The notes: a model not told the origin generated them from the sequence alone. A DNA stretch of 64,000 nucleotides from an uncultured delta proteobacterium (GCA_903907985.1 CAIVQG010000056.1:1-64000); one strand, 5' to 3'; positions 1 to 64,000 are shown, counted from the first letter of the stretch. Program-made: numbers and translations.

Positions 1-72
1 CCATCTCCTTACATGTCTTTGCGGGAGTATGGCATTTATGGAAAATGAAATTCAAATCGATAAATTAATTAG

Positions 73-102
73 TTGACATTTTACACATTGTTTTCATATG
101 GT
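73..102 (+). promoter_or_regulatory. candidate sigma70-type promoter for the retropepsin-like gene
   Basis: A TTGACA box (73-78) is followed after 18 bases by TATGGT (97-102), which matches the -10 consensus at four of six positions. It lies about 60 bases upstream of the coding start at 165. This is a pattern match only. Confidence 0.4.
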
Positions 103-164
103 TAAATAACTCTCTCAACAAAACGTTGGGACACTACTGATATGATATAATAATCATGCTGGTA

Positions 165-791
165 ATGAAAAAAACATCTTTTCTAACTTACTTTCAATAT
201 CTAATAATATCATCAGTTGTCTTATGTGTATTATTTATACCAACATTCACCTACGCAGGGACTTTTTATAGGTGTATTGATAAGGGCGGTAATGAGACTT
301 TATTAGATTTCCCATTAGAAGGTCAAGCATGTACACAAATCCGGACACCTGAAGAAATGTCAGGAAGGCAAAGTGAAAATAAGACCGCTGTCTTATCGGA
401 TTACAAAATTACGAAAATAATAGTAAGAGGAAACCAAGTTTTAGTTCCTGCAATACTTATGTATGGAAGTAGGGAAGTAAGCGTTCATTTATTGCTAGAC
501 ACAGGTGCGACAGCAACAGCTATCCACGACGAAATAGCTGGCCGGTTATACATAAATCTATACAAAGCAAAAAAAGCAAAGGGAGAAGTTGTTGGGGGGG
601 CTGTTATCGAGGCTAGCATTATCAGGATGGATATTCTTAAAATTGGACCTCACACAATTCGCAACATGGATATTTTTATTGTGCCTTATAATGGTTCTTC
701 TGCTAAATTTGACGGATTGCTTGGTATGGATGTGCTTGGTAGATTGAGTTATAAAATTGATTTTGCGAAACAGGTCATAATCTGGGAATAG
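165..791 (+). CDS. exported retropepsin-like aspartic protease
   Basis: Probably a periplasmic single-domain aspartic protease of the retropepsin-like clan AA. The N-terminus is a signal peptide (MKKTSFLTYF, hydrophobic stretch, cleavage near TYAG). A short cysteine-containing segment like DUF4124 follows (YRCIDKGGN ... GQAC). The protease core has the catalytic motif LLDTGATATAI, and near the C-terminus a flap/ψ-loop-like GLLGMDVLG, as in TIGR02281-type proteins. Such proteins act as dimers because each chain carries one catalytic Asp. I start at the second ATG (165) because MKK begins a classic signal peptide; a start at 156 is possible. The gene contains a run of seven G (594-600). It is AT-rich and has no obvious operon partner. 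Substrate unknown. Confidence 0.75.
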   Translation: MKKTSFLTYFQYLIISSVVLCVLFIPTFTYAGTFYRCIDKGGNETLLDFPLEGQACTQIRTPEEMSGRQSENKTAVLSDYKITKIIVRGNQVLVPAILMYGSREVSVHLLLDTGATATAIHDEIAGRLYINLYKAKKAKGEVVGGAVIEASIIRMDILKIGPHTIRNMDIFIVPYNGSSAKFDGLLGMDVLGRLSYKIDFAKQVIIWE

Positions 792-1029
792 ATACCCGAG
801 ATTCTTCTGTTTGTTCTCTGCTTCAGGTGTATGTCGAACATTTCAAATTAATATCACTAAAATATTAATTTACCGGCTTATTTCTTTGTGCAGTAAATAA
901 TATTTTTTACCCTTCCTTCCTGCTATCAAGCATCCGACAATTTTGACTGGCATGCTTTCTTTCAAATACAAATGGTCAGGGTGGCTGATCGGGACAAATC
1001 ATTGAGTGCGGGTTGAAATGTGCGTGCTC

Positions 1030-3108
1030 TTAGTTGCTTATCGTCACCATATCGAGGAGAACGTTGACGCTCTCGTTCACGAAGGGAACATACTGGTCCC
1101 GGGCTTTCTTCTTAAACTCGGTAGGCGTCTCCTTCTTCTTGCCGCCGCCTTCCTTGTCAATCTCCTTGCGTAAGTCAGTAAGCCGGATAACGCCCTTCTT
1201 GCCGGCGGCCTCTTTGTTGTTCTTGATAATCTCGGCGAACTTCGCGTCTTTGGCGACCCGGACTTTGGACCTCGCTGCCAGCTCCGTGAGCTTGGTCTGT
1301 TCCAGAGGTTTCCAGAGCGGCGCGGCGTTTCCCGGCGCACCGAGGAAGGGCGTGATCGCCTGGACTGGAAGCGGATAATCCAGCGCCGTTTCACCAACAT
1401 CTTCGAGAATGAACCAGATAGGCAGACGCACATCCGCTTCTACTCCCATCTTTTGTGTAGATTTGCCGCTGGGCAGGAAGTACAGCGCCGTGGTAACCGT
1501 TATGCCGCCCAGACCCCGAGGCAGGGGCGTCAATACCTGCACAGACCCTTTGCCGAAGGTATGGTCCGACCCGACAATCACCGCGCGATGGTAGTCTTTT
1601 ATAGCGCCCGCCACGATCTCACTGGCCGAAGCGCTGAGCCGGCTCGTCAGCACGACGAGGGGGCCCGTGTAGAGAGCGCCGGGGTCTTCTGCGGGGAACG
1701 TAATCACTCTGGGCTTGTCGCCTTCCGTACCCGATGCGGCCGAACCATTGGCGAGAATCATCACCTGCTCGCGGCTGTCCTTGGTCGCCACGATTGGGCC
1801 CTTGTCAAGAAAAAGGCCGGCAAGGCGCACCGCCTCCCCGAGCAGCCCCCCTCCGTTGCGCGACAGATCCAGCACTATTCCATCGACATGCTGCCGCCGG
1901 GCATCCGCGAGAAGGCTTTTCACGTCTTCATAGCAGGACTTGTTTTCCTTCTCGTCGCCGTAGAAGGAAGGAAGATCGATCACACCGAAGCGATACTGCC
2001 TACCGTCCACTGTCCTTGTCTCGTAGACGATCTTGGCCTCCTGCTCCTTGATGTCGATCTTATCGCGCGTGATCGTGGCATCGAAGCGGTTCGTTTGTTC
2101 TGCCTGCCGCAGGATTGTCAGGGTTACCTGCGTGCCTTTTTTGCCGCGGATCATCTTGATAACGTCGTGCAAGTCCATGTCGATGACGTTAACGGGCTGT
2201 TCCCCTTCCTGGGCCACGGCAATGATCTTATCCTTCTGTTTCAGCAGGCCCGAGCGCTCGGCGCCTCCCCCGGGAATCAACTCCTCAATGACGGTAAAGC
2301 CATTGTCGCTGCTGAGGGATGTCCCTATCCCCTCCAGGGAAAGCTGCATATGGATCCGAAGGTCCTCGAGGTTTTCGGGGGACAGGTAGCTCGTGTGCGG
2401 ATCCAGAGCCAGGGCGAAGGCCTCGGCGAAGCTCGTAATGAGCTTTTCGGGATTGCGCTCGATCACCCGCATCGTCTGCAGCTCGTAGCGGTGAATCTGC
2501 TGCTTCTTGGCCTGGGCCAAATCGACGCCTGCCGGCAGAGCGTTTTCGATCTGGAATTGCACGATCTTTCTCAGGAGCTCATGCTTTTGGGCCGCCGTCT
2601 TCACATAGGGGCGCTTGTCCACGTTGACGTTCAGTTCCACCGTTTCATCGAGCCGGTAGTCCGGACCCAGAATCTTTTTGACAATGGCCTCATTCTCCCG
2701 CGCCCGCGCGACGAGCACATCGTAAACCTGCTGCAGCGCGGCACAGTTGCCCGCTTGTGCGCTTGTAAACACGTTTTTCAGAACCGGTCTTAACCTTTCT
2801 ATATCGGACTCGTACAGCAGCGTTTTAGAGGGATCAAGACGCTTGATCATCTGGTCGACGGAGTGAATCTCGATCTTCCCGGTCATATTCTTCATCGCAT
2901 AGTGGTTGGCAAGGAATCTTTCCATCAGCATGGGTAGACGGCTGCAGGTAAGGCTTTCAGCCACTGAGGAAACTGGTAACAGCAGGATCAGCAACAGAAT
3001 CAGCAAAAGCTTCCGGAGAGAGCCCCTGTCTTTGCTGCCGTGGCCATGGTGATTGTTCCCGGGGGTGTTTCCGGAGATATTTTCGACGCTTCTATCATAC
3101 ATACTCAT
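1030..3108 (-). CDS. prc: tail-specific (carboxy-terminal processing) protease, S41A family
   Basis: Periplasmic or membrane-anchored protease that degrades or trims proteins from the C-terminus. A hydrophobic anchor or signal (LRKLLLILLLILLLPVS) precedes the Tsp N-terminal helical domain. A PDZ domain follows (around residues 275-355 of the longer form), then the S41 core with SASASE (catalytic middle Ser) and TFGKGSVQ (catalytic Lys), and a C-terminal domain as in E. coli Prc. Its length of about 690 residues fits that family. I chose the ATG at 3108, which has GGGAGAA nine bases upstream. A longer form would start at 3177 but overlaps the arm of an inverted-repeat element and has no ribosome site. 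The gene is visibly GC-richer than its neighbours and stands alone. Confidence 0.9.
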   Translation of the reverse strand: MSMYDRSVENISGNTPGNNHHGHGSKDRGSLRKLLLILLLILLLPVSSVAESLTCSRLPMLMERFLANHYAMKNMTGKIEIHSVDQMIKRLDPSKTLLYESDIERLRPVLKNVFTSAQAGNCAALQQVYDVLVARARENEAIVKKILGPDYRLDETVELNVNVDKRPYVKTAAQKHELLRKIVQFQIENALPAGVDLAQAKKQQIHRYELQTMRVIERNPEKLITSFAEAFALALDPHTSYLSPENLEDLRIHMQLSLEGIGTSLSSDNGFTVIEELIPGGGAERSGLLKQKDKIIAVAQEGEQPVNVIDMDLHDVIKMIRGKKGTQVTLTILRQAEQTNRFDATITRDKIDIKEQEAKIVYETRTVDGRQYRFGVIDLPSFYGDEKENKSCYEDVKSLLADARRQHVDGIVLDLSRNGGGLLGEAVRLAGLFLDKGPIVATKDSREQVMILANGSAASGTEGDKPRVITFPAEDPGALYTGPLVVLTSRLSASASEIVAGAIKDYHRAVIVGSDHTFGKGSVQVLTPLPRGLGGITVTTALYFLPSGKSTQKMGVEADVRLPIWFILEDVGETALDYPLPVQAITPFLGAPGNAAPLWKPLEQTKLTELAARSKVRVAKDAKFAEIIKNNKEAAGKKGVIRLTDLRKEIDKEGGGKKKETPTEFKKKARDQYVPFVNESVNVLLDMVTISN

Positions 3109-3175
3109 GCTCTCTGATTCTCCCGCAGCACCGAGGCGCGGCTGTTCATCTTTTTTTTGCGCTGTATGAGAAATC

Positions 3176-3275
3176 ATACCATTTAGCTTTCAAAGGATAA
3201 CGAGGTGCCGCAGGCGTATGGTACATACGTTGAGGACTAAGCCAACAAAGCTAGCCAAAGAAAGCTAAATGGTAT
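3176..3275. repeat. 100-bp palindromic element with 16-bp perfect inverted ends
   Basis: The arms ATACCATTTAGCTTTC (3176-3191) and GAAAGCTAAATGGTAT (3260-3275) are perfect inverted repeats. An inner hairpin CGTATG-GTA-CATACG lies at 3215-3229. The core GCCAACAAAGCTAGC (3241-3255) recurs with one change at 54047-54061 and with two at 11583-11597. The TGGTAT end lies 29 bases after the core in the first two copies (CGGTAA in the third). No coding capacity and no clear target duplication. Probably a MITE-like or palindromic intergenic unit. Confidence 0.7.
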
Positions 3276-3704
3276 CAGGTGGCTGTAACGATAGAAGGAC
3301 GGAAGGGTTCTGTCAAGGGAAAAAGAAACAGGGAAAAAGGAAATTGCCTGCTGGTGGAGTTAAGTATGCAAATACAAAGCGAGTGCTTGAATGATGCGTT
3401 CAGGTCATTGAATACATGAGGAAATGTGGCATTTTGAGATGTTGCTTATTTTGAATATTAAACGTATTTGTAACTACCTTGTTATGTTGTTTTTCTTATT
3501 TTCCTAATTCATACAACATTCCAATCGGTAATCTTCCTTGGACTTGTTTGCCTGTCATTTTCTTCGATAATATAATTTCCCGCAATTTGGCTCTGCGACA
3601 CACCTCTTGACATAGATGATAATGGCTGATTTATTATCAACTATGAATGCAAGTTCACAGTGTTTAATATTAAAATTCACAATGGTAAACAACGAGGTAT
3701 AGAT
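3276..3704. other. AT-rich intergenic stretch
   Basis: Between the palindromic element and the small lipoprotein gene. I see no gene, RNA or clear promoter, only AT-rich sequence. The lipoprotein ribosome site (GAGGT) is at its right end. Confidence 0.6.
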
Positions 3705-4196
3705 ATGACTATGACAATAATTACTAAAAGCAGGCTGTTGTTAATTACCTTATTATTATTTATTCTTCTGTCTATTGTCGCTTGTGCAAGTTTATCCGGT
3801 AAAAACTTCGGCAAGCTTGTGCCTAATGCTGATGTAACAACTGCCTTGAATAAAGCTGAAATAAACCCTAACTATGATTATTATATAACAGGTTCGGATT
3901 ACTTTCCACGATCGATTCTAGGTTTAGATAAATCCTACATATTTGATTCTGTTCTATGGAAAAAAGTTGAATTTAAACCGGAAGAGCTAAAGGAACTTAC
4001 TGTCCGCATGCAGCAAAGGGCAATAAATTGCCGGCGAGGAGAATTCGGATTTGTTGTTCTCGATAATAAAGACAAACAGATTGGTATCTGGTATTCCATA
4101 CTGGTTCCGGGAATGAGCATAAAGGTGCTTGATGATCGGAAGATAATTGTTTATCCACCAAATGATGAACAATACAAGTGTTATGATGACCAATAA
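3705..4196 (+). CDS. small putative lipoprotein of unknown function
   Basis: The start at 3705 (MTMTIITKSRLL) follows a GAGGT ribosome site, and an upstream in-frame ATG at 3660 has none. The N-terminus has a hydrophobic signal ending in the lipobox IVAC, so the mature protein of about 135 residues probably begins with a lipid-modified cysteine. The rest is soluble, with two further cysteines (INCRRGEFGF and QYKCYDD near the end). I recognise no domain. AT-rich like the gene at 165, and unlike the GC-richer genes around it. Confidence 0.6.
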   Translation: MTMTIITKSRLLLITLLLFILLSIVACASLSGKNFGKLVPNADVTTALNKAEINPNYDYYITGSDYFPRSILGLDKSYIFDSVLWKKVEFKPEELKELTVRMQQRAINCRRGEFGFVVLDNKDKQIGIWYSILVPGMSIKVLDDRKIIVYPPNDEQYKCYDDQ

Positions 4197-4512
4197 AGAT
4201 GACGGATCCTTTGGGGGAACATAGTATCGGCTTTACTTGCAGGCGTTTATTAGCCGTCTGAAGTAAATGATTAAAAGCATTTACTGGACATTATGAGTAT
4301 ACCTTCCTGTACTACACACATCGGCAATATTAACATGTACCCAATCTATCAAAGACTAATCAATGACTGCCCCCTGAATAATTTATTCAGCAGTTTCTTT
4401 TTTTCTGTTTATCTGTCTTATGTTCCGATTTAGATATTCGAATGGTGAGGGGAGGCAGTATTCGAAAGACTGACGACGGGCATACTTCTCGTACGGGATG
4501 ATAAAATTGTGA
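4197..4512. other. intergenic stretch with one imperfect hairpin
   Basis: Lies between convergent genes. An imperfect inverted repeat at 4232-4266 (CTTTACTTGCAGGCG paired with CGTCTGAAGTAA, one bulge) could end the lipoprotein transcript, but it lacks a T-run. Nothing else recognised. Confidence 0.4.
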
Positions 4513-7356
4513 TTACCACGAGTATTTCAAGCCCAGGTACATGCCGTGCTCATTGCGGTCCACCGAGATATTGAGGTTATAGCTGACAAAGAATTGAAGG
4601 TTGTCTGCCCTGATCAGGGTCAATCCCAGGGCCATGAGCGCACTATTGCGGACGTGGCTGCTACCCTCGAAGCTGAAGGTGGAAGCGCTATAGTCGACAA
4701 AAGAGGCGTTCAGCACATAAGCCGCGTCTGCATACTCATGAAGCCACCGGGCGCTCGCCTCCATGGTCAGTATGGAGGAGGAGCCAACGGCTAATCCCTT
4801 CTTCATCCGCATTCCCAGCGAACTCTGCAACGAGGAATATGCATCACCATTTACATCGAGATTCAGGGCATCGGCGCCGCTTTCGGTGAATCCATTGCGC
4901 TTCAGGTAACTGGCCCGAAAACCGGCTACGGGTATCAACTCAAGGTTAGCAAGGTCAGATAACCTCGCCCGGTACCCAGCCTCGCCCCGGGCGCTGATGG
5001 CATTGCCTGCGTAATCGGCGGTGGCCGTCCTGACCAATCCCCCGAAGTTCATGTTTCGCCGTGTGGAGTAACTGTTATAAGCATAGGACAGGATGCAGTT
5101 CACGTACCAGGGATCGGGGGTCCATACCCCGTAAACGGACCCCTGAAAGCCGGAGGCATTTATGGAGTCGGAAACATGGTCATTCATGGTAGTCCTGGCC
5201 TGGGAGTATCCCGCCGAGACACCGAGCAGGAATCTCGGGCTAATATTGTTGTCATACCCTAAAACCGCCCCACCAGTGTTGTAATTGTAGTTCGAGAAGA
5301 TTTCGTACTCTCTTCCCGTAGCCCAGCTTCCGTAACCTTGCGCCCAGAACCCATTCTGCCGCTCTTTGTTGATCATTACATTGCCTAATGCGGCAAGGGC
5401 ATTAGCCGCGTCACTGGCGGCATTATTCCCGTCCGCCATCATTACCAGCCCAGCATCAGTGGTGCCGGTTGATCTGCCGCCCGTCCAGACGCTTTCCATC
5501 CTGCTAGAGAGCATACCTAACTGCCGGTCAAGGAAAGAGAAAGTTACAGCCGGAACGGAGGTATGTACAATGCCGCTCATCTGCTCGTAAGCAAGCCTCG
5601 TATTAGTGTCGGAAAGTGTGGAAAGCGCAGTAAAGACGTTCACCATATCCCCGGAGTATATTGCGGTAATGGTGTCCAGCGATCCCGCAACAGCATTCTG
5701 GACGGGAGTAAGGGCTAGGTTTCGGTAATAATTGACAATTCTTGTCAGGGTAAGGGTGACGTCGGTGGCGCTGTATGTCAGCGTTGGGTTCAGGAAAGAG
5801 AGGTTGCTCGTAACGCTGCTGTATGTTGTGCCACCAAGCCCTGCAGAGGTAAGAATCGTGTACGTAGTGCTTGTTGCATAATTTCCATGTGGGGCCTGCA
5901 CGGCCACTTTTCCATTCAGGCTTGCCGTGCCTGTGACGGCGATCTTGTCCGAATTGCCAGCAGTACTAGTGACTTCAACTTGATAGGTGGCATCTGCGCT
6001 CTGCGTGTAGTTTCCGGTTATATTCAGTGTGCCGATGGAGTTACCTGGTGCAATGGTGCCATTGTTGGTCACATTGCCTATGATCTCTCCAGTCCCTTTC
6101 AGCGTGCCAGAGTTGTTAAATACGGCACCACCCGCGTTCGTGGTGAATATTGCGTTGATATCAAGAATTGCCCCGGCGTTGTTATTAAATGTGCCCGTAT
6201 TAGTAAAATTACTAGCAACAACGAAGGTTGCCCCAGAATTGTTGTTAAAAGTGCCCGCGTTAACCTGGGTGGCAAGGTTGTTCGTCAGCGTCGCATAGTT
6301 ATTCAGTGTGCCGCCGGCATTGAGGTTCACGGTGCCCGCAGCGGCGCTTCCGAATGTGAAATCGCGGTATAAATTGAGCGTACCGGTGTTGCTGTTGTTC
6401 AGGGTTCCGCCGGTGAAGTTATAGGAGCTGCCGGAAGCGAGATTGAGTGTGGCTTTGTTGTTCAGCGTGCTGTAGTTGTTCAGGATGCCGTATATGTTGA
6501 TGATGGCGCTGTGGCGGGTGTTGTCGCCGTTGTTCAGGGTGCCGTAGTTGTCCAGTGTTGCGCCTGCCTGGTTGTTCAGCGTGGTGTTGTTGTAAGTTTG
6601 CAGTGTTGCACCGACCTTGTTGGTCAGGGTTCCGTAGTTGTTCAGAGTGGCGACGACAGCGCCAGCGGTGCCGTTGTAAAGGGTGCCGGCGGTATTGGTA
6701 ACAGTGCCGTAATTGTAAAGGGTGCCGCTGTTGGTAATGGAGTTGCCGGGGGCGTTGTTGTTAATGGTACCGTAGTTGTAGAGGGTGCCGTTGTTGGTCA
6801 CGTTAAAGGTATTTGTCAGGGCGGCGGTGCCGTGGTCGCTCAGCGTACCGTTGTAAAATATAGCACCGCTGTTATTGGTCAGATTGCCAGCGTTGTTATA
6901 AAAAATGTTGTAGTTGTATATCTTGCCATTGCCGGTGTTATCGAAGTTTGAACCGTTTTTTACCTCTATATTGCCCCTGTTCGTTAAAGTGCCACTGTTA
7001 TTAGTGAACACGCTGCCGACGCCATCGATTGTGAGGGTGCCGGTACTCTCGTTGTTGAAACTTCCGTTGTTGTTCAGGGTTGACAGGTTCGTCTTATTTA
7101 TCGTCCCGTAATTCGTATAGGGATTGTTATTATTGACCGTGTCCACCGTAACATTGATGGTGGTACCGACCGGGTTTGGATCGGGGGCAAGCTGAGGGTC
7201 GGCGACGGCCTGTGACGGCGCGATCAGGCACGTCAATAAGATGAGGGCGGCAAACAGAATGCACCATCCATTACAGCCGATGGTATTTTCCCCCCCCACT
7301 TTTGCAAATTTTCTCGCATTAGAAAACGGTGGTGACTTTAAACATTGCAAATTCAT
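4513..7356 (-). CDS. autotransporter (type Va secretion) with Asn/Gly/Thr-rich passenger
   Basis: Surface protein that exports its own passenger. After an extended N-terminus comes a signal (GWCILFAALILLTCLIAPSQAVA). A long low-complexity passenger follows (about residues 60-500), built of degenerate repeats such as TNNGTLNNYGTL, expected to form a right-handed beta-helix. A linker leads to the C-terminal autotransporter beta-barrel (about residues 680-947), starting near NGFWAQGYGSWA and ending in the typical aromatic tail LGLKYSW. The first ATG (7356) gives the full signal; its ribosome site is weak. A run of eight G on the coding strand (7290-7297) lies in codons about 20-23, before the signal's hydrophobic core, so slippage would knock the gene out. 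Function (adhesion or other) is not evident. Confidence 0.88.
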   Translation of the reverse strand: MNLQCLKSPPFSNARKFAKVGGENTIGCNGWCILFAALILLTCLIAPSQAVADPQLAPDPNPVGTTINVTVDTVNNNNPYTNYGTINKTNLSTLNNNGSFNNESTGTLTIDGVGSVFTNNSGTLTNRGNIEVKNGSNFDNTGNGKIYNYNIFYNNAGNLTNNSGAIFYNGTLSDHGTAALTNTFNVTNNGTLYNYGTINNNAPGNSITNSGTLYNYGTVTNTAGTLYNGTAGAVVATLNNYGTLTNKVGATLQTYNNTTLNNQAGATLDNYGTLNNGDNTRHSAIINIYGILNNYSTLNNKATLNLASGSSYNFTGGTLNNSNTGTLNLYRDFTFGSAAAGTVNLNAGGTLNNYATLTNNLATQVNAGTFNNNSGATFVVASNFTNTGTFNNNAGAILDINAIFTTNAGGAVFNNSGTLKGTGEIIGNVTNNGTIAPGNSIGTLNITGNYTQSADATYQVEVTSTAGNSDKIAVTGTASLNGKVAVQAPHGNYATSTTYTILTSAGLGGTTYSSVTSNLSFLNPTLTYSATDVTLTLTRIVNYYRNLALTPVQNAVAGSLDTITAIYSGDMVNVFTALSTLSDTNTRLAYEQMSGIVHTSVPAVTFSFLDRQLGMLSSRMESVWTGGRSTGTTDAGLVMMADGNNAASDAANALAALGNVMINKERQNGFWAQGYGSWATGREYEIFSNYNYNTGGAVLGYDNNISPRFLLGVSAGYSQARTTMNDHVSDSINASGFQGSVYGVWTPDPWYVNCILSYAYNSYSTRRNMNFGGLVRTATADYAGNAISARGEAGYRARLSDLANLELIPVAGFRASYLKRNGFTESGADALNLDVNGDAYSSLQSSLGMRMKKGLAVGSSSILTMEASARWLHEYADAAYVLNASFVDYSASTFSFEGSSHVRNSALMALGLTLIRADNLQFFVSYNLNISVDRNEHGMYLGLKYSW

Positions 7357-7563
7357 TTAGAGCATTCTCATATAGTATTGTTACGTATGCGTATTTTTCA
7401 GTTTGGATTGCCGAATCATCTATTAATAAAACACAGTAATGTCAACATCTATTTTATCATGCCTTACTGTTCTTCGACCCCAGGGTACACTCCTGGTGTC
7501 CGTTATGAGAAACGAGATTAATTGAGGAGGGAGTTCCGCCGCACCAGTTGCTCATTGTTGGGC

Positions 7564-7827
7564 TTACAAACAAGCCGGTATAGCACTCACGATCTTGTTT
7601 ACAAATCTAGGCTCGATGACATGGCCGTGCTTGCTCAGCATAACATGCACACCTCCGATCAGGGTCGCACCATTCTCTGCGGCATTGAGGTCGCAATCAA
7701 CAACATATGCTTCAATCGGTCCATCGGTGGCTATATTCTGAATTCTGCCATTGCGGATAATCACGACCACCTTGGGCGGCACTTCGTGTTTGATGAAGTC
7801 ATTTAGGGAACCATTTTCAGCGACCAA
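7564..7827 (-). CDS. small conserved-looking hypothetical protein
   Basis: 87 residues with no signal or membrane segment. The start is TTG at 7827, supported by AGGAG seven bases upstream. The visible pattern is VVVIIRNGRIQNI followed by AYVVDCDLN, a beta-rich segment seen in small uncharacterised proteins that carry the phrase ENGxIQxV...VxVVDxD. I do not recognise a function. It stands alone between the autotransporter and the PAS regulator. Confidence 0.55.
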   Translation of the reverse strand: MVAENGSLNDFIKHEVPPKVVVIIRNGRIQNIATDGPIEAYVVDCDLNAAENGATLIGGVHVMLSKHGHVIEPRFVNKIVSAIPACL

Positions 7828-8211
7828 AAGACGTCTCCTTTTTGTTTTCGGTCATGCCCTCTTTCGATCATGAGGCAATTTCCCCGGCAATATATAATTA
7901 ATAATACTGAACACTAATCAGCAATGACCCGTGAATGTGCTTTTTCGATTGCCCTATCCTGTATGTATTCATAACTCTTGAAATATTCTAGAATGTATGT
8001 CAGTATACATCTTATAGAAATTAAATCCATACTGGAAAAACAGCTAAGAAATACCTATGCGTAATAGGCATTGCTTGTGGCTTGAAAAATTTCGCTCAGT
8101 TTTATTGGCACATCATGGATGTTTTTCTTATGCTGGGGCAGACAATAAACAATGTTTTAAATTCGTCCATACATCAACACTACCCGGAAACCGGATGATA
8201 GGTGCTTTGCC
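7828..8211. other. intergenic region upstream of the PAS-LuxR gene
   Basis: No gene seen. It contains two small inverted repeats, ATGTAT-GTCAGT-ATACAT (7993-8010) and CCTAT-GCGTA-ATAGG (8053-8067), either of which could be a regulator site. No TTGACA-type promoter stands out. Confidence 0.4.
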
Positions 8212-10200
8212 ATGACCGATGCGAATGACATTGAGACGAAAGGAACTTTCCAGACACCCAAAGCCAGTTATGACCGGTTCGAGGAGCTCATCCATCTGCT
8301 GCCGCAGGCTGTTATAGAGATAAAGCTCGACGGAACGCTTCTCTTCGCAAATTGGCACTGCCGTAAACTTTACGGTTACGGCAGCGATGAGGTCATACCG
8401 AGCACGAAGAACATCTTCGAGCATGTCGCTCCGACTGACCACGAGGTGATCATCAACCGCATTGCAAAGATCGTCGCCGGCGAGAAAGCCCGTCCGCCAG
8501 AGATCACCGCCATCCGCAAGGACGGGACAACATTTCCCATCATCGTTTATGCGAATTGCATCATGACCAACGGCATACCTTCCGGCGTTAGGGTGGTCAT
8601 TGCCGATATCACCGAAAAGAAGGAAATAGAGGAGGCCTACAAAGCCCTGGTGGACCATTCCCTCCAGGGCCTTATCATCATCCAGGATGAAAGGCCGGTA
8701 TTCGTCAACGATTATTGCGTGCGCGTGTCCGGTCTTACCAGGGAGAATTTGCTGTCACTACCGAGCGGAGCAATGTGGCAGATGATCCATCCCGAAGAAA
8801 GGGAAGAGCTGGTAAAGACGCATCGCGATCTCCTATACGGCAAGATTGAGCGCGCCCCGGTATTGGAATACCGCGTCTTTATCAAAGGACCGGATGGATC
8901 CGAGTTCAGATGGGTTGCCGATTACGGTGCGCGGATCGAGTACGGAGGACTGCCCGCCGTGCAGACCACCCTCGTGGACATCACCAAAAGGAAGTTCACC
9001 GAGATCGCCCTGAAGGAAAGCGAGAAAAAATACAGAGACCTTGCGGAACTCCTTCCCCAGGGTGTATTCGAGACTGACCGGCAAGGGCGTATTACCTATG
9101 CGAACCAGAGCGTGCTGGAGATGTTCGGCATTACCCTTGAGGATATCCGCGAAGGCTATACCATCACTGATGCCGTAATACCGGAGGAGCGCAACAGGGC
9201 AGCAGGCTCACTAAAAAGAATCCTGTCCGGCAAGAAGGGCGTGCAGGGAGAGTATGCCTGCATCCGCAAGGACGGCTCTGTCTTCCCCACCCTGATCCTG
9301 GCGAACGCAATCGTCAGGGACGGCGACTACGGCGGCATCAGGGGTGTTGTCGCCAACATCAACGTCCAGAAGGAGATGATGAACAGACTAGAGGAATCCG
9401 AAGCGCGATACCGCACCCTATTCAATTCAACCGGAACGTCAACGGTTCTGATCGAGGAGGATATGACCATCTCCCTAGCCAACGAAGAGTTTTACAGGTT
9501 CAGCGGTTATCCGCCCTCTATAGGATTGAAGTTCCCCACCCTGATTTACCACGAGGACATGGCATTGATGATGGATTATCACAAAAAAAGGAGGATAGAT
9601 GCCCAATCAGTACCGAGAAGCTATGAATTCCGACACGTCCGATTCGATGGAGAGGTGCGCAACGCCTTCCTGACCATCGGCATGATCCCGGGAACAAAGA
9701 GAAGCGTCGCCTCAGTCGTGGACATCACTGATCTCAAGCGCATCGAGGAAGAGCTTCATACCAAATCGAGCAATCTGGAGGACGCAAACGCGGCGCTGAG
9801 GGCACTCTTGAAGCATCGGGATGAAGACAAGGTCGACCTTGAAAAAAACATTATGGCAAATATCCAGGAGGTCGTGTTCCCGTTTCTTTACAAACTCAAG
9901 GCTCAGAAACTCAATCCCTCGCAGATGTACATCTTGTCAGTAATAGAACAGAATCTCAGGGAGGTCACTTCTCCTTTCCTGAGAAGTGTCTCGTCCCGAT
10001 ATTCAAAGCTGACTCCAAGGGAGATCGAGATACTAGTGCTCATCAAGGAGGGACATTCAACCAAGGAAATTTCCCGAATCCTTAACACCTCCGAGCGTAC
10101 GATCGATTTCCAACGCAACGACATCAGGAAAAAACTGGGAATCAGCCAAACAAAAACCAACCTCAGAAGCTTTATTATGACTCAGAACGATCTCCTTTGA
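8212..10200 (+). CDS. multi-PAS sensor with LuxR-type DNA-binding domain
   Basis: One-component transcription regulator. Four PAS domains follow each other (about residues 20-130, 140-265, 275-395 and 400-520; PAC-type ends such as VVIADITEKKEIEE, TTLVDITKRKFTE, GVVANINVQKEMM, ASVVDITDLKRIEE). Then come a helical linker and a C-terminal LuxR/FixJ helix-turn-helix (LTPREIEILVLIKEGHSTKEISRIL ... TIDFQRNDIRKKLGI, residues about 595-650). No kinase domain, transmembrane segment or receiver domain, so it should sense a cytoplasmic ligand or redox signal through PAS and bind DNA directly. This linker-plus-HTH layout is common in deltaproteobacteria. Start ATG 8212 has AGGTG upstream. Targets unknown. 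Confidence 0.88.
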   Translation: MTDANDIETKGTFQTPKASYDRFEELIHLLPQAVIEIKLDGTLLFANWHCRKLYGYGSDEVIPSTKNIFEHVAPTDHEVIINRIAKIVAGEKARPPEITAIRKDGTTFPIIVYANCIMTNGIPSGVRVVIADITEKKEIEEAYKALVDHSLQGLIIIQDERPVFVNDYCVRVSGLTRENLLSLPSGAMWQMIHPEEREELVKTHRDLLYGKIERAPVLEYRVFIKGPDGSEFRWVADYGARIEYGGLPAVQTTLVDITKRKFTEIALKESEKKYRDLAELLPQGVFETDRQGRITYANQSVLEMFGITLEDIREGYTITDAVIPEERNRAAGSLKRILSGKKGVQGEYACIRKDGSVFPTLILANAIVRDGDYGGIRGVVANINVQKEMMNRLEESEARYRTLFNSTGTSTVLIEEDMTISLANEEFYRFSGYPPSIGLKFPTLIYHEDMALMMDYHKKRRIDAQSVPRSYEFRHVRFDGEVRNAFLTIGMIPGTKRSVASVVDITDLKRIEEELHTKSSNLEDANAALRALLKHRDEDKVDLEKNIMANIQEVVFPFLYKLKAQKLNPSQMYILSVIEQNLREVTSPFLRSVSSRYSKLTPREIEILVLIKEGHSTKEISRILNTSERTIDFQRNDIRKKLGISQTKTNLRSFIMTQNDLL

Positions 10201-10453
10201 TGATTAATAAAGAGTGAATCGCTGACTCCGCCTTATACCATTTTTTAATGGGAATGCTACTCGGACGGAGTAATTAAATCGTTCAACACTTAGTTTAACC
10301 CATAGGCAGGAACAAATCAGATACAGATGGTAAGGACAAGTCTTTAGTGATCCGCGTTAAGGAATTAATCATCTTGCCGCGCTGGATCAATATGCTCTCG
10401 CTTACAGCACATACCCAACAGCATGTAGAAACTTTACAAACTATGCCCCCACA

Positions 10454-10640
10454 TTATCCTGTGACTGGAGGTGCAAAGTAGCTGGCATCAATTGCTCCGG
10501 CCCGATCATTTTTCAAAGCCCGCGGCAGGAAATCAATAATATCATTCGCCGTAAGGCCATCCGTACCTTTTTCTGCGGCGGCCAGATCGCCGGTGTAACC
10601 ATGCAGAAAAACTCCCTTGCGCGCAGCCATCTCCGACTTT
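10454..10640 (-). pseudogene. C-terminal remnant of ADP/ATP-dependent NAD(P)H-hydrate dehydratase (YjeF/NnrD)
   Basis: The frame reads AARKGVFLHGYTGDLAA followed by GLTANDIIDFLPRAL. This matches the last 40 or so residues of the YjeF C-terminal carbohydrate-kinase-like domain that repairs hydrated NAD(P)H. Nothing of the remaining ~450 residues is present. Upstream of AARKG (beyond 10640) the frame continues as unrelated sequence to a TTG at 10702, and repeat copy A begins at 10721. I read this as a decayed 3' fragment left by a deletion or rearrangement. Confidence 0.65.
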
Positions 10641-10720
10641 AACCCCAAGTTGCATTTTGAGTCTCTGCTGCTTTGAATTGGCAATCCTGACTTAAATTCC
10701 AAAACGAAAACACTTTATTT

Positions 10721-10794
10721 GTAGATGTTATGATTGTCAAGACAGGACTTTATTGGACACAGCCTGTCAAGTCAAGCATAGGTCAGGACACATT
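10721..10794 (+). repeat. dispersed 74-bp repeat, copy A
   Basis: Aligns without gaps to the reverse complement of 40511-40584, with 63 of 74 positions identical by my hand count. The most conserved parts are GTAGATGTTATGATT at one end and TGTCAAGTCA ... ATAGGTCAGGACA at the other. It lies between the hydrate-dehydratase remnant and the 3' end of the rubrerythrin gene. Confidence 0.75.
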
Positions 10795-10820
10795 AATTAA
10801 TAACCAATCTGAAATAAACA

Positions 10821-11339
10821 TCAAGCTCCATCGAGCGATGTTTTCTCGGCATTCTGATACCAGGATACAGGATCGGTCAGAAATTCTTCGGTCTGCCGCA
10901 ATGAGAGAAAATGCGTCCGCTCAATATCGGCAATTAACTTAAAAAAAGCTTTTTCCTTGGGGTCGGTGCTTCCCTTTTCCAATTTTGTATAAAGATCGAC
11001 ACCTCTGGCTTCAAAATCAATCGCCGTACGGATCGCTTTCAGGTCGTCTTCATTACCTCTGATGCGGGACGACTTTTTGCCGGCCATAGCTTTTAATATA
11101 CTCGCAGCCAGAGATTGCTTTACTTTCAAGGGGACTGTCGCCGGCCATTGCTGCTGCTTTTCCCATTTATCATGCAGCTTTTTTATAATTTCGTAATGTT
11201 CCTCTTCTTCATTGGCAAGCTGCTTGAACATATTTTTGCCCGCCAGATTTTTTGTTCTACGGGCATTCTCCATATAAAACTCATGTTCTTTGTGTTCATT
11301 TTCCAGAGCAAACTTTAAAGCATTCATTCTCTGTTTCAT
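10821..11339 (-). CDS. rubrerythrin-family diiron protein without rubredoxin domain
   Basis: Ferritin-like four-helix protein, likely a peroxide or oxygen-stress reductase in an anaerobe, in the cytoplasm. The two helix pairs carry iron-ligand motifs: EHKEHEFY and ANEEEEHYE in the first half, IDFEARGVDLY and DIERTHFLSL in the second. At 172 residues it lacks the CxxC-type rubredoxin tail of classical rubrerythrin, so it would need a separate electron donor. The ATG at 11339 has a strong ribosome site (AAGGGGGA). A hairpin (CCCTTTT/AAAAGGG, 11374-11391) lies in its leader. Monocistronic. Confidence 0.85.
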   Translation of the reverse strand: MKQRMNALKFALENEHKEHEFYMENARRTKNLAGKNMFKQLANEEEEHYEIIKKLHDKWEKQQQWPATVPLKVKQSLAASILKAMAGKKSSRIRGNEDDLKAIRTAIDFEARGVDLYTKLEKGSTDPKEKAFFKLIADIERTHFLSLRQTEEFLTDPVSWYQNAEKTSLDGA

Positions 11340-11567
11340 TTTGATTCCCCCTTAAAAGGATGTTCCGGTAAACCCCTTTTGGGAAAAAGGGCATTTTACA
11401 ATTGCGGCATTAAACCGCTATCTGTTTTAAAAGATGACCACGGCAGAAGTTGGAGGCATCCCTAACAATGCCAATAGTTGACATTCAACAACTCACTTTA
11501 TTTCATAATTAATAACTTGTTGGATTATAAAAGATTTCACAAATTAGAGCAATACATTTTTATGCGA

Positions 11568-11617
11568 GATGGGCGGGATGCGGCCAATAAAGTTGGCCAT
11601 AGAAAGCCCAACGGTAA
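11568..11617. repeat. degenerate copy of the GCCAACAAAG palindromic element
   Basis: GCCAATAAAGTTGGC (11583-11597) differs at two of 15 positions from the core at 54047. It forms the hairpin GGCCAA-TAAAG-TTGGCC. The CGGTAA at the expected 29-base offset replaces TGGTAT. The remainder of the 11340-11666 spacer holds the rubrerythrin leader hairpin and no gene. Confidence 0.5.
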
Positions 11618-11666
11618 TAACCGACATAAGCGAATTGATACAGATAGGGGCAATTTCTGATACTCG

Positions 11667-12971
11667 CTAATGACCCATTGTTTGCGGCAGAAAAAGAGCG
11701 ATTTGCGGAAAAATGATCAAAAGAATCAGACAAATGACCATAGCAAGGAAAAACGGCGCAATGCCCCGAAAAATTGTGTACATGGGAACATCCTGGGCAA
11801 TTCCACTGATAACAAAAACATTTACCCCAACAGGCGGTGTAATCAAACCCATTTCAATAAACAACGTAATTACAACTCCAAACCAGATCGGATCAAATCC
11901 CAATTGGACAACAATGGGGAAAACAACCGGCAGCGTCAACACCATGATCGCCATACCTTCCATCAGGCAGCCCAGAATTATATAAATAACACAAATGATG
12001 GACATAACCACATATCTGTTGAGGCCTAGGCTTACTATCGACCGGGAAAGACTTTCCGGAATCTGGCTGATTGTCATAAAGTATCCCAGAATATTTGCGC
12101 CGATCAGAATTGTAAAAACCATTGCCGTGGTTAGCGCGGTTTCCTGCAAGGCGGAAAATAGATTTTCCCGATCCAGTCGCCTCTTGACTAATGTAATTAC
12201 CAGAGCTCCGAATGCGCCGACGCCTGCTGCTTCCGTTGGTGAAAACCAGCCCGTATATAAACCGCCAATAACCAGAATAAAAAGAAAAAGGACACCGGTG
12301 GTGTCTTTGAGTGCAACAAATCTCTCCTTCCACAGGAAACGTGGCCCGGCGGGCGCCAATAGCGGATTGCGCCTGGTCAGCAGATATATTGTCCCCAGAA
12401 AAAGCAGCGTTAATAATATTCCGGGCAGAATACCGGCAATAAAAAGTGTACCTATGGGCTGTTCGGTTAAGATACCGTAGATAATCATTATCGTGCTGGG
12501 AGGGATTAAGATGCCCAGTGTACCACCGGCGGCAACACAGCCGGTGGCCAGAGCATTGTCATAGTTAAAACGTTTCATTTCCGGCAAGGCTACCATTCCC
12601 ATAATTGCTGCCGTTGCTAATGACGACCCGGATATGGCGGCAAAACCCGCACAGGCTACAACTGTAGCCATGGCGAGTCCTCCCGGCAAAAAACCAATCC
12701 AGCGGTAAACTGCCTGATATAAATCATATCCCATCCGCGAGGAATTAGAAAAAAAGCCCATCAAAATGAAAAGCGGAACTACAGTTAATGTATAGGAAGA
12801 TCCCGTCTTGTATGTAACAATACCGATCATGGATATCCCGGCATCGAGTGATGTTAGCAAAACAAATCCCACAAACCCGACAATGCCCATGGCAAAGCCT
12901 ATATTCATGCGTAAAAACAGGAATAGAAGCATCAGGATAATTCCGGCAACTCCAACAATTATCGGGTCCAT
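11667..12971 (-). CDS. dctM: TRAP transporter large permease (DctM family)
   Basis: Membrane subunit with about 12 helices that carries the substrate in an ion-driven TRAP transporter. It starts MDPIIVGVAGIILMLLFLF and has DctM hallmarks such as GGTLGILIPPSTIMIIYGILTEQPIGTLF near the middle and GLITPPVGVNVFVI near the end. The frame is open further upstream, but the ATG at 12971 has GGAG nine bases ahead and overlaps the end of dctQ by 13 bases, as usual in TRAP operons. It is the last gene of the minus-strand operon Na/Pi transporter-dctP-dctQ-dctM. Substrate (probably an organic acid) cannot be read from the sequence. Confidence 0.93.
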   Translation of the reverse strand: MDPIIVGVAGIILMLLFLFLRMNIGFAMGIVGFVGFVLLTSLDAGISMIGIVTYKTGSSYTLTVVPLFILMGFFSNSSRMGYDLYQAVYRWIGFLPGGLAMATVVACAGFAAISGSSLATAAIMGMVALPEMKRFNYDNALATGCVAAGGTLGILIPPSTIMIIYGILTEQPIGTLFIAGILPGILLTLLFLGTIYLLTRRNPLLAPAGPRFLWKERFVALKDTTGVLFLFILVIGGLYTGWFSPTEAAGVGAFGALVITLVKRRLDRENLFSALQETALTTAMVFTILIGANILGYFMTISQIPESLSRSIVSLGLNRYVVMSIICVIYIILGCLMEGMAIMVLTLPVVFPIVVQLGFDPIWFGVVITLFIEMGLITPPVGVNVFVISGIAQDVPMYTIFRGIAPFFLAMVICLILLIIFPQIALFLPQTMGH

Positions 12972-13465
12972 AGCCGCCACATCTCCTGCAATGAAACAAT
13001 CATTCGGAATAAGAGAACAATACTGAAAATAATCAATGCGGCGGCAATTATGTAAATAAGAGGATACTTGGGCAACCACAAATCTAAGGATACTTCACCG
13101 GATGATTTCATCAGGGCGGCATAATTAAAAACAGCAAAGGTAATGCAACAGTAAAGAATAAGCCCGACAATTTTAACAATGGCATCTATAAACGCCCTGC
13201 TCTTTGGCGATAACCGGTTGACCAGTAAATCAACATTGACGTTGCGGTCTTTCAGTTCTCCTTCGGCCAGCGAAAAAAACACAATAGCCACCATCATGAA
13301 TTCGGAGATTTCCAGTGTTCCCAGGATTCCTTTATTGAATATCTTTCTGAGAACGACATCCGCCACCGTTAAAAGCATGAGCAAAAATAATATAGCAACG
13401 CCAATACAATTCAGTGCGTGAGCAATTTTATAAAGCCAACCTGCTTCTTCCTGTTTTTGCTGCAT
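12959..13465 (-). CDS. dctQ: TRAP transporter small permease (DctQ family)
   Basis: Four-helix membrane protein that bridges the binding protein and DctM. Hydrophobic segments begin near residues 15, 50, 90 and 130. The typical DctQ pattern VVLRKIFNKGILGTLEISEFMM lies after the first helix, followed by the LKDRNVNVDLL motif. The ATG at 13465 has GGAG upstream. It overlaps dctM by 13 bases and follows dctP by 69 bases. Confidence 0.9.
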   Translation of the reverse strand: MQQKQEEAGWLYKIAHALNCIGVAILFLLMLLTVADVVLRKIFNKGILGTLEISEFMMVAIVFFSLAEGELKDRNVNVDLLVNRLSPKSRAFIDAIVKIVGLILYCCITFAVFNYAALMKSSGEVSLDLWLPKYPLIYIIAAALIIFSIVLLFRMIVSLQEMWRLWTR

Positions 13466-13534
13466 TACTTTTATAACTCCGATTTAACAATTTCAGGCAG
13501 GCAAGACCGCCTGAAACAGTGAACTGGCATATTG

Positions 13535-14560
13535 CTATTTTTTTTTGGCTGCCAGCTCATGAACTTTATCCATCAATTCCTGAGCCTGTATTCCCTTCGC
13601 CGCATTTTTTGCCACCCAATCCGCTTCCATCTTTCTCACTTTTTCCCTGAATGTCTTTTTTTCTTCCGGTGTTAAACGATATACTTTTATTTTTCCGGTG
13701 TCGTTCAAGCTTTTCATTGTAGATCTCGCATAATCGTCATAAATCTTTGAGGCTCGTAATCCCCATTTCTTTCCCGATGCCTGATCCAGGGCTTTTTTGG
13801 CATAATCAGGCAAAGAGTTATATTTTCCCTTATTCATAATCACAGCCATTGGCGATGTATAAAAATCAACCTGTGTTGTGTTTTTAATTATTTCGGTTAA
13901 TTTGAAATCAGTTAATGAAGTACCGGGTGACAGCATGCCGTCAATAACATGCTTGTCCAGTGCCATGGAAAGATCGGAAAGCGGCATGGATACAGGATTA
14001 GCACCCAGGAGTTTTAGTGCCTCACTCATATAAGAAGATGGGGCGCGCATTTTCATCCCCTGCAAATCCGCCAGTGACCTGATTGGCTTCCCTACTGAAT
14101 GCAATTGGCCGGTATCACAGCTGTAAAGCCACAATACTTTATAGTCCTTAAAATCTTCGGACAGATATTTGTCATAAACCATATACAATACTTCTGCTGC
14201 CTGCACTGCACTATTAAAAATAAAAGGCAGATCAAAAGCAGAAGTTCGCGGGAAACGTCCGGTTGTATAAGAAGGAACGATAAAAGCAATGTCTGCGATA
14301 CCAGTCTTGACTGCATCTGCCAGTTCCGCGGCACCACCCAAGGCACCACCGGGGAATATTTTAATTTTAACCTTCCCACCCGTCAGCTTTTCCACTTCCT
14401 CGGCAAACGGCACAAAAGACTGCTTATGCTGGATATGCATCGGTGACATAAAATGGGCCATCTTCAATTCGATTGTTTCGGCACTTATTGCCATGGTGGC
14501 CGCTAATGTTATAAATGCGCCCACCAGCATCACACTCAAGCGCTTAAAATATTTTCCCAT
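13535..14560 (-). CDS. dctP: TRAP transporter substrate-binding protein (DctP family)
   Basis: Periplasmic solute receptor that delivers ligand to DctQM. A signal peptide (MGKYFKRLSVMLVGAFITLAATMAISAE) precedes a DctP fold with LKMAHFMSPMHIQHK at the start and the ligand-site region LADLQGMKMRAPSSYMSEAL around residue 160. The Arg of KMRAP is the residue that usually clamps a carboxylate, which points to an organic acid ligand. I trim the open frame to the ATG at 14560, which has GGAG and the signal. It lies 22 bases after the Na/Pi transporter gene. Confidence 0.92.
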   Translation of the reverse strand: MGKYFKRLSVMLVGAFITLAATMAISAETIELKMAHFMSPMHIQHKQSFVPFAEEVEKLTGGKVKIKIFPGGALGGAAELADAVKTGIADIAFIVPSYTTGRFPRTSAFDLPFIFNSAVQAAEVLYMVYDKYLSEDFKDYKVLWLYSCDTGQLHSVGKPIRSLADLQGMKMRAPSSYMSEALKLLGANPVSMPLSDLSMALDKHVIDGMLSPGTSLTDFKLTEIIKNTTQVDFYTSPMAVIMNKGKYNSLPDYAKKALDQASGKKWGLRASKIYDDYARSTMKSLNDTGKIKVYRLTPEEKKTFREKVRKMEADWVAKNAAKGIQAQELMDKVHELAAKKK

Positions 14561-14582
14561 CTTCTCTCTCCGTATTTGATGA

Positions 14583-16187
14583 TTAAGGTTGTTTTTCTTC
14601 AATATCCAATACGTATTCCGCAATATTGTTGCAGTGATCAGAGATGCGCTCCAGATGAATGAGCATCTCCACAAAAAAAGGTCCGGCCTCGGCTTGACAT
14701 AGCCGTTGATGAAACCGCTTGATGTGCCTTTCCCTTGAATCTTTTACTTTTATATCCACTTCTTCTTCCCGGAGCATAATGTCCCGGATTTTTTTTTCGT
14801 CCGGTGTTGTAATAATTGTAATTGCGGCATCAAGATTTCGGTTCACCAAGCCAATAATCTCCATTATCTCCCGCTCACCGCTGTCGCTGAACTTTATTTT
14901 CTTTGCGGCCTTTTGGAGAACCAGATCTGTTATCCATATTATATGGTTACCGATGCTTTCAATATCATCAGCAATTGCCGTATAAGCAAAAAGCTTTTGG
15001 GATAATTTAACTGAAAGCCGCCCGGATGATATTTGCCATAAGAATTTGATTATTTGTGTTCGTAGATTATTAACCAGCAATTCAATATAAGAAATATCTC
15101 TTCTTTTACCTTCTTGCGGGCAGGCGATTAAATCAATGCTGCTTGTAAACATTTTTTGCACAATGACCATTTCCCGCTGCAACTCTTTTTGCACATCAAC
15201 CAAGGCCTTGGGGGTATCGGACAAATCGTTCTGATCAAGAAACTCCGGCCAGAGCGGCAGAGGATCATCAAGGCCTGGCATTATTTTATTCATTAAGCGG
15301 GCAAACGGTTTTAAGAAAAATATAAAAACAAGCACAATGAGCAAATTCAGCAAAAAGTGGCCCAGAACGATCTGCTGGGGCACGCTGGAAGAAAGAATCC
15401 TTAAGAACGCAAGAAAATACGGCATAAATATAAGTAAAAGCAAGACACCTGCACACTTGAATATCAGATGAGATATGGCGCTCCTTTTGCCGCTTGCTGT
15501 GGCGACCGTGCCAACAAGAAGCGCCGTAACAGTTGTGCCGATATTTGCCCCCATCATCACCGGCAAAGCATTTTCCAGGATAACAACATCCTGCTGTGCC
15601 AGAATAACTAAAATGCCGATGGGAATAGCCGATGCATGGACAATCCCGGTGACAACTATCCCCAGAACAATACCGAAAAACGGGTTCTTGGTTTGGGCAA
15701 AGAAATTCAGAAAGCCGGGCGAACTTTTTAACGGTTCGGCCGCCAGGTTCACCAGTTCCAGACCAAAAAATATCAGGCCGAAATAAAAAATCATCTCTCC
15801 GGCAATTTTCCATTTATCGCGGCATATTAACCACAGAAGCCCGCCTATAGAAATGAAGATTGGTGATATTTCGGTAAATCTCCATATTACTAATTGAACA
15901 GTTAATGTTGTGCCGATATCGGCACCCAAGATAATGGCCAGAGAGCTATTAAAGCTTATCAATCCGGCACTCACCAGACCAATCGTCAAGGCAATGGCAG
16001 CAGATGAACTTTGAAAAAACACTGTAGAAACGGCACCGGCAAAAAGGCCGGAGAGAGGTTTCTCCACTGCATATTTAATATATTGCTTTATGCGTATATT
16101 GATAATTTTCCGGGCTGTTGAGGAAAGCCGGACCATGCCGATTAAAAATAAAATTATGCCGCTGATGGCTATTAATATTTCTTTCAT
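14583..16187 (-). CDS. Na/Pi-cotransporter II-type protein with PhoU-like tail
   Basis: Membrane protein of the NptA/PNaS family. The N-terminal two thirds carry the duplicated Na/Pi repeats with QSSSAAIALTIGL (about residue 60) and GANIGTTVTALLVGTVA (about residue 200). The cytosolic C-terminal part (about 340-534) is helical and PhoU-like (ERISDHCNNIAEYVL). Members import phosphate or related anions with sodium, but some have other roles. It is the first gene of the operon with dctP-dctQ-dctM, an unusual pairing. Start ATG 16187 has GAAGAG upstream. Confidence 0.88.
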   Translation of the reverse strand: MKEILIAISGIILFLIGMVRLSSTARKIINIRIKQYIKYAVEKPLSGLFAGAVSTVFFQSSSAAIALTIGLVSAGLISFNSSLAIILGADIGTTLTVQLVIWRFTEISPIFISIGGLLWLICRDKWKIAGEMIFYFGLIFFGLELVNLAAEPLKSSPGFLNFFAQTKNPFFGIVLGIVVTGIVHASAIPIGILVILAQQDVVILENALPVMMGANIGTTVTALLVGTVATASGKRSAISHLIFKCAGVLLLLIFMPYFLAFLRILSSSVPQQIVLGHFLLNLLIVLVFIFFLKPFARLMNKIMPGLDDPLPLWPEFLDQNDLSDTPKALVDVQKELQREMVIVQKMFTSSIDLIACPQEGKRRDISYIELLVNNLRTQIIKFLWQISSGRLSVKLSQKLFAYTAIADDIESIGNHIIWITDLVLQKAAKKIKFSDSGEREIMEIIGLVNRNLDAAITIITTPDEKKIRDIMLREEEVDIKVKDSRERHIKRFHQRLCQAEAGPFFVEMLIHLERISDHCNNIAEYVLDIEEKQP

Positions 16188-16620
16188 CTGCTCTTCAATC
16201 TGTAGAGGCGCTATTTGTAAGGTTAGGGACCGTTATGAAATAACCACTATGGTGGTGGCAAGTCCATTTCGTTATGGCCCCTTATGCCGATTACAATATT
16301 ATAATGTTACAGCTATAGTTGAACAACAGCTCATCAAGCCGTCCTATTACTGAATCGATAGATAATTGATTAGTCATAATTACAAATTTGCTGCAAAAGC
16401 TCAAGAGTAATAATCCGACTGCCTAGTGTTGTAACGTTCCAGTCTCATCTTCGATTATTTTATGCAACGGTAATTTCCTTTGCCAATACCGGATAATATC
16501 CAATTTGTCATTGACAATCATTAGCATTCACGGTTATATATCGCCACGATATGTATTATAAAAATTAGATTTGCTCTTGCTTCATCCTTTTTCAAAAAAA
16601 ATGACAAAAGAGATACTGCG
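16188..16620. other. divergent intergenic region
   Basis: Separates the transporter operon (minus) from the PilZ-kinase operon (plus). It holds a small hairpin CCAC-TATG-GTGG near 16245 and the promoter listed at 16511. No gene seen. Confidence 0.5.
16511..16540 (+). promoter_or_regulatory. candidate promoter of the PilZ-acyltransferase/kinase operon
   Basis: TTGACA (16511-16516), an 18-base spacer and TATATA (16535-16540), about 80 bases before the first ATG. Pattern match only. Confidence 0.45.
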
Positions 16621-18693
16621 ATGAAGGAAAAAGACTACAAAACAATGAATGCTCCTGAACAGAGCACGTCACCTCAATTCGCGCCCCCGCGTATTTTCCA
16701 GCATGGCCAGCTATTTGATGAGCTGGGAATACAAAGGCTGTGGGACCAGAAAAAACTGATCAATAAATTGAATCATGTCAACTTTACCGATGGTCATATT
16801 TCTATTCTTTTTAATAATGATGTAACAGGCGAACAAATCTTGATTAAAGCTTACCCCCAGCCTTGTATAAAAGATGAACTCGTCTGCCGGCTGGATATTG
16901 AGAACAATCCGGATGATCTGGAAAAATGTAAACCCTCTTATTTAATGATTGAGGACGGATATACGACAATTTTGGCAGCAACTGAAATTATCGGCAAAGC
17001 AGATAATCAGATTAAAATAACTATTCCGGGAAAATGCTATTCTATATCAAAGCGCCGAACAAAACGCTACCGCTGTGCAGACATAACCTGTAAAGTGATT
17101 CAGGGAGAGTTTAATGCCCCCGGCCTGTTGATAGATTTTGCCCCCAATGGCTTGGGAATCAAATTAACCGGGAATAGGAACATGAAAGGATTCGATAAGG
17201 AAAAATCGGTCCTGATCAATCTGGCTCTAAATGGTGTTAAGCTTTTTTCCGGTTTGTGCAGATGTATCCGCAGTGATATGGATTTGCCCGAGGGCAGAAT
17301 GGTATTTATCCCTCTCAACAACCAAATGTCGTTGTTTCCGAAAAGAGAAACGCGCAATCCCCGCCAGCATATTGTTCCCTCATTTTCGATGAGTTTTAAG
17401 CACCCTTTCTTCAAAGGTAACGTGGAACGCGACATATTTGATATTTCTCCGGCCGGGTTTTCAATAAGGGATAAGATTGATGAAGAAACTCTCTTACCGG
17501 GATTGATTATACCGAATGTAATAATTATTTACGCCGGTATTATAAAAATAGAATGTTCCGCTCAGGTTGTATACCGCAAGGAAGAACAGGAAGATCACGC
17601 CGTACAATGCGGCCTTGCTATTTTGGATATGGATATCCATTCCTACAGCAAGCTCAGCCACATTCTCGGCTCATATCTGGACAGTAATGCCCGTGTGTCC
17701 AATGAAGTGGATATGGATGAGCTGTGGGAATTTTTTTTCGATACCGGCTTTATTTATGGCGAAAAATACGAGCATCTGCATCCTTACCGGGAAACTTTTA
17801 AAGAAACTTACCGGAAATTATATCAGGACAATCCGGATATCGCGCGGCACTTCGTTTATGAAAGAAATGGGAAAATATTTGGACATATTGCCCTCGTGCA
17901 CGCTTACGGACCTTCCTGGATAATTCATCATTTTGCCGCAAGAAAAATGGGTAACCGACTGCCCGGGCCGTCGGTATTAAAGCAAATCACACAATACATT
18001 AGCGCCTATATCCGTTTTCCATCGGCTAAAGTCGATCATGTCATGACCTATTACCAGCCGGAGAACAAAATCATTGACCGCATCTTCGGCCGATTTGTCC
18101 GTCATTTGAATGATCCCAGGAAAAGTTCTCTGGACATATTTTCCTACCTTCTTTTTGAAAAAAATTCTGCCCTGGAAACGCTCCCCGCAAACTGGGAATT
18201 GAGGGAAGCTGTAATTTCCGATCTGGTTAAATTGAATGAATTTTATGAAAATAAATACGGTGGCCTACTATTGAGCGCTCTGGGACTGGAAATTCCATCT
18301 GAATCTTTAAAAAAATCATTTATTAAAGCCGGCTTTAAAAGGGATTGCCGTACATATTGTTTGTGTATAGAGGGACAGCGAGTTGCTTTTTTTATCGTTA
18401 ATCAATCAGATATGGGGTTTAACTTATCCGATTTACTAAACGGCATTAAAATAATTGTATTGGAACCAGAGAAACTTCCGTGGGCCCAATTATCGGCAGC
18501 CATTAATCATTTATCCGTTATTTTTACCACGGAGAAGATTCCTGTACTGATATTCCCGGACAATTATCTTGCTTCGCAAAATATCGCTGCAGAAAAACAA
18601 TATGCTTTGTGGATACTGCAATTAAGACGCGGCGGCGATGATTATTTCCTATACATGGATAATATGATGAAAGTAAATACAGGGAAGCAATGA
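16621..18693 (+). CDS. tandem PilZ domain protein fused to GNAT-like acyltransferase
   Basis: A cytoplasmic protein probably regulated by cyclic di-GMP. An N-terminal YcgR-like domain (about 30-135) is followed by PilZ domain 1 (about 143-235) with the ligand residues R145, R149 and DFAPNG (172-177; Ala instead of Ser). PilZ domain 2 (about 241-350) has an exact DISPAG (274-279). The C-terminal half (about 365-685) resembles N-acyl amino acid synthase/GNAT-type acyltransferases, with a central ERNGKIFGHIALVHAYGPSW strand-loop, possibly as two tandem GNAT halves. No membrane segment. The next gene overlaps its stop (ATGATG), so the two are translationally coupled. The acyl donor and acceptor are unknown. 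The PilZ call is firm; the acyltransferase is a fold-level guess. Confidence 0.78.
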   Translation: MKEKDYKTMNAPEQSTSPQFAPPRIFQHGQLFDELGIQRLWDQKKLINKLNHVNFTDGHISILFNNDVTGEQILIKAYPQPCIKDELVCRLDIENNPDDLEKCKPSYLMIEDGYTTILAATEIIGKADNQIKITIPGKCYSISKRRTKRYRCADITCKVIQGEFNAPGLLIDFAPNGLGIKLTGNRNMKGFDKEKSVLINLALNGVKLFSGLCRCIRSDMDLPEGRMVFIPLNNQMSLFPKRETRNPRQHIVPSFSMSFKHPFFKGNVERDIFDISPAGFSIRDKIDEETLLPGLIIPNVIIIYAGIIKIECSAQVVYRKEEQEDHAVQCGLAILDMDIHSYSKLSHILGSYLDSNARVSNEVDMDELWEFFFDTGFIYGEKYEHLHPYRETFKETYRKLYQDNPDIARHFVYERNGKIFGHIALVHAYGPSWIIHHFAARKMGNRLPGPSVLKQITQYISAYIRFPSAKVDHVMTYYQPENKIIDRIFGRFVRHLNDPRKSSLDIFSYLLFEKNSALETLPANWELREAVISDLVKLNEFYENKYGGLLLSALGLEIPSESLKKSFIKAGFKRDCRTYCLCIEGQRVAFFIVNQSDMGFNLSDLLNGIKIIVLEPEKLPWAQLSAAINHLSVIFTTEKIPVLIFPDNYLASQNIAAEKQYALWILQLRRGGDDYFLYMDNMMKVNTGKQ

Positions 18694-21578
18694 TGGGAAC
18701 TGCTCCTCTTTATAATAGTGTTCTGCTCAAAACATATATGGATTTAGTGGCAGAAACATATCCCCAGGTTAGTGTGCCCAAATTATTAGAATATGCGAAA
18801 ATTGCTCCCTACGAGCTGGAAGATCAAGGGCAATGGTTTACTCAAGAACAAATTGATCGTTTTTATGAATATCTAGTAAAAAGTACAGGCAATCCCCAAA
18901 TAGCTCTTGAAGCCGGACGCTTTGTCGTAAAATCAAAATCGTGGTCAATAATAAGGCAATATACGGCGGGCTTCGTTACGCCTTCCATGGCTTTCTGGAT
19001 GATGGAAAAAATAAGCTCTACCTTAAGCAGACATATAATATTTAAGGTTAACCACATAGCCGCCAACAAGGTAGAAATGATCGCAACTCCCCAAGAAGGT
19101 GTAAAAGAAAAACTTTACCAGTGTGAGAACAGAATTGGTTTGTTCGAAGGTCTGGTTAATTTTTTTACCGACAAATATCCAACCATCGAGCACAGTGAAT
19201 GCATCCATAGAGGAGATTCCTCCTGTAAATACATTATCTCCTGGAAAACAACGCTGGCAATGATCTGGAAATCAATCGCCGGTTATTCTTTTGCCTTAGG
19301 AATCGCGGCTTCATTAATTTTACTTTTTTCAGTGCCTTTCCGATCTTGGATTATTTATTCTTTGTCTTTTTCCTTAATTACCACTATCAGCTTTTTAATA
19401 TCTGAAACACTGGCGAAAAGAGATTTAAATAAATCAGTAGAAAGCCAACAAAGCATTGGCGATCAATTAATGAAACAATTCGATATTCGATATAACGAAT
19501 TAGCTTTGATTAAAGAAATTGGCGAAGCCGCTTCCAGCATTCTTGACCCGCAAGCGCTTTTAAATTTCATTACCGACGCCTTACAAAAACGTCTGCGATT
19601 TGACCGCGGCATGATTATGCTGGCCAACCCCGAAAAAACACACCTTGTTTACACAACTGGTTATGGATACACGCCCGCAGAGGAACTGCTCTTAAAAAAC
19701 AATGATTTCAATTTGACCAATCTGCAGTCGGAAGGTATTTTTTATTTAGTTTACCGGGACATGAAACCATTCTTGACCAATGACATCGCTCATATCAGAA
19801 ATAAACTTTCTGAAAAAAGCATAAAATATGTGACCGAATTAAGAGTTAAAGCTTTTATTTGTGTCCCGATTATTTACGAAGGCAAGTCAGAGGGCATTCT
19901 TGCTGTCGATGGCACAAAAGCAAAAAGCCCACTCACCCAAAGCGACTTGAGTTTGCTCATGGGCATCGCCCCGCAAATTGGCATCAGCCTGAATAACGCA
20001 CTTGCTCACAAGCAACTCAAGGAAAGTGAAGAGCGCTTCCGCAACTTAAGCAACAACTCGCCTGATATTATTTATCAGTTGGATCGGGCAGGAAAGTTTA
20101 AATACATCAATCCCGCCTGGGAGGAAATTTTCGGGCATAAAAGAGATGAGCTTTGGGGCAAAAACATGACCAGCTTTATGAGTGAGGATGATCGTGTCAG
20201 TTTTGCCCCTATTTTTCAGAAAATCATTACCAGCAAATCAACCGTTAGGGATAAAAATTTTATCCTATTAAATAAGAAAGGAATGGACCGCTACGTAACT
20301 TTCACCGGCGCACCGGATTTAGACTCAGAAGGAAAGGTTATCGGAATTGTCGGGACGCTAAAGGATATTACCAAATTGCGCAGCATGGAAGTCCAACTGT
20401 TACAGGCTTCTAAAATGGAAGCTGTGGGCACGTTAACAGGAGGTATCGCCCACGACTTCAACAATATCATTCAGGCCATCATGGGCTATAACCAGCTGAT
20501 GATTTCGGGAAGAATCGGCAACGAAAAGGATATGGTTTATCTCAACAATATCGGAGAATTGATCCAGCGTTCCCGCGAACTGGTCCAGCAGTTGATGCTT
20601 TTCAGCAAAAAAGTGGAACCGCAATCCAAAACGGTTAACATTAATAATGAAATTGTAAGTACGCAAAACCTGCTTACAAAATCAATCCCGAAAATGATTG
20701 AGATTAAAAACAACCTCGATAAAAACATTTTCCCCATTAATGCCGATTCCACCCAGATCGGACAAATAATCATGAATCTTGTTATTAATGCCCGCGACGC
20801 AGTGGGAGACTCCGGAAATATAATTATCGCCACAAAAAACACCTTTTTGCCGGAAGATACTTACGCCGGAGGGTTGAATGTGCCTGCCGGCAATTATGTT
20901 GAACTATCTGTATCTGATACAGGATCGGGAATGAGTAAAGAAGTGATGCAGCATATCTTCGAACCATTTTTCACCACAAAAGAAGTGGGCAAGGGAACCG
21001 GATTGGGTCTTGCTGTTGTTTATGGAGTAGTGAAAAGCCATAATGGTTTTATATATTGCCAAAGCGAATTGGAAAAGGGAACAACTTTTCATATTCTTTT
21101 CCCTGCCTTGACCGCCATAAGAACTCCGGAAGTAATCACCCCCCAACAACCCAAGCAATTACCAACAGGCACGGAAACGATCCTTCTTGTCGATGATGAA
21201 AAAGGTATTTTAGATACAGGAAGAGATACCTTAATTTTATATGGCTACAAAATACTTACCGCGGAAAATGGTGAACAAACCATTGAAATTTATCAATCAC
21301 AAATGGAAAATATTCAACTGGTTATTTTAGATTTGATTATGCCCGGCAAAGGAGGGAAAAAATGCTTAAGCGATTTAATCGCCATTAATCCTCAGGTTAA
21401 AGTATTAATGACCAGCGGCTATTCCAGCTCCCAGCAGATAGAAGAATTGATCAAAACAGGTGCAGCCGGATTTATCAGCAAACCTTATCGCCCTGAAGAT
21501 TTACTCTTCACCATCCGCAAAATTATCGATACAGATTCATTAGTCAGCAACAGGCCTGGTGCCTTTACAAATCAGTAA
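18690..21578 (+). CDS. hybrid histidine kinase: V4R-like, GAF, PAS, kinase, receiver
   Basis: Membrane-bound hybrid sensor. The N-terminus (1-185) resembles a V4R/4-vinyl-reductase ligand domain, ending in C171-IHRGDSS-C179-Y. Two transmembrane helices follow (about 194-240), then GAF (about 275-435), PAS (445-565), a HisKA/HATPase kinase with phospho-acceptor H588 (GGIAHDFNN), N-box N700, G-box DTGSGM (743-748), and a receiver (828-950) with phospho-acceptor D881 ([12 protein letters not shown]). There is no output domain, so it must signal to a partner. It overlaps the PilZ-acyltransferase gene by four bases and ends 39 bases inside the convergent methyltransferase gene. Confidence 0.88.
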
Positions 21579-22382
21579 AGGTGTGTAAGTAAAACGTCTG
21601 GAATCAACCAAGTATTTTGTAAAGTCACTGTAAAATTGGTCGTAACCGCCGGGATAAGATTGCACCACACTTCCAACCCTTTTCAGTACAGTCTCTATTT
21701 TTTTTATCAAGTTAAATCTGTCTTTATCGTTTATTACCCCATAAATTAAATTATGTGCCATTAATTCCACATCGATATTTTCCAATCCCGCATCATAAAG
21801 AAAAGAATAAAGCTTACGTCCTATAAAGGTGTCAAAATTAAATTGTTCATCCAGTGTCAGCATTATCTTCGCAAGAGTTGACTGAAGAGGCTCCGGCATT
21901 TCATAGTAAATAAGAGAATTGAAATCCAGATCGATCAGGCAGAGAGTGCCGCCCGGCTTCAGACAATTTTTCAGTTTCCTGACAATATCCGGGGATTCCC
22001 GGCGGAAATACTCGAGGACAAATCTGACCCAGATAAGATCAAATTCTCCCAGTCCCGTCATTGATTCGTTTAAGTCCTGCCGGTAAAACTCAATACCATT
22101 TTTACCGCCGTAATGCTTTTCGGCATAGGTCATTCTGGACTCAGAGAAATCAATACCAACAATACTTCCTTCCGGTTGAATCATTTCGTAAAGCAGTGCC
22201 GTTGTTTTCCCTACACCACATCCTACATCAAGAACACGCATCCCCGGTTTGATGCCACACCAGAGAGCCTGTCTGCGCAGGGCTGCCGGATCAGTCTTGA
22301 CTTCCAGACGGTTCGCTTCGTCTTCGCTTTCCATAAGATAGTCTTGAGAATTATCAAAATCAGATTTTGAGTTTTCCGCCAC
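21540..22382 (-). CDS. class I SAM-dependent methyltransferase
   Basis: Rossmann-fold methyltransferase with the SAM-binding motif I VLDVGCGVGKTTAL, the acidic residue of motif II in IVGIDFSESRM, and motif IV FDLIWVRFVLEYF. Similar to UbiE/Methyltransf_11/25 proteins, which act on small molecules or lipids; the substrate is not evident. The start is GTG at 22382 behind GGGGGTGG. Its 3' end overlaps the convergent kinase gene by 39 bases. The 137-base gap to rfbB shows no gene. Confidence 0.82.
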   Translation of the reverse strand: MAENSKSDFDNSQDYLMESEDEANRLEVKTDPAALRRQALWCGIKPGMRVLDVGCGVGKTTALLYEMIQPEGSIVGIDFSESRMTYAEKHYGGKNGIEFYRQDLNESMTGLGEFDLIWVRFVLEYFRRESPDIVRKLKNCLKPGGTLCLIDLDFNSLIYYEMPEPLQSTLAKIMLTLDEQFNFDTFIGRKLYSFLYDAGLENIDVELMAHNLIYGVINDKDRFNLIKKIETVLKRVGSVVQSYPGGYDQFYSDFTKYLVDSRRFTYTPLLICKGTRPVAD

Positions 22383-22519
22383 AATCCACCCCCATCAGCA
22401 ATAACATAATGAATCATTATAATCTTCGGCATATGCAGAAAGCGAATCGCTCATAACAACTCCCTTGAACTAAAAATGACCGGGCTTTAACAATACTGTT
22501 ACCTCTGAATGCTTTTGTA

Positions 22520-23602
22520 CTATGAGCCGTATTGTTCTTTCATCCAGGCCTGATAGTCGCCGGTTTTGATATTCTCCACCCATTTCTTCTGCGTAAGGTA
22601 CCAATTGATTGTTTTTCTTAAACCGGAGTGAAACGACTCCTGAGGAGACCAATTCAGTTCGGATTTTAGTTTTGTAAAATCTATGGCATAGCGGCGGTCA
22701 TGGCCGGGACGGTCTTGAACGAAGGAGATCAGTTCCCGGCGTGATTTCCCGGAAGTCGCCGGAGCTATCTCGTCGAGAATATCACAAATCATTTGGACAA
22801 TTACGATATTTTCTATTTCTGCATTGCCGCCGACATTGTAAGTCTCGCCTGTAGTCCCATGATTCATAATCGTCCAGATTGCCCTGCAGTGATCTTCAAC
22901 ATAGAGCCAGTCACGCACATTTCTCCCATCACCATAAACGGGTAATGTCTTTCCCTCGGCAGCATTCAAAATTACCAGGGGAATAAGCTTTTCCGGAAAC
23001 TGATAGGGACCGTAATTATTGGAGCAGTTGGAAATTGTCGTAGGCATACCAAACGTCTTAAAATAAGCGCGGACTAAATGATCGGAAGCAGCTTTTGATG
23101 CGGAATAAGGGCTATTGGGACGGTAAGGTGTGTCTTCGCGAAACAGCCCTTCGGCGCCAAGACTTCCGTAAACCTCATCAGTACTGACGTGATGAAAAAG
23201 CTGAAATTCATCACCCCGGGACTTGGCTATTTCCAGAAGATTAAATGTGCCGACAATATTGGTCTGGACAAAACTTCCCGGATCTTTTATCGAACGATCT
23301 ACATGCGATTCGGCAGCAAAATGACAAACAGCATCGACATCATATTCCAGAAATACCTCTCCCAGTTTAACTGCATCACAAATATCTATTTTCCGGAAAA
23401 TGTATCTTTCCGGAAAATTGCGGGCAATATCAACCAGATTTTCCGGATTTCCCGCATAAGTTAATTTATCCACATTAATAATCCGACCGGAAAACTCGTG
23501 AGTACCGATTAAATGACGGATAAAATTGCTGCCGATAAATCCACAACCTCCCGTTACCAGCAAATTTTTGAATCCGGACCTACTCTTTCTTTTTGCCTTC
23601 AT
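22520..23602 (-). CDS. rfbB: dTDP-glucose 4,6-dehydratase
   Basis: Converts dTDP-D-glucose to the 4-keto-6-deoxy sugar, the second step of dTDP-rhamnose and related O-antigen sugar synthesis. An extended SDR enzyme with the NAD-binding [14 protein letters not shown] at the N-terminus, [32 protein letters not shown] and the catalytic [10 protein letters not shown]. At 360 residues it has the family's usual length. No rfbA, rfbC or rfbD lies nearby. It starts inside the end of the HDOD gene (23-base overlap), so the two are probably cotranscribed. Confidence 0.93.
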
Positions 23603-24446
23603 ATTTGGGTAATAGTCTCTCTCTCTTCTTTATTATGCGCAGGTATTTACCTAAACCAACAGCATTGAATTGGTTTTCGAAAATGGATTGCAGAGTTATT
23701 GTTTCATCTCTACCCCATGTAGCTGGTGTGATGGCTTCAATAACCAAATGATTATGAAATTTATGAAAACTGGCGGCAACAAGATTGATGGCAATCTGGG
23801 TCATACCGGAAATGGTTATATAATTTTCTTCCACCACAATGCTTTCGGGAAAAAGCATTTGCATCAGGTAATCGGGCAGCGCAAACCTCTCTACAATTCT
23901 TTCTGTTAAATAAATTTGATATTTATTAATAAAATCTTCATCTATCCGCTCATCTTCCAAAGCATGAAACTTCTTGTATAAAAGAATAATCATCTTCCCT
24001 ATTTCCGAAAAGAGGCCGCCTAATTCAATTTTCTTGGCATTATCTTCCCGCATGCCGAATTGCTGCGCTAATATTTTCCCCAGGACAGACGAAGCAAAAC
24101 TTCGGGCAAATATTGTTTCTATTTCTTCATCGCCTCGAGCCAGAATTTGCAGAGCTAAAATAATTATCAGCGCCTTCGTATGATTCATTCCCAAACGGGT
24201 TACAACTTCATAAAACGTATGAATACTGCCTTTTCTTAAACTCCCATAATAGGCAGAATTGGCAATATTGAAAATCCGCATGGTGATTTCATTACTGATC
24301 TTGGCTTTGAGCATCTCTATTTCCTGATTGCTGGCTTCAACATTGTCCAGAACCCAGAGAGCTTCAGGAGAAAAACCGAGAGTTTCCTTATTAATCATCT
24401 TTTCTTCGATGAGATCGATAAGGATTATTATTTCATCTCTTTCCAT
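23580..24446 (-). CDS. HDOD domain signalling protein
   Basis: A stand-alone HDOD protein. This HD-related domain lacks the metal residues and is used in signalling and stress regulation. It has the typical opening helices (DLIEEKMIN ... [19 protein letters not shown]) and [15 protein letters not shown], with [18 protein letters not shown] in the middle. No output domain. It sits between the CHAT-TPR gene (54 bases upstream) and rfbB (overlapping), all on the minus strand, so it is probably in one operon with them. Confidence 0.82.
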
Positions 24447-24499
24447 ATTAAACTTCTACTTTCTCTTTCCAGGGATATGATTTTATTCTTAATTAAAAG

Positions 24500-27043
24500 C
24501 TAATATTTGCCGGTCAAAATAAATGCCGCCCAATCATAAGGTTCATAACCGCGGCGGATCATTTCCATTTGTGCATTTTTTAAGGAATCGGCAAGATCGT
24601 CATCTTTCTTTATATTTTTATAAAAAATGCCCATAAAGACTGCTGTCGATCTATCATCAATATTCCAGAGAGTTGCCACCACGGAAGGACTACCGGCGTA
24701 TAGAAACGCCCTGTTGAGCCCCACTATTTCCGTACCGGTAGAGGAAAGCCCCAGTGCGGTTTTACAGGCACTCATGACAATAGCCCTTCCCTTAAATTGG
24801 AGTTTAAATATTTCGGCTGCGGTAATTCGGCCATTCTCCTCCGGGCCTGCCGCCAGCAGCAGCCCCGAATTCATGGGCGCGTCTTCGATAAAAAGACCAT
24901 GTGTAGCGAAATGAACTATATCATAACTGCTCAACATTTTCCTGACTTTATTCTTTGTCGCCTCGGCTCGCAAATATATATTTGCCTGGGGAATAATCTT
25001 CTTTATATTTTCTACTTCTGCTTGGGCATATGGCAAATCGAGCTCTTTGTTTCCTAAATCCGGATTACCAAAAGCCAATACTTTCAACCCCCGGGAAGGC
25101 TCTTTCTTCATAACGTATTTTAACACACCGGCGCCCGGCAGGTAAAAGATAGAAAAACCATCAATAAGATACTGCCCTTTATAGCTCATAGCGGCAAAAG
25201 GCAAATAGTAGAGCGCCCCATGGGGAATGAAACCGATCCTGTCCCCCTTGACAAAAGGAATCACCGGCTTAAGAAAGGTATCGTAAATTTTTTCGGACAA
25301 TACCGCCGTCTGCTTTTTATCTTTAGCGGCAATTGCCTTATTAAATGAAGATACCAGCGAGGACACATCTTCTTTATTAATTTTTATTCTTTCTAAATGA
25401 ACACGATCATTATTGACGGCCCAAATGTAAAGAACCTTATCAGCTACATAATAACTAAAGAGAGTCGTATTTGTATCGAGTAATTGGCGGATATCTTCAG
25501 TATCGGCTGGTACAACAGAAACTAATGAATAGAGTTCTTCGTTTAGTTCCTTAATTTTAATAATTACGTCTCGGTGTCCTGATTGCGCCTTTTCAATTTT
25601 GTCCAGTGCATTTTTAAAGGCCAAATCGCCGCCGGCTGTTGAAAGCAGTTTTCTGTATCCATCAGCCATTTCATTGATATAATTTTTATCCTTTTTAATC
25701 AATGCGCTTTCCGCCTCGGTTTTACCGATATCTTTTCCCGCCAGAAGATCAACCAATACTCTGGATTTGGCTTTTTCGGCAATTTCAAAAGCGCCCTTGT
25801 AGTCCCCTTCTTTAGCTAAAAGTTCAATCAACGCTTCATAGAGCCCTTGTCGGTGAAACATATATGTTTCTTTAAGTGTATCAATAACCAGATCAGAGCG
25901 CTGCTTCTCCATTATGCTAACTGCATCTTTCAGCAGACTGATGGCTTGAGGAGTATCACCAAACCCCAGATAGTAACGGGAAAGGATAAACTTTGCCCAA
26001 ATCTGGTAAAAAGGTAGATTATATTTATCCGCAATTTCATTTAACTGGTGAGCAGCCTTTTGCCCATCGGTGATGTTCTTCTCCAGCAGATAGACTTGAT
26101 TATGGAAGAAAATGCTGTCTATTTCTCCGACACGAAAATTGGCTTTCTTGGCCAGTTGACTGGAAGTTGCCAAATGTTTCAGTGCTTCGGGAAGCTGACC
26201 TTTTATCCCGTAAGACAAACCCAGAAAATTGTACACATTTGATTCCATTATCTGAAAAACATTTTCTGGAGTAAACTTGCCGATCTTGGTTTTTCTAATC
26301 TCCTTATTGAGAATAACAACCTGCTGCAAATGAGAAATACCTTCATCCACATTTTTACGGATGGCTTTGTAGAGAGCTTCGTCAAAATCAAGCAAACTGA
26401 ATTTTTTGGACATGGCCGGGAAGTAATCAGCTAAAATTACCGCAATACCATATTCGAGTTCGGAATCCCGCCGCAACATGAGCAAATTAAAATCATTACG
26501 AAAATTTTTATTGGATTGAAATGATTTACGGAAATAATCCATAGCCTTATTATAGTCTCCGTTCATCAGATAGTAATGACCATAATTATGATAAACAAAA
26601 GCATTGAGCGGAGCATTGGGCCAGGCTTTCTGGGCTTCTTTAATTGTATTATAGGCATCCTGCATTTTGCCAAACTCATACAGAGTAAATATTTTTCGAT
26701 TTAGAGCGGTGCCTTCTCCGGTGGAGTCTTTACGCTGGCGAAATTCCGTTATTGCCCGGTCAAAAAAGTGAATGGCGCGCACTTCATCACCTAAGGACTC
26801 ATAGTGCATTCCAATACTCATAAAAATAAAGGGGATTGCCCAATCAGAAGCCAGACTGGCGCCTTTGAGCTGTTTGACGAAGTTCTCTGGTATTTCATGG
26901 TCATAGGGACCTTTTAACTCAATTTTAACCATGAAATCAGGCGGCTCCGGCATGTTTTGCATGATGCCGCTACAGCCATATATTCCACTCAGAAAAAAAA
27001 TGGCCAGGATTAAAACTGATCTGGGCAAAAAAAGGCGATACAT
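24500..27043 (-). CDS. TPR-CHAT lipoprotein (caspase-like peptidase)
   Basis: About 847 residues. A lipoprotein signal (MYRLFLPRSVLILAIFFLSGIYGC) places it at the cell envelope. Multiple TPR helices span about 60-430, then a coiled linker, and a C-terminal CHAT domain with the catalytic dyad His in VHFATHGLF and Cys in MSACKTALG. CHAT proteases cut partner proteins once activated through their TPR region; the substrate is unknown here. I use the ATG at 27043 (GGAG eight bases upstream, signal peptide right after) rather than the longer open frame to 27100. A TATAAT box at 27063-27068 could be its -10 element. Likely first gene of an operon with HDOD and rfbB. Confidence 0.86.
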   Translation of the reverse strand: MYRLFLPRSVLILAIFFLSGIYGCSGIMQNMPEPPDFMVKIELKGPYDHEIPENFVKQLKGASLASDWAIPFIFMSIGMHYESLGDEVRAIHFFDRAITEFRQRKDSTGEGTALNRKIFTLYEFGKMQDAYNTIKEAQKAWPNAPLNAFVYHNYGHYYLMNGDYNKAMDYFRKSFQSNKNFRNDFNLLMLRRDSELEYGIAVILADYFPAMSKKFSLLDFDEALYKAIRKNVDEGISHLQQVVILNKEIRKTKIGKFTPENVFQIMESNVYNFLGLSYGIKGQLPEALKHLATSSQLAKKANFRVGEIDSIFFHNQVYLLEKNITDGQKAAHQLNEIADKYNLPFYQIWAKFILSRYYLGFGDTPQAISLLKDAVSIMEKQRSDLVIDTLKETYMFHRQGLYEALIELLAKEGDYKGAFEIAEKAKSRVLVDLLAGKDIGKTEAESALIKKDKNYINEMADGYRKLLSTAGGDLAFKNALDKIEKAQSGHRDVIIKIKELNEELYSLVSVVPADTEDIRQLLDTNTTLFSYYVADKVLYIWAVNNDRVHLERIKINKEDVSSLVSSFNKAIAAKDKKQTAVLSEKIYDTFLKPVIPFVKGDRIGFIPHGALYYLPFAAMSYKGQYLIDGFSIFYLPGAGVLKYVMKKEPSRGLKVLAFGNPDLGNKELDLPYAQAEVENIKKIIPQANIYLRAEATKNKVRKMLSSYDIVHFATHGLFIEDAPMNSGLLLAAGPEENGRITAAEIFKLQFKGRAIVMSACKTALGLSSTGTEIVGLNRAFLYAGSPSVVATLWNIDDRSTAVFMGIFYKNIKKDDDLADSLKNAQMEMIRRGYEPYDWAAFILTGKY

Positions 27044-27155
27044 AAAACAACTCCGTCCATTAATTATACACGCTGTTCTAATACTTTTACTGATCGACAT
27101 GCAAGCATTTTTCTTTTTTGATCGACGGACGAACTTCAGTAATTTAAGTATATAT

Positions 27156-28076
27156 CTATTTTAAGAAGCCCTGAATTATTCTATTAACTGCCTGATCGTA
27201 CGTCAACCCGAGACTCATCAGCTTTGTCAACTGATCGCTCGCGATTTTGCCGATGGATGCTTCATGCGTCAGTTCGGCATCTGGATGCTTGGCCTTGAGT
27301 GATGGCATTGTCTCATTGGTACCGTTATCCATAATAATGGCATCACATTCAATATGGCCGAAGCATTTATTGAGCGCTTCCATCGTGGCATAAAACGTTT
27401 GTTTGGAATTCCCTTTCATAACTGACCGGGAAATCATGTTCGCACGGCTATTGGCACCTTGTAAAACAATATTATTGGTAGATACAGCCGTTTGTTCACC
27501 GTCAGTTAAAACTCTTTCGGTTATCAATAAAAGGCTATCCGGTCCGAGCGTCGCCTCATTGAGCCTGTCGGCCTCATCGACACCGCCAATCTGGGTAAGT
27601 TCCATTTCTGCTGCGGCGCCTTGGGCCAGAAATATTTTTGTTGTGGGATTGAGAGTCCGCCGCCCCCTTCCCTCACCCATGGCAAAATGCTTTTCCACAT
27701 ACGTTACCTTAGCTTTTCGACCTACTTGAAAATCGTGGATGCCGGCATGACCTTCGGGATCTGCAGTACCACAATGGATGCCACAACCGGCAATTATTGT
27801 AACTTCCGCGCCTTCCCCGATGATAAATGAATTGTAAACCACATCATAAAGCCCGGCCTGATTTAAAATAACAGGAATATGTACAGACTCGTTCTTTGTT
27901 CCCGGCTTGATGGTGACAATAATTCCTGTGCCGTCCGCATTTGTTTCTATATTGATATTTGCCGATTTCTGACGATGCAGGAGTTTGCCGTTTTTTCGAA
28001 TATTGTAAGCACCTTTGGGCAGGTCTTCGAGATCGGCTACTGTTTTTAATAATTTTTTATCTAAGGCATCCAGCAT
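27156..28076 (-). CDS. sufB: short SufB/SufD-type Fe-S scaffold protein
   Basis: Fe-S cluster assembly scaffold. About 306 residues, much shorter than E. coli SufB (~495) and similar in size to the minimal (Sms-type) SufB of archaea and anaerobes. The conserved core is present: GHIECDAIIMD with the putative cluster cysteine, and ELTHEASIGKI with the essential His-Glu pair. The ATG at 28076 has AAGGAG six bases ahead; an upstream GTG at 28091 is less likely. It overlaps sufC by 20 bases. No sufD, sufS, sufE or iscU nearby. Confidence 0.88.
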   Translation of the reverse strand: MLDALDKKLLKTVADLEDLPKGAYNIRKNGKLLHRQKSANINIETNADGTGIIVTIKPGTKNESVHIPVILNQAGLYDVVYNSFIIGEGAEVTIIAGCGIHCGTADPEGHAGIHDFQVGRKAKVTYVEKHFAMGEGRGRRTLNPTTKIFLAQGAAAEMELTQIGGVDEADRLNEATLGPDSLLLITERVLTDGEQTAVSTNNIVLQGANSRANMISRSVMKGNSKQTFYATMEALNKCFGHIECDAIIMDNGTNETMPSLKAKHPDAELTHEASIGKIASDQLTKLMSLGLTYDQAVNRIIQGFLK

Positions 28077-28815
28077 TCTCTTCTCCTTCACAACTGTCGT
28101 GATATGTGCACACGCTCAGATCCGCTAGTAGCGGCAGCGAATTTTCTAAATTGCCGGTGTAAACAAAACGTCCTTTATCGATAATTAAAATAACATCGGC
28201 AGCTTCCAGAAAAACTCGATTATGGCTGACAACAATCGTTGTCGTAGAATGGCAGGCCAACTCTTTTTTCAATAAGTCCACCATCGGACCAATGGTCCAT
28301 AAATCAATACCGGTATCCGGTTCATCGTAAATTGCCAGTTTAGGACTGGCGGCAATAGTTGTAGCCAGTTCTATTTTCTTAATTTCACCACCGGAAAGCT
28401 TGGCATCGACTTCTTTATCCAGGAAAGACAGGGGACAAATGCCGACCCGCGAGATTATTTCCAGAAGCTTTTTCTCCTCTTCAACTCCCGTGGCAATGGA
28501 AAGCAGATCGCGAAAGGTGATTCCTTTAAACCGCGCCGGTTGCTGAAAACTATAGGCAATGCCTGCCCTAGCGCGCTCATTGACAGGAAGATTAGAGATA
28601 TCCTTGCCCTCAAAAACAATAGACCCCTGAGATACAGGATTAATGCCCATAATCAACTTGGCCAGAGTCGTTTTTCCACTGCCGTTCGGTCCGGTAATGG
28701 CATAAAATTTACCTTTTTCAAAATTAAAATTAATGCCGTCGATAATGTTTCTTTCGCCGGCATTGCCATTGCCGCCCTCTGGCACTGTAAAATACAAATC
28801 TTTTAATTCCAGCAT
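28057..28815 (-). CDS. sufC: SufC-type ABC ATPase for Fe-S assembly
   Basis: Cytosolic ABC ATPase that drives conformational change in the SufB scaffold. Walker A GPNGSGKT, Q-loop YSFQQPARFKG, signature LSGGEIKKIELATTIA and Walker B LAIYDEPDTGID are all present. At 252 residues it has the typical length. It forms an overlapping two-gene operon with the short sufB, so the pair makes up a minimal SufBC system. Confidence 0.9.
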   Translation of the reverse strand: MLELKDLYFTVPEGGNGNAGERNIIDGINFNFEKGKFYAITGPNGSGKTTLAKLIMGINPVSQGSIVFEGKDISNLPVNERARAGIAYSFQQPARFKGITFRDLLSIATGVEEEKKLLEIISRVGICPLSFLDKEVDAKLSGGEIKKIELATTIAASPKLAIYDEPDTGIDLWTIGPMVDLLKKELACHSTTTIVVSHNRVFLEAADVILIIDKGRFVYTGNLENSLPLLADLSVCTYHDSCEGEENAGCLR

Positions 28816-29224
28816 TTAATAAACCTACCTTCGTAATCAAGAATATAGACATCAGTGGAATAATGTACCCTGGTTCCGAGCCAAACAGCTATGCGTCATA
28901 CCTTTTATGATGCCGCTATATGATGGATAAATTTAGATGTCAATAAGGATATTTCCAAAATCTCTTTTGCATATAAAAGCTTCGGGCATCATATGACAAA
29001 TAGGGCTGTTTATTTATAAAAGCATCTCTGAAGCAAAGCAGGACAGGAGTTATCCCTGAGCCCGTGATTGAATGACAATTCTCAGGATTCTTTAAATAAT
29101 AAGCGCCCGTCCAGAAGAGTTAATGTGGTTGACGGGTAATTAAATGAATGGACATGATTCCCGGCAATATGTTAATTCATATAATAAATGTATATCATTC
29201 ATAAAGTATTGGGAGGAAATTAAA
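28816..29224. other. divergent intergenic region
   Basis: Between sufC (minus) and the CsgG-like lipoprotein (plus). I see only small imperfect palindromes (for example TCATA-CCTT-TTATGA near 28900 and CCTGAG/CTCAGG around 29055-29090). No gene or clear promoter. Confidence 0.4.
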
Positions 29225-30514
29225 ATGAAGCCCGGCAGAAGAATATTTTTTATAACTATAATATTTTTGTGCATATCCTGTGCCGGTTCACGTCAGGCAC
29301 AAAAAGACGATTCGGCTGGATTCCTCAGCATTAACGGAACCATCCAGGAAGCAAGAAGTAAAGATATTATTGTATCTCTGAAATTGCCGGAAACTACGGC
29401 CACCAAAGGATCACCTATCGGAGAGATCACTCAACAGATTGTTCATAAAAGCCTTCTCCTGGAGGGAATGAAAACGGAAGTCAATGGCAAACCGGTAATC
29501 ATCCGTGAATTACGGGGAAACACCGCAAGGATAGAAGTAGAAAATGCTGCTGATTATCAAACAGGGAAGTCCATAAATATCTCTGTTCCTAAAAAGACAC
29601 TTGCCGTTGTTGATTTTGAAGTAATCAAAGGAACTGAACGTGAGATTGGCAGGGTCACTCTGGAAGGATTAACGTCTGCGCTGATCGATTCCGGACAATT
29701 CACAGTATTAGAAAGATCCAAGCTGAAAGCAGTGATAAATGAATTGGAACTGAGTCTGAGCGGACTGGCCAAAGACAGCCCCGATAAAGTCAGCGGAAAG
29801 TTACTGATCGCCGATTTGATCTTAACCGGAACACTTTCGGAAAGCATGGGTGAATGGGATATCAATCTTCGTCTGGTTAATGTCAGAACGGGACAGGCAA
29901 TCTCTGCCGTCTCCATAAAAACTGCACTCTTCAAACCTTCTGAACTGCGCGATGCCGGTCCCTGGAACGAAGATTTTGAATCTGCATCCATCGACCCTTC
30001 CTGGAAACTAGCCTATCAAAAGCAGAGGCAAACAGGTAACTACGCCCGCAGCGGGATAGATCGCCAATCGGGAGCGGAGAATTCGAAGAAATCTCTACGT
30101 ATAGATTTTAAATTTACGGAAGCCGAGGAATCTTTTTTCGCCTCTGCGGAAAACAGCAAAAAACGTAATCTTACATTGTATAATGGAGTTGAATTTTTCA
30201 TCAGGGGAACGGATAAATTATACGGTCAGGTTAATATGCTGACGTCCAGTCCGGAAGACATAAATAAAATTGATAATTGGGTTGGTTTTTTTGAAATCGA
30301 TACTGAATGGAGAAAATGCCGTATTCCCTTTGACAAAATGGTCCTGGCGCGGCGATGGATTAAAGAAGGCGCAGCAAAATATGGAGCATCACCCGGCGAT
30401 CAAATCATGCGCCTGCACCGTGTCGAAGCCATTAGAATCGGCATTGACAGCCCGAAAAATCCGGCCACCGAAGGAACGATGTGGATTGACCATATCCAAT
30501 TTTACAGAGATTGA
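29225..30514 (+). CDS. lipoprotein with CsgG/FlgO-like domain and C-terminal sugar-binding-like fold
   Basis: Envelope lipoprotein (signal MKPGRRIFFITIIFLCISC). After a short beta-rich part (about 45-125) comes a CsgG/LpoB/FlgO-type domain (about 128-240; TLAVVDFEV, SALIDSGQFTVLERSKL, LILTGTLSE), used by outer-membrane assembly factors. The last ~180 residues look like a CIA30/CBM11-type beta-sandwich (PWNEDFESASIDPSW ... MWIDHIQFY). The start at 29225 has GGAGG eight bases upstream; the open frame extends to 29144 without support. Function unknown. The CBS gene follows after 52 bases. Confidence 0.75.
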   Translation: MKPGRRIFFITIIFLCISCAGSRQAQKDDSAGFLSINGTIQEARSKDIIVSLKLPETTATKGSPIGEITQQIVHKSLLLEGMKTEVNGKPVIIRELRGNTARIEVENAADYQTGKSINISVPKKTLAVVDFEVIKGTEREIGRVTLEGLTSALIDSGQFTVLERSKLKAVINELELSLSGLAKDSPDKVSGKLLIADLILTGTLSESMGEWDINLRLVNVRTGQAISAVSIKTALFKPSELRDAGPWNEDFESASIDPSWKLAYQKQRQTGNYARSGIDRQSGAENSKKSLRIDFKFTEAEESFFASAENSKKRNLTLYNGVEFFIRGTDKLYGQVNMLTSSPEDINKIDNWVGFFEIDTEWRKCRIPFDKMVLARRWIKEGAAKYGASPGDQIMRLHRVEAIRIGIDSPKNPATEGTMWIDHIQFYRD

Positions 30515-30566
30515 TAACTGCCGTCATGACTTACAAAAAGGATAGTAAAGTGGAGGCAAGAAGAAA

Positions 30567-31220
30567 ATGATCGTAAGCATGTGGATGATTCGGGACTTGG
30601 TAACAATTGAACCTGCTACACCGATTCCCCAGGCAGCGGCCATTATGGCTCAAAGACATATCCGCCGTCTGCCGGTCATTGAACATCACGACAACGGTCC
30701 TCATCCGGTGGGTATCATCACTGCCACCGATATCCTTCATGCCTACCCTCCCCATGTGAATCCATTTGCTATTGTGGTTTCCGACACACAGCAGACTCAT
30801 ACCACGGCTGCGGATATTATGAGCCGTGCCCTGCAAACCGTTACTCCCGAAACACCAATAGACGAAGCTGCCAGAATCATGCGGAACATGAAGATTAGCA
30901 CATTACTGGTGGTTCAAAAAATGAAGCTTGTCGGGCTGCTTACCGAATCGGATATATTCCGGGCTTTTGTCAGCATCCTCGATTCCAGGCAGGGTGGTAT
31001 GCATATTACCTTTGAAATTACAAAGGAGGGAGAAGACATTTTCGGGTTCATTGCTCCGATTGCCCTCAGGTGGGGTGTGCATGTAGTCAGCCTGATGTCG
31101 GTAGAAAAGGACGGCCGTAAAATGTGCGTGGTTAGGATCGTCGGCACGGCGGTGGAGGCAATGCTGGAAGAACTCTGGAATTCAGGGCACTCCGTTCTCA
31201 ACGTGCTGCGCATACCCTGA
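30567..31220 (+). CDS. CBS-pair plus ACT-like regulatory protein (AcuB-like)
   Basis: Small cytoplasmic ligand-sensing protein. CBS domain 1 (about 7-60; MIRDLVTIEPATPIPQAAAIM ... VGIITATDIL), CBS domain 2 (about 83-135; MSRALQTVTPETPIDEAARIM ... GLLTESDIFRAF), then an ACT-like fold (about 145-215; MHITFEITKEGEDI). The same order occurs in AcuB-type proteins, which bind adenine nucleotides. The partner enzyme is not evident. GGAGG lies ten bases before the ATG. Confidence 0.85.
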   Translation: MIVSMWMIRDLVTIEPATPIPQAAAIMAQRHIRRLPVIEHHDNGPHPVGIITATDILHAYPPHVNPFAIVVSDTQQTHTTAADIMSRALQTVTPETPIDEAARIMRNMKISTLLVVQKMKLVGLLTESDIFRAFVSILDSRQGGMHITFEITKEGEDIFGFIAPIALRWGVHVVSLMSVEKDGRKMCVVRIVGTAVEAMLEELWNSGHSVLNVLRIP

Positions 31221-31310
31221 TCCCTCTTTCCAAGACTGACAGTTGCTCCTTATTTTTAGCGATCTTAAGCCCTATTAAATTCGGGACACATGTTCAATAA
31301 TGTTTTTTTA

Positions 31311-32873
31311 TCATACCTTGCTCGGATAACCGGTGATGGAACGGATTTCTTCGTAGAGAGGTTGCAAGCGATCATACATTTGCTTGTATACACGTTTATA
31401 AAGCTGATCGTATATTTGATGGGTATTAAAGTCCGGTTCGAAGAGCCTGCCGATACGTGTCATTTCTGCTACTGCCGTTTTAAAATCGGGATGCAGCTTT
31501 AATCCCACAGCCGCATCAATAGCCGCTCCTAAGCCCGATGTTTCATAGATATGTGGACGGGCAGTAGGTAAACCAAAAATGTCGGCCGTAATTTGCATTG
31601 CCGTATCGCTTTGGGAACCGCCGCCGGAAACGCGCAGCTCGGTTATTTTTACTCCGCTGCGCTTCTCCTCGCGCTCTTTACCTTCACGCAACGCATACGC
31701 CAAACCTTCCAATATCGCCCGGTAGAGATGCGCCCGATTATGCACATCGCCGAAGCCGATAATTGCGCCCTTTGCTTCCGGCCCCGGAACTTTTATCCCC
31801 GGTGACCAGTAAGGCTGCAAGATAAGCCCCATAGATCCAGGCGGAACCTTGTGCAGCAGCTCTTCAATGATTGTTTCCGCCTCTACACCATTCTCTGCCG
31901 CCAGTTGTTTTTCAAAAGGAGCAAACTGATCCTTAAACCAGCTTACCATCCAGTACCCCCGGTAAATCTGAATTTCCAGGGAATAAGCATTGGGTATTGC
32001 CGAAGGGTAAGGCGGTATCAGCGGAATAGCTTCTATGTACTTATAGTGAGTTGTGTTGATTGTCGCCGTCGTGCCATAGCTCAAGCACCCGATATGCGGC
32101 TGCAGGCAACCGGCTCCGAGAACTTCACAAGCTTTATCTGCCGCCGCGGCAATTACCGGTAGACCCTCCGGTATTCCTGTTTCTTCTGCAGCCTTGCTGG
32201 TAATCTGCCCCATGATGGCCGCAGGTTCAATTAATTCGGGCAGCATTTCCTGCTCAACCTGTGTCATATCCCATTTCCAATTCCAGGAAGCCGCCCAGCG
32301 CTTCTTTTTATAATCAAATGGGACATAGCCTACCTGGCAACCGACAGAATCGACAAACCTGCCGGTCAGACAATAAGTTAAATAGCCGGAAAGGAAAAGA
32401 TACTTATATGTTCTGCTCCAGATTTCCGGTTGATGCTGCTTGATCCAATTAGATTCCGCCTCAGACTGCAAGTAAGCCACTGTCTCTCGCATACCGGATG
32501 CTTTGAAGGCCAGCCCCCATAGTCCACCGATAGGTTTCAAACCACTTGTGCGCCTTTGATCCAACCAAACAATGGCCGGTCGCAGCGGTTTACCGTTTCT
32601 ATCTACATTGATCATCGTAGCGCGCTGAGTAGTAATAGTTACTCCGGCAATAGCTTCTTTAGGCACAGGTGATTCGAGCCAGAGCATCCGGCAGGCACGG
32701 CATAATGATTTCCAGTAATAATCGGCATCCTGCTCTGCCCATCCTGGTTCGTTCGAATAATAAGGTTCTAAAGGAATTTGTGTTTTGTAAACGAGATTAC
32801 CACGTAAATCAAATATTAATGCTCGCACTGATTGCGTTCCGTTATCAATAGACAGGATATGATCTTTAGACAT
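31311..32873 (-). CDS. FGGY-family carbohydrate kinase
   Basis: Phosphorylates a sugar or polyol with ATP; family members include xylulokinase, ribulokinase and glycerol kinase. The phosphate-1 loop is [17 protein letters not shown] at the start, with VWLDQR in the first lobe. The FGGY signature region in the second lobe is [21 protein letters not shown], with an adenosine motif [11 protein letters not shown]. The length of 520 fits. The sugar cannot be assigned: no isomerase, transporter or regulator lies alongside. Convergent with the CBS gene. Confidence 0.88.
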
Positions 32874-33424
32874 TTTGCAGATTAATCATCCTTTCGCCTT
32901 TAATTTACAACTTCAACGTAATCGATGGCCAATCGTTCGATTTTAAGAGTTATAGAAGATTTCTTTTTCTTCATATCGCAATTCAGGTCAGGTATTATCA
33001 ATAAAAAGACTATATATCAGATTGACACGCACCGGTATATACCCGAATGTGATTTAATACTTGGCAAAATTACCCTTTGTGTATTTTTAAAACGATGCGC
33101 ACGCGCCATTGAACTGAATCCGTAGCATCTATTCAGCCTGCTCCACGACAATATACTCTGGACGGGAGATCTGCTTAGACACATCAAGTCTATTGGCAAT
33201 CTGTTTTTAAGAAAAGAATGCCCTCCAATGCATCCAGCATTTTCAGGCACATTTGATCATTAATTTTTAGTCCTTCACTTCCGGCTCAACGACACACATC
33301 CGGCCTAATGAAGGAAACACTTATCCACATCCCGCGGAAAGTAAAGTTTTTAAAGGCGCAACCACTCACTTTGTGAACGAAGTCACTTAAAAGTGATAAC
33401 GGCAAAAAGTTTGTTACTCTTTGC
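32874..33424. other. intergenic stretch without recognised gene
   Basis: Only short overlapping open frames with no recognisable protein pattern and no ribosome site. Near the right end TCACTT/AAGTGA motifs repeat (33366-33395) and can fold into small hairpins downstream of the H1-like gene. Confidence 0.5.
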
Positions 33425-33625
33425 TTATTTTTTAGTTGCTGCCTTTTTGGCTACAGCCTTCTTTACAACTTTTTTGGCTACAGCTTTCTTCGCCACGGCC
33501 TTCTTTACTACTTTCTTGGCTACTGCTTTCTTCGCCACGGCCTTCTTTACTACTTTCTTGGCTACTGCTTTCTTCGCTGCCGGTTTTGCAGCCTTCTTCA
33601 CGACTTTCTTTGCTGTTGCTGTCAT
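33425..33625 (-). CDS. Lys/Ala-repeat histone H1-like protein
   Basis: 66 residues made almost only of Lys, Ala and Val. A 14-residue unit (KKVVKKAVAKKAVA) is repeated about three times, coded by a 42-bp tandem repeat. This composition is like the C-terminal tail of histone H1 and bacterial H1-like proteins (HctB, AlgP/Hc-type), which bind and compact DNA or RNA. AGGAGG lies nine bases before the ATG, so it is a genuine gene. No structured domain. Copy number of the repeat may vary between strains. Confidence 0.8.
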   Translation of the reverse strand: MTATAKKVVKKAAKPAAKKAVAKKVVKKAVAKKAVAKKVVKKAVAKKAVAKKVVKKAVAKKAATKK

Positions 33626-34012
33626 CAGGTAAAGCCTCCTTTTGTGAATTGCATTTTAAATTATTTACTGAAATGCACTTCATATGCATTCTTATGGTTT
33701 GATTTTACTTTATTTTTTATCTCCGGTCAACAAAAACTACACAATAAAATAAACTTTTTTTATTTTTTTATTCACTAACATATCTTCTCCGATCATAAGC
33801 ATTGCCAATTGTTTCATTTAAACAGGCTGATAAATGTCATCAATGTTTTATCATACGAGCTGCAATCCTTGCTGCGAAATGGTTTGACAATCATCGTAAA
33901 AAAATAATAGCATATCAAAGAGTTCTTTGCTTATAGCAAGAAGGAATAATTATAAACAAGGCGGAAAAAATATTTCCGACAGCACACAAATTTTTTTGGC
34001 TATAAAATTTTT
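33626..34012. other. AT-rich intergenic region
   Basis: Lies upstream of the H1-like gene and downstream of the NlpC/P60 gene. Very AT-rich with long A and T runs (for example around 33740-33775 and 33990-34010). No gene seen; a small GGAAA/TTTCC hairpin near 33962 might end the NlpC transcript. Confidence 0.4.
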
Positions 34013-34780
34013 TTAGAGATAAGTCCTTCCGCCGGCGAACCGCTTGGCAAAAAAATTACCGGAGAGAGAATCAATCCGGATATTTTTCCCTCGGGACGGA
34101 GCATGGATAAACTGGCCATCTCCTATGTATATACCGACATGTGACACTTTGCCTTTGCCCTTTGTGGCAAAAAATATTAGATCGCCTTTTTGCAGCTGGT
34201 CTTTGTCAACAGGATTGCCGGCTTCAAATTGATGCCCCGAATGCCGTGGCAAATTAAGACCGTTCAATTGATAAATCGTCATTGTCAAGCCGCTGCAATC
34301 GAAGCCTGTATCGGACGAGGTACCACCCCAGAGATAAGGGACTCCAATAAAATCACGGGCTGTCTTTACGAGAGCTTCCCTAAAATAACTCGACCCGTAT
34401 TGTTTTCTCCTGGCAATGGCATAATCTTCCGGTTGAACAATATAGAACTCTTCGATGACACCGGCATCTCTCAATTTTTGGGCTCTTTGCCTGGCTATCT
34501 CTTTTGTAGAAAAATTACCGAAACGAACTTTAAAAAGTCCATCCGCCGCCACAAAATAGGTGGCATCCAATCCGCGATCCTTGAGTATTTCCGTCAAACG
34601 TGCCGCGTTTTCCGCTTTTGCAAAAGCTCCGGCCTGAATTGTGAAGCCCATCAATTCCAGTGATCTTGCGGCAGCATGCGGCGATGCAGATTCCATGCGC
34701 GATGTTTTATGACTATGACAGGAAAGAATCAGTAGAGAAACAAATAATAAAATTGCTGTTTTTCGCCAATTATTTTCCAT
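34013..34780 (-). CDS. SPOR-NlpC/P60 lipoprotein, peptidoglycan endopeptidase
   Basis: Envelope enzyme expected to cut peptide stems of peptidoglycan. Lipoprotein signal MENNWRKTAILLFVSLLILSC, a SPOR domain for binding denuded glycan (about 46-116; GFTIQAGAFAKAENA ... KVRFGNFSTKEIA), then NlpC/P60 (about 130-255) with catalytic Cys in FDCSGL, His in VSHVGIYIG and third residue in FIHAPSRG. The start ATG (34780) overlaps the stop of cca as TAATG, so translation is coupled; a second in-frame ATG at 34792 lies inside cca. Confidence 0.9.
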   Translation of the reverse strand: MENNWRKTAILLFVSLLILSCHSHKTSRMESASPHAAARSLELMGFTIQAGAFAKAENAARLTEILKDRGLDATYFVAADGLFKVRFGNFSTKEIARQRAQKLRDAGVIEEFYIVQPEDYAIARRKQYGSSYFREALVKTARDFIGVPYLWGGTSSDTGFDCSGLTMTIYQLNGLNLPRHSGHQFEAGNPVDKDQLQKGDLIFFATKGKGKVSHVGIYIGDGQFIHAPSRGKNIRIDSLSGNFFAKRFAGGRTYL

Positions 34781-36129
34781 TACTTGTTCCATTTACTTCG
34801 AACAAATTTTTCCGCTTCCTGACGATTGGTAATCGTGCCTTCCAATTGAGTATCTTCCAGAGCACGCAGTATTTCCCCCATCACTTTCCCGGGAGCAAAA
34901 CCCAGAGCCATCAAATCATCACCGGTAAGCAGGCGCGGCGGATGCAAATCTTCTTTCTCCAGACGCTGCAGCTGGTTTTGGCAAAACTCATAATTATCCA
35001 GCATATTGTGGCTGGCCTGGCAATCAAGACGATGCAGTTCCAGATGCAAATCAAAATCCGGCATGCGCAGAAACCGTTTCAGTCTGGCTGGGCGCATTTT
35101 TGTGACATTCATAAATACCATATGGTAGTGAATCAGGTCTATTATCGCTTCCTGATCGTTACGCGAAAATCTCAGCCGCTGCATAATGGCGGCGGCAATT
35201 TCTTCTCCCGCCCGAACATGGCCATAAAAATGAACTCCTTTTTCATCTTCAGTGCGCGTCACGGCTTTACCGACATCGTACAAGAGGGCAGCCCAGGCCA
35301 ATTGACGATTATTCGCCAGTTTACCATTTCGCGGCAACTGATCCAGCATCATTAAAGTATGCTGCCAGACATCACCTTCCGGATGAAAAATCGGCGGTTG
35401 CAGAACTCCCTGCAACTGGTCCACTTCCGGCATGATCTCCCGCAATAATTTAGTTTTGCCCATAAGTTCAAAACCACGGCGTGTTCCGGTACGGGTAAGA
35501 ATTTTCACTAGCTCTTCCTGGAGTCGTTCAGCACTGATTTGTTTTATCTTCGCAGCGTGCTTCGCTATTGCATCATATGTGGCGGGATCAATCTCATAAT
35601 TCAGATTAGCGGCAAAACGAATCGCCCGCAGCATACGCAAATAGTCTTCGTTGAAGCGTTGATCCGGATCGCCAATAGTCCGGAGTATTTTTTTCTCCAT
35701 ATCGTCAAGGCCATGGACATGATCAATGATCTCTTCTGTTTCCGGATTCATTAAAAGACCGTTGACGGTAAAATCGCGACGAAAAACGTCTTTACGTGAG
35801 GTAGAGAAGTGCACACCAGAAGGCCTGCGGCCATCTATATAGGCATCGTCACTGCGAAACGTTGCCACTTCATAAGGATGGCTTTCGACAATAACGGCAA
35901 CAACGCCAAACTTTGCACCTACGGCAACTGTCCGGGGGAAAATGGCCATCACCTGTTCGGGATGAGCCGAGGTAACTATATCATAGTCATCAGGTGTAAC
36001 GTTGCGGATAAAGTCGCGTACACAACCGCCGACAAAATAAGCTTCAAAGCCTTCGCGCTTCAGCTTACGAACAATTTCTACCGCGTGTTGACGGATATCG
36101 TTGCTCTCTTTACTCTTAAGCTTCTGCAA
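34780..36129 (-). CDS. cca: CCA tRNA nucleotidyltransferase / poly(A) polymerase family with HD-type domain
   Basis: Adds or repairs the 3' CCA end of tRNA. The class II nucleotidyltransferase head has AYFVGGCVRDFI and the metal pair in PDDYDIVTSA, followed by RRDFTVNGLLMN. A tRNA-binding neck region spans about 180-240 and a C-terminal HD-like domain about 255-350. The HD motif reads YDVGK instead of HDVGK, while HPEGDVWQHT and the FYGHVRAGEEIA histidine are kept, so phosphohydrolase activity may be lost. Length 449. It could also be a poly(A) polymerase. Follows the ABM gene by 24 bases. Confidence 0.85.
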   Translation of the reverse strand: MQKLKSKESNDIRQHAVEIVRKLKREGFEAYFVGGCVRDFIRNVTPDDYDIVTSAHPEQVMAIFPRTVAVGAKFGVVAVIVESHPYEVATFRSDDAYIDGRRPSGVHFSTSRKDVFRRDFTVNGLLMNPETEEIIDHVHGLDDMEKKILRTIGDPDQRFNEDYLRMLRAIRFAANLNYEIDPATYDAIAKHAAKIKQISAERLQEELVKILTRTGTRRGFELMGKTKLLREIMPEVDQLQGVLQPPIFHPEGDVWQHTLMMLDQLPRNGKLANNRQLAWAALLYDVGKAVTRTEDEKGVHFYGHVRAGEEIAAAIMQRLRFSRNDQEAIIDLIHYHMVFMNVTKMRPARLKRFLRMPDFDLHLELHRLDCQASHNMLDNYEFCQNQLQRLEKEDLHPPRLLTGDDLMALGFAPGKVMGEILRALEDTQLEGTITNRQEAEKFVRSKWNK

Positions 36130-36153
36130 TTAACCATCCTTTCAAGCTTCCTT

Positions 36154-36462
36154 TTATGTCGGAGATAAAACCTGCACCTGCATTGATTGGACAATATCTT
36201 TTGTCGCCTGGCGGTAGGGTCCCATATGCGGTGCATTCATGTGACTTTTCAGCGCATCCAGGCTTTCCCATCTCTCCAGTATTGTAACCGTATCCGGTCG
36301 CATCGGCGGCTGCACAGGAAACCCGGAAGGCAAATCGATATGGGGAGCATATTCAATATTGCCGATTTCCTGGCGTACGTCGGGAATAATTTTCCGCAAC
36401 TCCGCCAAGTAATCGTCTCTTTTACCTTCTTTTAAATTCACTGTGGCTATTACACAAATCAT
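36154..36462 (-). CDS. ABM-domain (YgiN-like) putative quinol monooxygenase
   Basis: 102 residues with the antibiotic-biosynthesis-monooxygenase ferredoxin-like fold: MICVIATVNLKEGKRDDYL at the start, EIGNIEY, and TILERWESLDALKSHMNAPHM, the usual helix with a His. Dimeric members oxidise quinols without cofactors, but many are uncharacterised. It lies 83 bases after thiC on the same strand. A role in thiamin synthesis is not implied by the sequence. Confidence 0.8.
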   Translation of the reverse strand: MICVIATVNLKEGKRDDYLAELRKIIPDVRQEIGNIEYAPHIDLPSGFPVQPPMRPDTVTILERWESLDALKSHMNAPHMGPYRQATKDIVQSMQVQVLSPT

Positions 36463-36545
36463 GGCTTCACTCCTTTTGAATATTTTCCTTGCTCACGATA
36501 TCACAAAGTCACATTTCATTAAATAAGGGGCTTTTTATTAATCCT

Positions 36546-37817
36546 TCATTTCTTGCCTAACCTGATCGCGCAGAGCTCGCCGCACATTGTACAGCCTTCA
36601 TCCTCGGCGCTTTTACTTTTCTCTAAAAGCGATTCTACTTTTTGGGGATCGATGGATAAATCCACCTGCCCCTGCCAATCAAAGTTTTTACGGCATTCGG
36701 ACATTTTTCTATCGCGTTCCCGTGCACCGGGTAGGCCTTTGGCGATATCGGCAATATGAGCGGCAATACGCGCAGCAATCACGCCTTCCCGGACATCATC
36801 AAGCGTCGGCAGGCGCAAGTGTTCCGCGGGAGTGACATAGCAAAGGAAATCGGCACCGGCTGCTCCGGCGATTGCCCCGCCGATGGCTGATGTAATATGG
36901 TCGTAACCAGGTGCAATATCAGTGGGCAGCGGCCCCAGAACATAAAACGGAGCGCCCTGGCATATTTTTTTCTGCAATCTGATATTCGCTTCAATATCTC
37001 TGATGGGAACATGGCCGGGGCCTTCAATCATTACCTGGACTCCTGCCGCCCTCGCCCGTGAGGCGAGTTCACCTAAAATAATCAATTCCTGCAATTGCCC
37101 GCGATCGGTGGCATCGGCATTAGCCCCAGGACGCAGCCCATCTCCGAGACTCAAAACCATATCATATTGCCGCGCGATTTCCACCAGACGGTCATATTGT
37201 TCGTATAAAGGGTTTTCCTGATCATTGCACGCCATCCAGTTGGCAGTCATGGCACCGCCCCGGCTGACTATACCCAAAACCCGGCCCTGCTTTTCTATTG
37301 CCGCCACACTCAGCCTTGTCACACCGCAGTGAACGGTAATGAAATCAACTCCATCACGCCCGTTTTCTTCAATCACGGCAAACATATCATCGGCAGTCAT
37401 CTCCGAAATGGCTTTCTTTTGGGCAATAATTTTACAGGCAGCCTGATAAATCGGCACTGTACCGATAGCTACTTTTGCCTTTTCCATAATTGCTTTTCTG
37501 ATCGCCGCCAGATCACCGCCCGTGGAAAGATCCATAACAGCATCGGCCCCTGCGTCGGTAGCAATTTTGAGCTTAGCTAATTCCACGCTCAAATCGATAT
37601 GATCTATTGACGTTCCAATATTGGCATTTACCTTTGTACGCAGGCCTTCACCAATAGCCAGAGGCTCAATACTAACGTGATTAACATTACGACAGAGGAC
37701 TATTGTTCCTTTTTCTATCCCCTGCCGGATAAACGCAGGCGTTACACATTCTGTCTTTGCACAAACTTTCATTTCTTCCGAGATCAGCCCTTTACGGGCC
37801 ATTTCCAATTGCGTCAT
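36546..37817 (-). CDS. thiC: phosphomethylpyrimidine synthase ThiC
   Basis: Radical-SAM-like enzyme that rearranges aminoimidazole ribotide into hydroxymethylpyrimidine phosphate, the pyrimidine half of thiamin. Typical blocks are NANIGTS, MDLSTGGDL, TVHCGVTR, VSRGGA, MIEGPGHVPI, GPLPTDIAPGYDHITSAIG, and the C-terminal cluster motif CTMCGELC (CX2CX4C). The 424 residues correspond to the short form without the N-terminal extension. The ATG at 37817 follows GGAGG. It lies in the riboswitch-controlled thiN-thiD-thiC operon. Confidence 0.97.
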   Translation of the reverse strand: MTQLEMARKGLISEEMKVCAKTECVTPAFIRQGIEKGTIVLCRNVNHVSIEPLAIGEGLRTKVNANIGTSIDHIDLSVELAKLKIATDAGADAVMDLSTGGDLAAIRKAIMEKAKVAIGTVPIYQAACKIIAQKKAISEMTADDMFAVIEENGRDGVDFITVHCGVTRLSVAAIEKQGRVLGIVSRGGAMTANWMACNDQENPLYEQYDRLVEIARQYDMVLSLGDGLRPGANADATDRGQLQELIILGELASRARAAGVQVMIEGPGHVPIRDIEANIRLQKKICQGAPFYVLGPLPTDIAPGYDHITSAIGGAIAGAAGADFLCYVTPAEHLRLPTLDDVREGVIAARIAAHIADIAKGLPGARERDRKMSECRKNFDWQGQVDLSIDPQKVESLLEKSKSAEDEGCTMCGELCAIRLGKK

Positions 37818-37895
37818 TTTTTCCTCCAAATACTTCGCCTTTATAAAGACGTTTAATTGTTTTCCGATCGTTGCACCACAAATTGTGCACTTTGT

Positions 37896-38702
37896 TTACT
37901 TTTTCAATTTTCCGGCCAGAGCATTGACTGAGCCATGCCCTGCCCCCAGGCTTACAGAATTTATTATGGCTGAAGTAACCATTTTTTTCGCCAGCTTTGC
38001 CGCAGTCGCAACATCTTTTCCCAAAGCAAGGTTTGCCGCCAGCGCTGAGGCATATGTGCAACCAGTACCATGGGACTCACGTAAGTCAATGCGCGGCGAC
38101 GAATATTCCTGATAAATTTCCCCGTTAAAAAGAATATCGACAACTTCTTTTTGTTTGCTGTTCTCCAGATGACCCCCTTTAATAAGAACATTTTGCACAC
38201 CAAGCTTACGAATAAGACACGCTGCTTTCTTCATTGCGCCAACAGACTTGATTTCTATCCCGGCTAATTTCTCCGCCTCCGGAATATTGGGAGTAATAAC
38301 CATGGCCAGAGGAAGCAGTTTTTTCACCAATGCCTGGCGCGCCTTAGCCAGCATGAGATTCCGTCCGCCTTTGGCCAGCATTACCGGATCGACAACTAAT
38401 TTTTCGATATGATATTCCCTGATCTTCCCGGCAACGGCGTTGACAATACCCGCCGTCAACAACATACCGGTTTTTACTGCATCCGCCCCAATATCATTCA
38501 ATACTGCGTCCATTTGTCTTCCGACAAATTCCGGAGTAATCTCCAATATATCCTGTACGCCGAAAGTATTTTGTGCTGTAACCGCCGTAATTACACTCAA
38601 ACCGTAGCATCCGCAGGCGCTCACTGCCTTCAAATCAGCCTGAATACCAGCTCCGCAGCTGGAATCCGATCCGCCAATACACAATACCTTAACAGGTTTC
38701 AT
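37896..38702 (-). CDS. thiD: hydroxymethylpyrimidine/phosphomethylpyrimidine kinase ThiD
   Basis: Phosphorylates HMP twice to HMP-PP for ThiE. Ribokinase-like, with VLCIGGSDSSCGAGIQADLKA at the start, TAVTAQNT, and the C-terminal anion hole DLRESHGTGCTYASALAA. Length 268. I use the ATG at 38702 (GGAGG ten bases upstream, two bases after the thiN stop), not the longer open frame. The tight spacing shows cotranscription with thiN. Confidence 0.96.
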   Translation of the reverse strand: MKPVKVLCIGGSDSSCGAGIQADLKAVSACGCYGLSVITAVTAQNTFGVQDILEITPEFVGRQMDAVLNDIGADAVKTGMLLTAGIVNAVAGKIREYHIEKLVVDPVMLAKGGRNLMLAKARQALVKKLLPLAMVITPNIPEAEKLAGIEIKSVGAMKKAACLIRKLGVQNVLIKGGHLENSKQKEVVDILFNGEIYQEYSSPRIDLRESHGTGCTYASALAANLALGKDVATAAKLAKKMVTSAIINSVSLGAGHGSVNALAGKLKK

Positions 38703-38704
38703 AA

Positions 38705-39376
38705 TTAAACGGCCTCCGGAAAATAATCTTTTAACCAGTACCGAATAACCAGAAGACTGCCGGAACAAATATTAATTGTCGCCTGAGAACTGACAATGAT
38801 ATTGCTGATACCGCGTGGATTAATCATTTCCATGGATTCGTTATCCAAAGCATATTTAAAACCATGCAGCAATACACCTTCTGCTGGGGAACTTAAGGCA
38901 AACAGAGATACTGTCTGTCCCACTGCCTGCATAAAAGATATTTCTTTTTCAACGACATAAGTTTCACAGTATTCATCAATTAAACTGGTTTTTATTCCTG
39001 CTTTTTGGGCAATTTTAAGCAAAAACAAATTGGCCAGAGCATGATCAATCCTGCCACCCAGGGCGCCCCATATTTCAACTGCCTCCGCCTTTAATCCCAG
39101 AGCATATTCCAGGGCCAGTTGAGTATCGGTAGCATCTTTGTCCGGGGGGTATTTTATTACTTTCACTCCGCCAGCCGCATAATCATCCAACCTGCCTGCA
39201 TTCGCCGAATCCATATCACCCATAATAACATCAGGCTGAATATTCAACTTCGCTAAATGACGAATGCCGCCATCACAGCAAATCGTCAGAAAGCTGTCCA
39301 TTGCAGCCAGTCGCTTCTGATAAAAACCGGGATCACCCAGTCGTCCATTACTTATTATGATTATTTTTTTAGTCAT
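38705..39376 (-). CDS. thiN: thiamine pyrophosphokinase
   Basis: Converts free thiamin to TPP with ATP. It has the family core TICCDGGIRHLAKLNIQPDVIMGDMDS, YPPDKDATDTQLAL and GALGGRIDHALANLFLL. At 223 residues it has the usual length. No clear ribosome site is visible before the ATG at 39376. First gene after the TPP riboswitch and terminator. Because this enzyme uses thiamin and not thiamin phosphate, the product of ThiE must be dephosphorylated first (see the HAD gene at 43111). Confidence 0.94.
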   Translation of the reverse strand: MTKKIIIISNGRLGDPGFYQKRLAAMDSFLTICCDGGIRHLAKLNIQPDVIMGDMDSANAGRLDDYAAGGVKVIKYPPDKDATDTQLALEYALGLKAEAVEIWGALGGRIDHALANLFLLKIAQKAGIKTSLIDEYCETYVVEKEISFMQAVGQTVSLFALSSPAEGVLLHGFKYALDNESMEMINPRGISNIIVSSQATINICSGSLLVIRYWLKDYFPEAV

Positions 39377-39496
39377 AATTATTTATTTACTATCGCGCAA
39401 TTTTATCATTACCGGACTTGACGTGTGCCCTCTTGTGACATTCAGGTTATCAGGGTATCCGGCAATCACGTGCCTGTTTTTTCCCTCTCACCCAAT

Positions 39497-39537
39497 AAAA
39501 AAAGCCACTCCCTTTCTGACCATTAAGGATATGGCTT
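39497..39537 (-). terminator. intrinsic terminator between TPP riboswitch and thiN
   Basis: On the minus strand AAGCCA...TGGCTT encloses an inner CCTT/AAGG pairing and is followed by seven T (39503-39497). It lies 23 bases after the riboswitch, so it is the likely expression platform that stops transcription when TPP is bound. Confidence 0.85.
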
Positions 39538-39559
39538 AAATCATTTTCGCAATTGCCAA

Positions 39560-39627
39560 TCCCTACGCCAGCATTACCCGGGTCAGGTTCAAAGGGTATA
39601 ATCTCAGCCGTATCCGGCACCCCTGTT
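39560..39627 (-). promoter_or_regulatory. TPP (THI-box) riboswitch of the thiN-thiD-thiC operon
   Basis: Read on the minus strand it has the conserved blocks GGGGTGCCGG, CTGAGA (39607-39602), ACCCTTTGAACCTGA and the pyrophosphate-arm end GGTAATGCTGGCGTAGGGA. These are the strictly conserved TPP-aptamer elements. Position and order ahead of thiN-thiD-thiC confirm the role: feedback shut-off of pyrimidine synthesis by TPP. Confidence 0.96.
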
Positions 39628-39801
39628 TGATATGTTTATTACAATACTGCCAAAAAAGCAATTTGTTTAATTCTAAGGTTATTTTTCCAGCAGCGCTTTT
39701 TCAAGGCGTTGCCGAGTTTCTATTTGACTTGTGACCTACATTTTCTTAGTCTGTTTGCGTAGGAATAGTGATAAGGGAATTATCTGCCGGAGCAGACCAG
39801 A

Positions 39802-40479
39802 ATGGGCGCGCAAAAATATACAGTTTTAATTGCAAAGCAGCCACCGGACATAAATAGTTTATGGGACGGTGCGGCATGGGAAAACATACCGGAGCTGGAA
39901 GTTTCTCATTACCGGAACGAGGGCAGTGCGCATCGTCCGGGTACTCAGTGCAAATTGCTTTATGACCAAGACCGAATCTACGGAATCTTCCGCGTAGAAG
40001 ACAAGCATGTACGCTGCGTCCATACCGGATTCCAGTCAGAAGTATATAAAGACAGTTGCGTGGAATTTTTTGTGCAGCCCAGAGCCACAGGCGGTTATTT
40101 TAATTTTGAATTTAATTGCGGCGGAGCGCTGCTCGCCTCATACATTACCGACCCGACTCGCATAGCCGGTAAGGTCCGAGAATTTATTCCGCTGACGCCG
40201 GAAGACGATCTGCAGATAAAGCGTTATTCCAATTTGCCCCCGATAGTTGAACCGGAGATTACCCGGCAGATTACCTGGTTTCTGGGATTTTCCATCCCTT
40301 TTGCCGTAATGGAAAAACATATTGGAGCATTGGTTGAAGCGGACAGAAAAGAATGGCGAGCTAATTTTTACAAATGCGGCAACGAGACGTCCCAACCGCA
40401 TTGGGCTTCCTGGTCCCCGCTTAGCGAATTAAATTTTCATCTGCCGGCTGATTTCGGCAAGATTCAGTTTATGCCATGA
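39802..40479 (+). CDS. carbohydrate-binding family 9-like protein
   Basis: 225 residues, no signal peptide. It has the pattern of the CBM9-like proteins found in many bacteria: NSLWDGAAWENIPEL, KLLYDQDRIYGIFRVEDKHVR, DSCVEFFVQP, YFNFEFNCGGALL and a C-terminal ANFYKCGNETSQPHWASW. Related CBM9 domains bind reducing ends of sugars, but stand-alone members like this are uncharacterised. A TTGACT-N17-TAGTCT box (39724-39752) may be its promoter; GGAG precedes the ATG. Confidence 0.82.
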   Translation: MGAQKYTVLIAKQPPDINSLWDGAAWENIPELEVSHYRNEGSAHRPGTQCKLLYDQDRIYGIFRVEDKHVRCVHTGFQSEVYKDSCVEFFVQPRATGGYFNFEFNCGGALLASYITDPTRIAGKVREFIPLTPEDDLQIKRYSNLPPIVEPEITRQITWFLGFSIPFAVMEKHIGALVEADRKEWRANFYKCGNETSQPHWASWSPLSELNFHLPADFGKIQFMP

Positions 40480-40510
40480 TAATTAGCCGGACCGCCTCGG
40501 TATCTTCTCT

Positions 40511-40584
40511 GATTTGTCCTGACCTATATTTGACTTGACAGACAGTGTCAAATTAAGCCTTGTCTTGATAATCATAACATCTAC
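40511..40584 (-). repeat. dispersed 74-bp repeat, copy B
   Basis: Reverse complement of copy A at 10721-10794 with 11 mismatches in 74. It contains an inner inverted repeat TTGACA-GACAG-TGTCAA. It lies between the CBM9-like gene and the terminator of the pentapeptide gene, with no coding role visible. Confidence 0.75.
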
Positions 40585-40624
40585 TCCTGTTCAGTGCCGC
40601 ATTTTCTGGAAAACAATTATTACC

Positions 40625-40658
40625 GAAAGAAAGGGAGACCTTTTGTAACCGGTCTCCC
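40625..40658 (-). terminator. intrinsic terminator of the pentapeptide-repeat gene
   Basis: Minus strand GGGAGACC-GGTTACAAAA-GGTCTCCC, a perfect 8-bp stem, followed by TTTCTTT. It begins 12 bases after the stop codon. Confidence 0.88.
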
Positions 40659-40669
40659 TCAAGATATTG

Positions 40670-41041
40670 CTATTTCTTGCACTCTCCGATGGAACCTTCT
40701 TTACACCTTGACCCGTCCGTCCAAGTTGCCATACTCAGGTCTGCCCCACACAGTTTTGCCTCTTTCAGGTTTGCCATGTACAGGTCTGCCCCACACAGTT
40801 TTGCCCCGCTCAGGTCTGCCTTGCTTAGATTTGCCTTGAACAGTCTTGTCCCAGCCAGGTTTGCCATGCTCAGATTTGCCCCGCTCAGGTTCGCATTGTC
40901 CAGATTGCATTTCGGGCATGAATTTGTTGTTCTTAACTTCTTCAAGTCAGCTTCGCTATACGCATATAACCCGCTTACCGACAGCATACCTATCATAAGA
41001 ATCGCTATTGCTGAAAGAAAGACTCTGTTCCCTGTCTGCAT
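40670..41041 (-). CDS. exported small pentapeptide-repeat protein
   Basis: 123 residues. A signal peptide (MQTGNRVFLSAIAILMIGMLSVSGLYA) precedes a short region with CPKC, then about 12 pentapeptide repeats A(D/N)LxX (NLSGA, NLSMA, DLSGA, DLYMA), forming a right-handed quadrilateral helix. A C-terminal RCKEGSIGECKK follows. Four or more cysteines suggest disulfides in the periplasm. Similar exported pentapeptide proteins are common but without known function. Strong own promoter and terminator make it a separate unit; AGGAT/GGAGG lies before the ATG. Confidence 0.82.
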   Translation of the reverse strand: MQTGNRVFLSAIAILMIGMLSVSGLYAYSEADLKKLRTTNSCPKCNLDNANLSGANLSMANLAGTRLFKANLSKADLSGAKLCGADLYMANLKEAKLCGADLSMATWTDGSRCKEGSIGECKK

Positions 41042-41067
41042 AATCCTGCCTCCACTTTGTTTGGCGA

Positions 41068-41096
41068 AGTATAAAAAACGCCGTTTTGGCTGTCAA
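41068..41096 (-). promoter_or_regulatory. strong sigma70 promoter with palindrome in the spacer
   Basis: Minus strand TTGACA (41096-41091), 17-base spacer, TATACT (41073-41068). The ATG lies about 27 bases after the -10 box. The spacer holds the perfect palindrome AAAACG-G-CGTTTT (41087-41075), which could be a repressor site. Confidence 0.72.
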
Positions 41097-41246
41097 GACA
41101 ATCTTGGCTACATCAGATACTGCTTATCACTTCAAATCAGCAACTTTTCCCAATTCGGAAGGTGTGTGAATTACAGGAAGCCATTCTCATTGGTAGTGTT
41201 TCCACTTGCGGTCAAGTAAAGTCCGTTTCATGGCATCGATTTTAAA

Positions 41247-41717
41247 TCAAATGAGATCAATTTTTATTTTGAAAACTGCTTTTTTAATCAATTCCGGTTT
41301 TTCCCCTGTCATAATTCGGGGCATATGAGCATCTTCCGGCCAGAGAGCGGCAAATATTCCCAGATACATATTAATTCGGGCCGAGGGCGGTTCTTTTCTT
41401 TCGTAGTATATGGCATCCTCACTTTCACTATAAGAGCTTTTTGCTGAAAGCACGGATGTCGGATACCAGTCAATCCTTTCACTTCCGGCAATGGTCGTGT
41501 GAATGTCGATATATTTTCTATGCGATTCCAATTCAGCACACGAATCTGCCGGGGTAAAAGTTTCATAACTGAAAACTTTGAGAATAATATCATCATTTTG
41601 AATTTTCTTTTCCATATCCGGCGTATGTTCATTCAATAATTTGATCTCCGCAAAAACTGCTTCCCAAACAGGATTTTTCAAATATATTTTCCAATTACTT
41701 ATATTATCAACAATCAT
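41247..41717 (-). CDS. YhcH/YjgK/YiaL family protein
   Basis: Cupin-like DUF386 protein, 156 residues. The family includes EbgC and YhcH/NanQ, linked to sugar isomerisation or anomer handling. Visible conserved features are ESHRKYIDIHTTIAGSERIDW with the metal-site His residues, and GIFAALWPEDAHMPRI. The ATG at 41717 follows GGGAGAG. Stands alone, so the sugar is unknown. The 234-base spacer to the next gene shows nothing clear. Confidence 0.85.
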   Translation of the reverse strand: MIVDNISNWKIYLKNPVWEAVFAEIKLLNEHTPDMEKKIQNDDIILKVFSYETFTPADSCAELESHRKYIDIHTTIAGSERIDWYPTSVLSAKSSYSESEDAIYYERKEPPSARINMYLGIFAALWPEDAHMPRIMTGEKPELIKKAVFKIKIDLI

Positions 41718-41953
41718 AGCTAGCTCTCCCGGCAGATAGATGAATCTGATTTACCACAAGCCTGATTATATTTCTCGCATTATTTATTTCATCACCAGCC
41801 TGGCCTGAAGAATAAAGTATGTTTGTTGATATTGAATATATGAAGAAACTCTGATAATTGAATATCGACTTTGCGTCTGTGCAAGGAAATTGACCCGGCA
41901 CTATATGAAACATTATTAATGGAAGAAGCACTCCCTTTTTCCCGGTGGAACTT

Positions 41954-43135
41954 ATGAAGAGACAATTTTCGGCAATCTTGATTTTAGCCCTTTGCGCAAT
42001 GTTTTTAATTTCTTTTAATGTTGCGACAACCGCATTTGCCCAACCGCAGCCCAACCAATTCCAATCTTATCTTAAGTTGGGCATTAAAAAAGCTTTTAAT
42101 CTGGAATTTTCTAGTGCCAATACTTATTTACAAAAAGCTGTAGAGTTGGACCCCGAAAACCCAACCGGATATGCATTCTGGGCCATGATTAATTTATTTG
42201 CTTATGAAATGAGTTTTGATGAAAATATCCGCAAGTATAATCAAGATTCCATGCTCCGCTATGTTGACGAAGCTCTTACCAGGGGAGAAAAAAGAATTGG
42301 AAAAAATCCCAAAGACAGCAATGTTTATCTGGCTATGGCTATGGCGAAAATCGCCAGATTTAACTTTGCAAGCCATAACAAACAATATGTCAGCATGGCA
42401 CGTGATGCCTCTAATATCTGGGAGTATCTGGAAAAAGCCAAAGAGATTAACCCGCATAATTACGACCTCTATTTTCTCATGGGTTCATTTCGTTACCATA
42501 TTGATCATCTCCCCGGCCTGACCCGTTTCCTGTCTTCGCTGATAGTCACTTCCGGAGACAGGCTCAAAGGGCTGCAGGAATTGGAATTGGCGGCACAAAA
42601 AGGTGATCTCCTCAAACAACTGGCAATGTCGGAACTCTCTTCTGATTATTTGAATTTTGAGAAGCAGCCGGCAAGAGCTTTACCGATTATTATGGAATTA
42701 AAGGAACTATTTCCCAATAATTATAATTTTTCTTTTGCTCTGGCTAACACTTTTTCCGATCTCCATCGCTTTGAAGATGCTTTTAATATCGCCCGGGAGA
42801 TTGAAAAAAATATCCGGACAGGACTTCCTCCCTTTGCCCCTCAACTCCAACCGCGTCATGATCAGTTAATGGGAAGAATTTTTTTCACGCAGGGCAATTA
42901 CGCCAAAGCTGACGAATATTTCCAGAAGGCTATTAAAGATACAAATCCTTATAATGCCCGGGTGCGAGCTTGGGCATATCTCCGGCTGGGAATGATCAAC
43001 GATATCCGCAAAGAAAGGAAAAAAGCCCAAGAGTATTATTCCAAAGCTCTGGATGTTAAGAATGGAGAAGGAACTGCTCAGATCGAGGCCAAGAAATATC
43101 TGGAAACTCCCTATCTGCCCCCGCAAAAAAGTTGA
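41954..43135 (+). CDS. exported TPR protein
   Basis: 393 residues beginning with a signal peptide (MKRQFSAILILALCAMFLISFNVATTAFA). The rest is built of TPR-like helix pairs (LKLGIKKAFNLEFSSANTYLQKAVELDPENPTGYAF at the start; GRIFFTQGNYAKADEYFQKAIKDTNPYNA near the end). Probably a periplasmic scaffold; partner unknown. The ATG at 41954 is preceded by GGTGG; an in-frame GTG at 41945 is also possible. The last 25 bases overlap the convergent HAD gene. Confidence 0.72.
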   Translation: MKRQFSAILILALCAMFLISFNVATTAFAQPQPNQFQSYLKLGIKKAFNLEFSSANTYLQKAVELDPENPTGYAFWAMINLFAYEMSFDENIRKYNQDSMLRYVDEALTRGEKRIGKNPKDSNVYLAMAMAKIARFNFASHNKQYVSMARDASNIWEYLEKAKEINPHNYDLYFLMGSFRYHIDHLPGLTRFLSSLIVTSGDRLKGLQELELAAQKGDLLKQLAMSELSSDYLNFEKQPARALPIIMELKELFPNNYNFSFALANTFSDLHRFEDAFNIAREIEKNIRTGLPPFAPQLQPRHDQLMGRIFFTQGNYAKADEYFQKAIKDTNPYNARVRAWAYLRLGMINDIRKERKKAQEYYSKALDVKNGEGTAQIEAKKYLETPYLPPQKS

Positions 43136-43911
43136 TCAATTATTGCCGATGTGTCGGCAATGGACCCGCTTATATTTTCATCATTGACGGCAAAAGAAAT
43201 GCTTTCAACATCAGACGCAAAGACTGTCCGCAATAGCTGAACCGTCATCTTCCTGCGCTCACTGACCTTTACCGGATTGCCGTAGGCATCACCTTCTTGT
43301 TCGTTTTGCCCAAAATCATCCACGAGCAAGACACGGCTATAATTTTGCCACAAGACATTCTGCACAGTCTGCCAGAATTGTTGTTGGTCTTTATGCATGC
43401 CCAAATCAGCAGAATTGGCCACAGCAAAATTTCTTTTAACATCAGCGCTAAGTGGTATTGCCGGGATATTCCATTGGCCAAGATTTTTAATTATTGCTTC
43501 TGTTGCTTCGGCATAATGGTCGGTGGCGATAACCACATCTACGGATTTATCCGACCAAAGTTGTTGCAGGATCAATCGCCAATTTTCATCAATTCCGGAA
43601 TGATCAAAATAGGCTTCAACAAAATTTCCTGCTGCCCGGGAGATTTCTCTCTGGTTCACAATGGCCTTTTCCGGAAACAATTCTGCAATGCGTTCCTGCA
43701 TTACTCTTTTGTATCCCCGCCTGGTAGTACTGCCTTCCAACCAGGTTGCATTAACTATCTCCCAGAATAAAGATGCGCTATCCACGCCCAGCTTAAACAA
43801 GCCGCTGATTTGCAAATGCTGCATCAAGCTGTCCGGACGGGAAAATGCGGCGGCAGCAAGACTGAGAGTTCCGGAATAATCAAAAATGATTAGTTTATCG
43901 GGCAATGCCAT
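43111..43911 (-). CDS. HAD-superfamily hydrolase in the thiamin operon, candidate thiamin-phosphate phosphatase
   Basis: 266 residues with HAD motif I IFDYSGTLS (nucleophile Asp kept, the usual second Asp replaced by Ser), motif II VVIATDHY, and motif IV VLLVDDFGQNEQEGDAYGNP. The start ATG overlaps the thiE stop as TAATG, so it is cotranslated with thiE under the TPP riboswitch. ThiN elsewhere in the window needs free thiamin while ThiE makes thiamin phosphate, so a phosphatase is required unless thiL exists elsewhere. This role is inference. The D-x-S motif is unusual for a plain phosphatase and leaves the chemistry uncertain. Confidence 0.75.
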   Translation of the reverse strand: MALPDKLIIFDYSGTLSLAAAAFSRPDSLMQHLQISGLFKLGVDSASLFWEIVNATWLEGSTTRRGYKRVMQERIAELFPEKAIVNQREISRAAGNFVEAYFDHSGIDENWRLILQQLWSDKSVDVVIATDHYAEATEAIIKNLGQWNIPAIPLSADVKRNFAVANSADLGMHKDQQQFWQTVQNVLWQNYSRVLLVDDFGQNEQEGDAYGNPVKVSERRKMTVQLLRTVFASDVESISFAVNDENISGSIADTSAIIDQLFCGGR

Positions 43912-44540
43912 TACCTCGTGAGTAAAGCCGTCTTAATTATGCAGCCGAGTTTATGCGCGGCTGCTTCCGGATCAGGCGCGGCACAGATGGCCGAAACTAC
44001 CGCAACACAATCGGCGCCAGCCGCAATGGTTTCGCGGATATTGGATTCATTGAGACCACCGATAGCAACCAGAGGATGACGGCTGAATGCTTTTATTTTA
44101 GCCAACCCGGCAAGTCCCCAGGCGTCCTTGGTATCGGTTTTGGTCGGTGTTTCAAAGACAGGGCTGACACCGATATAATTCACATCCAGTTTTTGGCTCT
44201 CTTCGACATCAGCCCATGTTTCCACAGATAAGCCGATGATAGCTTTTGGTCCCAGAAGCTGCCGGGCAATTGCATAGGGCATGTCATCCTGACCAATGTG
44301 TACTCCATCGGCACCGCAGGCCAGGGCGACGTCAAGACGATCATTGATAATCAAAGGAATTCTGTATGGTTCTAAAGACTTCTTTATTCTTTGCGCCTCA
44401 CTCACAAACAAGCGCGTGGAAATGTCTTTTTCCCGCAATTGAACACAGGATACGCCGCCCTTTACTGCCTGCAGAACAACGTCTTCCATGGACTTTTGTC
44501 CGCACAAACCGCGGTCAGTTACCAGATATAATCCTTGCAT
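43911..44540 (-). CDS. thiE: thiamine-phosphate synthase ThiE
   Basis: Joins HMP-PP with thiazole phosphate to give thiamin phosphate. TIM-barrel enzyme with GLYLVTDRGLC, VQLREKDISTR, LIINDRLDVAL, ADGVHIGQDDMP, IGLSVETWADV, VSPVFETPTKTD and VAIGGLNESN, all family hallmarks. Length 209. The ATG at 44540 is preferred over a GTG at 44543 that overlaps the thiM stop; GAGGAA lies just ahead. Middle gene of thiM-thiE-HAD. Confidence 0.96.
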   Translation of the reverse strand: MQGLYLVTDRGLCGQKSMEDVVLQAVKGGVSCVQLREKDISTRLFVSEAQRIKKSLEPYRIPLIINDRLDVALACGADGVHIGQDDMPYAIARQLLGPKAIIGLSVETWADVEESQKLDVNYIGVSPVFETPTKTDTKDAWGLAGLAKIKAFSRHPLVAIGGLNESNIRETIAAGADCVAVVSAICAAPDPEAAAHKLGCIIKTALLTR

Positions 44541-44542
44541 CA

Positions 44543-45346
44543 CTATTCCTCAATCTTCAGGCGCGAAGTTATCTCAGCTTCGGATAACCGATAAAGATGA
44601 TCCAGAAAATGCATTTGCATACTCCCGGGCCCCACGGCTTTTTCGGCAGCTATTTCTCCGGCAATCCCCATAACAGCCATGGCCTTGACCGTCGCGGCAA
44701 CATAATCTTTTTCCACTGCGGCAAAGGCGCCACAAAGAGCGGAGGCCGTACAACCAAGTCCGGTGACTCTGGTCATCAGAGGGTGGCCATTGTTGACCTT
44801 GACAATTTGTTTACCTTCTATAATGTAATCCGTCGCCCCGCTGACACAAACCACACAATTGTATGTTTCACTTAATTTTTGCGCTATGGTAATAGCATCA
44901 TCCGATAAGGCAGCACTGTCCACACCTTTCGTCTTTGTTTTGTCATCATACAGCGCCATGATCTCCGAGGCATTACCGCGGATAATCGCCGGCGAATCAG
45001 TGGCAATCAATTCCCGTGCTGTTTGAGTGCGGTAACTTGTCGCCCCGACACCAACAGGATCAAGGATGACCGGAATACCATTTTTCCGAGCCTGCGCCGC
45101 CGCCTTCAACATGGAATAAATCCACCGTTCACTCAACGTCCCGATATTGATAACCAGAGAGGAAGCAATGTTCACCATTTCTTCTACTTCTTCTGGGGCA
45201 TGCGCCATGACCGGCGACGCGCCAATCGCCAGTAGCGCATTGGCCGTATTATTCATTACCACATAATTGGTAATGTTATGAACAACCGGCGCTTGATGCC
45301 GGATCACTTCAATTGATTTGTAAATTTCCACTGCGTTGATTTTCAT
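44543..45346 (-). CDS. thiM: hydroxyethylthiazole kinase ThiM
   Basis: Salvages hydroxyethylthiazole by phosphorylation, feeding ThiE. Ribokinase-like, with VHNITNYVVMNNTANALLAIGASPVMAHA at the start, ILDPVGVGATSYRT, IIRGNASEIMAL, and MTRVTGLGCTASALCGAFAAV. 267 residues. GAGGAG lies upstream of the ATG. First gene after the second TPP riboswitch; ends with TAG against thiE. Confidence 0.96.
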   Translation of the reverse strand: MKINAVEIYKSIEVIRHQAPVVHNITNYVVMNNTANALLAIGASPVMAHAPEEVEEMVNIASSLVINIGTLSERWIYSMLKAAAQARKNGIPVILDPVGVGATSYRTQTARELIATDSPAIIRGNASEIMALYDDKTKTKGVDSAALSDDAITIAQKLSETYNCVVCVSGATDYIIEGKQIVKVNNGHPLMTRVTGLGCTASALCGAFAAVEKDYVAATVKAMAVMGIAGEIAAEKAVGPGSMQMHFLDHLYRLSEAEITSRLKIEE

Positions 45347-45413
45347 AATTATCTGCTCTCCTCAAATTTTATTTTACGTAATTAAGGGGCAACAATCAAT
45401 CACTATTCCCTAG

Positions 45414-45457
45414 CAAACAAAACCCTTCCTGCCTGTTTAAAGAGGCCGAAAGGGTTT
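45414..45457 (-). terminator. intrinsic terminator between second TPP riboswitch and thiM
   Basis: Minus strand AAACCCTT (45457-45450) pairs with AAGGGTTT, with an inner CCT/AGG pairing, followed by TTTTGTTT. Likely expression platform of the riboswitch. Confidence 0.85.
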
Positions 45458-45479
45458 AATAATGCCTTGCTCTTTCTCC

Positions 45480-45553
45480 TCCCTACGCCAGCATTACCTG
45501 GATCAGGTTCAACGGGTATGATCTCAGACATCTAAGAATAGATGCCACCCCCA
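45480..45553 (-). promoter_or_regulatory. TPP (THI-box) riboswitch of the thiM-thiE-HAD operon
   Basis: Minus strand blocks GGGGGTGGC, CTGAGA, ACCCGTTGAACCTGATC and GGTAATGCTGGCGTAGGGA. It has a longer variable P3-type insertion than the copy at 39560. Followed by the terminator at 45414. Confidence 0.96.
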
Positions 45554-45566
45554 ATTTGTTGTTTGA

Positions 45567-45595
45567 TGTTTACCAATATAAATTTAAGTTGTCAA
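45567..45595 (-). promoter_or_regulatory. candidate promoter upstream of the second TPP riboswitch
   Basis: Minus strand TTGACA (45595-45590), 17-base spacer, TAAACA (45572-45567). It ends 13 bases before the riboswitch and lies just after the fdhD stop. The -10 match is weak. Confidence 0.4.
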
Positions 45596-45601
45596 CGATC
45601 T

Positions 45602-46414
45602 TTAAATCAGCCGGGCTTCACCGGAGTAGACAAAGCCGGATTTGTTGCGTACATAGCCTAAGAGTGAAACGTTGTATTCTCGAGCCAGATTTACGGCGGC
45701 GGCCGTTGGTGTCGATCGGGAAACAAGGACCGGAACGCCAAGGCGAATGACCTTGGTGATAATCTCGGAAGAAACCCTCCCACTGACAAACAGCATTCCG
45801 GTTTCAACCAGTGTCATTTTGTTGTTTTTCAAAAGCACACCCCCGATCTTATCAAAGCAGTTATGCCGGCCGATATCCTCGTTGAAAACAGAAAAATCCG
45901 CATGTCGGAAAAGGACACTATGCACACCTCCCACAGCCCTGTAAATCTCCGATTGCCGCTCGAATTCCTTCATCATATCCAGAATATAACTGATGGGATA
46001 TTGGTCCTGGTTAGCAACAGGAATAAATTTTTCATGCTTGAGTGGATTGATATAGGTAAAGCACTTGCCACAGCCGGAGGTTACACTGCGGAGACTCTCG
46101 CATTTTTCGACGGACCTTCCGGGAACCAGACTAATCATAACGGCAAAGAGACGTTCGTTATAGGATATTGCGGCAACATCGTCGATTGTATCGATGACGC
46201 CTTCACTATAGAGAAAGCCCAGGGCCAGCTCTTCCGTCAGTTGATTGAGACACAAAAGCGACGCGTATTCCGTTCCGTTTATATAAATTTTCAGTGATAT
46301 CTCACCGATCACGTCCTTTTCTTTGTCACTCAACCGGATTACCCCATTATCAGAGATAATCTCTTTCACATTAAAAGCAGCACACAATCTTTCATCCATA
46401 TTTTTCACATCCAT
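45602..46414 (-). CDS. fdhD: formate dehydrogenase accessory sulfurtransferase FdhD
   Basis: Passes sulfur from a cysteine desulfurase to the molybdenum/tungsten cofactor of formate dehydrogenases. It has the essential CxxC in RSVTSGCGKCFTYI, plus FLYSEGVI, VGGVHSVLF, EDIGRHNCFDKIGG and the C-terminal SGRVSSEIITKVIRLGVPVLVSRS. I use ATG 46414; a GTG at 46432 and an ATG at 46399 are alternatives. It lies 29 bases after hydE, likely the last gene of the cysK-bioB-PP-loop-hydE run. No formate dehydrogenase gene in the window. Confidence 0.94.
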   Translation of the reverse strand: MDVKNMDERLCAAFNVKEIISDNGVIRLSDKEKDVIGEISLKIYINGTEYASLLCLNQLTEELALGFLYSEGVIDTIDDVAAISYNERLFAVMISLVPGRSVEKCESLRSVTSGCGKCFTYINPLKHEKFIPVANQDQYPISYILDMMKEFERQSEIYRAVGGVHSVLFRHADFSVFNEDIGRHNCFDKIGGVLLKNNKMTLVETGMLFVSGRVSSEIITKVIRLGVPVLVSRSTPTAAAVNLAREYNVSLLGYVRNKSGFVYSGEARLI

Positions 46415-46443
46415 ATTTGATTGACCTGCCACATAGAAGCGGC

Positions 46444-47499
46444 TTAACGGTATTCAGACTTCTCCACATCCCGTTTTATCCTGCCACCTTGTCCGCTGCC
46501 TACTGTTCGCCCTATATTAAGAATGCGCAGGGGAAGGCAGGAGGCGCAGGCCTCGGAAGTTTCATTGATGCAGGCCTTGTTGGGATATATTTCATACATC
46601 ACCCGGTACTGAGGAGGCGTCAGGTTCGGCATCACGATATTAGCGCCACGCATCAGACCATATTCACGACCATCTGTTTTGTTAAGCGTAGCCAGAGCAG
46701 TTGTACTGGGAATATTTGCTTCCGGGCAGACCAGGCGCGTCAGGGCAATAACTTTATAAGTCATTTTTTCGGTGTTGGGAACCTGCTCAACTGCCTGCGC
46801 ACAGGGCAACTCTTTACCCAGGGTTGTTTCGGGGTGAGGAATGAAAGGACCGACACCGATCATATCGAGATCGAGTTTGCGAAAAGTGAGAATATCGCGG
46901 GCAAGGTCTGCATAGGTCTGACCGGGAATGCCGATCATGATGCCGCTGCCTACTTCGTAGCCCAGTTTTTTCAGATTCGTAAGAATAGCAAACCTATCCG
47001 ATGGTTTGTCTCCCAGAGGTGGATGAATCCGGTCATAGAGGTCCCGGTTGGAGGTCTCAAAACGGATCAGATAGCGATTTGCCCCCGCCTCACGCCAGGC
47101 AATCAGGTCTTCATCCGGCCGTTCTCCAAGGCTCAGAGTCACGGCGAGCGGCGTTTCGGCCTTGATCCGACGGACAATTTTTGTCACCCACTCCCGTGTA
47201 ATGCCGTAGTCTTCTCCCGCTTGCATGACTACTGTCCCATAGCCGAAGTCGACGGACTTCTGCACGCAATCCATGATTTCCTCTTCGGTCATCCGATAGC
47301 GGTCAATTTGCCGATCGTCGGCGCTAATACCGCAATAGCCACAACGCCGAACGCAGATATTGGAAATTTCGATCAGTCCGCGCAAATGGACCTGCTCGCC
47401 CACGTGGACAATACGTGCGTCGTTGGCTTCGCGCCAAAGCACAGAAAGTTTCCTTTCGTCTTCTTCTCGCAACCAATCAATTATTTGTTTTTCATTCAT
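46444..47499 (-). CDS. hydE: [FeFe]-hydrogenase H-cluster radical SAM maturase HydE
   Basis: Radical SAM enzyme that helps build the diiron subcluster of [FeFe] hydrogenase. It has the cluster motif CVRRCGYC (CX3CX2C), RYRMTEEEIMDC, VMQAGED, VTLSLGE, GIPGQTYADL, GVGPFIPHPETTL and PSTTALATL. The C-terminal cysteines (YPNKACINETSEACASC) match the auxiliary-cluster site of HydE and argue against the related PylB or BioB. hydF, hydG and hydrogenase genes are absent from the window. It follows the PP-loop gene by 15 bases. Start ATG 47499; the ribosome site is weak. Confidence 0.93.
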   Translation of the reverse strand: MNEKQIIDWLREEDERKLSVLWREANDARIVHVGEQVHLRGLIEISNICVRRCGYCGISADDRQIDRYRMTEEEIMDCVQKSVDFGYGTVVMQAGEDYGITREWVTKIVRRIKAETPLAVTLSLGERPDEDLIAWREAGANRYLIRFETSNRDLYDRIHPPLGDKPSDRFAILTNLKKLGYEVGSGIMIGIPGQTYADLARDILTFRKLDLDMIGVGPFIPHPETTLGKELPCAQAVEQVPNTEKMTYKVIALTRLVCPEANIPSTTALATLNKTDGREYGLMRGANIVMPNLTPPQYRVMYEIYPNKACINETSEACASCLPLRILNIGRTVGSGQGGRIKRDVEKSEYR

Positions 47500-47514
47500 A
47501 AAGAAATGCTGATT

Positions 47515-48234
47515 TCAACCCAACCGCTGTGTATCCCATGTCTCGCGGGGTTGTCTTTGTGCTTTAAACAGTATTGAATTACCATCAGGATAAGTTGTTT
47601 TCTTGATGTGATATGATGATTTGTTATCCTGACTGTGTGCAACGACAATCTCACCTATGGTTGTTTCCCGCTGGGTGTCCAGCCGCCCTATGGAAAGAAT
47701 CGTCGGCCCGCGGAAATTATCCGGTTTAAAAATGCTTTGTCCGTCTTTGATGAGTGTTATAAGGCGCTCATTTTCTTCCTTGTTACGCCCCAGAATAATC
47801 TTGAGGTCGGGATGCAGACGGTAATGACGGCCGATAGTCAAAAGGACTAAATCAGTATGTATGTAATCGGACGTGTGATCGAAAAGATCACGCAGACGGG
47901 CGGCAATGACTTTGTCGGTCAGTAAACATCCGCCTGCGGGACAGGGATAATCCGTCACGCCCAAATGCTCGGCAAGCGCAAATTGCTCCTTGCGGCCCCG
48001 CCCGGAGATATTGAGCAGTTTATCCCGATCCACAATCCCTTCGCGTTCCGGCAGCGTCGGAGCGAAATGTTGTGCCGAAAGGGGGCGAAGGATCAGGTCG
48101 GCCAAACCGCTTTCCTTTTCAATCAGACGAATGGTATGGCGCTGCTGGGACATGGGACGCTGTCCGAGGACTTCACCGGTAATAACAAAAGATGCTCCCA
48201 TCTCAGGCATCATCTCTTTGACCTTGCGTAACAT
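47515..48234 (-). CDS. C-terminal part of PP-loop (ThiI/MnmA-like) thiolation protein, after in-frame TAG
   Basis: 240 codons continuing in the same frame directly after a TAG at 48235-48237; its first codon is ATG (TAGATG). It contains FVITGEVLGQRPMSQQRHTI, LADLILRPLSAQHF, YPCPAGGCLLTDK and a C-terminal beta domain (TLVVLLTIGRHYRL-like segment), all normal for the second half of the large PP-loop tRNA-thiouridylase-like proteins found in anaerobes. Either it is translated by reinitiation at this ATG, or it is the dead end of a pseudogene. It carries the CxxxGGC region often used for catalysis or zinc binding. Confidence 0.7.
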   Translation of the reverse strand: MLRKVKEMMPEMGASFVITGEVLGQRPMSQQRHTIRLIEKESGLADLILRPLSAQHFAPTLPEREGIVDRDKLLNISGRGRKEQFALAEHLGVTDYPCPAGGCLLTDKVIAARLRDLFDHTSDYIHTDLVLLTIGRHYRLHPDLKIILGRNKEENERLITLIKDGQSIFKPDNFRGPTILSIGRLDTQRETTIGEIVVAHSQDNKSSYHIKKTTYPDGNSILFKAQRQPRETWDTQRLG

Positions 48235-48564
48235 CTAGATGCGGCAATCGATGCAGGCGTTCATGGCGCTTCCGTGTCCGTGCGGCGGGTTCTCCACCAT
48301 CTTGATGTAATCCATCCCTTTGTGGATCACATGAATGGGAACGGAAAATTCTTCGGCGACCTTTCGCGCCTGCATTTTACAGCCGGCAGTTTTGGGTGTG
48401 CAGTTGCAAAAGACGCTCGTAAAATGGACGGCTGTAACATCGATGCCCTGATCAATCATCAATTTCACAGCAAGAGTGCTGTCCAACCCTCCGGAGAGCA
48501 GAGCGACGGCCTTTTTATTGAGGTTCATATCAGTATATTTTCTTTCAATTCTTTTTCCATTCAT
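48235..48564 (-). CDS. N-terminal part of PP-loop (ThiI/MnmA-like) thiolation protein, ends at TAG
   Basis: Encodes the ATP-pyrophosphatase half: the PP-loop ALLSGGLDSTLAVKL, FCNCTPKTAGCK, and the conserved MNACIDCRI, where the frame hits TAG. In related full-length proteins the CIDC motif runs straight into the MLRK helix, so the stop sits inside the fold. The start could be ATG 48564 or ATG 48528; neither has a good ribosome site. It lies 28 bases after bioB. The PP-loop is intact, so the break is either recent, read through, or used to make two chains. Confidence 0.7.
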   Translation of the reverse strand: MNGKRIERKYTDMNLNKKAVALLSGGLDSTLAVKLMIDQGIDVTAVHFTSVFCNCTPKTAGCKMQARKVAEEFSVPIHVIHKGMDYIKMVENPPHGHGSAMNACIDCRI

Positions 48565-48592
48565 CACTGCAAGCAAGATATGTCCACATACA

Positions 48593-49573
48593 TTAAGCCG
48601 CCGTCCATCCGGTTACCGTAAATCCGGCCTTGAAAATCATATCTATATCGTCGTCATACCCCTGACCGGGCGTAGTCAGATAACCTTTGGTAAATATAGA
48701 ATTTGCCGCATAAAGAGACATTACTTGCATGGGACCGAGACAGGCTTCTCTGCCGCTGGCCACACGAATTTCTTTATCCGGGTGAACAAAGCGAAACATA
48801 ATAAGCGTACGCAAACAGTCGGCAGGCATCAATTTATTTAGCCCCTCCAGAGCCGTTCCAGGACGCGGATCGAGAAAATTAAGCGGAATGGAATCAGCCC
48901 CTGCGTCGCGTAGCGCCAAGGACAGATCTACTCTGTCTTCCAGAGACTCACCCATACCGATCAGACCGCCACTACAAAGTTCCAGACCAGCAGATTTCAC
49001 AATAGCCGCCGTTCTTTTCCGCTCGGCATAACTGTGCGTTGAGCAAATTTCAGGATAAAATCTTTCTGATGATTCCAGATTGTGATTAAAACGGTCGACA
49101 CCGGCATCTTTCAGAAGTTTGGCTTGCTTCATATTTAACAAACCAAGGGATGTACAAATTTCAATTCGGATATCTTTTTTTATTTTCCGGACGGCACTAC
49201 AAATAATATCGAGATCATCATCCGCAGGTTCCCGCCCGCTGATGACAACGCAATACCTCAACGCCTTTAAATCACTGGCTTTACGGGCACCATTAATTAT
49301 CTTTTCCGCATCCTGCAATGCGTATTGCGGCACATCAGCATTACTTGCCCCCGACTGGCTGCAATAAGCGCAGTCTTCACTGCACAAACCGCTTTTGGCA
49401 TTTTGGATGACGTGAAGTGCTATCCCTCGCCCGAAATAATGCCGCCGAATAAGAAACGCAGCATTGAGAATATCCAACAAATCGTCATCGGCAGAGAATA
49501 AAAGCTGCAACGCCTCTGCTTTTGTTATTGTATAGCCGTTAATTATTTCCTGTGCCATATCTTTCCATTGCAT
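48593..49573 (-). CDS. bioB: biotin synthase
   Basis: Radical SAM enzyme that inserts sulfur into dethiobiotin. It has the cluster motif CSEDCAYCSQS (CX3CX2C), YCVVISGREP, ICTSLGLL, NHNLESSERFYPEICSTHSY, SGGLIGMGES, DSIPLNFLDPRPGT and the final SGREACLGPMQVMSLYAANSIF; the Arg of SGRE is a ligand of the sulfur-donor [2Fe-2S] cluster. 326 residues. Start ATG 49573, or 49558 with GGAAAG ahead. No other bio genes nearby. Lies 87 bases after cysK. Confidence 0.96.
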   Translation of the reverse strand: MQWKDMAQEIINGYTITKAEALQLLFSADDDLLDILNAAFLIRRHYFGRGIALHVIQNAKSGLCSEDCAYCSQSGASNADVPQYALQDAEKIINGARKASDLKALRYCVVISGREPADDDLDIICSAVRKIKKDIRIEICTSLGLLNMKQAKLLKDAGVDRFNHNLESSERFYPEICSTHSYAERKRTAAIVKSAGLELCSGGLIGMGESLEDRVDLSLALRDAGADSIPLNFLDPRPGTALEGLNKLMPADCLRTLIMFRFVHPDKEIRVASGREACLGPMQVMSLYAANSIFTKGYLTTPGQGYDDDIDMIFKAGFTVTGWTAA

Positions 49574-49660
49574 GTTCTAACATATTCCTTTATCTGTATT
49601 GTTTACGGCTACATCCTACATCGACCACGCCGTACTTGATTCCCTCTTTAACTCGCGTCT

Positions 49661-50620
49661 TTAAGCGCCTATGCCCTCAAACAATACCGTCGAGAGATAG
49701 CGCTCACCGGCGTCGGGGAAAATAACAACTATTGTTTTTCCAGTAAATTCATCGAGCTTCGCCAAACGAATAGCAACGGCGGCAGCGGCACCACTGGAAA
49801 TGCCCACCAACATACCCTCTTCCCGCGCCAGTCTGCGGGCATAATCAACGGCTTCCATACTGTCCACAAGCTCCACCCGGTCAACTAAAGATAAATCCAA
49901 AATGTTGGGAACAAATCCGGCGCCGATTCCCTGAATCTTGTGCGGTGACGGCTTTAATTCCTGCCCGGCCAATTTTTGTGTAATGATCGGGCTTTCCTTC
50001 GGTTCCACTGCCACCGAAATAATCTTCTTTTTCATTTTCTTTTTGATGAAGCGTGAGATACCGGTAATCGTTCCGCCGGTGCCAACTCCTGACACAATTA
50101 CATCCACTTCTCCATCGGTGTCGTCCCATATTTCCGGTCCGGTGGTCTTCTCGTGGATTGCCGGATTAGCCGGATTATTGAACTGCTGCGGCAGAAAATA
50201 TTTCTGCGGATCTAAGGCGGCAATCTCTTCCGCCTTATCAATAGCACCTTTCATTCCTTCCAGGCCTGGGGTAAGCACAAGTTTAGCGCCAAATGCTGCC
50301 AACACGCGACGCCGCTCGATACTCATTGTTTCCGGCATCGTCAAAGTAAGCTTGTAACCGCGAGCCGCCGCCACATAGGCCAGCGCAATACCAGTATTGC
50401 CGCTGGTCGGTTCGATTATTTCCACACCCGGCTTGAGCAATCCCTTCTTCTCGGCAGCCCAGATCATCGCGGCGCCGATGCGGCACTTGACGGAATAGGC
50501 AGGGTTGCGCCCTTCGATCTTGGCCAGAACGGTGGCCTTTGCCCCTTCAGTTATATGATTTAGTTTCACCAGCGGCGTATTGCCGATTGACTGTGAATTA
50601 TCCGCAAATATTTTTTTCAT
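49661..50620 (-). CDS. cysK: cysteine synthase A (O-acetylserine sulfhydrylase)
   Basis: PLP enzyme making cysteine from O-acetylserine and sulfide. It has [11 protein letters not shown] at the start, the PLP lysine in [45 protein letters not shown] and a C-terminal [10 protein letters not shown]. 319 residues, normal length. AAGGGGA lies five bases before the ATG. Starts 21 bases after metY, so the two are cotranscribed. Confidence 0.96.
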
Positions 50621-50641
50621 ATGTGTCCCCTTAAATTAGGT

Positions 50642-51934
50642 TTATGCTTTAGCCAAAGCCTGCTGAATATCCGCCACAATATCGTCAATATGTTCGATGC
50701 CGATGGAAAGGCGGATGAAATCCGGCGTAACACCTGTAGCCTGCTGCTCATCCGGAGACAATTGCTGATGTGTTGTCGACGCCGGATGAATCGCGAGACT
50801 TTTCGCATCGCCGATATTGGCCAAATGAGAAATCAGTTGGAGCGAATTGATAAATTTCTTTCCCGCCTCTATTCCGTCCTTAATGCCAAATCCGATAATT
50901 GCGCCGGCACCCTTGGGCAAATACTTTGCTGCTCTGGTTTTTTCCGGGCTTGATGGCAGACCGGGATAATTCACCCAACTGACTTTCGGGTGTTTCTCCA
51001 GATACTGCGCCACCGCCAGCGCATTCTCGGAATGCCTCGGCATACGTAAATGCAATGTTTCCAATCCCTGTAAAAACAAGAATGAGTTAAACGGCGACAG
51101 CGCGGGACCCAAATCACGCAACAGAGTTACTCGTGCCTTGAGGATATAAGCAATATTGCCAACAGGCTTTAATGCTTCGACAAAATTCAGCCCATGATAA
51201 CTGGGATCAGGCCCGGCAATCAGGGGATATTTTCCGCTGGTCCATTCAAACTTTCCGGAATCAACTATAAGGCCTCCCATCGATGTGCCATGACCGCCGA
51301 TAAATTTAGTTGCGGAATAAACAATGATATCCACACCGAAATCAAAAGGCCGCAAAATGTAAGGCGAAACCGTATTATCGAGAACAAACACAATGCCATG
51401 TTTGTGCGTGATTGCCGCAATACCTTCCAAGTTGGCCACATCCAGCTTCGGATTGCCAATGGATTCCGCGTAAATCGCTTTGGTCTTAGGCGTAATGGCC
51501 GCCTCCAGCGCCTGCAAATCATTGGATTTGACAAAGTTCACTTTGATCCCCAGGCGCGGGAAAGTATAATGAAACAACGTGTATGTTCCACCGTAAAGAT
51601 TATCCGCCGAGACAATTTCATCGCCGGCCCTGGCAATATTAAGCAGAGAGAGCGTAATGGCAGATTGGCCGCTGGCGACAGCCAGAGCGCCAATGCCACC
51701 ATCCATAAGCGCAATTCTCTTTTCCAGCACATCGGTTGTTGGATTCATCAGTCGTGTGTAAATGTTGCCGAACTCGGCAAGGCCGAAAAGTGCGGCCGCG
51801 TGATCGGTATCCTTAAACTGATATGATGTGGTTTGATAAATGGGCACGGCGCGGGAACCTGTTGTCGGATCGGGTTCCTGACCTCCATGTAAAACCAAAG
51901 TATCTATATTTAATTTATTATCTATCTTGCTCAT
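50642..51934 (-). CDS. metY: O-acetylhomoserine sulfhydrylase (homocysteine synthase)
   Basis: PLP enzyme of the Cys/Met metabolism family that makes homocysteine from O-acetylhomoserine and sulfide. Typical features are [40 protein letters not shown], the PLP lysine in [16 protein letters not shown], and [19 protein letters not shown] at the C-terminus. The 430-residue length favours MetY over MetB/MetC. First gene of the metY-cysK unit. The 240-base leader holds a strong hairpin (52048-52072). Confidence 0.94.
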
Positions 51935-52047
51935 TTTTTTACTCCTTTACTTTATGCTACTCATTTGTTCTTTACTGTTTCTAATATTCATAAGATTACT
52001 TCACCATTGCCATGTTGCATCATTTTGTAATATGCTGCATCTTACAC

Positions 52048-52072
52048 CGGAGAGCCATTGGCAGGATCTCCG
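52048..52072. promoter_or_regulatory. strong hairpin in the metY leader
   Basis: CGGAGA-GCC-ATT-GGC-AGGA-TCTCCG: a six-bp outer and three-bp inner stem, no T-run. ATGCTGCAT and TTGCATCAT motifs flank it. It does not match the SAM-I, SAM-II or SAH riboswitch patterns I know. Could be a protein operator or leader structure. Confidence 0.4.
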
Positions 52073-52174
52073 ATGATATTACCCCATAAATACTTATAAT
52101 TTTACCCATAAAACAATGGCGCTTAATGCTGATCGTTTTAACTTTTATATTTACCAAATCAATTCTTCCTCAAT

Positions 52175-53233
52175 CTATGTCCGAAGCACTTCCTCGATTA
52201 CGCCTCCCCCCAACACTCTATCCCCGGCATACAGTACAACCGCCTGCCCCGGTGTAATCGACTCCTGAGTTTCCTGAAAAATAACTTTTAATTTCTCACC
52301 ATCTTTTTGGACTGTACAGCGCGCCGTTTTTTTCCGGTAGCGGATCTTCGCTTCCATCTCCGCTGGTAAATCAGCAGTCAAAAGATTAATATCACCGGCA
52401 ATAAGACCCATTGAATATAAATCTTCTTTTTCACCCACGACAATTTTGTTTTTTACGGCATCAATTTCAACTACATAAAGCGGTGTTTTCGCGCTGATGC
52501 CCAAACCTCCCCGCTGGCCGATGGTGTAGTAAATAATTCCCTTGTGTTTACCTAAAATTCGCCCTGCTTTATCCACAATGTCGCCGGTAACCGCAGGCAC
52601 ATTGCGCTGCTGAAAAAACTGCCCATAACTACCCTGCGTTACAAAACAAATATCCTGACTTTCGGCTTTGTGGGCAACGTGCAGACCGGCTTTTTTGGTC
52701 AGAGTACGGACTTCCTCTTTATTCAATCCTCCTAAAGGAAAAAGGATAGAAGATAAATCATCGGCCTTAATCGGATAAAGAAAATAGGTTTGATCTTTAA
52801 TCCTGTCCTGAGAACACAGCAAATGCCACTCATCTCCTCGCTTCTCAATCCGGGCGTAATGGCCGGTGGCTAAATAATCAAATCCGATGCCGCGGGCCTT
52901 ACCCAGAAGCGTTCCGAATTTCAGATAACGATTGCAGTCGATGCAGGGATTCGGTGTCCGGCCGCGCCGGTACTCATCTGTAAATTTATTAATGACGCGC
53001 TCTTCCATTTCACCGGCAAAATCAAAAACAAAATGAGGAATCTGCAATTGATCGCATACGCGTTTGGCATCGTCAATGGCATCAAGACCGCAGCAGCGGG
53101 TACGATCTTGATCTTCTCGAATACCCAGGCACATCGTTACGCCGGTTGCGTCATAACCTGCCTCTTTCAACAGCAGGGCCGCCGCCGAAGAATCGACACC
53201 ACCGCTCATGGCGACAAAAACTTTTTTCTTCAT
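52175..53233 (-). CDS. mnmA: tRNA-specific 2-thiouridylase MnmA
   Basis: Thiolates U34 of tRNA for Lys, Glu and Gln. It has the PP-loop AMSGGVDSSAAALL, the catalytic cysteine in RTPNPCIDCNRYLKFG, second cysteine in ESQDICFVTQGSYGQFF, and PKGIIYYTIGQRGGLGIS-type residues followed by the C-terminal beta domain. 352 residues. Starts 26 bases after the Rrf2 regulator gene on the same strand. Confidence 0.96.
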   Translation of the reverse strand: MKKKVFVAMSGGVDSSAAALLLKEAGYDATGVTMCLGIREDQDRTRCCGLDAIDDAKRVCDQLQIPHFVFDFAGEMEERVINKFTDEYRRGRTPNPCIDCNRYLKFGTLLGKARGIGFDYLATGHYARIEKRGDEWHLLCSQDRIKDQTYFLYPIKADDLSSILFPLGGLNKEEVRTLTKKAGLHVAHKAESQDICFVTQGSYGQFFQQRNVPAVTGDIVDKAGRILGKHKGIIYYTIGQRGGLGISAKTPLYVVEIDAVKNKIVVGEKEDLYSMGLIAGDINLLTADLPAEMEAKIRYRKKTARCTVQKDGEKLKVIFQETQESITPGQAVVLYAGDRVLGGGVIEEVLRT

Positions 53234-53259
53234 AGTATTTCTCGAATAATTTTAATTTA

Positions 53260-53700
53260 TCAAATATTGCTCATAATATTGTTTAGTGCTTTTTCGTGGC
53301 GCGTCTTAACCAGATCCGCCATGGTAATGGAACCCAGAGTATCCCTGATCCTGTCACTCAAAACGGACCAGACATCCCGGGTGGGACAAGTGCTGGCGCG
53401 TGAGCAGTCCTGAGGATTTTTCACACAATCAACCAAACAAATTTTTCCTTCCACAGCATCAAAAATATCTCCAACTGTAATTTCTTCCGGCGGCCGGGCC
53501 AGAACATATCCACCGTAAGCGCCACGCGTTGATTGAATCAAGCCGGCAGCACGCAAGGGAATCACGATGATGCTCAGATATTTTTCCGAAATATCCTCCC
53601 TTTTGGCAATATCTTTTAGGAATACTGGTGTTTTCCCATAATTATCGGCCAAATCAGCCATCATCCGCACACCGTATCTTGATCTCGTGGATAGTTTCAT
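53260..53700 (-). CDS. Rrf2-family transcription regulator
   Basis: Winged-helix regulator of the IscR/CymR/NsrR group, 146 residues. It starts MKLSTRSRYGVRMMADLA, with the recognition helix region EKYLSIIVIPLRAAGLIQSTRGAYGGYVLARP. Three cysteines (CLVDCVKNPQDCSRASTC, with a fourth) near residues 88-105 could hold an Fe-S cluster or sense cysteine. Cotranscribed with mnmA and next to metY-cysK, so it probably controls sulfur or Fe-S genes and itself. It could be CymR-like or IscR-like; I cannot decide. Confidence 0.88.
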   Translation of the reverse strand: MKLSTRSRYGVRMMADLADNYGKTPVFLKDIAKREDISEKYLSIIVIPLRAAGLIQSTRGAYGGYVLARPPEEITVGDIFDAVEGKICLVDCVKNPQDCSRASTCPTRDVWSVLSDRIRDTLGSITMADLVKTRHEKALNNIMSNI

Positions 53701-53725
53701 TGAGTTGCTGTCTCACTGTCTTATA

Positions 53726-53771
53726 TACTAGCGTTTCGGTAGTAATTACTCCCGCCACAAATCTTTGTCAA
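53726..53771 (-). promoter_or_regulatory. promoter and putative Rrf2 operator
   Basis: Minus strand TTGACA (53771-53766), 17-base spacer, TAATTA (53748-53743). Directly downstream is the inverted repeat TACTA-CCGAAACGC-TAGTA (53744-53726), well placed for autorepression by the Rrf2 protein. The operator role is inferred from position. Confidence 0.5.
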
Positions 53772-53944
53772 GAAATATTTTAAATATTTTTGATTAACCT
53801 GGAGATTTCTCCGGGAAATTGAACTGGCAAAATGGAAATGAAAAAATGCCGCGGGGTTTGATTAATTAAGCATATTCTCCCCGGAATTCCCGCCCTGGTG
53901 GGATCACAACGACTCACCAGGATTCTCTGGCTAATACTATTCCC

Positions 53945-53982
53945 TTGACAGACAAACCCTGGTTTCCTATAAACCCTGGTTA
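53945..53982 (+). promoter_or_regulatory. promoter with duplicated palindromic operator
   Basis: TTGACA (53945-53950), 17-base spacer, TATAAA (53968-53973). AAACCCTGGTTT at 53954-53965 and AAACCCTGGTTA at 53971-53982 are two copies of a palindrome (AACC-CT-GGTT) spaced 17 bases apart. One is inside the spacer and one overlaps the -10 box and start point. An upstream hairpin CCTGGTG/CACCAGG (53894-53921) has a related core. Confidence 0.62.
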
Positions 53983-54003
53983 GACATACGTATTATGATA
54001 GTG

Positions 54004-54081
54004 TACCATTAATAATGTTACTTTGCCTTTGAAGCATGACGACGCGGCCAACAAAGTTAGCGTTTGAATGCAACTTGGTAT
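54004..54081. repeat. second copy of the GCCAACAAAG palindromic element
   Basis: Core GCCAACAAAGTTAGC (54047-54061) and TGGTAT 29 bases further on, as in the copy at 3176. The left end TACCATT is closer, so the element is about 22 bases shorter and its ends pair poorly. It lies in the leader of the lipase-like gene. The rest of 53701-54120 holds the promoters listed. Confidence 0.55.
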
Positions 54082-54120
54082 AACAACCTTGTTGTATTTA
54101 CCGGTTTAGGAGGTCTGAAA

Positions 54121-56013
54121 ATGCGAAGATTTGTCAGTATCTCTATCCTAATTATGATCCTCTGGAGCCTGAATGGCTGCGCGCTGGTCAAGCTGCGGGA
54201 GGATGTTCAGTTTTCGAAAGATTCCTGTCTGCTCTTTGGCGAAATTGTCAGCCCTTCTCCCTTGAAAATACCCATCGTGGTCGTCGCTTATAGCAATAAT
54301 AAAGGTAATATAACGGTTGCCGATTACACTGTATTGTCTGAGCCCGGCCAATACGAATTGCTGGTTCAGGACGGGAATTACGAACTCTTTGCCTTCGAGG
54401 ACGCAAACGGCGATTTCTCTTACAATCAGGGCGAATTAGCGGGTTACTACGGAAAACCCGCTAAAGTGAAAACACAGATGGGTGGTGGTGTCTTCGGGCT
54501 GGATATTATTCTGACACCACAAACAAAACAGCCGGTTTCGTCTTTTGCCAATATGCTGGCTGAATTTTCCGGGGGAAAAAGAAAACCTTCTACATCAGCC
54601 GGCACTTTAGCAAGTCTCAACGATCCGGCATTTTCCGCTGAAAATGGTCTGAACGGTTTCTGGACACCACTGGAATTTTTTAAACAGACCGGGTGTAATA
54701 TTTTTTTTATAGAACCTTATGATTCGCAAAAGACCCCGATCCTTTTCGTTCACGGCGCGGCGGGCTCACCTCAGGATTGGCTTTATTTTATCAATAATCT
54801 TGACCGTTCACGCTATCAACCCTGGATTTTCTATTATCCATCCGGTGCGCGTTTGGACACGACATCTTTCCTGTTGCGCACAAAGCTTTATGACCTCTAC
54901 AGGAAATATCAATTCGAATCTCTGTATGTTGTCGCGCACAGCATGGGAGGACTGGTGTCACGCTCCGCCATTATCGAAAAGGATAACTTCCACCATGCAT
55001 TAAAGCTTTTTGTTTCGATTTCTACGCCCTGGGGTGGAGAGGCGCGGGCGAAGACAGGTGTCGAAAACTCCCCGGCAGTAATTCCCAGCTGGAAAGATGT
55101 GGTACCGGACAGTGACTTCATCCAGCGTATGTTTGCCACAAAAATAGACCCCTCGATACATTACTATTTGTTTTTCGGCCATAAGGGCGGTGGCAGTCTA
55201 TTTCGGCCCAACAATGACAATACGGTTACTCTGGAAAGCATGCTGGATTTAAGAGCACAGGCTGATGCCCTTAAAGTTTCCGGCCTGAATGAAGACCATG
55301 TCAGCATTCTTTCCAGCCCGGAAATGATGACTCAATTTAAATCAATTTTAACCCATACGGAAAAAAACAGGGGAAAAACTTACGCCCATTCCAAAGGCTA
55401 CCTGCATGTCGAACATGCCTTCGATCCCCCGAACGTAAAAATCCCTTCGCAGATGGCTCTGGTGCTGGCAACGACCGGAACCGAGGAGAAAGAAACACAG
55501 CTCAAAATAAATCCCTTTCTGCTGCAGCAGGAGACAGGGGCTATTGTACCTAAAAAATATGATGTAAGTCTCTGTGCTTTAGGTTTTAAAACTGACCCGG
55601 ATAAAATAACGCTGGATATAAAACCCGGTAAAATTACCGAAGCGCGATTTACATTAAAGCCACAGGGAATGGTTGCCGGCATTATCGCTGCCACAGCATC
55701 CGCAGATGATAGTTATTGGGGATTTGATAAAGAATTGCCCGAGCAGGTGAAAATACGTGCAATTAAATTGACTGGCAACGGCATTACGCGGACGCTCGCC
55801 CCTGCAAATGCAATGCGTGACCGGGAGGTACTGGCGACGTTTCTATCCTCCAAAGATTATGCATTTAAAAACTCTTTTGCTTTTTTCGATATTCCGGCAG
55901 GCGAGTATGATCTGGAAATTGCTGCCGAAGGCTGCAAACCTTTCAGAACAAAGATTAAAGCACAGCCCGGCGAATTTATTCCTCCCTCACCGTTCCGGCT
56001 GATATTGCAGTAA
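54121..56013 (+). CDS. alpha/beta-hydrolase (lipase-like) lipoprotein
   Basis: 630 residues. Lipoprotein signal MRRFVSISILIMILWSLNGC. An N-terminal beta-sandwich-like part (about 30-140) precedes the hydrolase core (about 200-400) with FVHGAAGSPQDW, the nucleophile elbow VVAHSMGGLVSR, and an acid/His region near SGLNEDHVSILSSPEM. The C-terminal ~200 residues look like repeated carboxypeptidase-regulatory or PEGA-like beta domains (FFDIPAGEYDLEIAAEGC). Substrate unknown; a surface esterase or lipase is plausible. ATG 54121 has AGGAGG seven bases ahead; the open frame begins earlier at 54064 inside the repeat. Confidence 0.82.
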   Translation: MRRFVSISILIMILWSLNGCALVKLREDVQFSKDSCLLFGEIVSPSPLKIPIVVVAYSNNKGNITVADYTVLSEPGQYELLVQDGNYELFAFEDANGDFSYNQGELAGYYGKPAKVKTQMGGGVFGLDIILTPQTKQPVSSFANMLAEFSGGKRKPSTSAGTLASLNDPAFSAENGLNGFWTPLEFFKQTGCNIFFIEPYDSQKTPILFVHGAAGSPQDWLYFINNLDRSRYQPWIFYYPSGARLDTTSFLLRTKLYDLYRKYQFESLYVVAHSMGGLVSRSAIIEKDNFHHALKLFVSISTPWGGEARAKTGVENSPAVIPSWKDVVPDSDFIQRMFATKIDPSIHYYLFFGHKGGGSLFRPNNDNTVTLESMLDLRAQADALKVSGLNEDHVSILSSPEMMTQFKSILTHTEKNRGKTYAHSKGYLHVEHAFDPPNVKIPSQMALVLATTGTEEKETQLKINPFLLQQETGAIVPKKYDVSLCALGFKTDPDKITLDIKPGKITEARFTLKPQGMVAGIIAATASADDSYWGFDKELPEQVKIRAIKLTGNGITRTLAPANAMRDREVLATFLSSKDYAFKNSFAFFDIPAGEYDLEIAAEGCKPFRTKIKAQPGEFIPPSPFRLILQ

Positions 56014-56256
56014 TTCCACATCCCATCTCGCGCTGCCTTTGTCGTCAGATGAAAGAGTTACGGCAGTTCGTCACATAGACGCCGTCGTATGATTAAAAAG
56101 AATCATCCCGGTTATTTCTCATCTAAAAGTTTTTTTGAAATCCTGGTTTTTCTATTTTGCCTTTTCTATGCTACAGTGTGATCCGTATACATAATTAAGC
56201 CGTTGTTCCAAAACAACCTGATCACAAAATTACAGACAACGGCATAAGGAAACGAC

Positions 56257-57030
56257 ATGTTGCAATGGCTTGCCAACCGCCGCCGCAAGAAGATACTTAA
56301 AGCGCCATTTCCGCCCGCCTGGGAAGAAATTCTACAGCATAACGTTGCCCATTATTGTATGCTGGAAGATGAGGAACGCACTCGTTTGCGAGCGCTTATC
56401 CAAGTATTCATCGCGGAAAAATACTGGGAAGGCTGCGGCGGTCTGGAATTGACCGATGAAATACGCGTCACCATCTCCGCTCAGGCGTGCCTGCTGATCC
56501 TGAACCTGCCCCACAACTACTATGAAAATGTGGAAACAATTATCGTCTATCCCTCTACCGTTATTCTCCCCGGACGAAAGCTTGCTTTCTTCGAGACTGC
56601 CCTTGAGCCCATAGAACCGGAGTATCCCATTATCGGGCAAGCCTTCGAACAAGGGCCGCTCATTCTCGTTTGGGATGAAGTTTTGCACGGCAGCCGTCAT
56701 CCGGAGGCAGGATACAATGTTGTCTATCATGAGTTTGCCCACAAACTGGACATGCTCGACGGCGCCGCCGACGGTACACCCTCTTTGCGCGACCGCGCTG
56801 AATACCGAGACTGGGTACAGACATGTTCCCGTGAATATCTCCGGCTCCGGCAGGAAGTGGAACGGGGCAAAAAAACATTCCTTAATGCTTACGGCGCTGT
56901 GAACGAAGCTGAATTTTTCGCCGTGGCTACCGAACATTTTTTCGATCAGCCCCGGTTAATGATTAAGCACGCCCCGGATCTTTATCGTGTTCTGAGTGAA
57001 TATTACCGTCAGAACCCTGCGCAACGCTGA
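56257..57030 (+). CDS. mtfA: MtfA-like zinc metallopeptidase (M90)
   Basis: 257 residues with the zinc motif VVYHEFAHKLDMLDG (HEFAH) and the third-ligand region NEAEFFAVATEHFF. E. coli MtfA binds the Mlc repressor and is an aminopeptidase; here the target is unknown. Other family features are ISAQACLLILNL and IIVYPSTVIL. No signal peptide. Preceded by AAGGAAA. Stands alone between the lipase-like gene and the MaoC gene. Confidence 0.9.
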   Translation: MLQWLANRRRKKILKAPFPPAWEEILQHNVAHYCMLEDEERTRLRALIQVFIAEKYWEGCGGLELTDEIRVTISAQACLLILNLPHNYYENVETIIVYPSTVILPGRKLAFFETALEPIEPEYPIIGQAFEQGPLILVWDEVLHGSRHPEAGYNVVYHEFAHKLDMLDGAADGTPSLRDRAEYRDWVQTCSREYLRLRQEVERGKKTFLNAYGAVNEAEFFAVATEHFFDQPRLMIKHAPDLYRVLSEYYRQNPAQR

Positions 57031-57097
57031 GGTCGGAATATCCGCCCTTTTGAAACTGTTTTTGGCCAGTAACATATAACTCCCGGAGCTATTTTTC

Positions 57098-57125
57098 TTG
57101 ACTCTGCTTATCTTTCATTTATATT
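57098..57125 (+). promoter_or_regulatory. candidate promoter of the MaoC-ABC-methyltransferase operon
   Basis: TTGACT (57098-57103), 16-base spacer, TATATT (57120-57125), about 60 bases before the first ATG. Confidence 0.5.
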
Positions 57126-57185
57126 GAACAGTAACAACTCAGGCCTAAGGACCAAAGGTGGATAGACGGAAGGGAAACAATCTCT

Positions 57186-58091
57186 ATGGGCGAATCAATC
57201 GAATTAATTTTCAATAAACAGCCATCCATGAAAGCTACTGCTTTTCTTGCCTTCCTGGGCAGAAGCAGTAAATTCGATACCGGGAAACCATTTCCCCAAA
57301 TTACGGCCAAACATAATGGTGTAGTCATTGATAAGGCGCAGTTGGCGGAATTTCACTGTATCTGCGGGACAGAAAACAGCGATAAGCTTCCCGTTATCTT
57401 CCCTTTCACGCTCATCTACCCGCTGTTGCAAAGGATACTAGCCCATAGTGCGGCTCCTTTATCGCTGTTCCAGGTATTGAATAGCCGGATGCAGGTATTG
57501 CAATACCGGCGGATTGGCATTGATGAAACCCTTGATCTTTACTGTGAAATTGCGGGACACCGTCTCAGAGAAAAGGGCCTGGAAATGGACATTGCGTCTG
57601 TTGTGAAAAGTTCCGGAACAACGGTCTGGGAGAACACACAGACATTTTATTATCGCGGTAAATTCGGCGAGCCGGACAATGATTATCAACCACCGCAGTT
57701 CAAGTCTATTCCCAATGCTCCGGAGACCGCCCGCTGGTTTCTGCAAGGAGGTATTGGTCACCGTTTTTCTAAAGTATCCGGGGACGGCAATCCGCTTCAT
57801 TATTGGAAGAGATATGCCCGCTTGTTCGGTTTTAAGCGTGATTTCGCCCAGCCCTTGCTGATTTTAGGGAGCAGCCTGAAATATCTTTTACAAGCAGGTG
57901 ATGAAAATGCCATCGCGCTTGATATTGGCCTGAAGGCTCCTATCTACTATGAAAGCAACATAATTTTAAAAAGCGAGCAGGACAATGACGCCAAACTTTT
58001 TGATATCTATCTGGAAGAAAATCCTCTTCCTTGCATCTGCGGTAAATTGAAATATTTGACGGCAAATGAAATTCCGGCAAAATCAGTATGA
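57186..58091 (+). CDS. MaoC-like hotdog-fold protein
   Basis: 301 residues, two hotdog-like halves. The C-terminal half has the hydratase-type motif FSKVSGDGNPLHYWKRYARLFGFKRDFAQPLL, matching the Asp/His active-site pattern of MaoC enoyl-CoA hydratases (D-x-N-P-x-H), here with N-P-L-H. The N-terminal half (FPFTLIYPLLQRIL ... GHRLREKGLEMDI) resembles the partner domain of fatty-acid double-hotdog hydratases. Likely acts on an acyl-CoA or acyl-ACP. It is followed after 13 bases by an ABC exporter, so the substrate may be a lipid. Confidence 0.78.
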   Translation: MGESIELIFNKQPSMKATAFLAFLGRSSKFDTGKPFPQITAKHNGVVIDKAQLAEFHCICGTENSDKLPVIFPFTLIYPLLQRILAHSAAPLSLFQVLNSRMQVLQYRRIGIDETLDLYCEIAGHRLREKGLEMDIASVVKSSGTTVWENTQTFYYRGKFGEPDNDYQPPQFKSIPNAPETARWFLQGGIGHRFSKVSGDGNPLHYWKRYARLFGFKRDFAQPLLILGSSLKYLLQAGDENAIALDIGLKAPIYYESNIILKSEQDNDAKLFDIYLEENPLPCICGKLKYLTANEIPAKSV

Positions 58092-58104
58092 AGGAATTTT
58101 AGCT

Positions 58105-59082
58105 ATGTCAATTATTGAAACTAAAGTTCTGACTAAAACCTATGGCCGGATACAGGCTGTCCGCGGCATCGATTTGAATATCGAAAAAGGCGAGATATTC
58201 GGACTGCTCGGACCCAATGGAGCGGGCAAGACTACTACCATCGGAATGCTCTGCACGATAATCCGCCCGACTTCCGGCAGCGCTTCCATTGCCGGATACG
58301 ACATTGTAAAAAATCCGGCCAGTGTGCGGCGCAAGGTGGGCATCGTTTTCCAGGACCCCACTCTGGATACCGTTCTCACCGGATACGAAAATCTCAAACT
58401 TCATGCACTCCTCTATGGTGTTCCTGCCAATCTGCGTGAAAAACGAATAAGGGAAATGCTGGAACTAGTTGACCTCGCGGATCGCTGCAATGATCTAACC
58501 CGCACTTACTCCGGCGGCATGCGCCGCAGACTGGAACTGGCCCGCGGCCTTTTGCACCGCCCGGCCGCTTTGTTTCTTGATGAACCGACACTCGGCTTGG
58601 ACCCGCAGACCAGAACCCGTATCTGGGATTACATTAAAAAGATGGCCCAAAAGGAACAGACTACTGTTGTCCTCACCACTCATTATATGGAGGAGGCGGA
58701 AAGGGTATGCGACCGCGTTGGTATCATCGATCACGGCCGGATAATAGCCCTCGATGCTCCGGATAATCTCAAGGAATTAATGGGTGGCGATCTGGTAGTC
58801 ATTCGAGCGCAGGAACCGCCGGCAAAAAAGATAAAGGCTCTGCCCTATGTAAAAGAAGTGAAACTTGATAAGGATGCAATAGAAATAACTATGAAAGATG
58901 CGCATCTCCACCTGCCGGAACTGCTCTCGATAATTCCTGATGTGGAATGCGTGGAAATAAGAGTACCCACCCTCAGCGACGTATTCATCCGGCTCACCGG
59001 TCGCGATATCCGGGAAGATTCTGCGGAAGACTCCGGTAGTTGGATTGATTCCGTAGCCCGCTACCGCCAGAGGGGGAATTGA
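58105..59082 (+). CDS. ABC transporter ATP-binding protein (DrrA-like)
   Basis: ATPase of an ABC-2 exporter. Walker A GPNGAGKT, signature YSGGMRRRLELARGLL, Walker B ALFLDEPTLGLD, and the DrrA-type C-terminal extension (about 240-325). The ATG at 58105 has AAGGAA eight bases ahead and replaces a longer frame that overlaps the MaoC gene. Partner permease follows at 59087. Confidence 0.93.
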   Translation: MSIIETKVLTKTYGRIQAVRGIDLNIEKGEIFGLLGPNGAGKTTTIGMLCTIIRPTSGSASIAGYDIVKNPASVRRKVGIVFQDPTLDTVLTGYENLKLHALLYGVPANLREKRIREMLELVDLADRCNDLTRTYSGGMRRRLELARGLLHRPAALFLDEPTLGLDPQTRTRIWDYIKKMAQKEQTTVVLTTHYMEEAERVCDRVGIIDHGRIIALDAPDNLKELMGGDLVVIRAQEPPAKKIKALPYVKEVKLDKDAIEITMKDAHLHLPELLSIIPDVECVEIRVPTLSDVFIRLTGRDIREDSAEDSGSWIDSVARYRQRGN

Positions 59083-59086
59083 ACCG

Positions 59087-59851
59087 ATGAACGGAAACCG
59101 CTGGCAAAAAGAATTAACGGGCATTTACGCCGTCTGGTGGCGGGAGTTAAAAGTCTTCCAGCGGGAGAAAAGCAGAATTGTTTCCAGCATTGTTCAGCCC
59201 CTCATGTGGCTTTTCCTGTTTGGCACCGGTATCGGAGCCAGCGTTAATATCAGTGCTGTCAATTATCAGGACTACATTTATCCCGGCGTTCTGACCATGT
59301 CGGTGCTTTTCGGATCGGTCTTCTTCGGTCTCTACATTGTCTGGGACCGTAAGCTCGATGTGCTTAAAGCCGTTCTGGTGGCACCGGTATCCCGCATCAG
59401 CATATTCCTGGGCAAAGTTCTGGGCGGCTGCACGGATGTTATGCTGCAGATTATTATTCTCTTTTTATTCTCATTTCTATTTCCGTCCATTAACCCGTGG
59501 GGCATCCCGCTGGCGTTTCTGCTTTTATTTATAACTTCGATTGCGCTTGTATCCATGGGTCTCGCTCTCGGCTCACTTTTGGAAAGCCTGGAGGGCTTCC
59601 AGGTAATTTCGTCATTTCTTGTTTTTCCGCTCTTCTTCCTTTCCGGCGCACTCTTTCCGATTGACGAAAAGCTTCCCGGCTGGCTTGTGGGATTGGTAAA
59701 GCTCAACCCGCTGACCTACGCCGTAGATGGCGTCAGAGGTGCATTACTCAATGTAAATATCTTCCCCTTTTACATTGACCTTGGCGTAATCACCTTCTTC
59801 GCTGTAATTATGTTCCTGTTGGGCAGCATTCTCTTTAGCCGCATGAAGTGA
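59087..59851 (+). CDS. ABC-2 type permease (DrrB-like)
   Basis: 254 residues with six membrane helices and the ABC-2 signature region (FFLSGALFPIDEKLPGWLVGLVKLNPLTYAVDGVRG) near the C-terminus. It forms the channel of the exporter with the preceding ATPase. Families of this type export lipids, drugs or polysaccharide. Substrate not evident. Ribosome site GGGGGA before the ATG. Confidence 0.92.
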   Translation: MNGNRWQKELTGIYAVWWRELKVFQREKSRIVSSIVQPLMWLFLFGTGIGASVNISAVNYQDYIYPGVLTMSVLFGSVFFGLYIVWDRKLDVLKAVLVAPVSRISIFLGKVLGGCTDVMLQIIILFLFSFLFPSINPWGIPLAFLLLFITSIALVSMGLALGSLLESLEGFQVISSFLVFPLFFLSGALFPIDEKLPGWLVGLVKLNPLTYAVDGVRGALLNVNIFPFYIDLGVITFFAVIMFLLGSILFSRMK

Positions 59852-59917
59852 AACGACTTAGCTTTAAGCTATCAGATAGTCCTTATCAAAAGTCCCGTAC
59901 TGTGTTACAAAATAATT

Positions 59918-61210
59918 ATGAATATCTGGAAAAAGAAAAGTACCATTCTGGTGACCTGCCCGAAGGGCGTCGCACCTTATTTGCAAACAGAAATCACCTC
60001 CCTGGGTTTTCCCGTGCGAGCCCAGTTGGATACAGCCATCCAGACAGAAGGCAGTCTTGAAGATACAATGCTTTTGAATCTCCATCTGCGCACTGCTCAG
60101 CGGGTACTGTACCTCCTGGAAACAATCCCTGTCAGCACACCGGGTACTCTTTACGGTCATCTGTATGACTTTCCCTGGGAAACATTAATTGCTGCTTCCG
60201 GGAAAGCTGCTTATTTTTGCGTAACCTCGATTGTCGATAATCCGCTCATTACCGATTCCCGTTTCGTCAACGTCAAAGTAAAAGATGCCATCGTAGACCG
60301 GATACGCGATAAATGCGGCTTGCGTCCCGATTCCGGCCCGGACAAAGATAAAGCCGTTATTCATGTTTATTGGAAAAACGATCAGGCATCAGTTTATCTG
60401 GACACTTCGGGGGAACGCCTCGCGTTGCGAGGCTATCGCAAGATTCCTATGCTCGCACCAATGCAGGAAACGCTGGCGGCAGCAGTAATTGCTGCTTCCG
60501 GCTGGAAGGGCGAAGGGGCGTTTATCAATCCGATGTGCGGCAGCGGAACATTAGCAATCGAGGCTGCAATGATCGCACTTGACCGCGCACCGGGGCTTTT
60601 GCGGAACAATTACGGCTTTATGTTTATTTCAGGATTCCCGGAAGCACTCTGGCAGGAGATGCGCAAGAAGGCCCGGGACAAATCTAAAAAGCGGTTGCCT
60701 GTCAAAATAATCGCTACGGACATAGACCAAGAGGCCATTCTCGCCGCACGGCATAATGCTCTGACCGCCGGAGTAGATCACCTGATTGAATTTCATACCT
60801 GCTCTTATGAAAAAACACTTCTTCCGGAAGATGGCGGTGTGATTATTTTAAATCCGCCCTATGGCGAACGCATGGGCACGATCATTAATAAGAATCAATA
60901 CGGCAGCAAGTCAGAATATTCCCCGGGGCGCAAAATCATCATCCGGAAAGCCACAAACAGGACTGAGAAAAGCAATCACATCGTCTCCGGCGCACAGGTA
61001 CGACTGGAAACTCTTTATCAAGGCATTGGCGATTTTTTCAAAAAGACCGATGGCGGCTATCGCGGTTATATCTTTACCGGCAATATGGAAATGATCAAGA
61101 AGGTCGGCTTAAGAACCAAACAAAGGATTATTCTTTACAACGGCGATATCGAATGCCGCCTGCTGGAATATGAGCTCTATCAAGGCAGCCGGAAAAATCA
61201 AGTTATATAA
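59918..61210 (+). CDS. THUMP-domain class I RNA methyltransferase (RlmL/YcbY N-terminal type)
   Basis: Probably methylates guanosine N2 in 23S rRNA. A THUMP-like domain (about 50-165) is followed by a Rossmann methyltransferase domain (about 180-400) with FINPMCGSGTLAIEAAMIA and the catalytic ILNPPYGERMG. At 430 residues it lacks the RlmK half of E. coli RlmL. Insertion NQYGSKSEYSPGRK after the NPPY motif is unusual. It lies 66 bases after the ABC permease, in the same direction. Confidence 0.88.
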   Translation: MNIWKKKSTILVTCPKGVAPYLQTEITSLGFPVRAQLDTAIQTEGSLEDTMLLNLHLRTAQRVLYLLETIPVSTPGTLYGHLYDFPWETLIAASGKAAYFCVTSIVDNPLITDSRFVNVKVKDAIVDRIRDKCGLRPDSGPDKDKAVIHVYWKNDQASVYLDTSGERLALRGYRKIPMLAPMQETLAAAVIAASGWKGEGAFINPMCGSGTLAIEAAMIALDRAPGLLRNNYGFMFISGFPEALWQEMRKKARDKSKKRLPVKIIATDIDQEAILAARHNALTAGVDHLIEFHTCSYEKTLLPEDGGVIILNPPYGERMGTIINKNQYGSKSEYSPGRKIIIRKATNRTEKSNHIVSGAQVRLETLYQGIGDFFKKTDGGYRGYIFTGNMEMIKKVGLRTKQRIILYNGDIECRLLEYELYQGSRKNQVI

Positions 61211-61517
61211 CGGCACAATACAACAAAACAAGATCTCTCCGGGACTCATGGTTTTGGTAGCATCATTTTGCTATCCAGAGCGCACTCCAGGTATAAAGAG
61301 TCGATATAATTAGACATAATTTCCCGCAAGCTTAAACATGATGAAAGAAATTGCTTGTAAATACCGAATATAAATGCATAATATATAATTACGGTGTCTA
61401 AAAAATACTATCAAATACAGGCGACTCGTTATCAGCCTCCCCGAACCGCACTTGATACCTAAACTTTGAAACCGGCAAGTTTTAGTATTTATTATTTACT
61501 GAGATTAAGGAGAATCC
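61211..61517. other. AT-rich intergenic region
   Basis: No gene seen. No clear terminator after the methyltransferase gene. A TATAAT-like box (61303-61308) lacks a good -35 partner. The AAGGAG ribosome site of the next gene is at its end. Confidence 0.4.
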
Positions 61518-63680
61518 ATGGATAAATTATTTGGTACCCAGCAGTCGACGTTGTGGGCGGATTGGCAATCCCATTCCCGTGAATACATAATTGATTCCAT
61601 GCAAAGGTCGATTATCTACACGGACATTCTGCGCAAAAGAGGAAACAACTATATCAAGCATATCCGTAGCGGCCAGCCGCCGGTACTCGTCTTTAATTAT
61701 GAAATGATTCTCAACGCCAAGAATTTTAAGCATCCGGCAAATTATGCACTGGTGCTGATTACTGATCGCCGCAAAAAAAAGGAACCGCCATCTAAAGACA
61801 ATCGCCGCCAGGAAAGCAAACTGCCTCCCGCGAGGCCTAAACGTCCCATCGTCATTATCGATCCCCGCGCCGGCCATGGCCCCGGTATTGGTGGATCGAA
61901 AAGAGATTCGGAAATCGGCATGGCACTCAATAACGGTCATCCCGTTTATTTCATTCTTTTTTTTACCGACCCCATCCCCGGTCAAACACTGGCTCATGTG
62001 GAAGAAGCAATGGCCATTTTCATGGAAAAAATTGCCGAGCTGCATCCCTATGCCGATGCGCCCGCAATAATGGGCAACTGCCAGGCCGGATGGGCGGCAG
62101 CGCTGCTTTGTGCTGATCGGCCTGATGTTACCGGACCACTGGTATTAAACGGCGCCCCCTTATCCTACTGGAGTGGTGTGTCCGGTGAGAACCCGATGCG
62201 CTACAAAGGAGGTCTCTTAGGCGGTGTCTGGATAAATTCTTTTTTAAGTGATCTGGGCAACGGTGTTTTTGACGGTGCGAATCTGGTATCCAATTTTGAG
62301 GGTTTAAATCCGGCCAACACGCACTGGACGAAAAGGTATAACGTCTATTCTCAGTTAGATACCGAAGAAGATCGTTATCTGAATTTTGAGAAATGGTGGG
62401 GTGGTTTCTTTATGATGACCACTGCAGAAATTCATTTTATCGTCAACAATCTTTTTGTCGGCAATAAACTGGAGCGGGGTCAACTGGAACTGCGCGAAGG
62501 AGAAAAGATCAGCCTCAAGAACATCGAAAGCCCAATTCTCGTTTTTGCCTCCCTGGGCGACAACATTACTCCCGCCCCGCAGGCACTCAACTGGATTCCG
62601 CGCGTCTACAGCTCCGTTGATGATATCAAAAGACATGGACAGGTAATAATTTATATTGTCCATAAAGACATCGGTCATCTGGGAATATTTGTCGCCGGAT
62701 CTATCGCCAAAAAAGAGCACAATGAGATTATTTCCAATTTCGACATGATTGAGTTCATGGCACCCGGTCTCTATGAGATGATTATTGAAGGAGATGTTAA
62801 AAGCGGTAATTTTACCACCAGGTATGAAGATCGAACATTTGCCGATATTGCAGCCTATGATGACGGAGTTCAAGATGAGAGTGATTTCAGTGTCGTGGCA
62901 AAGGTTTCGGAAGCCAATGACACTATGTACCAGCTTATGGTGAGCCCTTGGGTTAAATTATTTACAACGGAACTTTCCGCAGAAATTAGGCGTAACCTTC
63001 ATCCCTTAAGACTGCAGCGCTATATATTTGGGGATATTAACCCTCTGATGCGGCCGCTAAAAAACATTGCCTCGGTCGTTCGCCAGAAAAGAAAGCCTGC
63101 CTCTCCCGACAATCCATTGGTCGCCATGGAAAAGGATTTTTCCGAATATATCGAAAATGTATTGAACATCTACCGGGATCACCGTGATCGCAAACAGGAA
63201 CTGTTGTTCCGGCAGATTTATGGGAGTCCTCTGCTCAGAAATTTATTTCCGCAAAAGAAAGAAGAAATCCCGCAGGAAATTCCCGACTACGAGCGTGAAG
63301 ATTATGACCGGAGAATGCTCGCTGTGGAAGAAGGTGGTGTGGCGGAAGGCTTGATTCGCGTCTTTATGGCGGTTGCCAAAACCGGTCACGGTTTAAAGCG
63401 CCGTGTTTTTGATTTTGCTGAGCAAATCGCCCAGACACACAAAGTACTGGGGAAAATACGCCCCGCCAAATTCAAAAAGATTATCAAGGAACAGGCCTCC
63501 ATACTGCAAGCCGATGAAGACCGGGCAATCAATGCTCTGCCTGTTCTGCTAAAAAACAAAGATGATCGGATGGACGCACTGGGAATCGCCCGAAGGCTCT
63601 GCGTTATTGACGGCAAATATACCGAAGAAGAAGAGGCTTTGATCAAAAAACTCCAAAAGGCATTAAAACTGGAAAAATAA
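61518..63680 (+). CDS. DUF3141 family alpha/beta-hydrolase-like protein with TerB-like tail
   Basis: 720 residues, cytoplasmic. The DUF3141 core (about 60-600) is related to poly(3-hydroxyalkanoate) synthase-type alpha/beta hydrolases: VIIDPRAGHGPGIGGSKRDSEIG, PVYFILFFTDPIPGQTL, and IMGNCQAGWAAALL, where a Cys replaces the usual Ser nucleophile (GxCxxG) as in PhaC. A final segment (about 620-720) is helical and ends in ALGIARRLCVIDGKYTEEEEALIKKLQ, a TerB-like pattern. True PHA synthase activity is unproven. ATG 61518 has AAGGAG five bases ahead. Monocistronic. Confidence 0.85.
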   Translation: MDKLFGTQQSTLWADWQSHSREYIIDSMQRSIIYTDILRKRGNNYIKHIRSGQPPVLVFNYEMILNAKNFKHPANYALVLITDRRKKKEPPSKDNRRQESKLPPARPKRPIVIIDPRAGHGPGIGGSKRDSEIGMALNNGHPVYFILFFTDPIPGQTLAHVEEAMAIFMEKIAELHPYADAPAIMGNCQAGWAAALLCADRPDVTGPLVLNGAPLSYWSGVSGENPMRYKGGLLGGVWINSFLSDLGNGVFDGANLVSNFEGLNPANTHWTKRYNVYSQLDTEEDRYLNFEKWWGGFFMMTTAEIHFIVNNLFVGNKLERGQLELREGEKISLKNIESPILVFASLGDNITPAPQALNWIPRVYSSVDDIKRHGQVIIYIVHKDIGHLGIFVAGSIAKKEHNEIISNFDMIEFMAPGLYEMIIEGDVKSGNFTTRYEDRTFADIAAYDDGVQDESDFSVVAKVSEANDTMYQLMVSPWVKLFTTELSAEIRRNLHPLRLQRYIFGDINPLMRPLKNIASVVRQKRKPASPDNPLVAMEKDFSEYIENVLNIYRDHRDRKQELLFRQIYGSPLLRNLFPQKKEEIPQEIPDYEREDYDRRMLAVEEGGVAEGLIRVFMAVAKTGHGLKRRVFDFAEQIAQTHKVLGKIRPAKFKKIIKEQASILQADEDRAINALPVLLKNKDDRMDALGIARRLCVIDGKYTEEEEALIKKLQKALKLEK

Positions 63681-63701
63681 TTTTCTCCATATTATAAAAA
63701 C

Positions 63702-63754
63702 AAGCCGGAAGATTCGCTGAGAGCATTGCTTTTCATCATTTCTTCCGGCTTTTC
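63702..63754. terminator. bidirectional terminator overlapping the hemerythrin 3' codons
   Basis: AAGCCGGAAG (63702-63711) and CTTCCGGCTT (63742-63751) form a perfect 10-bp stem. On the minus strand TTTTTATAAT follows, making a good terminator for the hemerythrin gene; on the plus strand only TTTTC follows. The right arm encodes the last residues of the hemerythrin. Confidence 0.8.
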
Positions 63755-64000
63755 AGAAACGTGCCAATACGTTTATCTAGTTCAACCGAGTGTTGGGCAA
63801 ACCATGCTTCCAGATACTTGATTACATCTTCAATGACAGCTTCCTTATTCTGAAAACTTTGCATTAAATTGTTGTATTCCGCAAGCATCCCTTTGTGCGC
63901 CTCTTCCTGCTTTTCCAGATCCGGATATTTAGTCAGATACATTATGTTTTCTTCACAAGTAAAGTGATAATCGGCATATTTTGCCACCTCGGCCAAGAGC
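63736..64000 (-). CDS. bacteriohemerythrin, 3' part (gene runs off the window)
   Basis: Diiron oxygen-binding protein. The visible ~88 residues hold the later iron ligands: DYHFTCEENIM (His and Glu), KQEEAHKGM (His), and FAQHSVELDKRIG (His and Asp). The frame stays open to the window edge, so the N-terminus with the first His ligands is outside. Probably about 135 residues in full. Fits oxygen sensing, storage or detoxification in an anaerobe. Confidence 0.88.
   Translation of the reverse strand, partial: LLAEVAKYADYHFTCEENIMYLTKYPDLEKQEEAHKGMLAEYNNLMQSFQNKEAVIEDVIKYLEAWFAQHSVELDKRIGTFLKSRKK

Follow-up and report, generated by a model that had tools for sequence, protein, structure and literature searches.

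The thiamin genes in a 64,000-nucleotide stretch of DNA from an uncultured deltaproteobacterium (the window) raise the question of which enzyme removes the phosphate from thiamin monophosphate (TMP). These genes lie in two operons, each headed by a thiamin pyrophosphate (TPP) riboswitch (Table 1). As identified by sequence, ThiC and ThiD supply the pyrimidine, ThiM phosphorylates the thiazole, and ThiE joins the two to form TMP. Thiamin pyrophosphokinase (TPK, here the product of thiN) takes free thiamin as its substrate, not TMP. A sequence-only reading had noted a kinase of the ThiN type and a HAD gene that overlaps thiE within the same riboswitch operon, and had put forward the HAD protein as a good candidate for the missing phosphatase. 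Both observations were borne out: the kinase gene, a TIGR01378 match, lies in the second riboswitch operon, and the open reading frames (ORFs) follow the other RF00059 match in the order thiM, thiE, HAD. The candidacy is supported by the comparative genomics described below (neighboring genes, TPK without ThiL, and two kinds of TMP synthase), and we consider it probable (about 0.8) that the HAD gene encodes a dedicated TMP phosphatase.

Table 1. Thiamin genes, riboswitches, and HAD motifs located in the window
Feature	Positions	Strand	Evidence or remarks
TPP riboswitch, head of thiM-thiE-HAD operon	45462..45562	-	Rfam RF00059, 58.5 bits, gathering score 54.3
thiM, hydroxyethylthiazole kinase	44543..45346	-	TIGR00694, 301 bits; NF006830, 370 bits
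thiE, thiamin-phosphate synthase	43911..44543	-	start GTG 44543 or ATG 44540; TIGR00693, 216 bits, cutoff 145
HAD-fold protein, candidate thiamin-phosphate phosphatase	43111..43911	-	ORF, 266 aa; start overlaps thiE stop (TAATG)
Motif I, DYSGTL, residues 11-16	43864..43881	-	nucleophile D11, Ser13; in context F-D-Y-S-G-T-L
Motif II and family signature, TDHYAEAT, residues 130-137	43501..43524	-	alignment
Motif III, ANSADLGMHK, residues 165-174	43390..43419	-	Lys174 in 81/81
Motif IV, DDFGQNE, residues 198-204, predicted Mg2+ ligands	43300..43320	-	alignment
Second TPP riboswitch, ahead of thiN-thiD-thiC	39544..39635	-	RF00059, 65.2 bits
thiN (TPK), thiamin pyrophosphokinase	38705..39376	-	TIGR01378, 181 bits, cutoff 76.4
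thiD, HMP/HMP-P kinase	37896..38768	-	TIGR00097, 312 bits
thiC, HMP-P synthase	36546..37829	-	NF009895, 641 bits; TIGR00190, 615 bits

The window also holds, at 47515-48576 on the minus strand, two ORFs that resemble one ThiI-like/NFACT-R_2 protein of the thiouridylase type. They are split by a single in-frame TAG at about 48235 (CIDCRI-stop-MLRKVKE), which may reflect gene decay, an assembly error, or read-through.

The HAD protein had no significant match in Pfam, and its best NCBIfam match, TIGR01509 (HAD-IA), reached only 16.6 bits against a cutoff of 29.4. For 26 homologues, likewise, no Pfam or NCBIfam model exceeded its cutoff, and a profile search of solved structures found no credible sequence relative of the family. 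An AlphaFold2 model built from the family alignment was confident (pLDDT, 89.4; pTM, 0.87) and placed helices at residues 18 to 120, between motif I and the strand that ends in motif II. Foldseek matched the model to HAD enzymes whose helical cap is of the C1 type (E of about 1e-4), among them cis-epoxysuccinate hydrolase, L-2-haloacid dehalogenases, NANP/HDHD4, and phosphonatase; because the TM-scores were moderate (about 0.35 to 0.54), these matches fix the fold and not the function. The modeled fold, a Rossmann-like core with a helical cap, is that of HAD subfamily I (C1 cap), and the sequence contains the motifs of that subfamily, with the Asp of motif I, Thr/Ser in motif II, Lys in motif III, and an acidic pair in motif IV. 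We therefore base the HAD assignment on the motifs and the confident model, as Pfam and NCBIfam are blind to it.

Conservation was counted in an alignment of 81 family sequences, with the motif I positions scored over 80. The catalytic motifs were close to invariant. In motif II, D131, Y133, E135, and T137 were found in all 81 sequences, H132 in 80, and T130 in 79, with Ser in the remainder, while D198, D199, F200, G201, and E204 of motif IV were each present in 81/81. Further invariant residues were W50, W57, W111, W180, Y101, and Y210. Motif I had been read in the window as D-Y-S instead of D-x-D, and the alignment confirmed this: D11 occurred in 79/80 and Ser at the +2 position likewise in 79/80, with the other catalytic motifs intact, so D-x-S is a fixed trait of the family and no local oddity. 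The alignment also rules out a sequencing error or a one-off substitution. The DxDx[TV] pattern of HAD phosphatases is thus absent from the family, whose +2 position holds Ser in all scored members save one with Ala. In HAD phosphatases, the missing residue, the second motif I Asp, acts as general acid/base (PMC8069645). The sole non-Ser sequence seen, from a Spirochaetales member (L127, 3989-4858), has the motif DFAGTL, whose +2 residue is Ala, the one that phosphonatase also carries there.

When 84,980 species genomes were scanned, 97 relatives of the window protein came to light, of which 80 were kept. The scan was run with the peptide TDHYAEAT and with a Ser-containing pattern for motif I; members with neither would escape, and the TDHYAEAT pattern is independent of motif I. 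Judged by record title, the relatives come from at least five phyla. The commonest titles were Syntrophaceae, Syntrophus, Smithella, and Deltaproteobacteria, and others included Chloroflexi/Roseiflexus/Anaerolineae, Bacillota and Syntrophomonadaceae, Actinomycetota, Spirochaetales, Desulfobacterales, and HR16. On these sequence comparisons, the window protein is the founder of a widespread, unnamed family that has no Pfam or NCBIfam model.

The gene neighborhoods of the family are dominated by thiamin genes. A thi gene lay upstream on the same strand in 70 of the 80 loci, with a median gap of about 50 nucleotides. Most loci had the order thiM-thiE-HAD, and thiM-thiE-thiD-HAD, thiC-thiM-thiE-HAD, and thiC-HAD also occurred. 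Two loci (L109 and L128) had the order thiDN-thi4-thiC-HAD, with neither thiE nor thiM, and in L109 thiN/TPK lies ahead. In seven loci the HAD gene adjoined tenA, always as a separate gene; tenA was immediately upstream in 4 of the 10 loci that lacked an upstream thi gene (L098, L126, L131, and L133), and the order was thiD-tenA-HAD in L122, L123, and L127. A TPP riboswitch preceded the operon in 6 of the 17 loci scanned (L106, L118, L121, L122, L127, and L132), under titles of Bacillota/Syntrophomonadaceae, Actinomycetota, Chloroflexi, Spirochaetales, and HR16. The Roseiflexus record (L133) has tandem tenA-like ORFs (515-1198 and 1598-2281) ahead of the HAD gene, which share their start and their length; of the two, only the second was searched with Pfam.

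The sequence-only reading had called for a search for thiL elsewhere in the genome and for a comparison of thiN and thiL among relatives, and both came out in favor of its proposal. No match to thiL, which encodes the usual kinase, exceeded the TIGR01379 cutoff in the 3.4-Mb assembly (listed as 100% complete with 4.5% contamination), so TMP made by ThiE would have no ThiL to go to. The HAD protein itself differs from ThiL in fold. A divergent ThiL was also considered and rejected: by inspection of sequence features and neighbors, the three sub-cutoff matches to the thiL model read as the ThiL relatives HypE, SelD, and PurM. In one HAD-bearing relative (G081), the strongest match below the cutoff likewise reads as HypE. 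The HAD gene was present in 35 of the 99 relatives examined. None of these 35 had thiL over the cutoff, compared with 7 of the 64 HAD-free relatives. TPK exceeded its cutoff in 31 of the 35; the four others are perhaps incomplete assemblies. All 35 had a TMP synthase, and the five among them without thiE all had the unrelated ThiDN. In 20 HAD-bearing genomes from the wider scan, thiL was over the cutoff in none and TPK in 19. One of these genomes (G115) is apparently another listed genome (G071) again, because their TPK coordinates are identical, so about 54 distinct HAD-bearing genomes were tested, with thiL in none and TPK in about 49.

The background in the phylum is very different. Among 247 genomes that were at least 90% complete, 211 (85%) had thiL and 25 (10%) had TPK. 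The phylum genomes held three true members of the HAD family, all with TPK and without thiL; the remaining weak matches of the family alignment covered the motif III-IV region only. All of these counts take genomes regardless of common descent; Fisher tests inside the order gave 0.049 for thiL, 0.048 for TPK, and 0.025 for TMP synthase. The strength of the co-occurrence is in the wide contrast to the phylum and the repeated association across phyla. Since the HAD gene accompanies a TMP synthase and TPK in genomes without ThiL, it appears tied to the making of TMP where thiamin itself is pyrophosphorylated.

The HAD gene is not universal in such genomes. In 39 relatives (for example, G004, G005, G007, G010, and G016), a TMP synthase and TPK occurred with neither thiL nor the HAD gene, which indicates that TMP can be dephosphorylated by another phosphatase. 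Most members of the family to which the window's genome belongs (genera g2, g3, and g5) are among these relatives, and several that were inspected retain thiM-thiE without the HAD gene. No consistent replacement phosphatase was found beside thiE or thiN in the HAD-free relatives of that family. A canonical HAD gene with the motif DNDG adjoins thi4-thiE in two genomes (G013, L041 2257-2910; G025, L050 5654-6307) and is a possible replacement TMP phosphatase; the L041 copy matches PF13419, and the gene is absent at the same place in G009. In three loci from HAD-free relatives in the window's family, a gene for a HEAT-repeat protein stands tail-to-tail with thiE (L034, 2517-4142; L035, 1636-3996; L040, 4681-6273).

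Such relatives, which manage TMP without the family, would also suit a house-cleaning role, in which the HAD enzyme clears HMP-P, HET-P, or a damaged by-product while unspecific phosphatases dephosphorylate TMP, and the clustering of its gene with thiM, thiE, thiD, and thiC is also in keeping with that role. We consider it unlikely, however, because the HAD gene also sits in ThiDN operons with neither ThiM nor ThiE and is absent from ThiL genomes, which should generate these side substrates too. A dedicated TMP phosphatase, by comparison, would account for the link to two unrelated TMP synthases, TPK, TenA, and TPP riboswitches and for the avoidance of ThiL.

Two features count against any phosphatase role: the general acid/base Asp is absent, and the best structural neighbors include non-phosphatase HADs. 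Both would fit an enzyme whose Asp attacks carbon in the manner of haloacid dehalogenase or cis-epoxysuccinate hydrolase, for instance in thiamin degradation or salvage, since motif I is D-x-S with no second Asp and these two enzyme types rank high in Foldseek. Phosphatases (NANP/HDHD4) have similar Foldseek scores, though, and the conserved D198-D199 metal site and T130/K174 point to Mg2+-dependent phosphoryl chemistry; with the motif IV Asp pair fixed and pathway logic demanding a phosphatase, dehalogenase-like chemistry is very improbable. The loss of a normally essential Asp might alternatively mark a catalytically dead protein with a regulatory or scaffolding role toward ThiE or TPK. A pseudoenzyme would not be expected to keep all its other catalytic residues invariant, as this family does across 80 members from several phyla, and we give this explanation hardly any weight.

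As a TMP phosphatase, the HAD protein would convert TMP to thiamin and phosphate, TPK would then convert thiamin to TPP, and TPP would shut off both operons through their riboswitches. In the catalytic cycle suggested by motifs II to IV, D11, D198/D199, and the S13 backbone would bind Mg2+; D11 would attack the phosphate, T130 and K174 would stabilize it, and water would free the phospho-aspartate. Because no Asp is present at +2, acid/base catalysis must come from another invariant group. Candidates, by position only, are H132/E135 next to motif II and E204/Y210 next to motif IV; Y67 of the C1 cap is another, and the invariant Trp residues 50, 57, 111, and 180 could help to hold the cationic substrate. 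We lean slightly toward the broader view that a separate HAD family, with another invariant residue in place of the acid/base Asp, has come to perform TMP dephosphorylation in bacteria of the TPK type across several phyla.

Phosphonoacetaldehyde hydrolase and the P-type ATPases are HADs that carry out Mg2+-dependent phosphorus chemistry with Ala or Thr at +2. They act on other substrates and have no detected sequence relation to this HAD family, although phosphonatase is in the Foldseek list. The L-2-haloacid dehalogenases and cis-epoxysuccinate hydrolase, the top Foldseek matches, likewise combine a HAD core and a C1-type cap with no Asp at +2 (D18 and Q20 in the latter; PMC10869282), but identity is about 15%, and the family described here keeps the motif IV Asp pair. 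HAD enzymes of types IA and IB were published as the missing TMP phosphatase in 2016 (Hasnain et al., Biochem J 473:157, as cited in PMC4921024 and PMC4861732). That set, like the family described here, consists of HAD genes that cluster with thiamin genes or are fused to them, and the enzymes were proposed, and shown, to dephosphorylate TMP. In plants, a TenA-HAD fusion is a TMP phosphatase (Arabidopsis TH2/PALE1 and rice PALE1; PMC7868968). The HAD-TenA link and the proposed reaction are the same in the family here, whose seven tenA loci have separate genes where the plants have a fusion. The general idea of a HAD TMP phosphatase is known, and what appears to be new is the family, which may overlap with the 2016 set, and its D-x-S motif I. 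The sources of the bacterial enzymes of 2016 were reportedly Anaerotruncus, Dorea, and Syntrophomonas wolfei, and the 80 retained loci carry none of these names in their titles.

The analysis assigns a specific candidate gene to a pathway gap that syntrophic Deltaproteobacteria share with members of several other phyla, and makes available a family that annotation pipelines have overlooked. If shown to be active, the enzyme would represent a naturally occurring HAD phosphatase without the second motif I Asp and a test case for an alternative supply of acid/base catalysis in the superfamily.
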